NCBI GenBank assembly: GCA_034231615.1
Contig: CM067315.1
Span: 13,443,713 to 13,507,712 of the forward strand
DNA: 64,000 bases
Direction: 5' to 3'
DNA from: Meghimatium bilineatum
Taxonomy: Eukaryota; Mollusca; Gastropoda; Stylommatophora; Philomycidae
Part shown: piece after piece, positions 1 to 64,000 of the stretch
Position numbering within the stretch: position 1 is the first letter of the stretch
Layout: the number at the start of each line of letters is the position of its first letter
Made by a program: the position numbers and the translations under genes
The notes under the pieces: generated by a model
What the model was told of the DNA's origin: nothing
What the model saw: the letters and a program-made list of their open reading frames with translations, nothing else
Database searches by the model: none

Positions 1-118
1 CAACAACTAGAACAATGGATGGATATATGACTACTTCAAATTAACAACTAGAACAATAGATATATATATATGACTACTTTAAATCAACAACTAGAACAAT
101 GGATTGATATATCAACTC
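1..118. repeat. Tandem repeat, about 42-45 bp, cut by window edge
   Basis: About 2.7 imperfect copies of a unit beginning CAACAACTAGAACAATGGAT. The array probably continues to the left of the window. Confidence 0.7.
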
Positions 119-492
119 AAGAATTGCAATACGTACAATATTATTTTCTCCGTTCGATGACACTCTATCACTACACAATTATCATTGTATGAAAGGTATG
201 TAAACTCCACTCTGACGGAACTTGTTTCAGCAAGTAGACGCAGTTCACATCTCATATGCAACATTCTGATGTGTCTACAGTTTCTTGGGATTTCCTAACA
301 TCTTTCAATTTTCTATGAAGGAGGGAGTATATTTCTAAACAGTCATTTCACAATTTCTCTCCACACCGTTACACGTCCAAAGTTAAGTGACACGAAAATG
401 AGTTGTAATACAGTAAAAGCCTAATATATAGGCAAAGTATTGTGCGAATATTCACATACATCGGAGGGACTCGCCAATATACACAATCATAG
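119..492. other. Unassigned DNA
   Basis: AT-rich sequence with no recognisable coding, RNA or repeat signal. Confidence 0.4.
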
Positions 493-690
493 ATGCCTGT
501 GAGGATACCTACAGGCAAAAGAGCCAGGGGTAGACCAAAAGAAACACTCAGAAGAACAATACTTAGAGAAAGTAAAACAATCAATATCCATACTATTCAA
601 GAACGGCACAGAATAGCTTCGAACCGACAGAATTGGAGAGATCTGACCTATGTGCTAACTTCAGCGCAAAAAGAACATGAAAAGCGAAAG
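493..690 (+). pseudogene. LINE 3' remnant, C-terminal tail of reverse transcriptase ORF
   Basis: The translation contains GRPKETLRRT followed by NRQNWRDLT. This basic tail with a late Trp is typical of the last 60-70 residues of non-LTR retrotransposon polymerases. The same tail occurs at 12688-12852 (GRPKTTLRRT) and, on the other strand, at 9904-9996 (NRQNWRDLTSALCA), so this is a dispersed family seen here only as very short 3' ends. No RT catalytic domain is present. Clade not assigned. Confidence 0.6.
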
Positions 691-755
691 ATGCCTGTGA
701 ACTTATAGGAATCATTTGTCTAACTTCATAAATATATATAATCTGTGTAGAAAGA

Positions 756-946
756 CAAATAATGGAGAGCAGAGCACTCGGGAGGAGGAGGAAGGGTAGA
801 CCAAGTAAACTATGGACTGACGACATTAAAGAAAACATGAATACATCGTTAGAAAATGCAAACCGCATCGCCCAAGACAGAGAAGGGTTCAGGGATTTCA
901 GTGGGAAGACGCGTTCTGGAGAGAATACGTCACATGGCATGACATA
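756..946 (+). pseudogene. RTE-like LINE 3' remnant
   Basis: Reads RRRKGRPSKLWTDDIKENMN, then RIAQDREGFRDF, then (shifted frame) FWREYVTWHD. This is the C-terminal tail of an RTE-like polymerase, the same family as the minus-strand copies at 7451-7840 and 42018-42300. It lacks the RT core and sits about 65 bp from a tail of a different LINE family. Family assignment is by motif resemblance. Confidence 0.6.
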
Positions 947-1469
947 TATAAAATCTAAGACTACACGCAAAGATTTAAAAGGATACATACAATAGTTTTT
1001 GATAAAATTGCATTAGATTGAGGGCACGATATTTGGAAACGAACAATAACATCAATAAGACAGGGAAAAAACAGAAATAAATCAGGAGTTGCAACAAAGT
1101 GCATAACAAACTAACATCAACAAAACCAAACGACCTGTCTACTATAGATAACATCAATAGAAAGCAGACATGAAAGTATTGACTCGGGAATATAGTATTT
1201 ATATCATTTATATCTTACCTTCTATCAATTCTTCTGATTTTGGAACAGCATCAGTACAGTTTTGTGGCATGTCGGTAATATCCTCATGTACCACCATATT
1301 TCTGCACCTCAAATATTCAGTCTTGACATTTTGTTTACTTACGTGATGTCGTTATCAACTCACATAACATCCATTTGGCAGGCTACTCGAGACGTTATGA
1401 GAAAGTAGAGAAGTCAAGTGTTCCGTTAGACGAGTATTTACTGTTCCCATATAAATATAAATAAATAAA
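947..1469. other. Unassigned DNA
   Basis: No coding, RNA or tandem structure recognised. Ends at an (AT)n run that leads into the next array. Confidence 0.4.
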
Positions 1470-2013
1470 TATATATATATATATATATTGTTATCACATC
1501 GACTGTTATCACATCTACTGTTATCACATGTACTGTTATCACATCGACTGTTATCACATCTACTGTTATCACATCTACAGTTATCACATCTACTGTTATC
1601 ACATCTACAGTTATCACATCTACAGTTATCACATCTACAGTTATCACATCTACTGTTATCACATCTACTGTTATCACATCTACTGTTATCACATCTACTG
1701 TTATCACATCTACAGTTATCACATCTACTGTTAGCACATCTACTGTTATCGCATCTATTGTTATTATATATAATGTTATTTACATCTACTGTTATTATAT
1801 ATAATGTTATCGCATCTATTGTTATTATATATAATGTTATCACATCTACTGTTATTACATCTACTGTTATTACATATAATGTTATCACATCTACTGTTAT
1901 CACATCTAGTGTTATTACATATAATGTTATCACAGCTACTGATATTACATACAATGTTATCACATCTACTGTTATTACGTATAATGTTATCACATCTACA
2001 GTTATACTGCTAT
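1470..2013. repeat. (AT)n followed by a 15-bp minisatellite, about 35 units
   Basis: Unit TGTTATCACATCTAC, with CTACTG and CTACAG subtypes, and a second subtype TGTTATTATATATAA interspersed in the right half. The 15-bp period keeps several frames open on both strands (LLLSH or ITVDV repeats). These are artefacts, not genes. Confidence 0.95.
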
Positions 2014-2059
2014 AAGCGATGTCAGAAATGATGCTTGCTATAAAAAAAATTCACAAATA

Positions 2060-2318
2060 ATACGCGCTCTAAACTATTTCGCACAATGATACATTCTGGA
2101 AATTATCTCGCAAATGATACTATAAACATTCTTACGAATCATAGTTACTATAAACTATCTCATGAATGATACTTGTTCGAAACTATCACACAAATGATAC
2201 TTACTTTAAACTATCTTACATACGATACTTGCTATAAACTATCTTACATACGATACTTGCTATAAACTATCTTACATACGATACTTGCTATAAACTATAT
2301 TACATACGATACTTACCA
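2060..2318. repeat. 28-bp minisatellite, about 9 units
   Basis: The unit contains AACTATCTTACATACGATAC. The left units are degenerate (CTCATGAATGATAC, CACACAAATGATAC); the last three or four are nearly identical, so the right end was homogenised most recently. Confidence 0.9.
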
Positions 2319-2744
2319 ACCGATGCCTTACAATCATGTTTTAACAAAAACTATTATATAAAAATGTCTCTGTTGTTAGCAGACTCTGCTATAAATGAAA
2401 TTGTTTCTGTAGCTATACAAGTCCGCTAGTAAATATCATACGACAAACAAGTCCTGCTTCTTTCACATTTTTACAATTTCTTTACTCTCCTGTAACTTTC
2501 ACATCATCTGGTATGTCACGTGACATAATACGATAGAACTGGTGAATATTTAATTTGAGATGTGAAGTTGAGAGTGGCCAGGTATAACTGCTCTTAGACC
2601 GGCTCAGGGTACCCAGGGTATATGATATTAATCCTGGTATCCATAGTTCGCTATCTCGCTGACCATCTGGTTCGGTTTCCTGAGTAACCGTCAGCAATTA
2701 ATGATATGGATTGTTAATATGTGTTGTTTTTTTTCAGGGAAGAA

Positions 2745-2748
<4 letters not shown>
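2319..2748. other. Unassigned DNA
   Basis: No feature recognised; ends at the (GA)n tract. Confidence 0.4.

Positions 2749-2806
<58 letters not shown>
2749..2806. repeat. (GA)n microsatellite
   Basis: Uninterrupted GA dinucleotide run of about 58 bp. Confidence 0.98.
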
Positions 2807-2811
<5 letters not shown>

Positions 2812-3008
2812 TGTGTTTGTAAGTGAGAATGAAAGAAATGACGACGTATTGGTGGAAGATCAATGAAGAAGATTGGGAGTAGTGTAAAAGACGGATGGTA
2901 GATGGCAGCGACATGTTTTTCTTGTTTGTGAATATGATAGAAACTACAATTGCTATCCTGTTCTCCAGAGTTATCATCATCATAATATGAAGAGTTTCAT
3001 TCTCTGAG

Positions 3009-3285
3009 TCATTTCACTCTTTGTATCATTTCACTCTTTGTATCATTCCACTCTTTGTATCATTTCACTCTTTGTATCATTTCACTCTTTGTATCATTCC
3101 ACTCTTTGTATCATTTCACTCTTTGTATCATTTCACTCTTTGTATCATTCCACTCTTTGTATCATTTCACTCTTTGTATCATTCCGCTCTCTGTATCATT
3201 TCACTTTGTATCATTCCACTCTTTGTATCATTCCACTCTTTGTATCATTCCACTCTTTGTATCATTTCACTCTGTGTATCATTGA
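3009..3285. repeat. 17-bp minisatellite, about 16 units
   Basis: Unit TCATTTCACTCTTTGTA alternating with TCATTCCACTCTTTGTA, with one shortened unit near 3200. It joins the next array directly. Confidence 0.95.
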
Positions 3286-4968
3286 ACCGTTAAATCTCAC
3301 TGATCAGATTCTGGACTGCCTGAACGGTTGAATTGTGGCGATTGATTGTGAGAAGAAACCTCACTGATACGACCCTTGACTGCATGAACCGTTAAATCTT
3401 GGCTTCTGCCAGTAGGAAGAAATCTCACTGATCAGATTCTGGACTGCCTGAACGGTTGAATCGTGGCGATTGATTGTGAGAAGAAACCTCACTGATACGA
3501 CCCTTGACTATCCGAACCGTTAAATCTTGGCTTCTGAAAGTAGGAAGAAATCTCACTGTAACGGCCCTTGATTGCCTGAACCGTTAAATCTCACTGATAC
3601 GACCCTTGACTGCCTGAACCGTTAAATCTCACTGATACGACCCTTGACTGCTTGAACCATTAAATCTTGGCTTCTGAAAGTAGGAAGAAATCTCACTGTA
3701 ACGACCCTTGATTGCCTGAACCGTTAAATCTCACTGATACGACCCTTGATTGCCTGAACCGTTAAATCTCACTGATACGACCCTTGATTGCCTGAACCGT
3801 TAAATCTCACTGAAACGACCCTTGATTGCTTGAACCGTTAAATCTTGGCTTCTGACAGTAGGAAGAAATCTCACTGATACGACCCTTGATTGTATGAACC
3901 GTTAAATCTTGGCTTCTGACAGTAGGAAGAAATCTCACAGATACAACCCTTGATTGCATGAACCGTTAAATCTCACTGATCAGATACTATATTGCTTGAA
4001 TCGTTAAATCTCACTGATCAGATACTATATTGCTTGAACCGTTAAATCTCACTGATCAGATACTATATTGCCTGAACCGTTAAATCTCACTGATACGACC
4101 CTTGATTGCCTGAACCGTTAAATCTCACTGATCAGATACTATATTGCTTGAACCGTTAAATCTCACTGATCAGATACTATATTGCCTGAACCGTTAAATC
4201 TCACTGATACGACCCTTGATTGCCTGAACCGTTAAATCTCACTGATACGACCCTTGATTGCCTGAACCGTTAAATCTCACTGATACTACCCTTGATTGCC
4301 TGAACCGTTAAATCTCACTGATACGACCCTTGATTGCCTGAACCGTTAAATCTCACTGATACGACCCTTGATTGCCTGAACCGTTAAATCTCACTGATCA
4401 GATACTATATTGCTTGAACCGTTAAATCTCACTGATCAGATACTATATTGCCTGAACCGTTAAATCTCACTGATACGACCCTTGATTGCCTGAACCGTTG
4501 AAACTCACTGATACGACCTTTGATTGCCTGAACCGTTAAATCTCACTGATTGCCTGAACCGTGAAATCTCACCGATTGCCTGAACCGTTAAATCTCACTG
4601 ATTGCCTGAACCGTTAAATCTCACTGATTGCCTGAACCGTTAAATCTCACTGATTGCCTGAACCGTCAAATCTCATCTCACTGATTGCCTGAACCGTTAA
4701 ATCTCACTGATTGCCTCAACCGTTAAATCTCACTGATTGCCTGAACCGTTAAATCTCACTGATTGTCTGAACCGTTAAATCTCACTGATTGCCTGAACCG
4801 TTAAATCTCACTGATTGCCTGAACTGTTAAATCTCACTGATTGTCTGAACCGTTAAATCTCACTGATTGCCTGAACCGTTAAATCTCACTGATTGCCTGA
4901 ACCGTTAAATCTCACTGATTGCCTGAACCGTTAAATCTCACTGATTGCCTGAACCATTGAGTCGTTGA
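3286..4968. repeat. Composite minisatellite, 26/38/64-bp unit variants
   Basis: All units share the core CCTGAACCGTTAAATCTCAC. The left part mixes longer units carrying a CTTGGCTTCTGACAGTAGG block. The middle mixes 38-bp units of two kinds (ATACGACCCTTGAT and ATCAGATACTATAT). The right part (about 4540-4960) is a 26-bp short form lacking the variable middle. The order suggests stepwise deletion and re-expansion. Confidence 0.95.
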
Positions 4969-5065
4969 TTGTGATAGTTAACGACTATGAGCAGAATCAA
5001 AACAAGCCTTCATGCGTGACGATTGAGATTATTGTCGTTATTTCCGCTGGTCACTGTGTATATGT

Positions 5066-5178
5066 ATATACTATATGTCGCCTGCTAACTCCCGCCAACA
5101 AAATTTATATACTATGTGTCGCCTACTAACGCCCATCAACAAAATGTATATATGTGTCGCCTGCTAACGCCCATCAAC
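5066..5178. repeat. 43-bp tandem repeat, about 2.6 units
   Basis: Unit contains TATGTGTCGCCTGCTAACGC followed by CATCAACAAAAT. Short and degenerate. Confidence 0.8.
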
Positions 5179-5310
5179 AAAATTCCCAGAAAAAATCGAC
5201 AACATGTAAACGACTTATTTGTTGTGTCTGCTCGTAGACCTCAACTGTCGATAGCCTTGTCATATATAGCCATTTCTTTTCTTCAGTGTTCATTCTCAGA
5301 CTCCTGCTGG

Positions 5311-6834
5311 TTCTTCTTCTTCTTCTTCTGCGTTCAGCATCTGTAGTCATGCTATACCGTCAGACCTGTCATCAAGACAAAGTCCACTGTCTTCTCAAGG
5401 TCAGAGCGGCTGCCCCATAGCTTTTGCTTCAAGTCTGTATCCTCTCGCCAGGTCTGCTGTCTCTGCTCTTTGTTTGTTGGGCAGTCCTGAAGTATGTGTT
5501 CCGGATCCACATGGACATTCATCTGTGTATGAGATCCTTAATCGGTAAAGGTGACCCAACAGTCTGCAGTGGCCTGTTCTAAGGCGAAATATTGTGGTCT
5601 GTTGATATCTTTGGAGGAGATGTATTGCATCATGTTCGTATTCCCCTTTCATTTGTTTCTTCCGCTTTGCTGTGTATGTGTTGCGGATTATTGTTTTTAC
5701 TTCTCCGTAAGACAGTGGGTGTCTGTGTTGCTCCATTTCGCTTCCTGCCTTTGGCAGAGCATCCGCTTTCTCATTTCCCATGATTCCACAGTGTGATTGT
5801 ATTCACTGAAGGGCAATAGCTGTTGATTTTTGGATCTGTCTTAGCTCATGTCTGATGTTGTACAGAAGGCTTTCATTTCTGTTGCTCTGGATTGATTCCA
5901 GTAGGGATCTGCAATCTGTGAATATGGCTATCTTCTTTGGTCTTGACAGACCTGGTTCAGTGAAGGCTTTCAGTGCTTGATGGAGTGCAACTGCTTCTGC
6001 TCTAAAATTAGAGAAGTATTTCCCGGTTGGAAAAGCTTTTGATATTGTCTTTCCATCTTTGAGTCTTATAAAAATTCCACCTCCTCCATTCCTTACTGCT
6101 CCTTCTGCCGATCCATCTGTGTAGACATGTGTCCATTCCTTGGGATTGTATTTTATTTCTATCATCTCCAGTGTCAATACTTTTAGTTGAGGTGAAGTTT
6201 GGTATTCCTTATTAATTATTCCAGGAACCTGTGTTATTATGGAGACATTCTGAAGACTATTGCCTGGCTTTTCAAAGTCCGTTAGTGTTTCAGTTTCTTT
6301 TGGGAGGTTTGTGAGGATTTCTTTATGTTGTTCATGGTGACAGAATGTGACAGAAGCTGGTTCTCTTCAACCAGCTTGTGGTTGATCTAGAAATTTGTGC
6401 ATACATCGGATGGTTTGGCATGCGCTTAATTTTTTCCCTTTGAACAAGCACTCTTTCTTCTCTTCTGTCATCCAGTGTGCGGATGGTTACATGTTTTTCC
6501 ATTGCATGGATTGGAGTGGTTTTCATCCCTCCTGAGATAAGTCGAAGTCCTGCATTTTGTACTTTAGATAGGCGATCAGTATTTGTTTTTGATGCTGATG
6601 CCCAGGCTGTCATTCCATATTCTACTACAGGTATGACTATACCCATGTAGACTTTTCTATATATTTCCATTTGCTCCTCAGCTTGTACTTGCAAGTTTCT
6701 TCATCAAAGATAGCCTCCTGGTTGCTTTTGCTCAGAGGTTATTAGGTGTGGTGTCCAGGTGAGTCGCTTGTCTAGTGTGACCCCTAGATATATAGGGTTC
6801 TCCACATGTGCTAACTCACTTCCATTTATTTTAA
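5311..6834 (-). mobile_element. 5'-truncated LINE (RT end, RNase H, Cys/His tail) inside SINE-B
   Basis: Minus-strand element ending in (AGA)n at 5311 and truncated inside the RT domain at 6834. Direct repeats CCTGCTGG flank it, the expected target-site duplication. Going 5' to 3' it encodes the end of RT (YLGVTLDKRLTW), the thumb region (PVVEYGMTAWAS, SKVQNAGLRLISGGM), RNase H, and a Cys-rich tail (CPCGSGT). Its 3' UTR end GAACGCAGAAGAAG is shared with the LINE fragments at 18498 and 46573. Confidence 0.9.
5401..6177 (-). pseudogene. RNase H and C-terminal region of the LINE polyprotein, broken
   Basis: RNase H would remove the RNA strand during element replication. Visible catalytic motifs are YTDGSAEGAV (first Asp), NFRAEAVAL (Glu), IFTDCRS (Asp) and SHCGIMGNEKADA (His and last Asp). 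A TGG-to-TGA change just before SHCGI splits the frame into 5803-6177 and 5401-5781; the two parts share the same phase. A further small deletion in the Cys-rich tail (compare 18498-18880, CGSGTQTPEHILQDC) shifts the frame, giving a nonsense tail. The 124- and 126-residue open stretches are parts of one dead gene. Confidence 0.85.
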
Positions 6835-7450
6835 CCTGCTGGATCTCTCTTGCAGCAGGACAATGCAATAGGAAAACGGTCCTACTAGATTCCCAGCAGG
6901 ATGTAGTCAAAAGAGTGGAAATGCGTTGTGTCTCCGTTTTATTTGTGCCAATGGCCCGACACATAGGTCTTTTGCGGAAACCATGGTTTAATCTAACAAC
7001 ATGGGAATATGACTATCACGTTGTGTTGAAAGTGTCATCAAAACTTCAATACTACTTTCGTAGAATACAAGTTATGTCTATCGCACTATATAGTATAGGT
7101 ACGAAAACATACAAATGACAATATGCAAGACATTTTCAACGTTTCAACCTGAAGGTCTTTCTCAAGACAATGCAATACAAACAGTGCACAAACAATAAAA
7201 ACAACAAAAACAATGGTACTATTACGGGAGCACTAGACGGCAAACAGTGAACAGAACGGCGTCCAATGTGACAACACACGTGTACACAAGTATTGTCATG
7301 GTGGGATTTTTTTTTAAAAAGGAAAGGGAAATGAGAACGGAATTATTTTTTTAATGTAACTGGAAATAACATGGGCAGCACTAAAACAAGGACAGCTCCA
7401 CCAAGAATTTAAACAAATAAATGATCGGAATATAAAGGCACAAAGGCTTA

Positions 7451-7840
7451 CGGGTCATCATCAAGTGACATATTCTTTCCAGAACGTAGTCTTTCCTATG
7501 GATCTCTTTAATTCTCCGCGGTCTTGAGCAAGTTTCCCTGCATCTTCCAGTGACATGCGCAGGCATTCTTGAATGTCTTTTGTACAACGGCGTCTTGGTC
7601 AGCCTTTGCCCCTGTTGCCTTCTATCATCCCCTCCAGTAACACTCTCTCCATGCCGTCGTGCCTCTTAATATGACCGAAAAAACTAGCTTTTTCTTTAAT
7701 ATAGTGTTCAGAAGCCAGCCTTCCTGGACGTTAATTGCTCGTAACACCTCCTGGTTTGCTTTCTTCGCTGTCCATGGTATTCTGAAAACTCTTCTATAAC
7801 ACTTTAATTCAAATGATGTTGTTCCCTTGGCCACTGTTTT
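7451..7840 (-). mobile_element. RTE-like LINE tail inserted in Penelope-like element
   Basis: The translation gives KCYRRVFRIPWTAKKANQEV, LRAINVQEGWLLNTILKKKL, then CTKDIQECLRMSLEDAGKLA, QDRGELKRS and FWKEYVT. This is the thumb and C-terminal tail of an RTE-like polymerase, 5' truncated, with a 3' end in TGATGATG. Direct repeats AAGGCTTA at 7443-7450 and 7841-7848 mark the insertion. Same family as 756-946 and 42018-42300. Confidence 0.8.
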
Positions 7841-7877
7841 AAGGCTTAAGGGTACCCAACTAAAATATAAACCGATT

Positions 7878-8375
7878 TTAAAGGACGTAGTAAGCTCTAT
7901 CATCACTGGTGTAGGTTCTTATGGCAGTGACATGGATAACAAGGGCATCACGATGATCATCTCCATTGAAATGTATGGCGACAGGAGTAGGTTTGCTGTA
8001 TTTAATGACATGAAATTGACGGCAGAGGCGGTCACTCAATTTTAAGCCCGTTTCGCCTATATACTTCTTGTCACAGCATTTACATATGATAACATAAATG
8101 ACGTCACGGGATTCACATTTAAAGGCCTCATCGTTAGTGAAATGGGTCTTAGAAAAATGAAATAGAGCGGATCTTAACTACATAGGGACATGTTAGCAAC
8201 GACTGTGTTTGCAACCTACCGTGCCAAAATGGTTTGGAACATAAGAGCTGTGAACTAAGATGTCCTTAAGATTTTTGTCACTCTTATAGGCAACCAGAGG
8301 AATGTCCTGAAAAACTTGATCCTCCTGGAAACCAGTTTGAGGATTAGACTGGAGAAGGGAATAATGCTTGAACAA
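7878..8375 (-). pseudogene. Penelope-like ORF fragment with GIY-YIG endonuclease
   Basis: One phase with two internal stops reads DIPLVAYKSDKNLKDILVHS (the linker after RT), then VIYVIICKCCDKKYIGETG, then SDRLCRQFHVIKYSKPTPVA, IHFNGDDHRDALVIHVTAI. The pattern of hydrophobic V-I-Y-V-I, a CxxC pair, Y-I-G-E-T-G and H-F-N is that of the GIY-YIG domain in the endonuclease-bearing Penelope/Neptune group, which nicks target DNA for priming. The RT core is missing. Stops after KHSRC and HVPM show decay. Family call is from motif knowledge. Confidence 0.75.
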
Positions 8376-8400
8376 GATTCAACTGACAACAGAATTTAGA

Positions 8401-8940
8401 ACCTAAGTTTCCATTCGTCTTGCTAGTCAACAACTTAACGCTCTACAGCAATTGAGCAGCATTCTCTGTAAGTGGCGTGTCGTTCCTCTGAGAGTGCCGG
8501 AGTACACACGTGGAAACCCTAGCACATTGAAGTCATTCCACTATGATTTTTAATCCTCCTTTTTTGTGTTGAGTTTTGTTTGCTGTTTAACATAAACGTC
8601 AATTGTTCTTGCAACAAATCTCTATCCATGACGTGGTTCTGTTTCCACGTTCTTATCTCAAAATTCCTGCCTTGCATGGAAGTGATTCTCTCAATGAATG
8701 AGTTATTAATAGTCTGTATTTACTGACTTCTCTTTGTTCAAGTTGAGCATGACAAAAACCGTAGATACGACGTTGATTACGGGAAAGTGCTGTGTTTCAC
8801 AATTTTAAACAAGTCCCGAATATTTCCCTTTTCTGTGATTTTAATTATCTTCTATGGGGATACACAAATTTCATATTGATGGAAAGGGGGGGGGGGGGTT
8901 AATTCTCGTATTTACAAGTTTCTTAGTATTAAATAGCATG
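8401..8940. other. Unassigned DNA
   Basis: May include the decayed 5' part of the neighbouring Penelope-like element, but I see no convincing motif. Contains a run of G at about 8886-8898. Confidence 0.35.
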
Positions 8941-9387
8941 TTCTTCTTCTTCTGTGTTCGTTCTCAAACTCATGCAGATTAATAGGATGTAGTCTGGAGT
9001 CAGGGCGGCTCTAACAATTGAGGGGCCCAATGCGAAACGGATTGCGCGGTGCCCAGTGTGGGTAGGGAAGAGGATATTAAAATAAATTCTAATATGAATT
9101 TATGGGCCTATGAAGTGAGGTGCCCACTGCGACCGCATAGGTTGCAATGGCCTAAGACCGGCCCTGTCGGGAGTACGGAATGCGTTGTCATGGTTTATAG
9201 CTTGACTACGATATCTTGCGCCTTTCGGTCTGATACTTTAGCATGGCTTCTGGGTCACTTGTCCCTCATGGGATGGGACAGTAAACTTCACTCTTTAAAA
9301 ACATCATTGGTTGCCTTTTACGATGTGCATGTTAGGTAACAGTGTCACTATTATTTGATCCCCTATCGGATCCCGACAACACATGGG
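8941..9387 (-). mobile_element. SINE-A copy interrupted by a MITE
   Basis: Left end is the tail TTCTTCTTCTTCTGTGTTCG, then CTCATGCAGATTAATAGGAT; the element resumes at 9167 with GGGAGTACGGAATGCGTTG and runs to GACAACACATGGGCG. Matches the complete SINE-A at 54928-55218 apart from the 166-bp insertion and its duplicated target. Confidence 0.85.
9001..9166. mobile_element. hAT-type MITE, 166 bp
   Basis: Starts CAGGGCGGCTCTAAC and ends GACCGGCCCTG, so the termini are imperfect inverted repeats (CAGGGC-GG and CAGGGCCGG read inward). It is flanked by 8-bp direct repeats TCTGGAGT (8993-9000) and TCGGGAGT (9167-9174), one mismatch. The 8-bp duplication and CAGGG termini are the hAT superfamily signature. 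No transposase is encoded. The interrupted SINE-A supplies the empty-site comparison. Confidence 0.85.
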
Positions 9388-9394
9388 CGTAGCA

Positions 9395-9655
9395 CGCATT
9401 GTTTACCTAAGGACTGCAGTCAGTCCCTCAAATATTCTTTATCTACGGATGGGATTGAGTCCCTCAAACATTGTTGACCTAAGGAGGGAATTTAGCCCCT
9501 CAAACTCACCCCTTATATACGGATCTGTGGATATGTTTCAGAATTACAAGAACTTATTTGTTCTAGAGTAACAGGAACTGATATGGTCTAGAATTTCAAG
9601 AACTCATTTGTTCTACAGTAACAAGAACTGATATGTTCGAGAATTTCAAGAACTG
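9395..9655. repeat. Two short degenerate tandem repeats
   Basis: At 9401-9520 about three copies of a 34-bp unit around AGTCCCTCAAA. At 9536-9655 about four copies of a 28-bp unit around TTTCAAGAACTCATTTGTTC and AACAAGAACTGATATG. Confidence 0.7.
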
Positions 9656-9903
9656 ATCCGGACCACATCGCCACAGTGCCGAACTTTGTATCACAATTAA
9701 TTGTTAAAATGATGAAAAAATTCGTGTAATGAATACATCACTGAACTACAGCGGCATAGGTGCACCTGTCGCAGTGGAAGAGGTGGGTCTTTAAAAAAGT
9801 TATTTGGATCCCCAAAGTTTTTAAATGATCTCCCAGAGGAGTACGTTAGACAGTGTAATAAAGTGTTCCCTATTTCTATCTATCTACCTATATATATATA
9901 TAT

Positions 9904-9996
9904 ATTCATTCATTCATTTTCCTTTTGCGCTGAAGTTAGCGCATAGGGCAGAGGTCAGATCTCTCCAATTCTGTCTGTTCAACGCTATTCTGTTCA
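9904..9996 (-). pseudogene. LINE 3' remnant with (TGAA)n tail
   Basis: On the minus strand: NRQNWRDLTSALCANFSAKG then stop and ATGAATGAATGAAT. Same family as 493-690, here with an intact end. It is bounded by (AT)n runs on both sides. Confidence 0.65.
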
Positions 9997-10049
9997 TATA
10001 TATATATATATATATATAGTGATCTTATAGAGATTTTGTGCTAGAAGAT

Positions 10050-10344
10050 CTCAAGGAGGCCAAAAGAACTGCTACAAAGACTCGTTAAATACCTCACTGA
10101 AAGCCTTTGAAATAAATTAAGTTACATAGGAAGAACTTGTACAAAATACATCAACATGACGCATAAACTTGTGGGAAAAAGGAGAAATGCAGCAGTTCAA
10201 CAGCGTAGAGTGGCTAGAAAGCTACGGGTAGAGCAAATACCGTCTACCGTGGTCATTCCATGCCCGAACTGTCCAGGATATGTGCGACTCAAATATGCCA
10301 TTATTAGCCATCTACGAACTAGTAGGCATGGCCATAATCTCTAA
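10050..10344 (+). pseudogene. LINE 3' remnant with C-terminal zinc-finger-like motif
   Basis: Reads GGQKNCYKDSLNTSLKAFEI, then in shifted frame KLVGKRRNAAVQQRRVARKL and CPNCPGYVRLKYAIISHLRT ending SRHG. The basic tail followed by a C2H2-like motif is what the longer LINE at 20189-21787 carries at its C terminus, so this is a decayed relative. Confidence 0.6.
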
Positions 10345-10384
10345 ACGAATTTTTAAAGTGGATTTCACAATGGAGAAACAACAT

Positions 10385-10420
10385 ATCCATCTATCTATAT
10401 ATCTATCTATCTATCTATTG
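10385..10420. repeat. (ATCT)n microsatellite
   Basis: Short imperfect ATCT/ATAT tetranucleotide run. Confidence 0.9.
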
Positions 10421-10493
10421 TATTTTTCCAGATTTTGTTGTTATGCGTTACAGGATTGAATGGCGACCACTTTTTGGACTATAATTATTTTTT

Positions 10494-10816
10494 TCAATTT
10501 ATGTGCAGTAATATTGTGACTTCACACGACGTTGGTAACTCCTTCAGACCACTTTTTTTTGTTCTGGCTCTGCCTTTAGCTGTTTCCATTCTCATGTTGC
10601 ATGCTCTTGCCGCTGACCCATAAGGGTTAATTCTCATTAAATGACCGTACCATTTCAGTGTCTGTGTGTCCACATATTTGACCACGTATATTGTTGCAGC
10701 AGTTCTTGTAATTCTTTATTCCTCACATTATGTATTTGTGCCGTTTTTCTTAGACATCTCATTTCATACGTAGTATAGCAAACTTTATCTCTTGTCTCTT
10801 TTGTTAGTGTCCATGT
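10494..10816 (-). pseudogene. LINE RT C-terminal fragment
   Basis: Minus-strand frames read VCYTTYEMRCLRKTAQIHNV, RNKELQELLQQYTWSN and then (shifted) VDTQTLKWYGHLMRIN, RMETAKGRARTKKSGLKELP. L-K-W-Y-G-H-L-M-R is the conserved post-RT box of many non-LTR polymerases, before a basic tail. One frameshift near 10670. Clade not assigned. Confidence 0.6.
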
Positions 10817-10867
10817 ACTTGACATCCTGCACTTGACATCCTGCACTTGACATCCTGCACTTGACAT
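10817..10867. repeat. 15-bp tandem repeat, about 3.4 units
   Basis: Unit ACTTGACATCCTGC with one extra base. Confidence 0.9.
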
Positions 10868-10954
10868 ATTTCTACAGCAAAATAAATGTCAAATTATAGA
10901 TGAAATCGCTAGAAAATATATGATAATTATAACGACAATGATGATTGCGTATTT

Positions 10955-11108
10955 AGCCTGATGAAGTCGGATGTGTCAGGATATTTGCCCAAATAAAACG
11001 GCGATACAACACATCTCCGTTATCATGACTACATCTTGCTGGAAATAAAAATAAGAACATTGTCCTGCTACAAGAGAGATCCGGAGGGAGGTTGAGAATG
11101 AACGATGA
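10955..11108 (+). mobile_element. SINE-B copy
   Basis: Begins near GATGAAGTCGGATGTGTCAG, contains AAATAAAACGGCGATACAAC and ATTGTCCTGCTACAAGAGAG, and ends GTTGAGAATGAACGATG. Diverged from the copies at 34779 and 58314 but colinear. Confidence 0.75.
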
Positions 11109-11771
11109 CAAACAGCGGATTCCAGCTGTCAGATAACTTATGGACAAGTTTCCAGCATTTGATGACAAACGTTAATTCTGTGGTCTAAATGTTTATCAAT
11201 ATTCTCAAGGCTTTCATACCCTGGGTTGTCTTTCCTGTCAGTCGTGTCCTTCTTTATTATCTCTGCTCATAACTAGGCCTGTACCGTGACCATTGACAGT
11301 ACTATAAGACCTAACTGCAAAAAGGAAACAGGCGTACATTTGGTACGTTTTTTGTTATTGTCACCCTTTCTATTGGTTACTATTTATATACTTGCAGTAG
11401 CCTTGGCTATTTTTTGGCAATGTAATTCCAAGTATATAAATACTGACCAACAGAAAACAAGGGAATAATCAAGAAAATGAACGAATGGTGGTCTAATTAA
11501 TTCAGAAAACATGTCTTCTACTGTAGATCGGTTGCGGTTCACAACTAGGCCTGTATTATCACACGAGCGTAAGTCTCAAGACAATTATGAAGAGTTCGCT
11601 TAATCTCATATGCACGATGTTGTTACCTTTTAGACAACACGCCCATTGCTTCATAGACAAGGTGTCAAGATCAAGTCCGTAATTGCAGGAGGAGATTACG
11701 GATTTCGGGAATTTGAGCCCATCCTTTTTTGAAATATATGTAACATAAATCCACCGAGGTTGAAATCTTCA
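11109..11771. other. Unassigned DNA
   Basis: No coding or repeat signal recognised. Confidence 0.35.
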
Positions 11772-11936
11772 CTTGCACAAATAAAACGGCGACCGAACGT
11801 ATCCATGTTCTCTGGATTTGAGGGGGAGGTGGGGCAAATCAAATAGGACCATTCTTATGTTACAAGAGAGATCAAATAGGACCATTCTTCTGTTACAAGA
11901 GAGATCAAGTAGGACATTTCATCTGTTACAAGAAAG
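11772..11936 (+). mobile_element. SINE-B copy with internal triplication
   Basis: Starts with the SINE-B block CAAATAAAACGGCGACCGAA and CATGTTCTCTGGA. Its inner part, AGGACCATTCTTATGTTACA then AGAGAGATCAAAT, is repeated about three times with a period near 33 bp, then runs straight into the 45-bp array. The normal SINE-B 3' end is missing. Confidence 0.7.
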
Positions 11937-12478
11937 ATGGACTGCATACTGGACAAGACACTTGGTCGCCTGCTAGTGAAGATGAACTGCATACTGGACA
12001 AGACACTTGGTCGCCTGATAGTGAAGATGGACTGCATACTGGACAAGACGCTTGGTCGCCTGCTAGTGAAGATGGACTGCATACTGGACAAGACACTTGG
12101 TCGCCTTCTAGTGAAGATGAACTGCATACTGGACAAGACACTTGGTCGCCTTCTAGTGAAGATGAACTGCATACTGGACAAGACACTTGGTCGCCTGCTA
12201 GTGAAGATGGACTGCATATTTGACGAGTTACTTGGTCGCCTGCTAGTGAAGATGGACTGCATACTGGACAAGACACTTGGTCGCCTTCTAGTGAAGATGA
12301 ACTGCATACTGGACAAGACACTTGGTCGCCTTCTAGTGAAGATGAACTGGTTATTTGATGAGTCACTTGGTCGCATGCTAGGGAAGATGGATTGCATACT
12401 TGACGAGACACTTGTTCGCCTGCTACTTGACGAGACACTTTGTCGCCTGCTACTTGAGAGACACTTGGTCACCTGCTA
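11937..12478. repeat. 45-bp minisatellite, about 12 units
   Basis: Unit contains GATGGACTGCATACTGGACA then AGACACTTGGTCGCCTGCTA and GTGAA. The period is a multiple of three, so long frames stay open on both strands (MDCILDKTLGRLLVK on plus). Right-end units are diverged and shortened. Confidence 0.95.
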
Positions 12479-12687
12479 GTAAAGACTGGTGATCTATGAG
12501 TTTGCCTGGAGTGCAATGATGTCGTGCAAAACTGTATGAGCCATCTCCTGTATAGACAATTGATATTCTAATATTATTGAACGTGTAGTACCCCTAACAC
12601 ATTTCACATTTCTCAAGTGTCATTTTTAAAGGACACTGGTCATAATATTTATGTTATTAGCAACTGTAATATTTAGCCATGTTTTAA

Positions 12688-12852
12688 CAGGGAAGACCAA
12701 AAACAACGCTCAGAAGAACATTCATGAACGAACTAAAATCAACAGGCATAAATGCACATGACCTGCAATCCCTGACAACTGACTGACAGGCATGGAGAAT
12801 TATGACATCCTTCCTATGTGCCAAACTTGGCAAAAGAGGAACTGACTGACAT
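12688..12852 (+). pseudogene. LINE 3' remnant
   Basis: Reads GRPKTTLRRTFMNELKSTGI, NAHDLQSLTT, stop, QAWRIMTSFLCAKLGKRGTD, stop. Same family as 493-690 and 9904-9996. One stop replaces an expected residue before QAW. Confidence 0.65.
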
Positions 12853-13029
12853 GTTTTAGTTAGTTGTTTTTTTTTTAAACTTCTACTTTTAAATATTTTC
12901 TTGTTGAAATTTGACTAAAACATTGTTTGATTTTTTTATAGTTTTCTGTTCATATGAGCTTATTGATAAATAGCATGTGCCGTCTATTCTACTCGTGTAT
13001 AAATTTGACGGCCTATCGTAGGCGATAAT

Positions 13030-13275
13030 GGTAACAGTTTCAGACTTGTTTTGTTGCAACTCTCTGGTATGTGTGCGGATGACTGAACTGCCCAATCCTG
13101 ACATAGAATCCCATGCCACATTCGGGACACGTACAATCAGAAAGACGCGTATATGTGTTTGTTGTTCTGTCTATACGCGCAGCACGTTTTCTGTGAAAGT
13201 TGATGCTGGTCGTGTTGTTGAGTTACACTGCGACTTTAAGCGACAGGAGTCCCAGGATGTGACCTCGATGTGGAA
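13030..13275 (-). pseudogene. Probable LINE C-terminal zinc-finger remnant
   Basis: One minus-strand frame reads CTCPECGMGFYVRIGQFSHP then HTYQR. The spacing CxxC and the F-x-x-R-I-G-x-x-S-H core resembles the finger at the end of the LINE at 20189-21787 (CKRTFCARIGLASHLKTH). Preceding sequence is too decayed to read as RT. A host C2H2 fragment is possible but less likely. Confidence 0.45.
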
Positions 13276-13289
13276 GCTCTTTAGAGACA

Positions 13290-14452
13290 ATTGGAGAGTC
13301 CTTGAATATCATGTATAATTGGAAAGTCCTTGAATCTAATGTATAATTGGAGAGTCCTTGAATCTCATGTATAATTGGAGAGAGCCCTTGCATCTAATGT
13401 ATAATTATAGAGAGTCCTTGAATCTCATGTATAATTGGAGAGAGTCCTTGAATCTCATGTATAATTGGAAAGTCCTTGAATCTAATGTATAATTGGAGAG
13501 TCCTTGAATCTCATGTATAATTGGAGAGAGCCCTTGCATCTAATGTATAATTATAGAGAGCCCTTGAATCTAATGTATAATTGGAGAGTCCTTGAATCTC
13601 ATGTATAATTGGAGAGAGCCCTTGCATCTAATGTATAATTATAGATTGTCCTTGAATCTCATGTATAATTGGAGAGAGCCCTTGAATCTCATGTATAATT
13701 GGAGAGAGTCCTTGAATCGCATGTATAATTGGAGAGAGTCCTTGAATCTCATGTATAATTGTAGAGAGTCCTTGAATCTCATGTATAATTGGAGAGAGTC
13801 CTTGCATCTAATGTATAATTGGAGAGAGCCCTTGAATCTAATGTATAATTGGAGAGAGTCCTTGAATCTAATGTATAATTGGAGAGAGTCCTTGAATCTA
13901 ATGTATAATTGGAGAGAGTCCTTGAATCTAATGTATAATTGGAGAGAGCCCTTGAATCTAATGTATAATTGGAGAGAGCCCTTGAATCTAATGTATAATT
14001 GGAGAGAGTCCTTGAATCTAATGTATAATTGGAGAGAGTCCTTGAATCTAATGTATAATTGGAGAGAGTCCTTGAGTCTAATGTATAATTGGAGAGAGCC
14101 CTTGAATCTAATGTATAATTGGAGAGAGCCCTTGAATCTAATGTATAATTGGAGAGAGCCCTTGAATCTAATGTATAATTGGAGAGAGCCCTTGAATCTA
14201 ATGTATAATTGGAGAGAGCCCTTGAATCTAATGTATAATTGGAGAGAGCCCTTGAATCTAATGTATAATTGGAGAGAGTCCTTGAATCTAATGTATAATT
14301 GGAGAGAGTCCTTGAGTCTAATGTATAATTGGAGAGAGCCCTTGAATCTAATGTATAATTGGAGAGAGCCCTTGAATCTAATGTATAATTGGAGAGAGCC
14401 CTTGAATCGCATGTATAATTGGAGAGAGTCCTTGAATCGCATGTACAAATGT
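13290..14452. repeat. 30-bp minisatellite (27-bp variant at left), about 39 units
   Basis: Unit TTGGAGAGAGTCCTTGAATC then TAATGTATAA; TCC and CCC alternate, and CTCATG marks the left end while CTAATG fills the middle. The 27-bp form lacks GAG. Open frames on both strands (LMYNWRESLN on plus) come from the period, not from selection. Confidence 0.95.
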
Positions 14453-14599
14453 AGAATCATACATGTTTGAAACTAATATTTCCACATAATTGTTCTCGTG
14501 GTGTTTGAATGCAAATTTGTTATGTTGGTGGGATTATCATATAAAAATGGGAACAGGCGGTGTAATGGCAGAAAAAAGCACTCAATAATAGTGAGAACC

Positions 14600-14874
14600 T
14601 GTCGTGTGTTGTCGAAGTCAGAAAGCAAAGAACAAGAATATCAATATTGCTACCTATCAAGAGAATAAGAGGCGAAAAAGATGGTTAGAGGGCGAAGTTG
14701 ACTGTCCCATTCCATACAGGGTCAAAGTTGTACATACTCCATGCTGAAGTCGGGTGTTCCAGGCCGAAATGGGCAGATATTTAGATAAGCTGTAACAATG
14801 ACACAATTCAATCCGTTCTCTGGACTACATCCTGCTAATCTGCAGGAGTTTGAGAATGAACGTTGAAGAAGACT
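14600..14874 (+). mobile_element. SINE-A copy
   Basis: Starts CGTGTGTTGTCGAAGTCAG, contains CATGCTGAAGTCGGGTG, GGCCGAAATGGGCAGATAT and GACTACATCCTGCTAATCTG, ends CAGGAGTTTGAGAATGAACG then AAGAAGAC. Full length by comparison with 54928-55218. Confidence 0.85.
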
Positions 14875-14917
14875 GGTAAGGGCAATAATTTAAATATAAA
14901 TTCAGTTACACATAGTA

Positions 14918-15110
14918 AAGGGGCAAGGTAGCCTATTTGATAGCGACCTTGCTTACTGTCACAAGATAACAGAGTGCCGTGTTCAAAACCACGTCCGGGT
15001 AAAACAAATTCGGGCTGTGATATTTCGCCTGACAAGATTATTCATCTAGTCGATGCAGTTGTAAGATTTGTAGAAGTCCTACATCAGATGGCAGAACAAG
15101 GTTATTAACC
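14918..15110 (+). mobile_element. tRNA-derived SINE, family D
   Basis: Has a box A-like start GGTAGCCTATTTGATAGCGA and a box B-like GTGTTCAAAACCACGTCCGG about 60 bp later, then AAATTCGGGCTGTGATATTT. The same order is found at 53933-54230. The 3' half is diverged. Confidence 0.65.
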
Positions 15111-15821
15111 TTGATAAGCTGCGTGCTAAGATACCTTTACTCAATCCACAGACATAGGATGTTTATCATATCTTGGACATGTGAACAGAGTTTCAAAAAG
15201 TCGCATTCCTACGATTATCTACTCAATCCCCAGACGTAGATGTTTAAAATAGCTTGACTATTTGAACAGAGTATCAAACAATCTCATCCTGCAAGGAAAT
15301 TCTCTTTGATTAGCTCTCATCTGGTGGATGGCAATGTTGCAGATAAAAACTGTGATATAACAACATCTACAACAAAAAATCGATTTCATGATCAATCCAA
15401 ATAGCTAGAAATACTTGGCCATTGATTGTGCAGTATGGAACATGCGCTGCTCACAAATATCCAATTGTTTGTGTGGGGGGGGGGGGGGAATAGAGAAGGT
15501 AAAAAGTCATATTTTACTTAACAAAAAAATGTATTGCTATGGAAATAAAATATATGGGACATAACTGATGATGTTCTACTCATACATTTTTTGTACGATT
15601 AATTCCCCTTATATTATCTTTAGAATGAAACAAAAATAAACATTAAAATAGATATGGCCGTTACATGAAAATGATGGAAGATGTATTGACAATTGGAATA
15701 AAAGTGTTTCTGGTGTTTAGAGAGAATGTATTCCAATTTTTGTTATGTTTCGAGAGAATTAGATACCTTATTGTCAATAGAGAAAGTATAGAGGTAGAAC
15801 TGACCTAAATCTATCTATATA
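15111..15821. other. Unassigned DNA
   Basis: Contains two loosely similar stretches around ACTCAATCCACAGACATAGG (15133) and ACTCAATCCCCAGACGTAGA (15220), a degenerate repeat of about 85 bp, and a G run near 15476. Nothing else recognised. Confidence 0.4.
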
Positions 15822-16660
15822 TCATCTATACGCTGTACCCCTTGTATGCCTTCTGGTGTCAGGTTTAGACGAGCTCTCTGGAGATGACCTTCCCATGTGC
15901 TGTTTATTATCTTGCTTCTGTGGCTTTTTTTATTTCTGTGATCCATCTTTTTGATTGATTGATTGATTTTGTGATCCATATTTTTTTCTCATTGATGCTG
16001 GCGTAAAAAGATCAATCGTATCAAACATTAGAGGCAGACAGTCAAGGTTTCTAGGGCATGTGCTGAGAAGAACACAGCTTGAACATTTAATAACCACTGG
16101 AAAGATCAAAGGGAGAAGAGATAGAGGTCGACAAAGAGAAAAGTTACTAGATGGGCTTGTATCGTGGCACGGTAGAATCTCACCAGCCGAACTTATTGAC
16201 AACACAAGAGACAGAGAGTCGTGGAGAAACATGATCGCCTACGCCAGTCGGCATGGCACTTGATTGATTGATCCATCTTTTACATGGTCTGCCTCTGGCT
16301 TTATAGTCGGTATGTCTATGTTTCATTGCCATCTGTAGCATGCTGTATGTTGGTAGTCTGGAAGTGTGTGAAAACCACTTGATCTGTTATCTTTTGATGT
16401 GTTTCAATACTGGTATTGTTGTGGTTATCTGTCTGATGTTATCGTTTCTAATTATATATCTTAATACCACTCCGAGTATTCTTTGTAGACATGTCATTTC
16501 TGCTGTCACTATTTTTATTTTGTCTTGTGCTGTCATTGTCCAGGTTTGGCACTGGTAGCATAGTGATGGAATAATAATTGTCTTGTATAATGCAACTTTA
16601 GTGTCTATGTTTATATTTTTGTTCTTAAAAATATGTGTCATCTGTCCTAGGATCTGGTAT
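15822..16660 (-). pseudogene. LINE RT C-terminal fragment split by an RTE-like insertion
   Basis: The minus strand reads HIFKNKNINIDTKVALYKTI, IIPSLCYQCQTWTMTAQDKI, AEMTCLQRILGVVLRYIIRN, then QQIKWFSHF, the thumb and post-RT region of a non-LTR polymerase. After the insertion at 15952-16269 the same strand resumes with RWITEIKKATEAR and RARLNLTPEGIQGVQR. The insertion accounts for the break. Frameshifts are present in both parts. Confidence 0.7.
15952..16269 (+). mobile_element. RTE-like LINE tail with GATT microsatellite 3' end, nested
   Basis: One open frame reads RSIVSNIRGRQSRFLGHVLR, RTQLEHLITTGKIKGRRDRG, RQREKLLDGL, ending SRHGT and stop, followed by TGATTGATTGATCC. The host sequence GATCCATCTTTT lies at 15940-15951 and again at 16269-16280; a third copy, GATCCATATTTT, follows a (GATT)4 run at about 15953-15968. 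Two events at one site would explain this. Confidence 0.75.
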
Positions 16661-16796
16661 GTTTTGTTGCATCTATTGTGTATCTCTTTACTGTTTTTCC
16701 TTTCACTCGATATAATGCTTCTTAACTAAATTGACATGGTCAAAAGGTATCTTTAAATTGTATGCTTCAGAAGGGCTAAGAGATTAAGAATTCTCT

Positions 16797-16911
16797 TACA
16801 TCTAAGAAACTATTACATCACTTATTACTTCACTTATTACATCATTTATTACATCACTTATTACATCATTTATTACATCATTTATTACATCATTTATTAC
16901 ATCACTTATTT
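16797..16911. repeat. 12-bp tandem repeat, about 9 units
   Basis: Unit ATTACATCACTT or ATTACATCATTT. Confidence 0.9.
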
Positions 16912-17402
16912 AGGAATACGCACGTCTATAGCTGGGGGCCAAAGGGGGAGCAAAGAATAGTAACACTATTACCTGCCATGATTGAAAGGCAGAACCAGAA
17001 TAAATAAATTCCTGATAAGAGAGTTGTTCTTACAGATGATACAATTGATGATGATGTTCCTCCTTCGCAAGCGAAGATGAGCATGACATGAAAGGTAATA
17101 AAAATGTTGTGAAAAAGTAGGAAAAAAAAATATTTGTATTGTATAATTTGGTTTAGAATATGTTAGTTCGTAAAAGTTAGACGAGTCCGATTCTGGGGTG
17201 TGCCAAGCTGAACTGTCATGAGATGTAGTCTCCCATGAGTTAGGATTGATGCTACAGTGCTGGAGAGATAACACAATTACGACACACTGAGAGAAGGAAC
17301 TGCACAACTAACTAGCTTCTTTTTCGTATGCGTGCCGCTCCTTTTTCCGATGCGTGCAGTGAACTTTAACTAACAATCAGCAAAAAGAAGACGCAAATTG
17401 TT
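16912..17402. other. Unassigned DNA
   Basis: No feature recognised. Confidence 0.35.
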
Positions 17403-17548
17403 TAGAATAAGCCATGTCAAAGTCGAATGTGTCGGGTCAAAATACATAGATACCTCATTCAAGCTGTAAACCATGACACAACGCATTCCTTTGTCCGGAC
17501 TACATCCTGCTATTCTGCAAGAGTTTGAGAACGAAGGTAGAAGTAGAG
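17403..17548 (+). mobile_element. SINE-A 3' half
   Basis: Reads CAAAGTCGAATGTGTCGGGT, GTAAACCATGACACAACGCA, CCGGACTACATCCTGCTATT, ends GAGTTTGAGAACGAAGGTAG. The 5' half is absent. Confidence 0.8.
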
Positions 17549-18384
17549 GGAGATTTCAAAGTTGAAACGGAGTATGAGCTATTCTCAAACTCCTCTCGAT
17601 TCACAAAAGGAAGGATGATTGCTGTCCAAGGTCGACGATAGTCTGCATGGGTGACCTAGATCAGTTGTTGTCAACTGGTCTCCGTGCCCCTATCAGCCCC
17701 CCCGTCCCCCCCCCCCCAGCTAAACATAGAGACCCTCAACTTTCTTTGTTGCTTATTTGTATTGAGCTTATTTTATATCTCTCAAATAAATTCAGAAAGT
17801 TTGCTGTCTGTGACCGATCATAGTTCATTTTGTTTGTCTTTTTTTAGCTCCCAACCAAAACTATGTGGTCCCAGGGGGGGGGGGGGGGGCACCATATATC
17901 TCACTTTAAAAACTATTCAAGTAAACAATTAACCGCTACATTTACAGGGTACAATGATCGCATTTCAACCACCGTTGCGTATCAAGAGAAAATAGTTTAT
18001 CAGGTTTGTTGTATCTTTGTTTTCATGTCCTTGACGGTAATCTCGTGCCGAATTACACACACAACAAATGATGACGTCATAGCAGAATATGTCGTAGTTG
18101 AATCTGGCTTGAAGAAAAGTGGTTGTGTTATGAGCCATGGTGCCGTTAGTCGATGCACTGTCGTGTTTATTAAATGTGCGGTACCCGTGCACTGTGGTTC
18201 GTCAACAATTCTGTCAATATTTTTCCCCACAAAAAAATTAGGGTTGAACTGCGACTATTGTACCGTTAGTACAAAACAATGTGATATACGTATCACTTTC
18301 TATACCTATGTCAATATAGATTAAGAAAATACATTAAGAATATACTCTTTGCTCGATCTGAAAAGGCGATTTTTTTATAATGTA
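17549..18384. other. Unassigned DNA with poly-C and poly-G runs and a 153-codon open frame
   Basis: C run at about 17697-17718 and G run at about 17873-17889. A frame from 17863 to 18324 stays open for 153 codons, and two overlapping minus-strand frames of 75 and 76 codons exist. The protein is Cys-rich but has no domain I know, no upstream start context and no neighbours. I do not call it a gene. Confidence 0.3.
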
Positions 18385-18497
18385 TCACAGTTTGCAGCTT
18401 GACTGCGATAATTTCACCTTTCGGTAAAATACATAACATTTAAGCATGAAAATTTCTACACATGTGTGTTTTCTCGATGCATACTTGATGAATCATA

Positions 18498-18880
18498 TCC
18501 GCAACACATACACAGCAAAGTGGAAGAAGAAATGGAAGGGGAATACGAACATGATGCAACACATTTCCTCCAAAGATATCAACAGACCACAATATTTCGC
18601 CTTAGGACAGGCCACTACAGACTGTTGGGTCACCTTTACCAATTAAGGATCTCATACACAGATGAATGCCCATGTGGATCAGGAACCCAGACCCCGGAAC
18701 ACATACTTCAGGACTGCCCAACATACAAAGAGCAGAGACAGCAGACCTGGCCAGAGGATACAGACTTGAGGCAAAAGCTATGGGGCAGCCGCTCTGACCT
18801 GGAGAAGACAGTGGACTTCGTCTTGACGACAGGCCTGACGGTATAGCATGACCACAGATGCTGAACGCAGAAGAAGAAGA
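18498..18880 (+). mobile_element. 5'-truncated LINE, C-terminal Cys/His tail only
   Basis: A short element with direct repeats ATGAATCATA at 18488-18497 and 18881-18890. It encodes the region after RNase H: QRYQQTTIFRLRTGHYRLLG, CPCGSGTQTPEHILQDCPTY, DLEKTVDFVLTTGLTV and stop, then a 3' UTR ending GAACGCAGAAGAAGAAG. This copy retains the CxC...H...C tail intact over 126 codons, which helps to identify the damage in the 5311-6834 copy. Confidence 0.9.
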
Positions 18881-18966
18881 ATGAATCATACCACAATGAT
18901 TGTTTATGATACTGTGTTTACCATATAAATCAGGGTTTCCCCCAGTTTAAGTTCACTGACCCTGAA

Positions 18967-19205
18967 TATTAGAATATCGTTGAATACGTGGAATATTCTT
19001 AAACATTATAAATACTGATGCTGCCGCTCCCCAATTCTGTTATCTCATTGACTACGTGGAATATTTCCAAACAGTATTGCCCTCCCTCCCCCCCATTCAC
19101 CCCCACTTCTCTTATACCATTGACTATGTGGAATATTCCCATATGGTATGACTACTTATTACCCCCCCCCCCCAAACTTCTGTTATCTCATTGAATACGT
19201 ATGTC
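18967..19205. repeat. Degenerate ~80-bp repeat, 3 units
   Basis: Three copies around TTGACTACGTGGAATATTCC separated by C-rich stretches (C runs at 19084 and 19160). Confidence 0.65.
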
Positions 19206-19905
19206 TAATAAACCCAAGACAATTTTTCTACTATGATTGATTGCAGACTTTGTCCTCTCCACGACTACGTCTAATAAGATTGATTGCATACTTTGTCCTC
19301 TCCACGACTACGTCTAATAAGATTGATTTCAGACTTTGTCCTCTCCTTGACTACGTCTAATAAGATTGATTTCAGACTTTGTCCTCTCCTCGACTACGTC
19401 TAATGTCCCTAAACTGTGTCCTCTCCTCGACTACGTCTAATGTCCCTAAACTTTGTCCTCTCCTCGACTACGTCTAATTTCCCTAAACTTTGTCCTCCCC
19501 TCGACTACGTCTAATGTCCCTAAACTTTGTCCTCCCCTCGACTACGTCTAATGTCCCTAAACTTTGTCCTCCCCTCGACTACGTCTAATGTCCCTAAACT
19601 TTGTCCTCCCCTCGACTACGTCTAATGTCCCTAAACTTTGTCCTCCCCTCGACTACGTCTAATGTCCCTAAACTTTTTCCTCCCCTCGACTACGTCTAAT
19701 GTCCCTAAACTTTGTCCTCCCCTCGACTACGTCTAATGTCCCTAAACTTTTTCCTCCCCTCGACTACGTCTAATGCCCCTAAACTTTGTCCTCCCCTCGA
19801 CTACATCTAATGTCCCTAAACTTTGTCCTCCCCTCGACTACGTCTAATGTCCCTAAACTTTGTCCTCTCCTCGACTACGTCTAATGTCCCTAAACACGTC
19901 CATTT
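19206..19905. repeat. 37-bp minisatellite, about 16-18 units
   Basis: Unit CCCTCGACTACGTCTAATGT then CCCTAAACTTTGTCCTC. The left four units carry an alternative insert (AAGATTGATTTCAGAC). The middle is very homogeneous. Confidence 0.95.
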
Positions 19906-20188
19906 CTACTGTTGACTCATTCGTAGACATTCCGCTTGACCAGTTCTAATATGTTCAAAATGTGTTACTTCTGAGCCTGGACATCTTTAACTTCACAGCC
20001 TACGTCTGTTTAATGTTGTCCACAAACAGTTTGCCAACTGAGCCAGACTTTTATCGTCTCTCGAGCATGTCCCCAGAAAGTTTAACATCTGACCCAAGAC
20101 ATATCATCTCCTCGACCATGTCTTATGTCCCCAGAATGTTTAACATCTGATACCAGACTTATTACATCTCCTTGACTACGTTTAATGT
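19906..20188. repeat. Degenerate relics of the 37-bp array
   Basis: Loose repeats of about 50 bp around GTCCCCAGAATGTTTAACAT and CTCCTTGACTACGTTTAATG. They run up to the LINE boundary. Confidence 0.55.
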
Positions 20189-21787
20189 CCTATGCAGCAG
20201 ACTGTACTCATGCTATCGAATATATCTGGTAAAATTCTCGCTCGTGTCATACTCAACAGATTAAATAATTCACTATTAAACGAGCTACTCCCAGAGAGTC
20301 AGTGCGGTTTTCGTGCAGGTCGTGGTACAGTTGATATGATATTCTCTGCACGACAAATTCAGGAAAAGTCACAAGAGCAACATAGTGAACATTTGTGGAC
20401 TTAACTAAAGCATTCGATACCGTTAACAGAGAAGGACTGTGGAAGGTGCTTACAAAGTTCGGATGCCTCCCCAAAACTTGTCACTGTGATACTACAATTT
20501 CATGACGGTATGATGGTTAGTGTTATCTGCGACGGAGGAGTATCTCCTGCATTCCCTGTCACAAATGGTGTAAAGCAGGGATGTGTGCTGGCCCCTACTC
20601 TTTTCAGCCTGTTATTTACGGCCATGTTAACGGAAACACACCATAGTAATGAAATAGCAGGCATAATGATCAATTACAGAACAGATGGTGGTCTTTTCAA
20701 TTTACGTCGTCTAAAAGCAAACACGAAAACTAAATCTAGTACTGTTAGAGAATTACTTTATGCTGATGACTGTGCATTGTATGCTGACTCTGTCGTAAAC
20801 ATGCAGAGCACCATAGACCGCTTCTCAAAGGCCTGCAACAACTTTGGTCTCACTATTAACACACACAAAAAACAGAAGTCATGCACCAAGCAACATCAAA
20901 TAGCCAACATACTGCTACTTCCATCATCGTCAATCAGGAAAAACTGCAGGTAGTCGACAATTTTACTTACCTTGGAAGCACTCTCTCTCGCGATGTCAAC
21001 ATTGATGTGGAAATTAACAATAGACTGGCAAAAGCTAGTGCTGTATTTGGCAGATTACGCAACAATGTATGGGACAGAAGAGGTATAAGAACAACCACCA
21101 AACTACAAGTATATCATGCTGCTGTTATACCAACCTTACTATACGCCTGCGAAACGTGGACAGTGTATGCTAGACATGCAAGAAAATTAAATCATTCTTA
21201 CCTGCCTACGTAAATTACTAAACATCCATTGGTGGGACAAAGTACCAGACTACGAGGTCTTGGAAAAATCAACCTCAATAAGCATCCACACAATACTTAT
21301 GAAGGCGCAGGCACGCTGGGCAGGCCATCTTGTGCGTATGGAGAACTCGCGTTTGCCAAAACAAATATATTATGAAGAACTCAAGGCAGGATTTCGAAAA
21401 GCTGGTGGACAGAAAAGGCGTTTCAAAGACACGCTCAAGTCATCCTTGAAACATCTTAACATTGACGCAGGCGCTTGGGAGAGCCTCGCTCAGGATAGAA
21501 CAGCATAGCGTTACAGCATTAGAACGGGAGCACTAGCGGCGGAAGAATTCAGACAAGAAACTGCAAGACAGAAGCGGACACGTAGAAAAGAAAAAACATC
21601 TCAACCTCACACAGATACCTTCTATTGTTGTCAATTCTGTAAAAGAACATTTTGTGCGCGCATTGGACTTGCTAGTCATTTAAAAACGCACTATTAACTT
21701 TTATTATTTTTATTATTTATTATTATTATTATTATGGTTGAGTTTTTGGTCATCGTCGATCACGACGGACGAACATCATCATCATCG
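20189..21787 (+). mobile_element. 5'-truncated LINE with RT end and C2H2 finger tail
   Basis: The element begins inside the RT domain and ends with an (ATT)n-rich 3' UTR and CATCATCATCATC. RT blocks in order: SGKILARVILNRL, PESQCGFRAGRGTVDMIF, VDLTKAFDTVNREGLW, GVKQGCVLAPTLFS, ELLYADDCALYADS, then FTYLGSTLSRDVN, LLYACETWTVYARHARKLNH, ARWAGHLVRM, GGQKRRFKDTLK and a terminal finger. It is a different clade from the RNase H LINEs; I do not assign a clade name. Confidence 0.9.
20192..21698 (+). pseudogene. Reverse transcriptase ORF, frameshifted
   Basis: The polymerase copies element RNA into DNA at a nicked target. The catalytic YADD is intact, but the frame shifts near 20395, 20475, 20865 and 21195, and a TAG replaces the Trp after QDRTA at about 21507. 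Beyond it the frame continues RYSIRTGALAAEEF to a C2H2 motif, CCQFCKRTFCARIGLASHLK then THY and stop at about 21698. Lacks the endonuclease and the first RT motifs because of 5' truncation. Not functional. Confidence 0.85.
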
Positions 21788-22040
21788 AATATATACGTTG
21801 TACCCATGGTATCTAATATATACGTTGTACCCATGGTATCGAATATATACGTTGTACCCATGGTATCATACATATATATACGTTGTACTCATGGTATCTA
21901 ATATATACGTTGTACCCATGGTATCGAATATATACGTTGTACCCATGGTATCTAATATATACGTTGTACCCATGGTATCGAATATATACGTTGTACCCAT
22001 GGTATCGAATATATACGTTGTACCCATGGTCGTATATATG
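21788..22040. repeat. 27-bp minisatellite, about 9 units
   Basis: Unit ATATATACGTTGTACCCATG then GTATCTA or GTATCGA, one unit expanded. It starts directly at the LINE 3' end. Confidence 0.95.
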
Positions 22041-22105
22041 ATCTCTTAAAGTGAGGGGGGGGGAGAGTTCACTTTAAACAAATGTCATTCGCGCGTGTTT
22101 GAGTA

Positions 22106-22377
22106 TTCTTCTTCTGCGTTCGTTCTGAAACTCCTGCAGATTAGCAGGATGTAGTCCGGAGAACGGAATGTATTGTGTCATGGTTTACAGCATTGCTGCG
22201 AATCTGCGCTTTTCGGCCTGACACATCCGACTTCAGCATGGCTTTGGGCCACTGACCCTTTATGGGATGGGGCAAACAACTCCATCCCATAACCTCCTTT
22301 GTTCGCCTCTTACAATATGCATGGAAGGTAAACAGTGTTGCTATTATGTGCTCCCCTTTGGAGCCCCAGCAACACAA
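22106..22377 (-). mobile_element. SINE-A copy, full length
   Basis: Starts TTCTTCTTCTGCGTTCGTTC, contains CGGCCTGACACATCCGACTT, ATGGGATGGGGCAAACAACT, ends CCCCAGCAACACAATGGCG. Confidence 0.9.
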
Positions 22378-22584
22378 TGGCGTTTTTTTAGTATAAATTC
22401 GCCTTGTTTATGTACAATTTTATGACTATTTATGTGAAAATTCGCTTCGAGTGCAGATGGTTTTTTGGGCCTTTTTACGCGCCTTTTGTTCACGTTTCTA
22501 GTGCTAAAAGTCCTGTTCCAGTGTGCTAAGAGGCAGGATGGGTTTGAACACCCGATACCTTCCACTTCTTATCTACGGGCTTGT

Positions 22585-22766
22585 TTGTACCTGTCAACGA
22601 AAGCCCCTGCCCGGAGTACCACTCAGAGTACGTAAATCCGTTTTTCAAGCGATTGTTTTCATGATCTCCAAAAGAATCAGCTTATACAGCACGCCGGGAG
22701 CGAGATTCGAACCCTCGACCTCTTAAGCACAAAGTTTACGGCTTAACCACTACAGCATGGAGATCT
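22585..22766 (-). mobile_element. tRNA-derived SINE, family E
   Basis: Read on the minus strand, GCTGTAGTGGTTAAGCCGTA (box A-like), then GTCGAGGGTTCGAATCTCGC (box B). A second copy in the same orientation lies at 62985-63212. The tRNA-like part is followed by a shared non-tRNA body (GGAGTACCACTCAGAGTACG on plus). A functional tRNA is unlikely as the arms do not close. Confidence 0.75.
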
Positions 22767-23158
22767 CCAAACATAGAAAAAATGTAGTCCCTAACGTTAT
22801 TTGAAAACTTGCAGTCAGGATGGTGTGGCTAGTGCTCTAACTATTCGACCAGACAATTCACAAATAAGTGACAATTTCTTTGTTTAAAATGGCATTTAAC
22901 CGTGAACTGTCGCCACGTCTACGGAGTTTGTGCACTGCTGCTGAGATCGTCTGTGGAAAGAAAGAGATCGGAGCAGACGTGACTCTTGTTCAAGCTGCAA
23001 TAATGGAGTTGCATGTAATATAAAAGCAGTTATTGCGCAGCAGGCCCGCATATACGATTTTATTTCATTCGGGAGGTGGGGGGAGGACATCGACAGCTTG
23101 TCGCTTCACTCGTGGACGAAAGGTGGGGGTGGTCTATATCATCTTCGGAAAAACAGCT

Positions 23159-23825
23159 CGCTACTCTCTTACCTGCATGTTTCTTGTCACTACTCTCTTC
23201 CCTGCTTCTTTCTTGTCACTACTCTCTTACCTGAGTATATCTTGTCACTACTCTCTTACCTGAGTATATCTTGTCACTACTCTCTTACCTGAGTATATCT
23301 TGTCACTACTCTTTTACCTGAGTATATCTTGTCACTACTCTCTTACCTGAGTATATCTTGTCACTACTCTCTTACCTGAGTATATCTTGTCACTACTCTC
23401 TTATCTGAGTATATCTTGTCACTACTCTCTTACCTGAGTATATCTTGTCACTACTCTCTTACCTGAGTATATCTTGTCACTACTCTCTTACCTGAGTATA
23501 TCTTGTCACTACTCTTTTACCTGAGTATATCTTGTCACTACTCTCTTACCTGAGTATATCTTGTCACTACTCTCTTACCTGAGTATATCTTGTCACTACT
23601 CTCTTACCTGCTTGTTTCTTGTCACTACTCTCTTACCTGAGTATATCTTGTCACTACTCTCTTACCTGAGTATATCTTGTCACTACTCTCTTACCTGAGT
23701 ATATCTTGTCACTACTCTCTTACCTGAGTATATCTTGTCACTACTCTCTTACCTGAGTATATCTTGTCACTACTCTCTTACCTGAGTATATCTTGTCACT
23801 ACTCTCTTACCTGTTTGTTTCTTGC
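23159..23825. repeat. 29-bp minisatellite, about 23 units
   Basis: Unit GTCACTACTCTCTTACCTGA then GTATATCTT, very uniform. Exceptions: units with CTTGTTTCTT near 23608 and at both ends. Confidence 0.97.
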
Positions 23826-24565
23826 TATCCATTAGTTTTATTCCCTGAAAGGTGAGAGTAGCGCTCTAAATCCTCCCACCCCACCCCCTCACCCCCTCCT
23901 AATCTACGGGTTTGCTGTAAAGTCCCTATCACTTCATTCCCTACTGTGAAATGCTCTGGAAAAAAAACCCTACTCGTGGATTACTTTCACCCAACAAACG
24001 AGGGGGTAAATAGAAACGTACTAAGCGGAAACCAAACAAGGCATGCAAAACTGATATTTGTATTATTACAACGGCGCATGACAACGTCTGGCGCAAACTT
24101 CCGTTATATTTATTGTATAAAATAGCAACCAACATTTCTCTGAAATTGTTAGCATATTTCTGAATCGATGACATCCGGGATACATGCAAACATGTCCATG
24201 TTTCATATCCTTGACCGGGACAATATTTGTGCACGGAGTACTTGATGTCTACATTTTATAGGAAACATGTATTCCAGTTATTTACGACTTTCTTATTACA
24301 ATCTGGCATATGACCTTGTTCACAATCTTGTTTAGTGCCTGATGTGTGCTCTTTACATTTTATGTAAAGTAAAATGTAAAAACTACTTCATTTGTACAGT
24401 TAAGTTTTCAGTCCTTCTGAATATGTCTTCTTGGTATGAAATAAATAAATGAACCTATGGAAGAAATACCTTCCCAATCACCACTCACCCCTCCCCAATT
24501 GCGCAAGGGGTGCAAAAACTATAGTGCTTATAGTTCATGGGGATCGGATCACACAAATACAACAC
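23826..24565. other. Unassigned DNA
   Basis: No recognisable gene. A 97-codon minus frame (23941-24234) has no known domain. Confidence 0.35.
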
Positions 24566-26021
24566 TGTTAGTAGATGACAATGTTGGTAGATGACACTGT
24601 TAGTAGATGACAATGTTGGTAGATGACACTGTTAGTAGATGACAATGTTGGTAGATGACACTGTTGGTAGATGACAATGTTGGTAGATGACAATGTTGGT
24701 AGATGACATTGTTGGTAGATGACAATGTTGGTAGATGACATTGTTGGTAGATGACAATGTTGGTAGATGACACTGTTGGTAGATGACACTGTTGGTAGAT
24801 GACATTGTTGGTAGATGACACTGTTGGTAGATGACATTGTTGGTAGATGACACTGTTACTAGATGACACTGTTGGTAGATGACATTGTTGGTAGATGACA
24901 TTGTTGGTAGATGACATTGTTGGTAGATGACAATGTTGGTAGATGACAATGTTAGTAGATGACATTCTTGGTAGATTACATTCTTGGTAGATGACATTGT
25001 TGGTAGATGACATTGTTGGTAGATGACATTCATGGTAGATGACACTGTTGGTAGATGACACTGTTGGTAGATGACATTGTTGGTAGATGACTTTGTTGGT
25101 AGATGACATTCGTGGTAGATGACAATGTTAGTAGATGACATTCTTGGTAGATGACATTCGTGGTAGATGACACTGTTGGTAGATGACACTGTTGGTAGAT
25201 GACATTGTTGGTAGATGGCATTGTTGGTAGATGACAATGTTAGTAGATGACATTCTTGGTAGATGACATTCATGGTAGATGACACTGTTGGTAGATGACA
25301 CTGTTGGTAGATGACACTGTTGGTAGATGACACTGTTGGTAGATGACACTGTTGGTAGATGACATTGTTGGTAGATGACAATGTTGGTAGATGACAATGT
25401 TAGTAGATGACATTCTTGGTAGATTACATTCTTGGTAGATGACTTTGTTGGTAGATGACATTGTTGGTAGATGACATTCATGGTAGATGACACTGTTGGT
25501 AGATGACAATGTTAGTAGATGACATTGTTGGTAGATGACTTTGTTGGTAGATGACATTCGTGGTAGATGACAATGTTAGTAGATGACATTCTTGGTAGAT
25601 GACATTCGTGGTAGATGACACTGTTGGTAGATGACACTGTTGGTAGATGACATTGTTGGTAGATGGCATTGTTGGTAGATGACAATGTTAGTAGATGACA
25701 TTCTTGGTAGATGACATTCATGGTAGATGACACTGTTGGTAGATGACACTGTTGGTAGATGACACTGTTGGTAGATGACACTGTTGGTAGATGACACTGT
25801 TGGTAGATGACACTGTTGGTAGATGACATTCATGGTAGATGACACTGTTGGTAGATGACACTGTTGGTAGATGACACTGTTGGTAGATGACACTGTTGGT
25901 AGATGACACTGTTGGTAGATGACATTGTTGGTAGATAACATTGTTGGTAGATGACATTCGTGGTAGATGACATTCGTGGTAGATGACATTCCGTGGTAGA
26001 TGACATTCGTGGTAGATGACA
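24566..26021. repeat. 16-bp minisatellite, about 91 units, with 448-bp higher-order duplication
   Basis: Unit TAGATGACACTGTTGG, with subtypes ATTGTTGG, AATGTTGG, AATGTTAG, ATTCTTGG, ATTCGTGG, ATTCATGG. A series of subtypes recurs 448 bp (28 units) apart, for example at 24961 and 25409. Because 48 bp is three units, minus frames stay open for up to 249 codons; these are not genes. Confidence 0.97.
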
Positions 26022-26107
26022 GCTTGCCGTGAAGTTTTCTTGAAAGCTGGTAGTGATCGGTGAACTTACAGCTGCTTACTAGCAAAGTACAAAGATCGAG
26101 ACATCAC

Positions 26108-26374
26108 CACCCGTGTGTTGCCGGGCCCGAAAGAAGAGCAAGGAATAGTGACACTGCTACCAGTCATACACGTCGGGAGAGGAGACTAAGGAGGTTTTCG
26201 GGTGGAATTGACTGTTCCACTCTATAGATGTTAAAGTGATCCAGAAGTCATGCTCAAGTCGGATGTATCTAGCCAAAAACGTAGATATTGCAGTTAAGAT
26301 GTAAACTATGACACAACACATTTCGTTCTTCGGACAGCAGCCTGCCACGCTGTGGGAGTTTGAGAAATGAAGAC
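26108..26374 (+). mobile_element. SINE-A copy
   Basis: Begins CCCGTGTGTTGCCGGGCCCG, contains TCAAGTCGGATGTATCTAGC, ends GCTGTGGGAGTTTGAGAAAT then GAAGACAAGAA. It lies about 90 bp after the 16-bp array. Confidence 0.85.
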
Positions 26375-26498
26375 AAGAAAAATAAGCATGTTTTTTTCAC
26401 TTTTAAATGTACATCTTTGAAACAACAATGGGTTTCCCTTACGTGCATGAAACCGGTTATAGACTTCTAACTTCAGGTACTGCAACATTTGATAGGAC

Positions 26499-26575
26499 AC
26501 GCTGATAGCACATGTCTCATAGCACATGTCTCATAGCACATGTCTCATAGCACATGAGAAAACTGATAGCACATG
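26499..26575. repeat. 14-bp tandem repeat, about 5 units
   Basis: Unit ATAGCACATGTCTC. Confidence 0.9.
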
Positions 26576-26580
26576 CATTA

Positions 26581-26814
26581 CAGGGATGATTGGAAATGGG
26601 GCCTGCAGGTCAAATCCGACCTGTACATCTATTTTTTTTTTTACTTTTTCTATGGGCTGGTCTAAAAGTATTTTATGTACTGTCCCATGTGGGACAACAG
26701 AGGTCAGACAAAATTACTTCCAGCTGCGACTTTTAAAAAGAAAGCTTTTTAGTCCCCTGCCGGCCAAAAAAAAATATAATCCGGTCTGCAAGCCCAAAAT
26801 GGGCAGTTGCCCTG
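26581..26814. mobile_element. Probable hAT-type MITE, 234 bp, decayed
   Basis: The left end CAGGGATGATTGGAAATGGG then GCCTGCAGGTC and the inverted right end CAGGGCAACTGCCCATTTTG then GGCTTGCAGACC are alignable imperfect inverted repeats. The interior has the GGTCAAATCCGACCTG and GCCGGCC motifs seen in hAT remnants. The flanks ATGCATTA and CTGCCAAC match poorly, so the target duplication is not convincing. Confidence 0.5.
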
Positions 26815-27652
26815 CTGCCAACATTTAATATACACGATAGCCTGCTGCTTCAGGAATCTAACAAAAACTAATGTTGTTTTATTTCTCGATCAACAACTTA
26901 GTAAACCGGAACTGTATATACTGTTAGAAAGCGTTTTATTGGATGTCTCCTAATCCAATCAAAGATGTTGACACATGACGGTATAAAGTTATAATTTATG
27001 GCTGGTTGGTTGCTGTTACAGCGGTCCATGAACTCATGCCCACTGACCCAATTATTTTTGGTTAAAATTGCATTATAGTGTTGGAAAGTCTACACAATTT
27101 TCGAACTTCTCCGGGCCAGAGCCAGACAATAACTATCACACCACCAGGAAGGTAGGTTACTACCTATGCACTGCTTGGAACGATTGCAGCCACGATAGGG
27201 TTCACTGCACTCATTCCCCGCCACCAATTGACTACTGGTTATGCCGAACTTATCTATAGCTCTAGTCACGCAACCAAATGTTCACGGCAAAAGGTTTGTC
27301 ATGTCCTGAGTCACTGTGCCACTATGACGGGACTCAGCCATAGGAAAACAGTGCTCAGTTTCCACATCCCCAGTGCTTCACCGTATATCTCTGGCTCTCT
27401 CCCAACTACAGAGGGTGCATGCATATATACTAATAACAATGAACACAAAAAGCAACAACACATGAACAAGAATAATTGTATGGATGACACATGCTACAAA
27501 GCTTCCATAAGAGAGTCTCTATGTCATCTTGGCCTGTCATCTACTAAGGTTTTCTGTTGCATGGGTGGTTTGTCATATGAGCCATTGATTGAACCCACAG
27601 ACGAAACCGCGTGTGTAGTTATAATTTATAATAATTGTAGTATGCACTCTCT
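26815..27652. other. Unassigned DNA with a 200-codon open frame
   Basis: An open plus frame, 27228-27830, runs into the 28-bp array, which supplies its repeated C-terminus (IPSIEYSRG). The non-repeat part has no domain I recognise. Most likely chance. Confidence 0.35.
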
Positions 27653-27945
27653 GGGCATACCCAGTATAGAATATTCTAGGGGCATACCCAGTATAGAATA
27701 TTCTAGGGGCATACCCAGTATAGAATATTCTAGGGGCATACCCAGTATAGAATATTCTAGGGGCATACCCAGTATAGAATATTCTAGGGGCATATCCAGT
27801 ATAGAATATCTAGGGGCATACCCAGTATAGAATATTCTAGGGGCATACCCAGTATAGAACATTCAAGGGGCATACCCAGTAGAGAATATTCTAGGGGCAT
27901 ACCCAGTATAGAATATTCTAGGGGCATACCCAGTATAGAATATTG
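27653..27945. repeat. 28-bp minisatellite, about 10.5 units
   Basis: Unit GGCATACCCAGTATAGAATA then TTCTAGGG, nearly identical copies. Confidence 0.97.
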
Positions 27946-28316
27946 CTGTTCAAATATTGTTATATTTTAAACGTTACACTAATACATCTCATATCGCCAG
28001 TGCAATGTGGACGGATCGGTTTTCAAACCATGTGCAAGAACATGACGCTGTCTGTGATCATCTGCGGGCAGGATTATTTTTAAGAAATATTTGGTGAGGT
28101 CCATATTATATTTATAACATTCACAAGTGTATTACCTAAATAAAATTATGAAATTATATAATTTAATTTAAATTTGTTCACGCTGTATCGCTATAATTCT
28201 TGTTGTTTATTTTCCACGTGGTCACCTCATTATCCCCCCCCCCCTGGACAGGTCTGTAATTTCCCGTTCTCACAATTTTTCTTCGAGGTTCGTTTTCAAG
28301 TCTTCTATTTAAGACT
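27946..28316. other. Unassigned DNA
   Basis: AT-rich; C run near 28233. No feature recognised. Confidence 0.4.
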
Positions 28317-28986
28317 TGCATATGGCCCAAGTTGAGAATCATTGTATTAATCGATGTATCCCGCTGATTCATATGGCCCAAGTTGAGAATCATTGTATTA
28401 ATCGATGTATCCCGCTGATTCATATGGCCCAAGTTGAGAATCATTGTATTAATCGATGTATCCCGCTGATTCATATGGCCCAAGTTGAGAATCATTGTAT
28501 TAATCGATGTATCCCGCTGATTCATATGGCCCAAGTTGAGAATCATTGTATTAATCGATGTATCCCGCTGATTCATATGGCCCAAGTTGAGAATCATTGT
28601 ATTAATCGATGTATCCCGCTGATTCATATGGCCCAAGTTGAGAATCATTGTATTAATCGATGTATCCCGCTGATTCATATGGCCCAAGTTGACAATCATT
28701 GTATTAATCGATGTATCCCGCTGATTCATATGGCCCAAGTTGAGAATCATTGTATTAATCGATGTATCCCGCTGATTCATATGGCCCAAGTTGAGAATCA
28801 TTGTATTAATCGATGTATCCCGCTGATTCATATGGCCCAAGTTGAGAATCATTGTATTAATCGATGTATCCCGCTGATTCATATGGCCCAAGTTGAGAAT
28901 CATTGTATTAATCGATGTATCCCGCTGATTCATATGGCCCAAGTTGAGAATCATTGTATTAATCGATGTATCCCGCTGATTCATAT
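28317..28986. repeat. 51-bp minisatellite, about 13 near-identical units
   Basis: Unit CATATGGCCCAAGTTGAGAA, TCATTGTATTAATCGATGTA, TCCCGCTGATT. I see one substitution in the whole array (GAG to GAC near 28693). 51 bp is 17 codons, so both strands have an open frame of 228-268 codons (HMAQVENHCINRCIPLI on plus). No spacers differ, so it is not a CRISPR array. Confidence 0.97.
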
Positions 28987-29085
28987 GAATGTTCTACAAT
29001 GAACAATTAACTCACTGATATCCAGCGCCCTCTACAGTTGCTAATTTTCTCAATGCAACATTGAAGGTAACCAGAATTTCAATAT

Positions 29086-29240
29086 CTTCTTCTTCATCGT
29101 TCATTCTCAAACTCCTGCTGGATCTCCCTTGTAGCAAGACGATTGTCCTACTAGATTTCTAGCAGGATGTAGTCCAGAGAATGGAAATGCGTCGTGCCGC
29201 CGTTTTATTTGCGCCAATGGCCGGCACATCCGTCTTCGGC
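29086..29240 (-). mobile_element. SINE-B copy
   Basis: TTCTTCTTCATCGTTCATTC, CAAACTCCTGCTGGATCTCC, GTCCTACTAGATTTCTAGCA, ends GCACATCCGTCTTCGGCGGG. Confidence 0.88.
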
Positions 29241-29532
29241 GGGAATTTCAATATAAGGAACATATTCACACATAATACAACAAGGGCCTTTAAAAAAAAC
29301 TTGGATAAATACATTGTTATGGTTGAGGAACTATTTTACCATCTTTTAAATTAAAAACTTTTTCTTTTTTTTTTTCATAGGGAGAAGGATTTTGAAACGT
29401 GTTTTCTCGGGAAAAGTGGGTTAACCTAAGGGAGGAGGTTTATGTAATTTACCCTCTCTTTTTCCTTGTTCTGTAGTATTGAATATAATGTTCTATATTC
29501 TAAAGGGAGAAGGTCTGAAACCTAAAATCTAA
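29241..29532. other. Unassigned DNA
   Basis: No feature recognised. Confidence 0.35.
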
Positions 29533-29642
29533 CATCCTATTTAAGACGTGCATGTAAAAATCCATCCTATTTAAGTCTTGCATGTAAAATCCATCCTATT
29601 TAAGACTTGCATGTAAAATCTACCATCCTATTTAAGACTTGG
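29533..29642. repeat. 29-bp tandem repeat, about 4 units
   Basis: Unit CATCCTATTTAAGACTTGCA then TGTAAAATC. The same TTTAAGACTTGCATATG words occur at 28308-28323, at the edge of the 51-bp array. Confidence 0.85.
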
Positions 29643-30280
29643 GGGTAATTAAGTCAAGACTTAAAGGTTAAAGTTGAGTTTAGGGTCTGACCATGAATTA
29701 CACTAACTTCTTTTTTTAGGGAGGGTGGGGGAATTTTGTACACCCCCCCCCCACCACATCAATAATTTGCCAAAAATCCAAAGCACCCACCCCCCCCTTG
29801 TCTGCTTACTTGGGTCCCCAAATATCTTCCTCCCTTCTTTCAAACATACCCCACCCCAGAAAAAATATTTTTTGCAGAAAAAGTGCTAACAAACAACATA
29901 ACTTTTTTTTTTTTAAATTCACATTAGCTAAAGGTAACCATCTCCCCCCCCCCTCCATGTCAATAACTGTCATACTTTTTCAGTTCCACCCACTCCCCCC
30001 CCCCCTATAATTGTCGTAATTTATGGACAGCCCCCTTATGAGCCAGCCAGAGCCATATAACAGTTTACCAGAAGCCGTTCAGGTTGACCAGAAACTGCCT
30101 GACTAGCGCCACCTACCACATTTGCTCTGTAGCGATGGCGCCATTTTTCGACCTTCCAGGAGCATGAGCCGTGGTACACTTCTTCCTGGTAGTTGAATGA
30201 ACCATGAATGTAATTGTTATTTCTTACCACAAATAACGAGTGGATGTGAAAATCGGGTATGCTGGCCGATGGGCAAATGC
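29643..30280. other. Unassigned DNA with several poly-C runs
   Basis: C runs near 29742, 29790, 29944 and 29993, next to T runs. No gene recognised. Confidence 0.5.
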
Positions 30281-30402
30281 CTTCTTCTTCTGCATTCGTT
30301 CTGAAACTCCTGCAAATTAGTAGAAAAAAACGAAATGTCCCGTGTCATGGTTTACATCTTAGCTGTAATATCTTTCGGCCTGACACATCCGGCTTCTGTA
30401 TA
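30281..30402 (-). mobile_element. SINE-A 3' half
   Basis: CTTCTTCTTCTGCATTCGTT, CGTGTCATGGTTTACATCTT, CGGCCTGACACATCCGGCTT. It stops where the missing half would begin; a matching 5' half in the same orientation is at 32086-32208. Confidence 0.8.
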
Positions 30403-30705
30403 ACACAAATGATACTATGACATCACCGCATGTAACTAAGTAACGCATATAAATGAAAACAACCACGTGATCTTAAAGACATATTCTAGGCGTTCGTGTC
30501 GTCCACAAGGTTCCTAACTTTAGAAGTAGCATTTGTAAATATAAGCCAATCTATCACTGTATCATCATATTCTGATGAGTTCGTGTGTGTCTTAAATCAA
30601 TCTGTATTCTGTTCCATAATGTATAGACATGCCATTTAATCATACTTAGCACTTCATAAATGGGTGTCTGCGTTGTACAGAGGATTGAACATTATTCCGC
30701 ATTAC

Positions 30706-31215
30706 TCAACCACAAGTGAGAGTTAAGAGAACTTGGCGAGCACCAGTGAGAGTTAAGAGAACTTAGCGAGCACCAGTGAGAGTTAAGAGAACTTGGCGAC
30801 CACCAGTGAGAGTTAAGAGAACTTACCAACCACAAGTGAGAGTTAAGAGAACTTGGCGACCACCAGTGAGAGTTAAGAGAACTTAGCAACCACAAGTAAG
30901 AGTTAAGAGAACTTAGCAACCACAAGTGAGAGTGAAGTGAATTTAGCAACCACAAGTGAGAGTGAAGTGAATTTAGCAACCACAAGTGAGAGTGAAGTGA
31001 ATTTAGCAACCACAAGTGAGAGTGAAGTGAATTTAGCAACCACAAGTGAGAGTGAAGTGAATTTAGCAACCACAAGTGAGAGTGAAGTGAACTTAGCAAC
31101 CACAAGTAAAAGTTAAGAGAACTTAGCAACCACAAATGAGAGTTAAGAGAACTTAGCAACCACAAATGAGAGTGAATTGAATTTAGCAACCACCAGTGGG
31201 AGTGAAGAAAATTTA
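30706..31215. repeat. 30-bp minisatellite, about 17 units
   Basis: Unit CCACAAGTGAGAGTGAAGTG then AATTTAGCAA in the middle, with flanking units reading GAGAGTTAAGAGAACTTGGC. The centre is homogeneous and the edges older. Confidence 0.96.
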
Positions 31216-31231
31216 AGAATGACGCTGAGAT

Positions 31232-31533
31232 GATGATCACGATGCCCGCGTCTTTCTGGGACCGAAAGGAGGAGTAAAGAATAGCGACACTGTTGCTAGC
31301 AGTGGACGTGGTAAGAGGCGACTAAGTATGTTTTACAAATGGATTTGACTGCCTCAATCTCAGAGAGAGTCAGTTACCCAGAAGACATGCGGAAGTGTTA
31401 TGAGCTCGATATGCTATGCCATAACTTGCAGATTTCGTAGCTACACTGTAAACCATGACACAATGCATTTCGTTAATTAGACTACATCTTGCAAAGCTGC
31501 AGGAGTTTGAGAACGCACGTGGGAGAAGCAAGA
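31232..31533 (+). mobile_element. SINE-A copy, full length
   Basis: Starts near CCCGCGTCTTTCTGGGACCG, contains AAACCATGACACAATGCATT, ends GCAGGAGTTTGAGAACGCAC then GAGAAGCAAG. Arrays abut it on both sides. Confidence 0.85.
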
Positions 31534-31561
31534 CTTTAAGAAAATACCTCTTACTTATTAA

Positions 31562-32034
31562 TATGTTATTGTAAAGATAGAGCCTGTGTAAAACGTTATT
31601 GTAAAACGTTATTGTAAATATGGAGCTTGTGTAAAACGTTATTGTAAAGATAGAGCTCTGTGTAAAACGTTATTGTAAAGATAGAGCTCTGTGTAAAACG
31701 TTATTGTAAAGATAGAGCTCTGTGTAAAACGTTATTGTAAAGATAGAGCTCTGTATAAAACGTTATTGTAAAGATGGAGCTCTGTGTAAAACGTTATTGT
31801 AAAAATGGAGCTCTGTGTAAAACGTTATTATAAAGATGGAGGTCTGTGTAAAACGTTATTATAAAGATGGTCTGTGTAAAACGCTATTGTAAAGATGGAG
31901 GTCTGTGTAAAACGTTATTGTAAAGATGGAGGTATGTGTAAAACGTTATTGTAAAGATGGAGGTATGTGTAAAACGTTATTGTAAAGATGGAGGTATGTG
32001 TAAAACGTTATTATAAAGATAAAGCTCTGTGGAA
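31562..32034. repeat. 32-bp minisatellite, about 15 units
   Basis: Unit AAAACGTTATTGTAAAGATA then GAGCTCTGTGT, with a GGAGGTCTGTGT and GGAGGTATGTGT drift along the array. Confidence 0.96.
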
Positions 32035-32085
32035 CTTTTACAAATGAATAGTCACCATACAGTCATGTTATTATTTGGAAACTTT

Positions 32086-32208
32086 GACCTTCTAAGGGAT
32101 TGGACAGCCAACTCTTCCCCAAACCTCCTTAGGTGCCTCGTATGATACGAATGGCAGATAAAAGTATTGTTATTTCGGGCTCCCCTTTCGGACCCGACAA
32201 CACGTGAG
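32086..32208 (-). mobile_element. SINE-A 5' half
   Basis: GGGATTGGACAGCCAACTCT, AACCTCCTTAGGTGCCTCGT, TTTCGGACCCGACAACACGT. Complements the half at 30281-30402. Confidence 0.8.
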
Positions 32209-32395
32209 TTTATTTGTATCATTATTTCTGGAAGAGTTCTGCTTAAATAGTCTAACCTTAATAGCTAATACACAGTCATGCAGTATGAGCAGACTATATC
32301 ATAATCATGGTTGGAAGGGAAACTAGCTGTTACATCGCATTGATTTTCAGCATGCAACATTCTAATCTCAATAACAATAGAATATTACTATACTA

Positions 32396-32968
32396 TTATA
32401 CACAGGGCACACAATTCGACCAGTCGGCAGGAACTGACATTTGTCTCATCAGACATAGCATACAACAGCACCATCGAAGTCCTAGATAATGTGGGCAGTG
32501 ACCACCGACCAATCCTAGCAGCTTTCACCACACCACAGATGTCACATATCTGTAAAGCCATCTTGCAACTTTAAGAAAGCCAACTGGGCCAGGTACAGCC
32601 AATGAACTAATGCTTGGTTCAGTGAAATGAGCAGAAAATCCAACATGAACGTAACATACAGCAAAATCTGCACCATAACATTAGCAGCCGCTAAAATGTA
32701 TTTAAAGGGGAATGGTCAAGAAATACAAACAATATTGGACACCTGAACTAGCTGAAGCAGTCACAGAGAAGAGAAATCCCAGGAAGAAGTCTGAGAAACC
32801 CTCTACTGCCTCAAACAAAACATAATACAACAGATGGACAGCAAAAGTAAGATATATTACAAAGGAAAACAAACAAAGGACTTGGAGAGGAAAATGTAGC
32901 AAACTATATCTAAAAAGAGAAGGAAATAAAGCCTGGAGACTTGCATAATCTCGAGGGAAAATACAGAA
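32396..32968 (+). pseudogene. LINE endonuclease end and linker fragment
   Basis: Frame-shifted translation gives LTFVSSDIAYNSTIEVLDNV then GSDHRPILAAFTTP, the last block of an APE-type endonuclease (S-D-H-R-P), followed by a basic linker, WRGKCSKLYLKREGNKAWRL. Several stops. The nuclease would nick target DNA; this piece is dead. It meets an RT fragment of opposite strand at 32969. Confidence 0.75.
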
Positions 32969-33180
32969 AGACCAATTTTTTTCCAAAAGCTTGCCTGTCG
33001 TATTCAGCATTGTTATTATTCTGTAGTCTTGTATCCTGGTGTAGTTCTTCCCAGATTTTGGTAGTGGAACTAAATAGCTGTGCAACCAGTCTTCTTTCAC
33101 TGTGCCCTTTAGAAGGCTATTATTGAACATGTCCGCCAACTCCCCCAACTCCTCATCCGTTCTCCGACTAATGCCATCTG
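32969..33180 (-). pseudogene. LINE RT N-terminal fragment, opposite orientation
   Basis: Minus strand: ELADMFNNSLLKGTVKEDWL, HSYLVPLPKSGKNYTRIQDY, RIITMLNTTGKLLEK. This is the start of an RT domain (the P-L-P-K-S-G-K and Y-R-I motifs). It converges with the endonuclease fragment at 32396-32968, joined at a run of T. Confidence 0.75.
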
Positions 33181-33246
33181 GTACTGGTGGTTGATTGGAT
33201 GAACCGTAGAAATCGAGATTTGTTATTTTTTAGGAATATTTCACTG

Positions 33247-33398
33247 TCCGACTCTGTGGCGAAGTAGTACAGATCGCGCCTGTGACGGCCAAGGTACCGA
33301 GTTCGATCCCCGTCACGGGCATTTGACCATGCGGATCGTTCAGAAAGCAATGGCAAACTGCTAAACGTATTTATATTACCCAGAAAATCACTAGTCAA
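33247..33398 (+). mobile_element. tRNA-derived SINE head
   Basis: CTGTGGCGAAGTAGTACAG resembles box A and CCGAGTTCGATCCCCGTCAC box B, about 45 bp apart, followed by AAGCAATGGCAAACTGCTAA. The 3' end is not defined. Confidence 0.65.
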
Positions 33399-34062
33399 AA
33401 AATGCTGGGTTATTGGCTGCGTTCTTGATAGGATACACTTCCAATTTTATTTGTTATTTCACTGTTAAGAAACTATGTTTAAAAATAAGGCGGATGTTTA
33501 CTACAGAAAACGGTATATTATGTACTGTACAACTGAATGAGGTTGATAGGTCTATAACCTATAGAGGGATTTTTTTAAAACCCGATACATTTTCCAAAAT
33601 AGCCAAATATTTCTATAGCGTCATTGATAATCAAAAGTTGTATGCCGAAAATCTCTGCGATATAACAAATAGTTTCGGAAAAATCGCTTCCAACCTTGTT
33701 TATGAATTAGTAAATGGACTATAGACTCGAACATTGCGTGAGACCTTGCCAATATTTAGTAGGTTGAGTTCCTGTTTTCAGATACAAACATAGTTACCTG
33801 TAAGCTACCTGTAGTCCAGGACCTTGACCTGAGTTGTGAAACATTATGTGACAGAAATTAGAACACATACTGGTACGGGATGGTGACGGGGCTGGCTATG
33901 ACATTTATTTATGAACTTCAAAATGCGACTTTGGTAAAGAGGGAATAAAGGAGGGGGAGATTTTCTAAGAATGGTTTACCTCCTTCTTAGTAAATGTCGT
34001 GTTTTATTATATAAGGGTGGTTTTTTTAGAGTGGGGAGGAGGGGTAAAACTACAATTCTAAC
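33399..34062. other. Unassigned DNA with a 103-codon open frame
   Basis: The plus frame 33413-33724 encodes a non-repetitive 103-residue sequence (middle part RGIFLKPDTFSKIAKYFYSV). I recognise no family, start context, splice structure or partner. It might be an exon or chance. Confidence 0.3.
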
Positions 34063-34222
34063 CCCCCTTTTATCAATCTCATTTTTATCAACCTCCTTTT
34101 TATCACCTTTCCTTTTATGAACTTCCCTTTTATCAACGTCAGTTTTATCAATCTCCCTTTTATCAACCATCTTTTTTATCAACCTCATTTTTATCAACCT
34201 CCCTTTTATCAACCTCCCTATT
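34063..34222. repeat. 15-bp tandem repeat, about 11 units
   Basis: Unit TTTTTATCAACCTCC with variations. Confidence 0.9.
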
Positions 34223-34319
34223 TACTTGGTCTAACATTATTTATAATCGGGTTTATAATCACTGACCTATTGGAACATTTACGTGTCGCTGTGGTGGTAG
34301 AGAAAAATGTGCTGTCACT

Positions 34320-34519
34320 GTTGCTTTTTTGTTGTTGTTGTTACTGTTGCTTGTTGTTGTAATTATTGTTGCTTGTTGTTGTTATTGTTGTTGTTATTGT
34401 TGCTTGTTGTTGTTGTTATTGTTGCTTGTTGTTGCTGCTGATATTGTTATTGTTTTACTATTCTTATCGTTGTTTCTGTTGTTGGAATTGCTGATGACTG
34501 ATCATTGATGATGATGTTG

Positions 34520-34576
<57 letters not shown>

Positions 34577-34577
34577 T

Positions 34578-34631
<54 letters not shown>

Positions 34632-34660
34632 CGAGGTTGGTGATTATTACGATGATGAAG
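34320..34660. repeat. (TTG)n then (GAT)n microsatellites
   Basis: TTGTTGTTA-rich run to about 34440, then an almost pure GAT trinucleotide run from about 34500. Confidence 0.97.
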
Positions 34661-34778
34661 TAATACATTGATCTGTGTGCTGGTAGCTCTTAACAGCGTG
34701 TAGTATTTCTGACATAACCATAGACCCTCCTCAGTTAAGTAGTCGCGATGACATCTACACTTGTATACGGTTTCTTGT

Positions 34779-34941
34779 CTTCTTCTTCTTCAGCGTTAAT
34801 TCTCAAACTCCTGCTGGATTTCCCTTACAGCAGGATCACAGTCCTACTAGATTTCCAGCAGGAGGTATTCCAGAGAATGGAAATGCGTTGTGTCGCCGTT
34901 TTATTTGCGCCAATGGCCCGACACATCCGTCTTCGGCGGGG
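34779..34941 (-). mobile_element. SINE-B copy, full length
   Basis: Starts TTCTTCTTCTTCAGCGTTAA, ends CACATCCGTCTTCGGCGGGG. The inner part CTGCTGGATTTCCCTTACAG and TACTAGATTTCCAGCAGG form an imperfect inverted repeat. I used this copy and 58314-58475 as the family reference. Confidence 0.9.
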
Positions 34942-35023
34942 GTTATTGTCTCACAAGTATGATTTTGTTAAAGTTGCTTTATGGGTGTATAGCGGTCCCC
35001 GAGGAGTCTCTTAGTGTAGCAGT

Positions 35024-35345
35024 ATTCCAGCACAGAAGTATTCCAGTACAGCAGTATTCCAGCACAGCAGTATTCCAGCACAGCAGTATTCCAGTACAGT
35101 CGTATTCCTGTACAGCAGTATTCCAGTACAGCAGTATTCCAGCACAGCAGTATTCCAGCACAGCAGTATTCCTGTACAGCAGTATTCCAGCACAGCAGTA
35201 TTCCGGTACAGCAGTATTTCAGCACATCAGTATTCAGTACAGTCGTATTCCTGTACAGCAGTATTCCAGCACAGCAGTATTCCAGTACAGCAGTATTCCA
35301 GCACATCAGTATTCAGTACACCAGTATTCCTATTCCAATACAGCA
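35024..35345. repeat. 16-bp minisatellite, about 20 units
   Basis: Unit CAGTATTCCAGCACAG or CAGTATTCCAGTACAG. Lies 80 bp from SINE-B. Confidence 0.96.
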
Positions 35346-35353
35346 GTATCACT

Positions 35354-35650
35354 ATGAACATCATCATCAACATCATGAACGCCATCTTCATGAACATCAT
35401 CATTAACATCATCATCATCATGAACATCATCATCATCATCATCATGAACATCATCATGAACATCATCATGAACATCATCATCAACATGAACATCATCATG
35501 AACATCATCATCAACATCATGAACATCATCATGAACATCATCAACATCATGAACGCCATCTTCATGAACATCATCATCATCATCATGAACATCATCATCA
35601 TCATCACGAACCCCATCATCATCAACATTACCGTCAGCATCAATGACATC
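35354..35650. repeat. Interrupted (ATC)n / AACATCATCATG repeat
   Basis: Mixed ATC trinucleotides and 12-bp AACATCATCATG units, giving Met/Ile-rich frames without meaning. Confidence 0.96.
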
Positions 35651-35995
35651 ATAGAAAATAATTATGATTACAAGTTTCAGATTTAATAAACTTTGATCAT
35701 ATTTCTGGATTAAAAAAATGATGTCACCTATTTCATAAATTGAAAATCTCTGTCAAGATTTCTGAGTGACACTTCATAAAATAACGATCGACCTATATCT
35801 GGTCACGTATGGTTTCCCTCGCGTCGTCATGAACTGATATGGTCACTCGTTTGCCGTAAATTACCGTATACGGTTACATTATCACAAGGTTTTTTTCAGT
35901 TAACCGATACCTTGTATGGGAATGATAAAACGTGGAACTATACCCAGTAATACGGCGAATGTGCTTTGTCATCAATGACATTGTATTAAGCGTTC
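35651..35995. other. Unassigned DNA
   Basis: No feature recognised. Confidence 0.35.
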
Positions 35996-36272
35996 TTCTT
36001 CTTCTTCTTAGGCGTTCGTTTTCACACCAGCAGGTTAGCAGTATTTCAACATGAGAAACGAAATATATTGTATCATGGTTTACAGCGTAGCTGCAATTTC
36101 ATAATTTGTCAATATTGACACATCATCCTACATCAACATGCATTTTTAAAAAAACCTCTTTGACTACGATGGAACAGCTAACTCCCTAAAATTCATTAGT
36201 CACATCTTACGACATGCATTGAACGCTACAGTATTGGTATTCTTTCGCCCTTTACGGACACAAGGGCAAACG
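35996..36272 (-). mobile_element. SINE-A copy, diverged
   Basis: TTCTTCTTCTTCTTAGGCGT, ATATTGTATCATGGTTTACA, CTTACGACATGCATTGAACG, ends ACACAAGGGCAAACGTG. Confidence 0.8.
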
Positions 36273-36309
36273 TGTTATTCAAACTTGAATCTTCATTACA
36301 ATTGGCGTC

Positions 36310-36695
36310 TCTTGACCGAGAGCATTCACTTATAACCAATCTTCACGGAGAGCATACACTTGTAACCAATAGTCATTAGACCAACTTTGACTAGCAGAAC
36401 ATTAGAATGGTAAGTTGTACCAACTTTGACTAATAGAACATTAGAATGGTAACTTGTACTAACGTTGACCAATAGAACATTAGAATGGTAACTTGTACCA
36501 ATTTTAACCAATAGAACATTATAATGGTACCTTGTACCAACATTAACCAGTAGAACATTAGAATGGTAACTTGTACCAACTTTAACCAGTAGAACATTAG
36601 AATGGTAACTTGTACAATCTTTTACCAGTAGAACATTAGAATGGTAACTTGTACCAACTTTAACCAGTAGAACATTAGAATGGTAACTTGTAATA
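36310..36695. repeat. 39-bp minisatellite, about 8 units, with a 30-bp leader repeat
   Basis: Main unit TAACCAGTAGAACATTAGAA then TGGTAACTTGTACCAACTT from about 36380. The leader has two units around GAGAGCATACACTTGTAACC. The array lies between two inverted SINE-A copies. Confidence 0.93.
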
Positions 36696-36702
36696 CGATA
36701 CG

Positions 36703-36879
36703 TAGTTGGATGTGGGGTTGACTATCCCACAAAAGATCAAAGAAACACGGAAGCTAGGCTGAAGTCTGATGTGTCATGCCGAAATGCGCAATTATGTAAA
36801 CGGTGACAATGTTGATTCTGTTCTACAGATAATATATTGTTAATCTGCAGGAGTTTGAGAACGAGCGCAGAAGAAGAAC
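36703..36879 (+). mobile_element. SINE-A 3' two-thirds
   Basis: Starts GTAGTTGGATGTGGGGTTGA, contains GGCTGAAGTCTGATGTGTCA, ends GGAGTTTGAGAACGAGCGCA then GAAGAAGAAC. The missing 5' part is where the 39-bp array stands. Confidence 0.85.
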
Positions 36880-36939
36880 AAAATCAGAATGTATGATGGG
36901 ACAGCTGTTAGTGCACTTGTTCTGTAACAGAATTAATCG

Positions 36940-37800
36940 AGGTTCATCTCAAAAGGTGATCACGATGAAATGTGAGAACTAGTTAAAACAGAAGAAGCTG
37001 ATGCACAAATGAGAACAGGTGAGAACAGAAGAAAAAAGATAAGAACTAGAGAACTAGTTAAAACAGAAGAAGAAAATTACGAAAAAAATTAGAAATAGCA
37101 GAAACAGAATAATATGATGAAAAAGTGAGAACTCGTTGAAACAGAAGATGATGATGACAAAATGAGAACTAGTTAGAACAGAAGAAAAATATGAGAACTG
37201 GTTAAAACAGAAGAAGAAAAAGAAGAGAAAATGAGAACTGGTTAATACAGGTGACGAAGTAAAATATTAGAAAATGAGAACTGGTTAATACAGGTGACGA
37301 AGTAAATTATTAGAAAATGAGAACTGGTTAATACAGGTGACGAAGTAAAATATTAGAAAATGAGAACTGGTTAATACAGGTGACGAAGTAAATTATTAGA
37401 AAATGAGAACTGGTTAATACAGGTGACGAAGTAAAATATTAGAAAATGAGAACTGGTTAATACAGGTGACGAGGTAAAATATTAGAAAAATGAGAACTGG
37501 TTAATACAGGTGACGAAGTAAAATATTAGAAAATGAGAACTGGTTAATACAGGTGACGAAGTAAAATATTAGAAAATGAGAACTTGTTAAAATAGAAGAA
37601 AAGATGAAAAATTAGAACTGGTTAAAACACAAGAAGAATAAAAATATGAGGAAATTAGAACTAGTTGACACCTGGGTAGAGTAAAATATGAGGAAATTAG
37701 AACTAGTTTACACAGGTGGAGAGAAAAATATGATGAAATTAGAACTAGTTGACACAGGGGGAGAGAAAAAAATAAGAAAAGTGAGAACCAGTAAAAACAG
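36940..37800. repeat. 43-bp minisatellite and degenerate relatives
   Basis: Homogeneous core at about 37225-37580: AATGAGAACTGGTTAATACA, GGTGACGAAGTAAAATATTA, GAA, eight units with AAATTA and AAAATA alternating. The flanks on both sides carry diverged units around GAGAACTAGTTAAAACAGAA. Confidence 0.93.
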
Positions 37801-38099
37801 GTGAAAAATGGGGGTAAACAGTCGGGGTCGTAGATATAACGTTACAAATGGAAGAAAGTGAGAGTCCATAAGCGAGAGATCATCAACAAATTACGGGGTA
37901 TCTTTTCGATAAATATGTCATTACATTGGACGAGATCCGCTGGTGTGGGTTTGAACCCTTCCCTCTCCGTTGCCGTTGCATAGACGACGAGCATGTGTCT
38001 AGGTAGATAGTTGTATGTTCGACTTACCAAGAAGATTAATAAGTAAATCAACATATGTCCAATCAGTCAATCATCTCACAATGTGGATTTCACGGACAG

Positions 38100-38285
38100 A
38101 AACAGAAACTATGTCCCTACTTCCGCAAGCCGATATATGTGTCAAATATTTCAGATAACTATGTCAGTCATTCGAGTGTGTGCGTGCGTGCTTGTATGTA
38201 TGTGGGTGTGCGTGCTTCTGTGTATGTGGGTGTGCGTGCTTGTGTGTATGTATGTGTGTGCATGCTTGTGTGTATGTGTATTTTG
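38100..38285. repeat. Dispersed repeat ending in a 28-30-bp GT-rich tandem
   Basis: The stretch 38105-38180 (CTATGTCCCTACTTCCGC, ATATGTGTCAAATATTTCAG, ACTATGTCAGTCATTCG) recurs at 39629-39700. It is followed here by four units of TGTGTATGTGGGTGTGCGTG then CT. Confidence 0.75.
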
Positions 38286-38704
38286 ATGCTACAATACTTT
38301 CTTCGTGGTCATCAAAAAAGAACAAATTTGCTGGAAGTCCTCCGAAAAACCAGTTTTCGTATATGCATCATATGCTTGTAGTCGGAAAGTGCCGAGCTAA
38401 GTGGCACAGGACTTGAGACAGCACGTTTATGATAGGCAATCAAATAAGTAAGAGGTCACAATGTCGTTCAAAAGCGCAACCACACATTGAAGAGGATGAC
38501 GGAAGGGAATGTCGATAAATTTTGTCAAGAATTAGGATGGATGGTTTGACAAAGAGATAGAGCTTCAGTGTCAGTAAACAGCCCGAAACTGGAAATGGGA
38601 GGCGGGGGCTGGGGTAACACAATGCAAATGTCAAAATAAACAGAAATAGGAACAATTGTTACACACATTAGTCATTAAAACAAACTAGCAACGAGACACA
38701 GCGG

Positions 38705-39262
38705 CAAAAGACGTTTCGACTTAAAGTCTTCATCAGCACAAAAGACAACAAACGAAATAAACAATGTACTAAATTGGGAAAGCACATATGAAGATACGAA
38801 CCTAGGTTATGCGCTTATGAATATGGATGGAAACACGTGTCTATTGTTAACGGAAATATATTTACGACCATAAATGGAGGACTGGCAATGCATCAACATA
38901 ACTCGTGTTGCAAGGGTGTTACATGGAAACACCGCCGATGATAGATCTAGTTACGCTCTAGAAAATCGTATCATTTTTGAATTGGATACACTCAAGCTTT
39001 TGGACTCAATTCCGACCACTCTTATATCTAGTACTGGGTTGGCGTGGTCTTTGTCTTTATTCTTTTTGTTCCGTCATTTACTCATCTTTTTGTTCGTTTC
39101 GTTTCCACATATATTTACGTTTTTTATGTACTTCCTGATCTTCCGGCATCTCATTTCCATATTTCCGTTGGATACGTTTGTATGTTGTGATAATTGTTCC
39201 ATTCGTCGTCTTTTGATGTTTTGTGTGTATCTTGATAAAGACATTGTGGTTGAAACGTTGAA
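38705..39262 (+). mobile_element. Penelope-like element 3' remnant
   Basis: The plus frame at 38874-39010 reads INITRVARVLHGNTADDRSS, YALENRIIFELDTLKLLDSI. It aligns by eye with the 7878-8375 copy after its GIY-YIG domain (VTAIRTYTSDDRAYYVL then NRFIF, LGTLKP). The 3' flank ends TGGTTGAAACGTTGAATA, shared with 7135-7149. Only the last part of the ORF and the 3' region remain. Confidence 0.6.
38710..38736 (-). ncRNA. Hammerhead-like motif of Penelope-like element type
   Basis: Read on the minus strand: CTGATGA, AGAC-TTTAA-GTC (3-bp stem II with 5-nt loop), GAAA, CGTC. CUGAUGA and GAAA are the conserved hammerhead core; the ACGT next to GAAA is palindromic, as expected if stem III forms only between two copies. 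Penelope-like elements are known to carry such minimal hammerheads. Stem I is not apparent, so activity is doubtful. Confidence 0.5.
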
Positions 39263-40325
39263 TATAATTTGTATGTTTTCTTGTGTGCACATATTATCCA
39301 CTAGTTTTAGTTATAGTCCGTCGTGTCTGAGTGAAGCGGTTATATAAACCTGTGTTTTACGTAAGTACAATTACATGGAACAGAAATGTATCAAATTTCT
39401 ATTTAAATTTTTTTTTTAATTTGACCTTTTTTGAAATCCTCAAAATCAGAGGGTGAGTAACTGAGGCGACACCCATACTCGTATAAGACGTGATATCTCT
39501 GTTGAATCACGTATATGACTATGTTAGTCCAAGATACGTGATTGATCGACCTAGATTACGAGTAATCTCGTATAAATTAATAGATGTCGGATCAATCAAC
39601 GATTTCCATGTTTGTTTCACACAGTTAAGACCATGTCCCTACTTTCTGGAAATAAAATATGTGTCAAAGATTTCAAACAACTATGTCAGTCATTCGCGTA
39701 CCTGTGTGCGTGTGTGTTCTTGAGTATGTGCGTGTGTGTCTAAACACTGTATGTATGACAGCATGTGGCTTGTGTTCGCTTTACGGAAAGTAACAAAGTG
39801 TCACATATTTCCCACAATGCCAGTTATTCCAGTCTTATTGTGTGTTTTTGTCTGTTAATGTTTGTTTTTTTGTGCTGTTTTTTTTACTGTTTTACTTTTT
39901 TAAAATAGGGATTATTTTCTCCTAGTATGGTCATCATCATCATCGGACCTCACTTGGTCACTATTGCTGCGTGTTCTTCGGAACAAGGTTTTGGAGTCAA
40001 TCCCCACCCCCGACCTCTTCCTTCTTCCCCCTCCCCCAATTAGCAAATTGTGGGTACGACCGCACTTAATGTGTGTTTTTTTCACAAAAGGTCATCAAAT
40101 TTCATATGAAAAAGAAGTAAGTGAACACGAAATACCTTTTCTTGAGGTATAACCTCTACCCCTAATTGAACACGTAACCAATTTGCACAAAACAAGTGAG
40201 GCATTTATGGTCAATATTTGAAATTGGTACTCTGCAAGGATCAATGACCAAGTTTCTACGGAATAAAAATCTAACATAATTAAACGGAACGAAATTTCGA
40301 TAAATACGCATATACCGACACAGCC
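39263..40325. other. Mostly unassigned; holds the second dispersed repeat copy
   Basis: 39629-39740 repeats the block described at 38100, with its own GT-rich end. The remainder shows nothing recognisable. Confidence 0.5.
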
Positions 40326-40330
40326 AACGT

Positions 40331-40392
40331 TCTGTGCGTTACGCGATGAGAGTCCCTAAAGTTACGCGATGAGAGTCCCTGAAGTAACGTAT
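40331..40392. repeat. 23-bp tandem repeat, about 2.5 units
   Basis: Unit TTACGCGATGAGAGTCCCTA then AAG. Confidence 0.85.
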
Positions 40393-40612
40393 TTTTACGT
40401 TTCTGAGTCATTGACGCTCTATGCAATAGCGTATGCAATTAAAATGTTAGTATGTTGTCACGTGATTTTGTCACTGAACGCTGTATTGAACCTTGAAATG
40501 TGATAACATTTATTTGAATATTTTGTTATGAATATTTTTTTAATAGTTAAAAAAAATTAAATTATAAACTATATATATATATAAATAGTCACATAATCTA
40601 CTAGTACTGCCG

Positions 40613-40758
40613 AAGACGGATGCGTCGCTTTATTGGCGTAAATAATACGACGATACAACGCCTTTCCATTCTCTGGACTACATCCTGCTGAAAACCTAGT
40701 CGGACCATGGTCCTGCTACAAGAGAGATCCAGCGGGAGTTTGAGAATGGACGCTGAAT
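40613..40758 (+). mobile_element. SINE-B copy
   Basis: CCGAAGACGGATGCGTCGCT, CTCTGGACTACATCCTGCTG, ATGGTCCTGCTACAAGAGAG, ends GGGAGTTTGAGAATGGACGC then TGAATAAGAC. Confidence 0.85.
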
Positions 40759-41477
40759 AAGACAAAGAAAAATTGTATTATGTTCATGTTTGCTATACTA
40801 TTTATAAGTATATTCACGATTATATCAACAGTGTATATGTTTATAATTGTAAGTACAGTTCTGATTATATAAGTGATTGATAAAGCTTTCCCACCAACCT
40901 TGTGAATAAATTGTAAACAACAATATGTGTTGTTTATGCGATCTCCTAGCAACCGAACAGTGCAATATTTTGACATTCATTCAAAGTTTCCTTGTGCACT
41001 TTTTTCATAATTGGAATATATTTATACCGTGACCTACTACCCCGCGCCATAATTTTCCTACCATTCAGAAGTGGAATGTCTCGTTTTGGAATAAACAACG
41101 TGCCCAATTACCTAATTATTATACCAGCGATGCCACAGTTAGTTTTTAAAAAAACTAGATCTGGGGTTTTTGACCGTCGTCTGGGGTGCTGGATTTATTT
41201 TGGCTACATTTGCTGTAATCTGGGTATTTTTTTTAGGAAGTCTCTTGTATGAGCTCCAAATAACATAATATAGAATGTTCGAGAATTTATTATTAAAGAA
41301 AACCCGTAATGCAGCAAACGGAATATTTGTGTGTTTTTACCTTGAGAACAGCAGGTATTTTCATAGTTCTGTTCTCAATGTCTGGGGATCGCACTGTACA
41401 TGTGGGTGAGGTGTTTATGATTTTTGTAATATGGTTCTACTCCGCGTTCTGTGTAGTTACTTTCATCGATTCTTATC
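40759..41477. other. Unassigned DNA
   Basis: AT-rich; open frames under 90 codons with no recognisable product. Confidence 0.35.
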
Positions 41478-41590
41478 ATTTTTTTAGATGATTGGAGACT
41501 AGTCTTTTCAGGCAATTTTTGTTGTTATTTCATATTTTTTAGATGATTGGAGTCTAGTCTTTTCAGGCAATTTTTGTTGTTAGTTCATTA
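41478..41590. repeat. 58-bp duplication, 2 units
   Basis: Two copies of TTTTTTAGATGATTGGAG, CTAGTCTTTTCAGGCAATTT, TTGTTGTTA. Confidence 0.9.
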
Positions 41591-41679
41591 TTTTTTCCTC
41601 ATACACAGAATTATGTTTATGTTTTTAATAATTTTATTTTTAATTTTCTCATCACTGCGGTCTACTCGAATTTTTTTTT

Positions 41680-41870
41680 TAATCATTCTGGTGTTCCCAT
41701 TGCCGTTATAAATGTGCTCCTTAGTTCTCCGGTAATAATTAAGAAACTGTATTCTGAATTTTGTCCAACTTCTGTAGATTGAAATTTCCTTCCGTTTGCG
41801 CATGTGCCCAATCCATATTCCAGAATTTGACAAATATGACCTAAGTAGACTTGTTTTATGGTTTGCATGT
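41680..41870 (-). pseudogene. LINE RT thumb fragment
   Basis: Minus-strand frame: TIKQVYLGHICQILEYGLGT, STEVGQNSEYSFLIITGELR, STFITAMG. It matches in order the thumb of the RNase H LINEs (IRPHLEYGSAAW, DKVQNQALRIMLGAMKSTPI at 50960-51060). Diverged and short. Confidence 0.6.
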
Positions 41871-42017
41871 AAGCTCCCCAATCTATCAGAAATAGGTGGG
41901 TTTTTCCCCCGTTATTTCCAGCCTGTGTGTGACTTTTCTATGTGTCTCTGATATGTTGTTTTATTTAGTGTTGTTTTCTTAACACTAAAAATTTCTTGAA
42001 AATAGTTGTATATATAT

Positions 42018-42300
42018 CATCATCATGTGACATATTATTTCCAAAACGTGATTTTCCTTATGTATTCTTTTAAAAATACGCGGTTATGGACGAGTTGACC
42101 TGCCGCAATTAGAAACATGTTTAAACAATCTGATATATCACTGCACAATGTCGTTTTGTGCGCCCTCTTCCCCTGTTGCCGTTAACACTGCCTTCAGCTA
42201 TTAATCTTTCAATGCTGTTATGTCTATTTATATGCTCAAAAAATACAGCGTTCCTGTTAGAATGTTGTTAAGGATCCAGCCCTCTTCGACGATTATTGAT
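42018..42300 (-). pseudogene. RTE-like LINE tail
   Basis: Same order of words as 7451-7840 on plus: CATCATCATGTGACATATTA, TTCCAAAACGTGATTTTCCT, CGCGGTTATGGACGAGT, CCCTCTTCCCCTGTTGCCGT, CAATGCTGTTATGTCTATTT. More diverged and frame-broken. Confidence 0.7.
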
Positions 42301-42675
42301 TTTACACTTCTTGATTTGTATTTTTAGCCCTCTTAGCCGAAGTGTCGTTCACCAGTCTGAGTCTATACACATATTTATGAGCACCAGAGACTAGAAGTTT
42401 GTTCTCGAATTGAACAAAGCTTGTCTGGGCAGTTGTGCCTGCGCCCATCGGGCACTGAACCTTTTCTCTCCGCGAGCATGATTCCGGTATAGAAAATACT
42501 CGACAGCAGAGTTGAGCCCCGGCTGGGAACACCAATAACTACAAGAACTGCAAAGTTTGTTGTTTATTTTACGGAATCCCTTCTTTTCTCAACCAAAGGC
42601 GACAAAGGAAAGAAAAGTGAAAGGGGAGTACTCTAACAGCCTGTCACTTATGACAAAAACATCATCGTCATATCT
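42301..42675. other. Unassigned DNA
   Basis: GC content is higher than its surroundings; a 77-codon minus frame has no known domain. Confidence 0.35.
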
Positions 42676-42950
42676 TGTCTGAATTTCTGATGTGTATCTT
42701 CTATCAAAGAAAACACCATGGGTGATGGAGAGATTTGTATCTTTTACCACACAAACCACCATGGGTGATGAAGAGATGTGTATCTTCTTTCAAAGAAAAC
42801 ACTATGGGTGATGGAGAGATTTGTATCTTTTACCACACAAACCACCATGGGTGATGGAGAGATTTGTATCTTCTATCAAAGAAAACACCATGGTTGGTGG
42901 AGAGATTTGTATCTTTTACCAAAGAAAACACCATGGGTGATGGATAGATC
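42676..42950. repeat. ~41-bp minisatellite, about 6 units
   Basis: Unit ACCATGGGTGATGGAGAGAT then TTGTATCTTTTACCACACAA, with TCTATCAAAGAAAAC alternating. Confidence 0.93.
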
Positions 42951-43020
42951 TGGGATAGTTAACATTAAACCTTTGTCATGTTTTCGAAGTCTCCTAAGTG
43001 ACAGGGAATGCTAAATGTGT

Positions 43021-43196
43021 CATGACAGATGATGTGGGTCAACAAATCTGACAGATGACTGATGATGTGGGTCAACAAATCTGACAGATGACTGATGATG
43101 TGGGTCAACAAATCTGACAGATGACTGATGATGTGGGTCAACAAATCTGACAGATGACTGATGATGTGGGTCAACAAATCTGACAGATGACTGAGG
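43021..43196. repeat. 33-bp minisatellite, about 5 units
   Basis: Unit GATGATGTGGGTCAACAAAT then CTGACAGATGACT. Confidence 0.95.
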
Positions 43197-44082
43197 ATGA
43201 CATAGTTGGATCGTGACTGGACTGCGGTAGAAGACCTGTTAACTAAATTAAGTTGGACCCCATTCGTGAAGTTTTATATTATTCTCGTGAATTTCGTTGG
43301 TCAGTATTTATATAGGTAGACACGAATGACACAAACATCCGACCAATAGATTTCAATGGAAATCGGAAACCTAGTCATGTTTACATTTTAGAAGACAGGT
43401 CTCCTATAAAGCCGTTCGGTCACTGTTGGACGAGAAACTGTGCTGTGCTCCTGGCAGGATTTGCTAATCCTTGGATACTGGCGCACTGGTATATCTACTT
43501 TCGGGAACGAAATATTCATCCATAAAATCCCCCCCCCTATTTTTACACACCCATTCCTTTGAATTTTAAAGTTTGTTTCTTAAGTGCTGGATTCGACTAG
43601 GCCATCTCGGGATGCCTAGTCACGTCGCTTTCAACCTAGTCCTAAGAATGACTTTTTGGTTATATCACAACGCTGGGTGCGGACCTTGAGCCTTGGCGAA
43701 AATGACGAAAAGGCTGTCGAAAGTTTGCTGAAGCTTGCTTTTGATCCCGGGACGTACTGTGGATAAGAAGAGTCGATTCTCTCTTGAAAGTTTCCAAGTC
43801 CACAGCAGGTTCCCACCTCAGCTGGAGATCGTTGGATCCTTGATAGCTTAGCCAGATTGCTCTGTTGCCCGGGGTACTCCGCGAGGAGGAGTATCAAGGT
43901 CTGAACCAGTATGAGTCCTGGTTCTGTCGAGCGACGCCAGCAGGTGCTCGCTTCAACGTCTCTACACCCCTTGAATTATAAATAGCTGGTGTTATCACAG
44001 TTATACAACTGGGAAGAACATGTACTCTTGTCAGAAAAGAAAATTGTTGTCAAGAGTTACCTGCTCGCAGCTAATGTGATCT
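43197..44082. other. Unassigned DNA
   Basis: Includes a less AT-rich stretch, 43590-43970, without homology I can name and with no long frame (88 codons on minus). A C run lies near 43530. Confidence 0.35.
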
Positions 44083-44350
44083 TCTCCTATGTTCGCTCTC
44101 AAACTCCCGTAGAATAGCAGACGCAGTCCGGAGAATGGAGTGCATCGTGTCGTAGTTTACAGCCCTGCTGCGATATATGCCTCTTCGACATGCAGCATCC
44201 GACTTCAGTATAGCTTATAGATCACTTTCACCCATTATCGGATAGGACAACTAACTCCATCCTATAACCTCCATAGCTGCCTCATACAATAGACATGGAA
44301 GGTGAAGAGCGTTGAAATCCCTTACTCTCCTTTCAGGGCCTAGGGTCTCA
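44083..44350 (-). mobile_element. SINE-A copy
   Basis: TGTTCGCTCTCAAACTCCCG, GTAGTTTACAGCCCTGCTGC, CTCCATCCTATAACCTCCAT, ends TCTCCTTTCAGGGCCTAGGG. The 3' poly-TTC is shortened. Confidence 0.8.
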
Positions 44351-44830
44351 ACGATAAATCTCTAAGAGAACTTTAACCATTCAATTTACTGTACACATTA
44401 TGTGCTATGTATACCAATTTACTGTACACCTATGTGCTTATGTCCATCAATTTTCAGACTTTTTCTAGAAACGCCACCCTCCCCTCTCACCCAACTAATT
44501 GTTGACGTACTTTATGAACAGCCGCTAAGATACTACATGCGCGACCGTCGTGGTAAATGAGACCTGTCAACTAAAACGTAAACATGAACTAGTTTTCCAT
44601 TTGTGTGTTATCTATTGGTTGGCCATGGCTATTTATGGCATGCAACTCCAAGTATGTAAATAGCGATACATTAAAAGTCAAACAATAATCGAAAATGTAA
44701 CGAACAGGGTTCAAATTAATTCAGCTAGGAGGGCTGTCTTGTCGAGAGCCACGCTACTGCTATTTTTTCTCTACTGCCAGAATATACACACCACATCCTA
44801 AAATATTCTGAATTTATTTCAGCAGTTAAC
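44351..44830. other. Unassigned DNA
   Basis: No feature recognised. Confidence 0.35.
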
Positions 44831-45115
44831 GTCGTGTGCTGCCGGAGCCCGAAATGTGAGAAAATAATAGCGACACTATTGCCCGTCGTGTATGTCATAA
44901 AAGACGACTAGGAAGATTTTGGGGTGGAGTTAGATGTCTCACCCCCATAGATAGTCAAAGTGATCCAGACACTATGCTGAAGTCGGATGTGTAAGATAGA
45001 CACAGATATCGCACGTATCTAAACTGTAAACTGTGACACAATAAATCCCACGCTCTAGACTACATCGTGCCAATATGCAGACGTATAAGAACGAATGAAG
45101 AAGGAGAAGAAGCAG
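44831..45115 (+). mobile_element. SINE-A copy, full length
   Basis: Starts GTCGTGTGCTGCCGGAGCCC, contains GCTGAAGTCGGATGTGTAAG, ends GACGTATAAGAACGAATGAA then GAAGGAGAAGAAG. The 24-bp array begins 40 bp after its tail. Confidence 0.87.
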
Positions 45116-45157
45116 CTATATCAAAAGTGAGTTTATTTAATAAATGTGCATTCCGTG

Positions 45158-45950
45158 AAATCAGAGAAGAATTAAGAAATCAGAGAATGGTTGAGTTAAG
45201 AAATCAGAGAATTGTTGAGTTAAGAAATCAGAGAACTGTTGAGTTAAGAAATCAGAGAACGGTTGAGTTAAGAAATCAGATAATTGTTGAGTTAAGAAAT
45301 CAGAGAACTGTTGAGTTAAGAAATCAGAGAACTGTTGAGTTAAGAAATCAGAGAACTGTTGAGTTAAGAAATCAGAGAACTGTTGAGTTAAGAAATCAGA
45401 GAACTGTTGAGTTAAGAAATCAGAGAACTGTTGAGTTAAGAAATCTGAGAACTGTTGAGTTAAGAAATCAGAGAACTGTTGAGTTAAGAAATCAGAGAAC
45501 TGTTGAGTTAAGAAATAAAAGAACTGTTGAGTTAAGAAATAAAAGAACTGTTGAGTTAAGAAATCAGAGAACTGTTGAGTTAAGAAATCAGAGAACTGTT
45601 CAGTTAAGAAATCAGAGAACTGTTGAGTTAAGAAATCAGAGAACTGTTGAGTTAAGAAATCAGAGACCTGTTGAGTTAAGAAATAAAAGAACTGTTGAGT
45701 TAAGAAATAAAAGAACTGTTGAGTTAAGAAATCAGAGAACTGTTGAGTTAAGAAATCAGAGAACTGCTGAGTTAAGAAATAAAAGAGCTGTTGAGTTAAG
45801 AAATCAGAGAACTGTTCAGTTAAGAAATCAGAGAACTGTTGAGTTAAGAAATCAGAGAACTGTTGAATTAAGAAATCAGAGAATTGCTGAGTTAAGAAAT
45901 CAAAGAAGTGCTGAATTAAGAAATCAACAAATTGCTGAGTTAAGAGTCAT
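45158..45950. repeat. 24-bp minisatellite, about 33 units
   Basis: Unit GTTGAGTTAAGAAATCAGAG then AACT. Because 24 is a multiple of three, a 298-codon plus frame (45067-45963, repeat VELRNQRT) runs from inside the SINE-A tail through the array. Not a gene. Confidence 0.96.
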
Positions 45951-46375
45951 AAACATTGATTGACTGTTACTTCTAACCCAATCCTCATTTCTGCACATTT
46001 GTATCGTACACGTGTCTAGATACTCACGTGTGCCACTACGTGCAGTACCTCTAATCAGTTGACGTTGTCCATGTAATTGATGTCTTGCTCAGGTTAACAC
46101 CCTCGCTTTAAACTCGTTTGTTACTATTTGTCTCATTTATTTCCTGGATTGTCTGCATTACTGTCGCTCTGTTGTAACCTCGCGTAACATATTTGATGGT
46201 AACTTCATGTAACATATTTGATGGTAACTTCATGTAATATAGCTCTGCTATAACTACACGTGACTTTGTATTAATATTACATTCAACTTTATATAATATT
46301 ATTACTACATTGCAGAAAAATTATAATCCAGAAAAACTTTGAAAATCTTGACTAAAATCGCGACTTTATTTTTTT
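45951..46375. other. Unassigned, with a 24-bp triplicate
   Basis: At 46180-46250 three units around GGTAACTTCATGTAACATAT. Nothing else recognised. Confidence 0.5.
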
Positions 46376-46486
46376 AGGGATGCTCTATGGTAGAAGTCGG
46401 AAAGCGTGTTGATTGAAGTTGCAAGGCGCGTAGTTGCTTTCTGATCAGACCTGGTTCAAATCCCGTCTCCTGCATTATGATTTTTC
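46376..46486 (+). mobile_element. tRNA-like SINE head
   Basis: Box B-like CCTGGTTCAAATCCCGTCTC at about 46449-46468, with possible box A in TATGGTAGAAGTCGGAAAGC. No acceptor closure, so not called as a tRNA. Confidence 0.5.
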
Positions 46487-46572
46487 TTTTATAAAAACCC
46501 TGGATGTCTATATATATTATGCTATTCCTTATTGTTACATACAGCATTGTATTAACATAACATATAATCAAA

Positions 46573-47148
46573 TTGAAGGGAAGGAAAGGGTTCAGGAAAA
46601 CCCGATGCAATACATCAGTTTCAAATATACCAAGAAACCACAGTGTTTCGACTTAGAACAGGTCACAGCAGAATGTTGGGTTACCTTTACCGACTGAGGA
46701 TCTTACAGATGAATGCTTTTGTGTATCCGGAGCACATACTTCAGGACTGTCCAACATACGCAGAGCAGAGACATCGGATCTGGTCAGAGGATACACATTT
46801 GTGGAAAAAGCTATGGGACAGCCGCGTAGTCAAGTGTTAGTGCACTGGCTTCGCATAAGAGTGGCTCTGGGTTCATTCCAAAAGGAAATGTTTTTCAGAC
46901 CGCAGCGGCTCCCCAGCCTTAATTGGATACCGGAATAATTCGGGAAATAAAAAGACTGAAAGGGATAGGAGATAGCTACCACCCTCATCGGTAATATCTC
47001 ACGCCCCTACGGCATTAATAAATTCTATGGGTTAACTTTAACTATGGGACAGCAGCTCTGACCTGAAGAAGACATTGGACTTCACCCTGACGACCGCCTT
47101 AAAATGTAACATGACGGCAGATGCTGAGCGCAGAAGAAGAAGAAGCAG
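46573..47148 (+). mobile_element. 5'-truncated LINE tail, split by a SINE
   Basis: Counterpart of 18498-18880: ACCACAGTGTTTCGACTTAG (FRLRTGH in one frame), GAGCACATACTTCAGGACTG, GCTATGGGACAGC, then after the SINE, TCTGACCTGAAGAAGACATT and the end GCTGAGCGCAGAAGAAGAAG. Frame-broken by small indels. Target duplication not found. Confidence 0.85.
46823..47041 (+). mobile_element. tRNA-derived SINE, family C, inside the LINE tail
   Basis: Begins CGCGTAGTCAAGTGTTAGTG (box A-like), with CTCTGGGTTCATTCC (box B-like), then AAGGAAATGTTTTTCAGACC, TTAATTGGATACCGGAATAA and ends CTACGGCATTAATAAATTCT then GGGTTAACTTTAA. It is flanked by CTATGGGACAGC at 46811-46822 and 47042-47053. A second copy is at 53513-53746. 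Confidence 0.9.
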
Positions 47149-47255
47149 TATGTGTAGCTAGGCCAAATATTATAGCTACATGTAGCGCTGTATTAACAGT
47201 ATGTGTAGCTAGGCCGAATATTATAACTACATGTAGCACTGTATTAACATTACCT
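47145..47255. repeat. 54-bp duplication, 2 units
   Basis: Two copies of AGTATGTGTAGCTAGGCCAA, ATATTATAGCTACATGTAGC, GCTGTATTAAC. Confidence 0.9.
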
Positions 47256-47266
47256 GTAATCTTTTG

Positions 47267-47480
47267 TCCCCCTCCCGCTGAATCTCTCTTGTAGCAGGAC
47301 AATTATCCCCCCTCCCGCTGAATCTCTCTTGTAGCAGGACAATTGTCCCCCCTCCCGCTGAATCTCTCTTGTAGCAGGACAATTCCCCCCCCTTTCTCCC
47401 CTCTCCCGCTGAATCTCTCTTGTAGCAGGATAATTGTTCCCCCCTCCCGCTGAATCTCTATTTTAGCAGGACAATTGTCC
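47267..47480. repeat. ~42-bp array made of SINE-B sequence, about 5 units
   Basis: Unit CCTCCCGCTGAATCTCTCTT then GTAGCAGGACAATTGTCCC. This is the SINE-B segment CTGCTGGATCTCTCTTGTAG...CAGGACAATAGTCC, amplified in tandem, with a C-rich joint. The rest of the SINE follows. Confidence 0.9.
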
Positions 47481-47575
47481 TTTTAGATTTCCAGCAGGAC
47501 TTAGCCAAAAGAACGGAAATGCATTGTGTTACCGTTTTCTTTGTCCCACTGACCCGATACACCTGCCTTCGGTGG
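47440..47575 (-). mobile_element. SINE-B copy, 5' part, from which the array grew
   Basis: CCCGCTGAATCTCTATTTTA, TTTTAGATTTCCAGCAGGAC, AAATGCATTGTGTTACCGTT, ends GATACACCTGCCTTCGGTGG. A SINE-A-like piece follows at 47611-47680 (GTCATTGTTTACAGCTTGGT). Confidence 0.8.
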
Positions 47576-47692
47576 TGCATTCTATCGGTCATTTTCAAAA
47601 TTTTTGGCTTTTAGCAGAATTTAGACTGAAGAATGGACCGTGTAGTGTCATTGTTTACAGCTTGGTTGCGATGTATGCGTATTTTACAAGAC

Positions 47693-47965
47693 AGAGACAT
47701 CACGAGTTACGGGAAGATATAAACACATCATCAGTTACAGGAAGATATAAACACATCACGAGTTACGGGAAGATATAAACACATCATCAGTTACAGGAAG
47801 ATATAAACACATCACGAGTTACGGAAGATATAAACACATCATCAGTTACAGGAAGATATAAACACATCACGAGTTACAGGAAGATATCAACACATCACGA
47901 GTTACTGGAAGATATAAGCACATCACTAGTTACGGGAAGATATAAACACATCACGAGTTAGAGAA
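47693..47965. repeat. 28-29-bp minisatellite, about 10 units
   Basis: Unit ACATCACGAGTTACGGGAAG then ATATAAAC, alternating with ACATCATCAGTTACAGGAAG. Confidence 0.95.
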
Positions 47966-48197
47966 GACATTTATTAAGAGACTTTTTAATAGAAATATAA
48001 CGTTAATTTGTACAGAATGACGGAATAGATCAATTTCATTTCTAATACGAAGCAATATCTGTTCCAAGAAGATTGTCAATGTTCTAAAGAAGCAAAGTAG
48101 TGTCAGCTGTAGCTAGATTTCTATCAGTAGAATAGCACGATTTTGTCTTTGTAATGATAACATGACATGTAATGAAGACACTAGACAGCTAAGCATT

Positions 48198-48272
48198 CCC
48201 CATCAAGGCCAGCACCGTGCAGTGGTGATGGGGCTTAGTTCAGCCATCAGGGGCTGGAAACTAAGACTGGTC
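48198..48272 (+). ncRNA. HDV-like self-cleaving ribozyme at the LINE 5' end
   Basis: Predicted by eye. P1: CCCCATC (48198-48204) with GATGGGG (48227-48233), 7 bp. P2: GGCCAG (48207-48212) with CTGGTC (48267-48272), 6 bp with one G-U. P3: ACC (48214-48216) with GGT (48224-48226), closing a 7-nt loop. P4: CAGCC (48241-48245) with GGCTG (48252-48256). Joining strand AAACTAAG, with the candidate catalytic C at 48261. Cleavage would fall just before 48198, the exact edge of the target-site duplication. HDV-like ribozymes at the 5' end are known in R2, RTE, Baggins and L1Tc elements. Confidence 0.85.
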
Positions 48273-48366
48273 GGGCAGTCCCATTCGAGCATGACCATAG
48301 TCCTGCCCAAGTAAGCAGAGTGCTGAAGACGGAGGCATCCAGCCAAAAGGCGCACAGATAATCAGG

Positions 48367-50916
48367 ATGCCACGCACAAAACACAATGGAAACATGTCTG
48401 TATCTATACAAAGTTATGGTGCCTGCCCTGTGGCGGACGTTCAGGCAGGGACGGTGTCGGGCCCTATACCTCGAAAGGGCCCAACCTCAGTTACTGAAAG
48501 TCCTTCTCAATTGCCTCGAGGAGCCAGGAGGCAAGGGAATAGAGCTACTGACCAAACAAGCAAACGACCAATAAAAATAATGCACTGGGATGCTGAGGGT
48601 GTCAACAGTAAAAGAGATGGATAAAGCAAAAAATTTGAACTTGAAAATGTCCTCAGTGAAGAACAAGTTAATGTATGCTGTATTCAAGAAACACACATCA
48701 GCAGCGACATAGCCTTCAAAATCAGAGGCTACCAGTGCTACCGATCTGACCGAAAGGACAGGCGAAAGGGTGGAATTCTGACACTTGTTAAAAACAATAT
48801 CAGCGCATGTCAGCTGGAAGTATATATGGAAAGGGCAGAATACCAGATGCTCCACCTAAAAACAGACAGTGCAGAATTCCATCTCCTGAACTACTACTGC
48901 CCAAATGATAAACCATTGGCACTAGACACAATTCCAGATAAGGAGAGACTTATGGTGTGTGGTGACTTCAACAGCCACTCTCGGAGCTGGGGCTACGACC
49001 ATATCGACAACAGAGGTGAGGAACTTGAGAGCTGGCAGGATGAAAATAATCTCATCCTTATTAACCAATCACCAGACTCACCAACCTTCTACTCGAGAGC
49101 ATGGCACACCACCTCTACACCAGATCTGGCATTCCACTCACCAGGCCTGGAATAGAACATCACACGTGTCGTTGGAAAGCAGCTTGGAGGTACTGACCAC
49201 AGACCAGTATTTCTGGAAATCCACAATGAATTTACCAAGGACAGCAGCACGCTCACTAGGTGGAACTATAAGAGGGCAGACTGGAAAATGTACCAGCATT
49301 TAACCAGTGTTCTAGCTAAGGACATGAACTTGGACAAAGACATCAATAGAGCAGTGAGTGAATTTAATAGGTGTATACTACATGCTGCTAGTAAAACCAT
49401 ACCCAGGGAGGCAAGCAAGAACTACAAACCCTACTGGAATAATGAACTGGAAAAGCTGCAAAATGAGATGGAAACATCTAGACAGCAGGCTGAGAACAAA
49501 CCTAGCCAAGAACATCACAACAAATATCAGCAAACAAAGGCTAAATTTCAAAGAGCCAAGTTACAAGCCAGACGGAGCAGCTGGAAAGAAAAAACAGAGT
49601 CGCTGAACCTAGAAAGAGATACTAGGAAATTATGGAAACTTGTAAAACAACTAAATGATGAAGGTACAGGGAGAAATACCAGGATCACACTTTATAAAGA
49701 TAGAAACATTTTAACAGGTAAACATGCAGCTCATTACTTTGCAGAAGACAATAACGTCAAAGTCAGCCCAGACAAACAACAGGAGGTTCGAGAGAACCAG
49801 CAAAACATTGGACAAGGCGAACCTATACCTGAAGTCATGGAGGCACCAATCACAATGAGAGAACTGGAGCATGCAATATCCAAATTGAAAATGAAAAAGT
49901 CCCCTGGAGCTGATGGAGTGTCCAATGAAATGATTAGAAACCTGGGAATTGCAGCAAGAGCAAAGCTATTGCAGATCTTTAACACAAGCTGGTCCACAGG
50001 TAATGTACCACAGGCGTGGAGAGAAGCAATAATGATACCACTCCTCAAATCAGGAAAAGATGGCAACACAGTCTCCAACTACAGGCCCATCAGCCTCACA
50101 AGCTGTCTATGCAAAACAATGGAACGCATTATCAATCTTAGGATGCAGTGGTACCTTGAAAGTGAAAATCTTCTGGTATCACAGCAAGCAGGTTTCAGAC
50201 AGTGCTACTCTACTGAAGATCAGGCAACCTACCTCTCCCAAGAGATTGAGGATGCCTTCCAAGAGAAGAAACTGGTACTAGCAGCATGGATAGACCTCAG
50301 AAAAGCATTTGATAAGGTCTGGAAAGAAGGGCCCCTAAAGAAATTGCGAAATTGCAGGGTTAGCTCAAGAATATACAAATGGGTAAAAGCATACCTGTAT
50401 AATAGAAGAGCCAGGGTACAATTAGATGGTCGCAAGAGCAAGAAAGTTTTACTGCGTCATGGAGTCCCTCAGGGAGGAGTCCTGTCACCCACACTTTTCT
50501 TGGTTTACATCAATGACCTAGTTGCTGAACTACCACATGGGATCAAAGTGGCAATGTATGCTGACGACCTGGTGATATGGTGCACAGAAGAACATGCGAC
50601 AGTGGCCACTAAACAAATACAAAGAGCTATCGATGTCCTAACCTTATGGGCTAATAGATGGTACGTCAGCATTAACACAGATAAGTGCAGCACTACACTC
50701 TTTACCCTCTTACCAAAACAAAAAGCCGGTCATATCAAGATAGATGGAGAGCTCTTGAAAGAAGAAAAACAACCCACATACCTCGGAGTTACTTTTGATG
50801 ATAAACTGATATGGAAGCAGCACATAAACAAAGCAACAACAAAAGCCAGGAGGAAGTTAACTGTCCTGAGAAAACTAAGTGGAACCACATGGGGAGCCAG
50901 TGGAAAAACTCAGTAA
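48367..50916 (+). pseudogene. LINE endonuclease-reverse transcriptase ORF with two internal stops
   Basis: From the ATG at 48367 one phase runs to the TAA at 50914, interrupted by TAA at 48622 (codon 86) and TAG at 49153 (codon 263). Endonuclease motifs: IMHWDAEGVN, CIQETHIS, RKGGILTLVKN, MVCGDFNSHSRSWGY, TSTPDLAFHS, GGTDHRPVFLE. RT motifs: KKSPGADGVSNEMI, PLLKSGKDGN then YRPISLTSCLCKTMERI, QAGFRQCYSTEDQ, AAWIDLRKAFDKVW, GVPQGGVLSPTLF, MYADDLVIWC (YADD at 50557), YLGVTFDDKLIW. The nuclease nicks the target and RT extends from it. All key residues visible are kept, so the damage is recent. Confidence 0.9.
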
Positions 50917-50919
50917 AGT

Positions 50920-52220
50920 TTACTAGCAAGGCATAAGACCACACCTGGAATATGGTTCAGCTGCGTGGTGTTCTGCATCAAACACCACATTACAAGATCT
51001 AGATAAAGTGCAAAACCAGGCACTTAGAATAATGTTGGGAGCAATGAAATCAACACCCATAGCAGAGATGCAGAAAATGGGAAGAATGCAAACACTTGGC
51101 GAACGCAGAGACACAAAAGGACTAATTCAAGCAGAAAAGTTTCAGTGTATGCCAAGTCATCCAATGAAGGAAAGATTCCAAAATCTAGCAATGAGGAGAC
51201 TGAAAAGAAGCAGCTTTATCCATAAAGCTAAACGACTCCGTAGACAACTTACAGACCTACCTGAAGTTGACAGCCCCTTAAGGCCTGTACCAGAACAAAC
51301 CCCGTGGAGTGAAAGGCATGGAATGTCAATATACATTCAGACCCATGTGAAAGGAATACTAAGCGAGGACGAACAGAACAATGTGCAGCGAATGACAGTC
51401 ACCCTCAGTTTCCTGGATGAGGAATATCCACAAGATATATGGGTCAGAGTATACACAGATGGGTCAGCACAGAATGCTGTGAGGAATGGAAGTGCAGGTG
51501 TATATATAGAATATCCACACAAGCCTAGAGATACCATCAGAACACCGACAGGAAAATTCTGCAATAATTATGATGCTGAAATCCATGCAGTTTGGCATGC
51601 AAGAGATAGTGTGGCAGCTAAAAAACTGCTGAACTCCAACTCTGACCTACAGCCTGTGGTATTCCTGACAGATGCAATGGCAGTGCTTCAAGCTCTCCAG
51701 TCTGGAAAACTAACAGACTTGAAAAAAACTACTTAGCGAATTGTCTTACTAGTATAGGGTAACCATACAGTGGATACCCTCTCACTGTTGAATACCAGGA
51801 AATGAAAAAGCAGACCAACTGGCTAAGGAAGGTGCTGCCGAAGACCAACCAGATATACCAATCACCTACCATCAGAAAAAACAGTTGATCAAGTCAATAA
51901 GAAAGCCACAAACACCAACACAAGATGACTATCATATTATGAACAGACCAGAACAAGTTATAATTCTACGTCTCAGAACAGGACACAACCGTCTCCGCAG
52001 TCACATGTATACAAAGTTCAAGATTGGCAACACGGCCATGTGTACATGTGGACAGGCAGCACAGAGTGCCAAACATATACTTCAAGAGTGTTCTGAGCAT
52101 GAAACGCTGAGGCAGACGTATTGGCCAGAGGAAACAACACTGGAATCAAAGCTCTATGGGACACTGTATGAACTACAAAAGACAGTGAGTTTTATTAAGG
52201 AGACAGAATTACAGATATAG
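50920..52220 (+). pseudogene. LINE thumb, RNase H and Cys/His tail, frame-broken
   Basis: After a frameshift near 50915 the reading resumes IRPHLEYGSAAWCSASNTTL, DKVQNQALRIMLGAMKS. RNase H: YTDGSAQNAV (51452), NNYDAEI, FLTDAMAV. A 15-nt insertion near 51590 (relative to 56345-57341) adds five codons after DAEI. An extra A near 51730 shifts the frame, TAG replaces Gln in the strand after LLSELSY, and TGA replaces Gly in SHCGIPG. The tail is intact: RLRTGHNRLRSHMYTKFKI, CTCGQAAQSAKHILQEC, ending in stop at 52220. Confidence 0.88.
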
Positions 52221-52294
52221 ACATGTTTCAAGTGAACGAAAGAAGAAGAAGAAGAAGAAGAAGCTAAGAATTGTTACATATTCTCTCCATCTCT

Positions 52295-52295
<1 letters not shown>

Positions 52296-52368
<73 letters not shown>

Positions 52369-52400
52369 CTGCGTGCGTGCGTGTGTGTGTATGTCAGTAT
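52296..52400. repeat. (GT)n microsatellite
   Basis: GT dinucleotide run with a few GC variants. Confidence 0.98.
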
Positions 52401-52478
52401 CTGACATCTATCCGGATGATAGTATCATTGTTGTGTTATAAGAAATAAAATATGCAATTTTATCTCATAAGACCCACC

Positions 52479-53431
52479 CATCTAGATTAGAATAACTCTT
52501 TCAAAGTAGGTAAAAGGCATCACAGGCCCACTTGTACCATCTAGATTAGAATAACTCTTTCAAAGTAGGTAAAAGGCATCACAGGCCCACTTGTACCATC
52601 TAGATTAGAATAACTCTTTCAAAGTAGGTAAAAGGCATCACAGGCCCACTTGTACCATCTAGATTAGAATAACTCTTTCAAAGTAGGTAAAAGGCATCAC
52701 AGGCCCACTTGTACCATCTAGATTAGAATAACTCTTTCAAAGTAGGTAAAAGGCATCACAGGCCCACTTGTACCATCTAGATCTTCTTCATCTTCTCGTT
52801 CGCAGTTTGACATGTCTACACAGCAAGTCCTGTTTTCTTAATAAATGCTGCTGTATTTGAAAGCTCCTCAGTGCTCCAATTCATCTTTATGTGGATATCC
52901 ATATATGTGGGCCAGTGTTCTTCCCTTAACTGGTTTAGTGTATTGCAGTCTTGCAGGATATGTTCAGTGGTCTGTGCTGCCTGCCCACACGGGCACAGTG
53001 GTGATGGAACCAATCTTAGCCTACTTAAGTGGCTATTTAATCTGTTGTGTCCTGTTCTGAGGCGGAAGATAATAACCTGCTCTGCTCTGTCGAGATATTG
53101 GTAATTGTCTTTTGGGTGATCGACTTTCCTGCATCTAGATTAGAATAACTCTTTCAAAGTAGGTAAAAGGCATCACAGGCCCACTTGTACCATCTAGATT
53201 AGAATAACTCTTTCAAAGTAGGTAAAATGCATCACAGGCCCACTTGTACCATCTAGATTAGAAAAACTCTTTCAAAGTATGTAAAATGCATCACAGGCCC
53301 ACTTGTACCATCTAGATTAGAAAAACTCTTTCAAAGTATGTAAAATGCATCACAGGCCCACTTGTACCATCTAGATTAGAAAAACTCTTTCAAAGTATGT
53401 AAAATGCATCACAGGCCCACTTGTACCATCT
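52479..53431. repeat. 59-bp minisatellite, about 10 units, split by a LINE
   Basis: Unit CATCTAGATTAGAATAACTC, TTTCAAAGTAGGTAAAAGGC, ATCACAGGCCCACTTGTAC. About five units lie on each side of the LINE at 52783-53131. Left units are identical to each other; right units after the first shift to AAAATGC and GAAAAACTC. Confidence 0.95.
52783..53131 (-). mobile_element. 5'-truncated LINE tail inside the 59-bp array
   Basis: Minus strand, ending GAACGAGAAGATGAAGAAG at the left. It encodes IIFRLRTGHNRLNSHL, CPCGQAAQTTEHILQDC, WPTYMDIHIKMNWSTEEL, FIKKTGLAV, the Cys/His tail of an RNase H LINE. Direct repeats CATCTAGAT at 52774-52782 and 53132-53140 come from the array unit itself. Confidence 0.9.
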
Positions 53432-53512
53432 TGTACTTTTGTGTGTCTTCTTATACGAGCAGCCCTAGAACTATCTGCGGTCACTTTTTCTTTGGTCTTT
53501 ATACCATTCCTG

Positions 53513-53746
53513 GGTGGTCCTGGGTTCATCCCCCAGTTGAGGCGGAAATGTTTTTCAAATCGCAACGGCTCCCAGTTCGACCCAGCCTTAAATGGGTACC
53601 GGATTAATCCAGGAAGTAAAGACTGCGAGGAAGAGGAGATGGCTACCGCCCTCATTTGCAGAGCCTCTGAAATATGAGATCGCTAACATCTCACACCCCT
53701 ACGGCATTAATAAATGTTATGGGTTACTTTACTTTAATTACCTTAC
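53513..53746 (+). mobile_element. tRNA-derived SINE, family C
   Basis: GTGGTCCTGGGTTCATCCCC (box B-like), GGAAATGTTTTTCAAATCGC, GGGTACCGGATTAATCCAGG, ends CTACGGCATTAATAAATGTT then GGGTTACTTTACTTTAATTA. Flanked by TATACCATTCCTG at 53500-53512 and 53747-53759, a 13-bp perfect target duplication. 5' end lacks box A. Confidence 0.9.
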
Positions 53747-53932
53747 TATACCATTCCTGCTGTTTCCCATGTATGTAACACGACCCACGTCAATCTGTTC
53801 TCATGATACCAAATCAATGGATGTATCATGGATATCACGTTTGCATACTTTTTTTTAATCGAAGTTGATCACAAGATATTTTTTTCCAGACTGTACTTCT
53901 CCATTATTCTTGACTGTTCTTCTTTGGAGCGC

Positions 53933-54230
53933 AGTAGCCTGTTTGATAGTGAGTTTACTTTCTATCTCCGGGTTACAGCGTGCCTGGTTCGAAACCACGT
54001 CCGGACAACGAATAAAAACGTCCGGGTTGTGATTTCTCGCTTGATACGACCACTCCTCTAGTCGACTCAGTTGTAAATGAGTACCTGGTCATGAGTTAGG
54101 GGAGGTAAGAGGTAAAGACAGCAAGAAAGGGAACTTGCTACCCCCCTTATAGTTGATGTGGCTTAGTACATGATGAATTATATTCATCCCCAACGGCAGG
54201 TTGCTGCCATGAGACTTACCTTTACCTTCA
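53933..54230 (+). mobile_element. tRNA-derived SINE, family D
   Basis: AGTAGCCTGTTTGATAGTGA (box A-like), GCCTGGTTCGAAACCACGTC (box B), then CGTCCGGGTTGTGATTTCTC, GTTGTAAATGAGTACCTGGT, ends near TGCTGCCATGAGACTTACCT. The longer partner of 14918-15110. Confidence 0.8.
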
Positions 54231-54927
54231 AGTTAGAACGTTGTGTGCAGACATGATACTATAGTTACACAGCTCGGCTTACACAAAGAAATATTATTAT
54301 GTCGAAAAACTAAATACAAAGAATGAAAAGCATATGGTTTCAAGATTTGCGTGGACGATGTTGTAACCCCTCGCCGTCTGCTCAGTGTGTTACAGTTATT
54401 ACCACACGAGTCAGAAAGTGATAACATATACGTGCGTTCCAGAATTCACACTGGAATGTAAACTCGACTAAACTTAACAAAACCAGGTCAACAGTCCACT
54501 TTTCTGTCTAATATGGAACTCTACCGCTTTCTCCAAACGGCACAATAAGAAACGGCAACTTCTCAACACAAATTTATCGTTTATGATATTTCGTAATCAA
54601 CATAACGATATTATTAATACTGTTTATATGTGAGAAACAGGCAATAGATTGCACGAATAAAGGCTAATAAATGGCATACGGACGTAGAATAGCCAGGTAA
54701 TCTTGCTAACTGATGCTAAATCTGTATTATACGCCCAAAACAAGACCAAAAATATGATGATTGATGTACTAATTTTCTGTTTGCTGTAGCTGAAGATTAC
54801 CACTAGAGAAATATCATTACTACAGTTAAGTGGCTGTCGTTCGCACACCGGTACGCCACAGTTTGAGTTCACTGTCACTCGTGGTTTCAAAATGTAAATT
54901 TCGTGGGTAGAGCCCAATAAAGGATAT
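54231..54927. other. Unassigned DNA
   Basis: No feature recognised. Confidence 0.35.
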
Positions 54928-55218
54928 CTTCTTCTTCTTCTTCTTCTGCGTTCGTTCTCAAACTCCTGCAGATTAACAGGATGTAGTCCGGAGAACGGAA
55001 TGCGTTGTGTCATGGTTTACAGCATTGCTGCGATATCTGCGCCTTTCGGCCTGACACATCCTACTTCAGCATGGCTTTAGGTTACTGACCCTATATGGGA
55101 TGGGACAGCCAACTCCATCCCATAACCTCCTTAGTCGCTTTTTACGACATGCATGGAAGGTAAACAGTGTTGCTATTCTTTGCTCCCCTTTCGGACCCCG
55201 GAAAAACATGGGCGATCG
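54928..55218 (-). mobile_element. SINE-A, full-length reference copy, 291 bp
   Basis: Starts CTTCTTCTTCTTCTTCTGCG, contains CAGATTAACAGGATGTAGTC, GGCCTGACACATCCTACTTC, TGGGATGGGACAGCCAACTC, CTTTTTACGACATGCATGGA, ends CCGGAAAAACATGGGCGATC. Short direct repeats AGGATAT at 54921-54927 and 55219-55225 define its ends. I see no box A/B, so it does not look tRNA-derived. Confidence 0.9.
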
Positions 55219-55488
55219 AGGATATGATTACCTTTTTTTAAAGGGGGGGGGGGGTAAATACATTTGTTTTTTTTAAAAAGGGGTCATTCGTCCTTTTCGT
55301 GTGTACATTTCACTATTTGACGGGAATTTTGAAGACATTCGACCGAAAAGTAGGTACGGGTGGGGGGTAACCGACCTTTCGGTTAAGTTCCTAGTACTAT
55401 AAGTCATGTTCAGATTTGCTGGGTGGGAGGGGAGGGGTGTGATGTGGTAGTGTGGGGGTCAACCCTTCCATTAACCATAAACAATTTA

Positions 55489-56035
55489 AGAGACAAGACT
55501 GTCTTCATGACATGTGTCTATTATCAGGAAACAAGACTGTCTTCATGACATGTGTCTATTATCAGGAAACAAGACTGTCTTCATGACATGTGTCTATTAT
55601 CAGGAAACAAAACTGTCTTCATGACATGTGTCTATTATCAAGAAACAAGACTGTCTTCATGACATGTGTCTATTATCAGGAAACAAGACTGTCTTCATGA
55701 CATGTGTCTATTATCAGGAAACAAGACTGTCTTCATGACATGTGTCTATTATCAGGAAACAAGACTGTCTTCATGACGTGTGTCTATTATCAGGAAACAA
55801 GACTGTCTTCATGACGTGTCTATTATCAAGAAACAAGACTGTCTTCATGACGTGTCTATTATCAAGAAACAAGAGGTCTTCATGACGTGTCTATTATCAA
55901 GAAACAAGACTGTCTTCATGACATGTGTCTATTATCAAGAAACAACACTGTCTTCATGACATGTGTCTATTATCAAGAAACAAGAATGTCTTCATGACAT
56001 ATACCTATAAACAACGTAGGAGACAAGACTGTCTT
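55489..56035. repeat. 39-bp minisatellite, about 13 units
   Basis: Unit AAACAAGACTGTCTTCATGA then CATGTGTCTATTATCAGG, with shorter GACGTGTCTATT units at 55815-55900. Degenerate units continue to about 57440 around the inserted LINE. Confidence 0.95.
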
Positions 56036-56049
56036 AATGACATGTATCT

Positions 56050-56219
56050 ATAAACAAAATGTTTGTGTCGCTAGAAAGGAGCGGTTTCGTGGGCGAGAAA
56101 GAATGATGGTCAATCAACGACATACTGGGACGGTCAGTCAACGTGTAATGGCGGATACACTCAAGGAGAAATCTGAGCGCCTATGGACTTGTCCGGAGTG
56201 CAGTGAAAACGATTCAACC

Positions 56220-56285
<66 letters not shown>

Positions 56286-56306
56286 AAACTAACTAACTAA
56301 CTAATA
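56050..56306 (+). mobile_element. Possible LINE tail with (ACTA)n end
   Basis: A 63-codon frame ends LWTCPECSENDSTTN then stop and a run of about 85 bp of CTAA/ACTA. A short coding stretch running into a tetranucleotide tail looks like the 3' end of another LINE family, but I do not recognise it. Confidence 0.45.
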
Positions 56307-56332
56307 AACAATTAAAGAGAAATAATGTCTTA

Positions 56333-57307
56333 ATGATATATACCAGACAACTTACAGACCTACCTGAAGTTGACAGCCCCTTAAGGTCTGTACCAGAACA
56401 AACCCCATGGAGTGAAAGGCATGGAATGCCAATATACATTCAGACCCATGTGAAAGGAATACTAAGCGAGGACGAACAGAACAGTGTGCAGCGGAGGACA
56501 GTCACCCTCAGTTTCCTGGACGAGGAATATCCACAAGATATATGGGTCAGAGTATACACAGATGGGTCAGCACAGAATGCTGTGAGGAATGGAGGTGCAG
56601 GTGTATATATAGAATATCCACACAAGCCTAGAGATACAATCAGAACACCGACAGGAAAATTCTGCAATAATTATGATGCAGAAATCCAGGCAATTACTGT
56701 GGCAGCTAAAAAACTGCTGAACTCCAACTCTGACCTACAGCCTGTGGTATTCCTGACAGATGCAAGGTCAGTGCTTCAAGCTCTCCAGTCTGGAAAACTA
56801 ACAGACTTGAAAAAACTACTTAGCGAATTGTCTTACCAGTATAGGGTAACCATGCAGTGGATACCCTCTCACTGTGGAATACCAGGAAATGAAAAAGCAG
56901 ATCAACTGGCTAAGGAAGGTGCTGCCGAAGATCAACCAGATATACCAATCACCTACCATCAGAAAAAACAGATGATCAAGTCAATAAGAAAGCCACAAAC
57001 ACCAACACAAGATGACTATCACATTATGAACAGATCAGAACAAGTTATAATTCTACGTCTCAGAACAGGACACAACCGACTCCGCAGTCACATGTATACA
57101 AAGTTCAAGATTGGCAACACGGCCATGTGTACATGTGGACAGGCAGTACAGAGTGCCAAACATATACTTCAAGAGTGTTCTGAGCATGAAACGCTGAGGC
57201 AGACATATTGGCCAGAGGAAACTACACTGGAATCAAAGCTCTATGGGACACTGTATGAACTACAAAAGACAGTGAGTTTTATTAAGGAGACAGAATTGCA
57301 GATATAG
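56333..57307 (+). CDS. Intact 324-codon RNase H / Cys-His frame of truncated LINE
   Basis: The ATG at 56333 belongs to the duplicated target, not to the LINE; the LINE frame is entered in phase at about codon 5. RNase H removes RNA from RNA/DNA hybrids. Catalytic residues visible: Asp77 (YTDGS), Glu117 (NYDAE), Asp143 (FLTDA), His180 and Asp190 (SHCGIPGNEKAD). A Cys/His cluster follows: Cys266, Cys268, His277, Cys282 (CTCGQAVQSAKHILQEC). No stop or shift in 324 codons. There is no evidence of a promoter, so expression is unknown; an open frame in a recent truncated insertion need not be functional. Confidence 0.7.
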   Translation: MIYTRQLTDLPEVDSPLRSVPEQTPWSERHGMPIYIQTHVKGILSEDEQNSVQRRTVTLSFLDEEYPQDIWVRVYTDGSAQNAVRNGGAGVYIEYPHKPRDTIRTPTGKFCNNYDAEIQAITVAAKKLLNSNSDLQPVVFLTDARSVLQALQSGKLTDLKKLLSELSYQYRVTMQWIPSHCGIPGNEKADQLAKEGAAEDQPDIPITYHQKKQMIKSIRKPQTPTQDDYHIMNRSEQVIILRLRTGHNRLRSHMYTKFKIGNTAMCTCGQAVQSAKHILQECSEHETLRQTYWPEETTLESKLYGTLYELQKTVSFIKETELQI

Positions 57308-57341
57308 ACATGTTTCAAGTGAACGAAAGAAGAAGAAGAAA
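56345..57341 (+). mobile_element. 5'-truncated young copy of the 48 kb LINE
   Basis: Nearly identical to 51243-52261 apart from point changes and the indels described there. Ends GAACGAAAGAAGAAGAAG. Flanked by a 13-bp perfect target duplication AATGATATATACC at 56332-56344 and 57342-57354. Confidence 0.95.
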
Positions 57342-57439
57342 AATGATATATACCCAAAAACAACTTCAAGAAAGACTGCCTTAATGGCGTGTACCCATAA
57401 ACAACTTAAGAGACGAAACTGTCTTAATGTCATCTATAG

Positions 57440-58034
57440 GTAAACAGCTCAGGTGAGATACGCTTATAGACATCTGGTTCCCGTTACAGTTTGTCACCTT
57501 CTGTCAGTTTGCAAATATAATTAAGTTCACGTTTTGGTTTTATGTCTAACAGTGTTTATGAGTTACGCAGGTTATTATCATCAACACTCACTACACGTCC
57601 ATGGATACTCCGATCATTGTATCAGTAAAGTGTGTATCTGCTGACAGTTCCAGTTACGTGTTGATTAACAGTTGTTTCTTGTATCTATTATTTTCTCTTT
57701 CTATCTATTTTCTCTTTCTATCTATTTTCTCTTTCTATGTATCAGACTACTTCAGATCCCATCAATCTTGAATAGGATACGCTACCAATTTTAATCTTGT
57801 TCGCCAGCTTATCAGCTTGCCCTTTACAATTAACACCCGCTTGTCGAAAACGAAAATGAAATGAAAATAAAATGAAATTTCTAGTAACAGGTTGTCCTTC
57901 CAACTCCGCCCATTACCTTCGGATGACTCCTATTCAACCTTGCGAAGACTATTTATTGAGTCACTTAGTATGCATGCTTGAAATCTGTTTTGTAGTACTA
58001 TCCACGGCGATAGTTTTGTCCACGCTATTACCAA
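57440..58034. other. Unassigned DNA with a 17-bp triplicate
   Basis: At 57690-57740 three units of TTTCTCTTTCTATCTAT. Otherwise nothing recognised. Confidence 0.4.
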
Positions 58035-58140
58035 CAATTCTAACCAAAAATTCTAACCAACAATTCTTACCAAAAATTCTAACTAAAAATTCTAACTAAA
58101 AATTCTAACCAACAATTCTTACCAACAATTCTAACCAACA
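58035..58140. repeat. 13-bp tandem repeat, about 8 units
   Basis: Unit AATTCTAACCAAA or AATTCTTACCAAC. Confidence 0.9.
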
Positions 58141-58313
58141 ATACAGGAGTGACAATACAAATGTACCTTCTTATACTGATGCATAACCGCGGACTTTAGG
58201 CCGATTTGATTTCTGTGTTAAACGAAACCGTTTGGTAAACGAGTGCAGCGAACATCAGAAATAATGAGGATCGTGTTCTAGAGCACTACATTTCAAGTAT
58301 ATATTGAACATTT

Positions 58314-58475
58314 CTTCTTCTTCTTCAGCGTTCATTCTCAAATTCCCATTGGATTTCTGTTGTAACAGGACAATAGTCCTACAAGATTTCCAGTTGAATG
58401 TCGTCCAGAGAATGGAAATGTGTTGTGTTGCCGTTTTATTTGCGCCAATGGCCCAACACATCCATCTTCGGCAGA
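58314..58475 (-). mobile_element. SINE-B, full length with target duplication
   Basis: CTTCTTCTTCAGCGTTCATT, AACAGGACAATAGTCCTACA, TTTTATTTGCGCCAATGGCC, ends CACATCCATCTTCGGCAGA. Flanked by ATATTGAACATTT at 58301-58313 and 58476-58488, 13 bp perfect, so SINE-B is a real retroposed unit of about 162 bp. Confidence 0.93.
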
Positions 58476-58568
58476 ATATTGAACATTTGATTTGTGTGTT
58501 ATATAGTTGTTTTATTAAATTATTTTGTTTGTCTAAGATTAAATAAACATTCTGCTATAATTTGTGAG

Positions 58569-59237
58569 CAGGTTTCCCGGTATTTTCAGCTATCTAGAGT
58601 GTGAGGAGATTTCTCTGTACTTTCAACTATCTAGAGTGTGAGATTTCTCTGTACTTTCAACTATCTAGAGTGTGAGATTTCTCTGTACTTTCAACTATCT
58701 AGAGTGTGAGATTTCTCTGTACTTTCAACTATCTAGAGTGTGAGGAGATTTCTCTGTACTTTCAACTATCTAGAGTGTGAGATTTCTCTGTACTTTCAAC
58801 TATCTAGAGTGTGAGATTTCTCTGTACTTTCAACTATCTAGAGTGTGAGATTTCTCTGTACTTTCAACTATCTAGAGTGTGAGATTTCTCCGTACTTTCA
58901 ACTATCTAGAGTGTGAGATTTCTCTGTACTTTCAACTATCTAGAGTGTGAGATTTCTCCGTACTTTCAACTATCTAGAGTGTGAGGAGATTTCCCGGTAC
59001 TTTCAACTATCTAGAGTGTGAGGAGATTTCTCTGTACTTTCAACTATCTAGAGTGTGAGGAGATTTCTCTGTACTTTCAACTATCTAGAGTGTGAGGAGA
59101 TTTCTCTGTACTTTCAACTATCTAGAGTGTGAGGAGATTTCTCTGTACTTTCAACTATCTAGAGTGTGAGGAGATTTCTCTGTACTTTCAACTATCTAGA
59201 GTGTGAGGAGATTTCTCTGTACTTTCAACTATCTAGA
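58569..59237. repeat. 34/38-bp minisatellite, about 19 units
   Basis: Unit GTGTGAGATTTCTCTGTACT then TTCAACTATCTAGA; the 38-bp form has an extra AGGA after GTGAG. Long forms lie at the left edge, once in the middle and in a run at the right; short forms are clustered between. Confidence 0.96.
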
Positions 59238-59333
59238 GACCTGAACAAAGTTTAATCCGGCAGTGTATGCTGTCAAGTCCGTAAATAAACGGGGAAGCAT
59301 TCAACATCCCCTTCTTAGAAAATATAAACACGC

Positions 59334-61655
59334 CATTTAGTACTAGAATGTAGGTAAAAACATTTAGTACTAGAATGTAGGTAAAAACATTTAGTACTAG
59401 AATGTAGGTAAAAACATTTAGTACTAGAATGTAGGTAAAAACATTTAGTACTAGTATGTAAGTAAAAACATTTAGTACTAGAATGTAAGTAAAAACATTT
59501 AGTACTAGGATGTAGGTAAAAACATTTAGTACTAGAATGTAGGTAAAAACATTTAGTACTAGAATGTAGGTAAAAACATTTAGTACTAGAATGTAGGTAA
59601 AAACATTTAGTACTAGAATGTAAGTAAAAACATTTAGTACTAGAATGTAAGTAAAAACATTTAGTACTAGAATGTAAGTAAAAACATTTAGTACTAGAAT
59701 GTAAGTAAAAACATTCAGTACTAGAATATAAGTAAAAACATTTAGTACTAGAATGTAGGTAAAAACATTTAGTACTAGGATGTAAGTAAAAACATTTAGT
59801 ACTAGAATGTAGGTAAAAACATTTAGTACTAGAATGTAAGTAAAAACATTTAGTACTAGGATGTAAGTAAAAACATTTTGTACTAGAATGTAAGTAAAAA
59901 CATTTAGTACTAGGATGTAGGTAAAAACATTTAGTACTAGGATGTAGGTAAAAACATTCAGTACTAGAATGTAAGTAAAAACATTTAGTACTAGGATGTA
60001 AGTAAAAACATTTTGTACTAGAATGTAAGTAAAAACATTTAGTACTAGGATGTAGGTAAAAACATTTAGTACTAGGATGTAGGTAAAAACATTTAGTACT
60101 AGAATGTAAGTAAAAACATTTAGTACTAGAATGTAAGTAAAAACATTTAGTACTAGAATGTAAGTAAAAACATTTAATACTAGAATGTAAGTAAAAACAT
60201 TTAGTACTAGAATGTAAGTAAAAACATTTAGTACTAGAATGTAAGTAAAAACATTTAGTACTAGAATGTAAGTAAAAACATTTAGTACTAGAATGTAAGT
60301 AAAAACATTTAGTACTAGAATGTAAGTAAAAACATTTAGTACTAGAATGTAAGTAAAAACATTTAGTACTAGAATGTAGGTAAAAACATTTAGTACTAGA
60401 ATGTAAGTAAAAACATTTAGTACTAGGATGTAAGTAAAAACATTTAGTACTAGAATGTAGGTAAAAACATTTAGTACTAGAATGTAAGTAAAAACATTTA
60501 GTACTAGGATGTAGGTAAAAACATTTAGTACTAGAATGTAAGTAAAAACATTTAGTACTAGAATGTAAGTAAAAACATTTAGTACTAGAATGTAAGTAAA
60601 AACATTTAGTACTAGAATGTAAGTAAAAACATTTAGTACTAGAATGTAAGTAAAAACATTTAGTACTAGGATGTAGGTAAATACATTTAGTACTAGAATG
60701 TAAGTAAAAACATTTAGTACTAGAATGTAAGTTAAAACATTTAGTACTAGAATGTAAGTAAAAACATTTAGTACTAGAATGTAAGTTAAAACATTTAGTA
60801 CTAGAATGTAAGTAAAAACATTTAGTACTAGAATGTAAGTAAAAACATTTAGTACTAGAATGTAAGTAAAAACATTTAGTACTAGAATGTAAGTAAAAAC
60901 ATTTAGTACTAGGATGTAGGTAAAAACATTTAGTACTAGAATGTAAGTAAAAACATTTAGTACTAGAATGTAAGTTAAAACATTTAGTACTAGAATGTAA
61001 GTAAAAACATTTAGTACTAGAATGTAAGTTAAAACATTTAGTACTAGAATGTAAGTTAAAACATTTAGTACTAGAATGTAAGTAAAAACATTTAGTACTA
61101 GAATGTAAGTAAAAACATTTAGTACTAGAATGTAAGTTAAAACATTTAGTACTAGAATGTAAGTAAAAACATTTAGTACTAGGATGTAGGTAAAAACATT
61201 TAGTACTAGAATGTAAGTAAAAACATTTAGTACTAGAATGTAAGTAAAAACATTTAGTACTAGAATGTAAGTAAAAACATTTAGTACTAGAATGTAAGTA
61301 AAAACATTTAGTACTAGAATGTAAGTAAAAACATTTAGTACTAGGATGTAGGTAAAAACATTTAGTACTAGAATGTAAGTAAAAACATTTAGTACTAGAA
61401 TGTAAGTAAAAACATTTAGTACTAGAATGTAAGTAAAAACATTTAGTACTAGAATGTAAGTTAAAACATTTAGTACTAGAATGTAAGTAAAAACATTTAG
61501 TACTAGAATGTAAGTAAAAACATTTAGTACTAGAATGTAAGTAAAAACATTTAGTACTAGAATGTAAGTAAAAACATTTAGTACTAGAATGTAAGTAAAA
61601 ACATTTAGTACTAGAATGTAAGTAAAAACATTTTGTACTAGAATGCAAGTAAAAA
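59334..61655. repeat. 27-bp minisatellite, about 86 units
   Basis: Unit AAAACATTTAGTACTAGAAT then GTAAGTA; subtypes GTAGGTA, TAGGAT and GTTAAAA recur in patterns. Two minus frames stay open for 811 and 777 codons (VFTYILVLN and HSSTKCFYL repeats) purely because 27 is a multiple of three. Confidence 0.98.
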
Positions 61656-62984
61656 TGTGATTAACCACCTCACCCCCCCCCCAAAAAAAAATTTAGTACT
61701 AGGATGCCAACAAAACCTTATTAACCCCCCCCCCCCCCCATTTTCCCTTATTACTTTCTAAAAATAAAAAAACATAATCAAAAACGCCCCAAAAAAACCC
61801 AGTAATTACGAAAACGATTAAATGAGTGGTATAGTCAGTTATGGCCTCACAACTCCCCCCCCCCCATATATAAGATCTTATATGCTGCTCAAGAGAACAA
61901 TGATAATGGTTGTGATATCCATATTTTCCACACAAAAATCCAGTCATGATAGAATTTCTGTACATGATTTATTGCTTATACCTGCTGTTGTGAGGACATA
62001 ACTTGGGTCAAATACTTATGAACCAGTTTTACGATGAGGAGTTTCCGGTGAGTGGGCTATTTGGCGTGAGTAAACTAAGTTCAAAAAAATATTGGTACGA
62101 AAAATACGCATTCACCGGGTTGATGTAACAAAATATTGTCCACTCCCTTTTGGTATTTCATGGCCGAGATAGACGGTGCTGGCTCAGTTTTGCTATCCCA
62201 TTACAGTTTTTCTAATATTGCTAAAGTAAACGTGTCTGCATGCCAGACTCGTGCGCGATCTGCGTGATGTACGCAGGTGTGCCTGTACCTAAACGCTCTA
62301 CAGAGGTAAAGCAGTACATTACAAGGTCTCTGCTTACTTTTCAATAGTTATAACACCACTATTACCTTGCACTCGCCTCACCTCGTCAGCAGTACCCACT
62401 ACACCCGGGTGTAAAACAACACCAAATTTTATGTGCATACGTTTCACTGCCAAGAAATAACAACACACTAACTGAATACGCACAATCTTACACGATGACT
62501 TTCTAACTGGTAATATTCATTCATAAATTTATTGTCTTTAAATACATTATACGTAACCATCAACATTATAAGATATTATGGCTAATGGGTAAACAAACTT
62601 TTAAAATGAATCATTTTTTTCCCGTTACATTCATTGGCTGTCGACACACAGTATAATCATGATGACAATGACAGTTACAGGAAAAGGAAAATTGTAAAAA
62701 AATTACAGATTTTGAAAAAGTCTAAATCTAAAAAAAAAGTATAAATTTTGAAAAAGTCTAAATTTTTAAATTGTCTGTAAAAAGTTACAGATTTGGAAAA
62801 GTTACAGGACAAGGCATATGACTCATTTTAGAAGAATGTTTTCTCATTAGCCATTAGTTCTTATATGCCGACAAACCTGCTGTATACAACACTTGCAAGA
62901 AACAAAAAAAAGTTTCATTTGTCATTCTGCGCTTAAATTTTTTTTTAATCATTCACAAGGTGTAGAGGATTGACTTCGTTGTAT
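61656..62984. other. Unassigned DNA with poly-C tracts
   Basis: C runs near 61672, 61725 and 61855. A short repeat of AGATTTTGAAAAAGTCTAAA lies at 62700-62765. No gene recognised. Confidence 0.4.
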
Positions 62985-63212
62985 TCGGGTTACCCTACAC
63001 GTACTTTTCTCTACTCAACAAAGCGACACGCATCCTGCCGAGAGTACCACTCTTAGCACGTAACTCCGTAGCTTCAAGCGATAAACCCCCCGGTAAACTC
63101 CAAAAAAAATCTACGTAAATTAGTAAACAACACGTCACGATCAATCAAAATTCGAACCTTTGAGAACAAATGGAATATATTAACCACTCAGCCAGGGAGA
63201 TCCCCAATAGTT
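62985..63212 (-). mobile_element. tRNA-derived SINE, family E
   Basis: Colinear with 22585-22766: CTGCCGAGAGTACCACTCTT, GCACGTAACTCCGTAGCTTC, box B-like AAAATTCGAACCTTTGAGA (reads as TTCGAA on minus), box A side ATTAACCACTCAGCCAGGGA then GATC. Confidence 0.75.
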
Positions 63213-63724
63213 ATCATCATCATCAGATGCCGTCTCTGCAAAAATATGGCTGCACAGTCGAGTCGAAACACAAAATCTAGTAGTTAAATATTTAAGAACA
63301 AATTACATGAATAGTTTAGTTGGCGTAGAGAAAATGATATCGGGCGGGGGGGGGGCGATAAATTAGGTATGAGTGGCAGGCAAAGAATTCATAAACTGTT
63401 CATATTTTATTGTATGGCAATATATCTGTACTATGTAACGTATGTATCAAAACTGTAGTCCAACATGCAAATGTGAAAACAATGTAATCAAGTTTTGCTA
63501 ATTGTTGGAAAAACACATTAAAATGCATATAAATCGATATTTTCATCAAGGATTTTTATCAAGAACACAACATAACAACAAACTAAGAGTAAAGAACGGC
63601 ACTGACTTCGACAACATAACATAACTAACTTAGTTCAAAGTTGCACACATCTACACAGTCAAACAGAACAGTTCCATTTATGTTGGATTGTTTGTGCATT
63701 ATAATCAAGGGCCCATGGAGGGGG

Positions 63725-64000
63725 GGGGGACAAAGAATAATATCAAAATACCGGGGATCCAGGTCTCATAGAAGAAACAGGCCAGATACGAGTAAATTAG
63801 TAGATTACTCCTGATGGATTCTAGAATTGAACAAGATTTGGCGATGGAGTTGGCTGCCAACAATGGGTCAAAGTTGTTCAGAAGAAATGTTGACATCGAC
63901 GTGTCAGTCCAAAAAACGCAGATATTGCAGCAACGCTGTAAACCAAGGTACACCTCATTCCGTCATTAAGATTTAATACTGATATCTAATGAAGTTTGAG
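63725..64000 (+). mobile_element. SINE-A copy running off the window
   Basis: GGACAAAGAATAATATC, GATGGAGTTGGCTGCCAACA, GACATCGACGTGTCAGTCCA, AAACGCAGATATTGCAGCAA, GTAAACCAAGGTACACCTCA, ends AATGAAGTTTGAG at the edge. Diverged. Confidence 0.75.

What the first reader, a model, noticed from the sequence alone, without database searches (positions are those of the whole stretch)
48198..48272. HDV-like ribozyme sits exactly at the first base of a full-length LINE
Four helices, a 7-nt P3 loop and the CTAAG joining strand can be drawn without forcing, and the predicted cleavage site coincides with the edge of an 11-bp target-site duplication that was found independently at the 3' end. That a reverse-transcribed copy begins at the cleavage site implies that the ribozyme frees the element's RNA from upstream transcript. 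Family precedent: R2, RTE, Baggins and the trypanosome L1Tc. I do not know whether this LINE family has been described with it.
Basis: partly seen in the sequence, partly recalled or inferred. Interest (0 to 1): 0.9.

Follow-up and report, generated by a model that had tools for sequence, protein, structure and literature searches.

The report
Self-cutting RNA at LINE start

Summary
Window 48198-48272 can be folded as an HDV-like ribozyme (P1 7 bp, P2 6 bp, P3 with 7-nt L3, P4, J4/2 with CUAAG) starting at base 1 of a ~4.06-kb EN-RT-RNase H LINE. Base 1 is a sharp 5' end: 16 of 20 copies picked by an internal segment start there, and 35 of 39 copies with a findable tail have a target-site duplication abutting it. 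Chance is unlikely: 0 of 20,000 shuffles match at base 1; 6 other start positions match among ~128,000 in the window. Two other LINE families with a mapped 5' end do not match. Against it: no covariation (compensatory cells P1 0, P2 1, P4 2), no Rfam match on this strand, half a P1.1, and a more stable hairpin that hides CUAAG. The window copy has G at L3 position 20, where 34 of 40 copies have U. Most likely an active HDV-like ribozyme, in layout like the L1Tc/ingi type, trimming co-transcripts: a new member of a known kind, catalysis unproven.

The parts
48187..48197 (+). 5' target-site duplication (agctaagcatt)
   Evidence: (11 nt, 1 mismatch to 52262-52272)
48198..52261 (+). full-length LINE copy (EN-RT-RNase H family), ORF broken in this copy
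48198..48272 (+). HDV-like ribozyme candidate
48198..48204 (+). P1 5' strand CCCCAUC; predicted cleavage just before 48198
48207..48212 (+). P2 5' strand GGCCAG
48214..48226 (+). P3 (ACC/GGU) with L3 48217-48223 (GUGCAGU here; position 20 is U in 34 of 40 copies)
48227..48233 (+). P1 3' strand GAUGGGG
48234..48238 (+). J1/4 CUUAG; complementary to CUAAG at 48261-48265 (competing hairpin)
48239..48259 (+). P4 stem-loop (UUCAGCC/GGCUG-G-AA)
48260..48266 (+). J4/2 ACUAAGA with the presumed catalytic C48261
48267..48272 (+). P2 3' strand CUGGUC
49288..50916 (+). ORF fragment with reverse transcriptase (RVT_1)
51008..51736 (+). ORF fragment with RNase H (24.7 bits, below the Pfam cut-off of 25.8, in this broken copy; 59.5 bits in the intact copy L047)
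52262..52272 (+). 3' target-site duplication (agctaagaatt) after the GAA-repeat tail

Best explanation
The first 75 nt of this LINE are a self-cleaving RNA of the HDV-like class, closest in layout to the L1Tc/ingi type (P1 starting with CCC). Transcription that starts upstream of an inserted copy runs into the element; the nascent RNA folds P1, P3, then P4 and P2, and C64 (window C48261) in CUAAG acts in cleavage just 5' of C1. The element's RNA is released with its whole 5' end and the ribozyme stays in it, so reverse transcription gives copies that begin at C1 at each new site. Shown: the fold is possible, lies exactly at base 1, and base 1 is the usual 5' end of copies. Inferred: folding in the cell, catalysis, release from a co-transcript, and the role in the life cycle.
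For: Fold at base 1: 6 other start positions of ~128,000 in the window and 0 of 20,000 shuffles. Sharp 5' end: the 39 fetched copies and the window begin at the same base (L039 has a changed base 2, so its alignment begins at 3, but its duplication abuts base 1); these were chosen by a query that begins 8 bases upstream. In a sample chosen by element 601-1001, 16 of 20 begin at base 1 (20 of the 40 listed places read). 24 older copies chosen by a pattern that begins at base 16 lose similarity just upstream of base 1. Target-site duplications abut base 1 in 35 of 39, without added bases. L3 keeps U20 and G25 in 34 of 40 copies; a G in L3 that pairs with a U there was needed for cleavage in a Nasonia R2 (PMC3774820, section 12). 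Older and younger subfamilies differ within the 75 nt at positions 8 (J1/2) and 23 (L3), position 22 being forced by the search pattern, and at 87, 101, 122 and 141 just downstream. Specificity: sister family Y (43% amino-acid identity) and a 1026-aa LINE family, each with a 5' end mapped from two copies, do not match. L1Tc Pr77 as printed in PMC4748587 (passages) begins CCC and has CCACC at 16-20 and CGTG at 25-28; this element has CACC at 16-19 and AGTG at 24-27, the same spacing.
Against: No covariation: among 37 distinct sequences, compensatory cells are 0 (P1), 1 (P2), 2 (P4) against 34, 15 and 18 broken (14 of the 34 lie at pairs 5-32 and 6-31, for which 19 of the loci had been picked). 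Two groups of copies carry a P1 mismatch: 11 with U31 (one, L057, has A6 and so pairs) and 6 with A32, part of them sharing other changes, so P1 was perhaps not always kept. P1.1 can form only G22-C37; U21/U38 do not pair. The minimum-energy fold (-30.9 kcal/mol) pairs CUUAG with CUAAG and leaves out P2; P1+P3+P4 alone give -18.9 and P2 as a duplex -7.4. Folding energy is only 2.0 SD below shuffles, 10 of 200 as good. Rfam finds nothing on this strand even at E 10; drz-agam-1 matches weakly on the opposite strand (15.1 bits, gathering 37, E 1.6). G20 in 6 of 40 copies, the window included, and in 3 of the 18 copies of the second sample that reach L3. No cleavage data.
Confidence: 0.74

Rival explanations
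1. The 5' end is fixed by an internal promoter that starts transcription at C1, and the stem-loops are promoter or packaging structure, not a ribozyme.
For: Many LINEs start transcription at their own first base (recalled); L1Tc Pr77 is itself a promoter with a DPE motif CGTG at +25 to +28 (PMC4748587, passages). A sharp 5' end alone fits this equally well.
Against: CGTG is AGTG at the matching place. The HDV-like match at exactly base 1 would be a coincidence. No added bases at the 5' junctions that have a duplication; cap-derived extra G is known from other LINEs (recalled). Dual use, as in L1Tc, is possible.
Confidence: 0.15
2. A ribozyme-derived relic: the ancestor carried the ribozyme, present copies keep the sequence but fold into the stronger CUUAG/CUAAG hairpin and no longer cleave.
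For: Competing hairpin in the minimum-energy fold; half P1.1; groups with P1 mismatches; G20 in 6 of 40 copies including the window.
Against: Bases 1-75, CUAAG included, are identical in 32 of 40 young copies of a family in which 4 of 39 copies still have a 1305-codon ORF; a dead motif should drift between subfamilies. An attenuating downstream region and a switch after cleavage are described for L1Tc (PMC4035085, section 3), so a switch does not exclude activity.
Confidence: 0.09
3. Chance resemblance of a stable hairpin pair to the HDV-like fold.
For: Descriptor matches elsewhere in the window at 6 start positions; no covariation; no Rfam match on this strand.
Against: 0 of 20,000 shuffles at base 1; match exactly at the element's first base; CUAAG and the L3 U/G in place.
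Confidence: 0.02

Closest known systems
L1Tc/ingi-clade HDV-like ribozyme (Pr77, trypanosomatids)
   Same: At base 1 of an EN-RT-RNase H LINE; first bases CCC; CACC followed after 4 nt by (C/A)GTG; cleavage just upstream of the ribozyme (PMC4748587 passages; PMC4035085 sections 3 and 9).
   Different: Other helix sequences; DPE motif CGTG not kept; host unnamed, with a 1.6-Gb genome that does not suggest a trypanosomatid (inference); activity shown for L1Tc, not here. The comparison rests on the few letters and positions printed in PMC4748587.
R2 retrotransposon ribozyme
   Same: HDV-like fold with P1, P2, P3, P4, an L3 with a conserved G; 5' processing of a LINE co-transcript (PMC3774820, abstract and sections 12, 18, 19).
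   Different: R2 inserts in 28S rDNA and in many species cleaves upstream in rRNA sequence; here flanks differ from copy to copy and the cut would fall on base 1. L1Tc/ingi and R2/HDV ribozymes are said to differ in the orientation of P1 G-C pairs (PMC4035085, section 9); here C is on the 5' side.
HDV-like ribozymes of RTE and Baggins LINEs, drz-Agam-1
   Same: 5' end of LINEs, same class (Ruminski et al. 2011, recalled; not held).
   Different: Rfam model drz-agam-1 does not match on this strand and only weakly on the other; the LINE clade differs.
Twister ribozymes at the 5' end of RTE elements
   Same: 5'-end processing of a LINE by a self-cleaving RNA (mentioned in PMC7761336, passage).
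   Different: Another ribozyme class; no twister among the Rfam matches of the loci scanned (L009, L051, L052, L131).

Membership tests
HDV-like ribozyme | P1 of about 7 bp whose 5' strand begins at the cleavage site and whose 3' strand directly follows P3 | tested here: met
   CCCCAUC/GAUGGGG
HDV-like ribozyme | P2 pseudoknot between the P1-P3 joint and the 3' end | tested here: met
   GGCCAG/CUGGUC, 6 bp with one G-U; pairing only, not covariation
HDV-like ribozyme | P3 with a 7-nt L3 holding a U and a G that form a reverse wobble | tested here: met
   U20 and G25 in 34 of 40 copies; the window copy has G20, so it is not met in that copy
HDV-like ribozyme | P1.1, two base pairs between L3 and J1/4 | tested here: inconclusive
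   G22-C37 can pair, U21/U38 cannot. L1Tc/ingi ribozymes are said to differ from HDV and R2 in the number of P1.1 pairs (PMC4035085, section 9)
HDV-like ribozyme | J4/2 with the catalytic C followed by purine-rich bases | tested here: met
   CUAAG at 48261-48265; what the joint looks like in known ribozymes is recalled
HDV-like ribozyme | Score above the Rfam gathering cut-off of an HDV-like model | tested here: inconclusive
   Not reached; no + strand match at E up to 10. Not a defining feature by itself: nested models cannot hold P2, and the Rfam set is narrow (recalled)
HDV-like ribozyme | Compensatory changes in relatives | tested here: inconclusive
   None convincing among 37 distinct copies; copies are too similar or decayed
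HDV-like ribozyme | Self-cleavage 5' of P1 | not testable with these tools
   Needs a bench assay; copy 5' ends agree with it
Ingi-like LINE (I superfamily) | One ORF with AP-type endonuclease, reverse transcriptase, RNase H | tested here: met
   L047 ORF: PF03372/PF14529, PF00078, PF00075
Ingi-like LINE (I superfamily) | Reverse transcriptase groups with the Ingi clade in a tree | not tested
   No reference Ingi proteins were at hand; Ingi is reported as frequent in some gastropods (PMC11203168, passages)

The most novel reading that the evidence does not exclude
The ribozyme is a homologue of the trypanosomatid Pr77/L1Tc ribozyme in an Ingi-like LINE of a large-genomed, probably animal host (host not identified), so the CCC-first type of HDV-like ribozyme would be an old 5' module of this LINE lineage, lost or replaced in the sister family Y; and the perfect CUUAG/CUAAG complement acts as a built-in switch that shuts the ribozyme after the cut and protects the released RNA.
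Probability: 0.22. Interest if true: 0.62.

Novelty: new member of a known kind. Interest (0 to 1): 0.45.

Why it matters
It would add a young EN-RT-RNase H LINE family (4 of 39 fetched copies with a 1305-codon ORF) to the list of LINEs with a 5' self-cleaving ribozyme, apparently outside trypanosomatids and outside R2 and RTE. Because the sister family Y in the same genome has a different 5' end, the pair would let one test what the ribozyme buys a LINE: dependence on host transcripts, exact 5' ends, uncapped RNA. Seven searches of the open library listed no report of it; they miss most subscription papers, and Repbase was not searched.

Tried and rejected
Rfam at gathering level (whole window) and E<=10 (48100-48400) gave no match on this strand; L009, L051, L052 and L131 gave no ribozyme family. 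A covariance model without P2 (R1) could not be run on the whole genome; on 17 held sources, the window included, it found only 48198-48275 and one weak match, E 2.9, at 50489-50551 minus. Pattern searches for diverged relatives gave copies of the same family, young and old, plus an old repeat (group b) and some single hits. RNase H families X, Y and Z: only Y is close, and it lacks the fold; the three X copies fetched share no 5' end. One older partial 5' end beside L038, the 41st match, has lost P1' by a deletion.

Dropped before counts: 12 of 84 sequences (26, 19 young; the window was not in this set) that differed at more than 14 of 78 places, mostly out of register; L057, the one possible P1 compensatory case (T6-A31 to A6-T31), is among them. 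In the same call the competing CUUAG/CUAAG hairpin had 0 compensatory and 8 broken cells, CTAAG being forced in the copies. In one search, 2 of 26 copies were dropped as segmental duplicates. In one search, one of 40 copies had no recognisable tail; 4 of the other 39 failed, one of them (L027) because the first tail motif was taken; one search shows its duplication. Of the 45 hits, 40 were fetched; L084 of these does not hold the whole pattern.

Full report
What is there. Window 48198-52261 is a full-length copy of a LINE in a 1.6-Gb genome of 32 contigs. Read from its first base, CCCCATC (P1) AA GGCCAG (P2) C ACC (P3) GTGCAGT (L3) GGT GATGGGG (P1') CTTAG TTCAGCC (P4) ATCAGG GGCTG G AA A CTAAG A CTGGTC (P2') gives all helices of the HDV-like double pseudoknot in the right order.

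Chance. I wrote a general descriptor (P1 6-8, J1/2 0-6, P2 5-8, P3 3-4, L3 6-8, J1/4 0-8, P4 at least 4, J4/2 with C-N-R-A) after seeing the candidate; it was not run on known ribozymes. Over both strands of the window it matches 8 start positions of about 128,000, two of them 48198 and 48199, the others 21833, 21834 (+) and 44303, 46322, 46323, 47520 (-). At base 1 it matches 0 of 20,000 dinucleotide shuffles of the first 110 bases of the copy L009. The plain folding energy is less striking: z = -2.0, 10 of 200 shuffles as good.

The 5' end. Of the 41 matches to 48190-48600, the window and 39 fetched copies start at the same base after unrelated flanks (L039 has a changed base 2); the 41st is an older partial 5' end. 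That sample was chosen by a query covering base 1, so I took a second one by an internal segment (element 601-1001; 40 places listed) and read 20 of them: 16 start exactly at base 1, one matches from base 3, one from base 16, two have no element at the expected place, and the 14 bases printed upstream differ from copy to copy. Older copies found by a pattern that begins at base 16 also lose similarity just before base 1 (24 of 26 used). Target-site duplications (passing score 8) abut base 1 in 35 of 39 copies with a findable tail, against 2 of 1,482 mismatched pairings, and the mean score is highest with the border at base 1. Where there is a duplication, no extra bases lie between it and C1.

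The element. Four of the 39 fetched copies have an ORF of 1305 codons with AP-type endonuclease, reverse transcriptase and RNase H (L047); the window copy is broken. A sister family Y shares 43% of residues over 1289 aa and has another 5' end, mapped from two copies (L051 and L052), without the fold from 5 bases before to 39 after its start and without a match to model R1. A 1026-aa LINE family, mapped from L131 and L133, starts with GATTTCCGG and has no match in its first 30 start positions. Target-site duplications of these two families were not checked. Layout and domains suggest an Ingi-like LINE, not tested by a tree.

Variation. Of 40 young copies, 32 are identical over bases 1-75; 6 have T20G (one of these also G35A), one C2A and one G36A. 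G20 is also in 3 of the 18 copies of the second sample that reach L3, two of these with another change at position 24. An older subfamily differs within the 75 bases at 8 and 23 (22 was forced by the search pattern) and at 87, 101, 122 and 141 downstream. Counting pairs on 37 distinct sequences gives compensatory cells 0 (P1), 1 (P2), 0 (P3, forced by the patterns), 2 (P4) and broken cells 34, 15, 0, 18. Of the 34 in P1, 14 lie at the two pairs for which 19 loci had been picked. The changes look like post-insertion decay, and I read the test as without power rather than as support. Two groups have a P1 mismatch: 11 copies with T31, of which L057 has a matching A6, and 6 with A32; 4 of the 11 and 3 of the 6 share a further change. 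That hints that P1 was not always kept perfect in copies that were multiplied, or that some were mobilised in trans.

The competing fold. The minimum-energy structure keeps P1 and P4 but extends P4 by CUUAG/CUAAG and forms no P2: -30.9 kcal/mol, against -18.9 for P1+P3+P4 plus -7.4 for P2 as an isolated duplex. So catalysis, if it happens, may depend on folding during transcription, or the hairpin may be a switch. For L1Tc a structural switch after cleavage is proposed (PMC4035085, section 3).

Comparison. Known cases are R2 (PMC3774820: abstract, sections 12, 18, 19 read), L1Tc/ingi (PMC4035085: abstract, sections 3, 5, 9, 13 read; PMC4748587: passages; PMC8256844: passages), and, recalled, RTE and Baggins. 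PMC4035085 section 9 says the R2 and HDV ribozymes differ from the L1Tc/ingi ones in the orientation of the G-C pairs of P1 and in P1.1; this element starts with CCCC and has only half of P1.1, as that type might. PMC4748587 gives the first 15 letters of Pr77 and the places of CCACC (16-20) and CGTG (25-28); the spacing agrees with CACC (16-19) and AGTG (24-27) here. This is a resemblance in layout; homology is not shown.

Mechanism and verdict. Most likely (0.74) an active HDV-like ribozyme trims read-through transcripts to base 1, leaving the ribozyme in the RNA so that it is copied to each new site. Position, chance statistics and copy ends are shown; folding in cells, cutting and release are inferred. 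Seven searches of the open library listed no report of this family with the ribozyme (listings only, except the papers named here and PMC7761336, PMC11203168 and PMC8190864, of which I saw passages or, for the last, a search without hits), so I rate it a new member of a known kind.

Noticed in passing
L080-L092 (e.g. G000:C9:51188590-51188860): An old repeat of roughly 100-150 bp, about 77-88% alike between copies, some with the textbook-like core CACC-TCCTCGT-GGTG and a possible P1 CCAGGGT/ACCCTGG; no P2 partner or host element found.
   Followed up: partly
window 56344-57340: A second, 5'-truncated copy of the same LINE, 98% identical to L009, holding the RNase H end.
   Followed up: partly
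L037: A 1.03-kb internally deleted copy with the ribozyme, the 3' tail and a target-site duplication with one mismatch: a possible non-autonomous derivative.
   Followed up: no
L051, L052: Sister LINE family Y starts at ATCCTGG with strong predicted 5' hairpins; what fixes its 5' end is unknown.
   Followed up: partly
L112-L130, element positions 31 and 32: Among copies changed at these places, A31T and T32A outnumber the transitions one would expect, and some share other marks: perhaps small subfamilies with a mismatch in P1.
   Followed up: partly
window 52490-53440: A minisatellite array is interrupted by what looks, by eye, like the reverse-strand 3' end of another RNase H LINE at about 52780-53130.
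   Followed up: no
window 59233-61668: Very long minisatellite with open frames of 777 and 811 aa on the minus strand, presumably not a gene.
   Followed up: no
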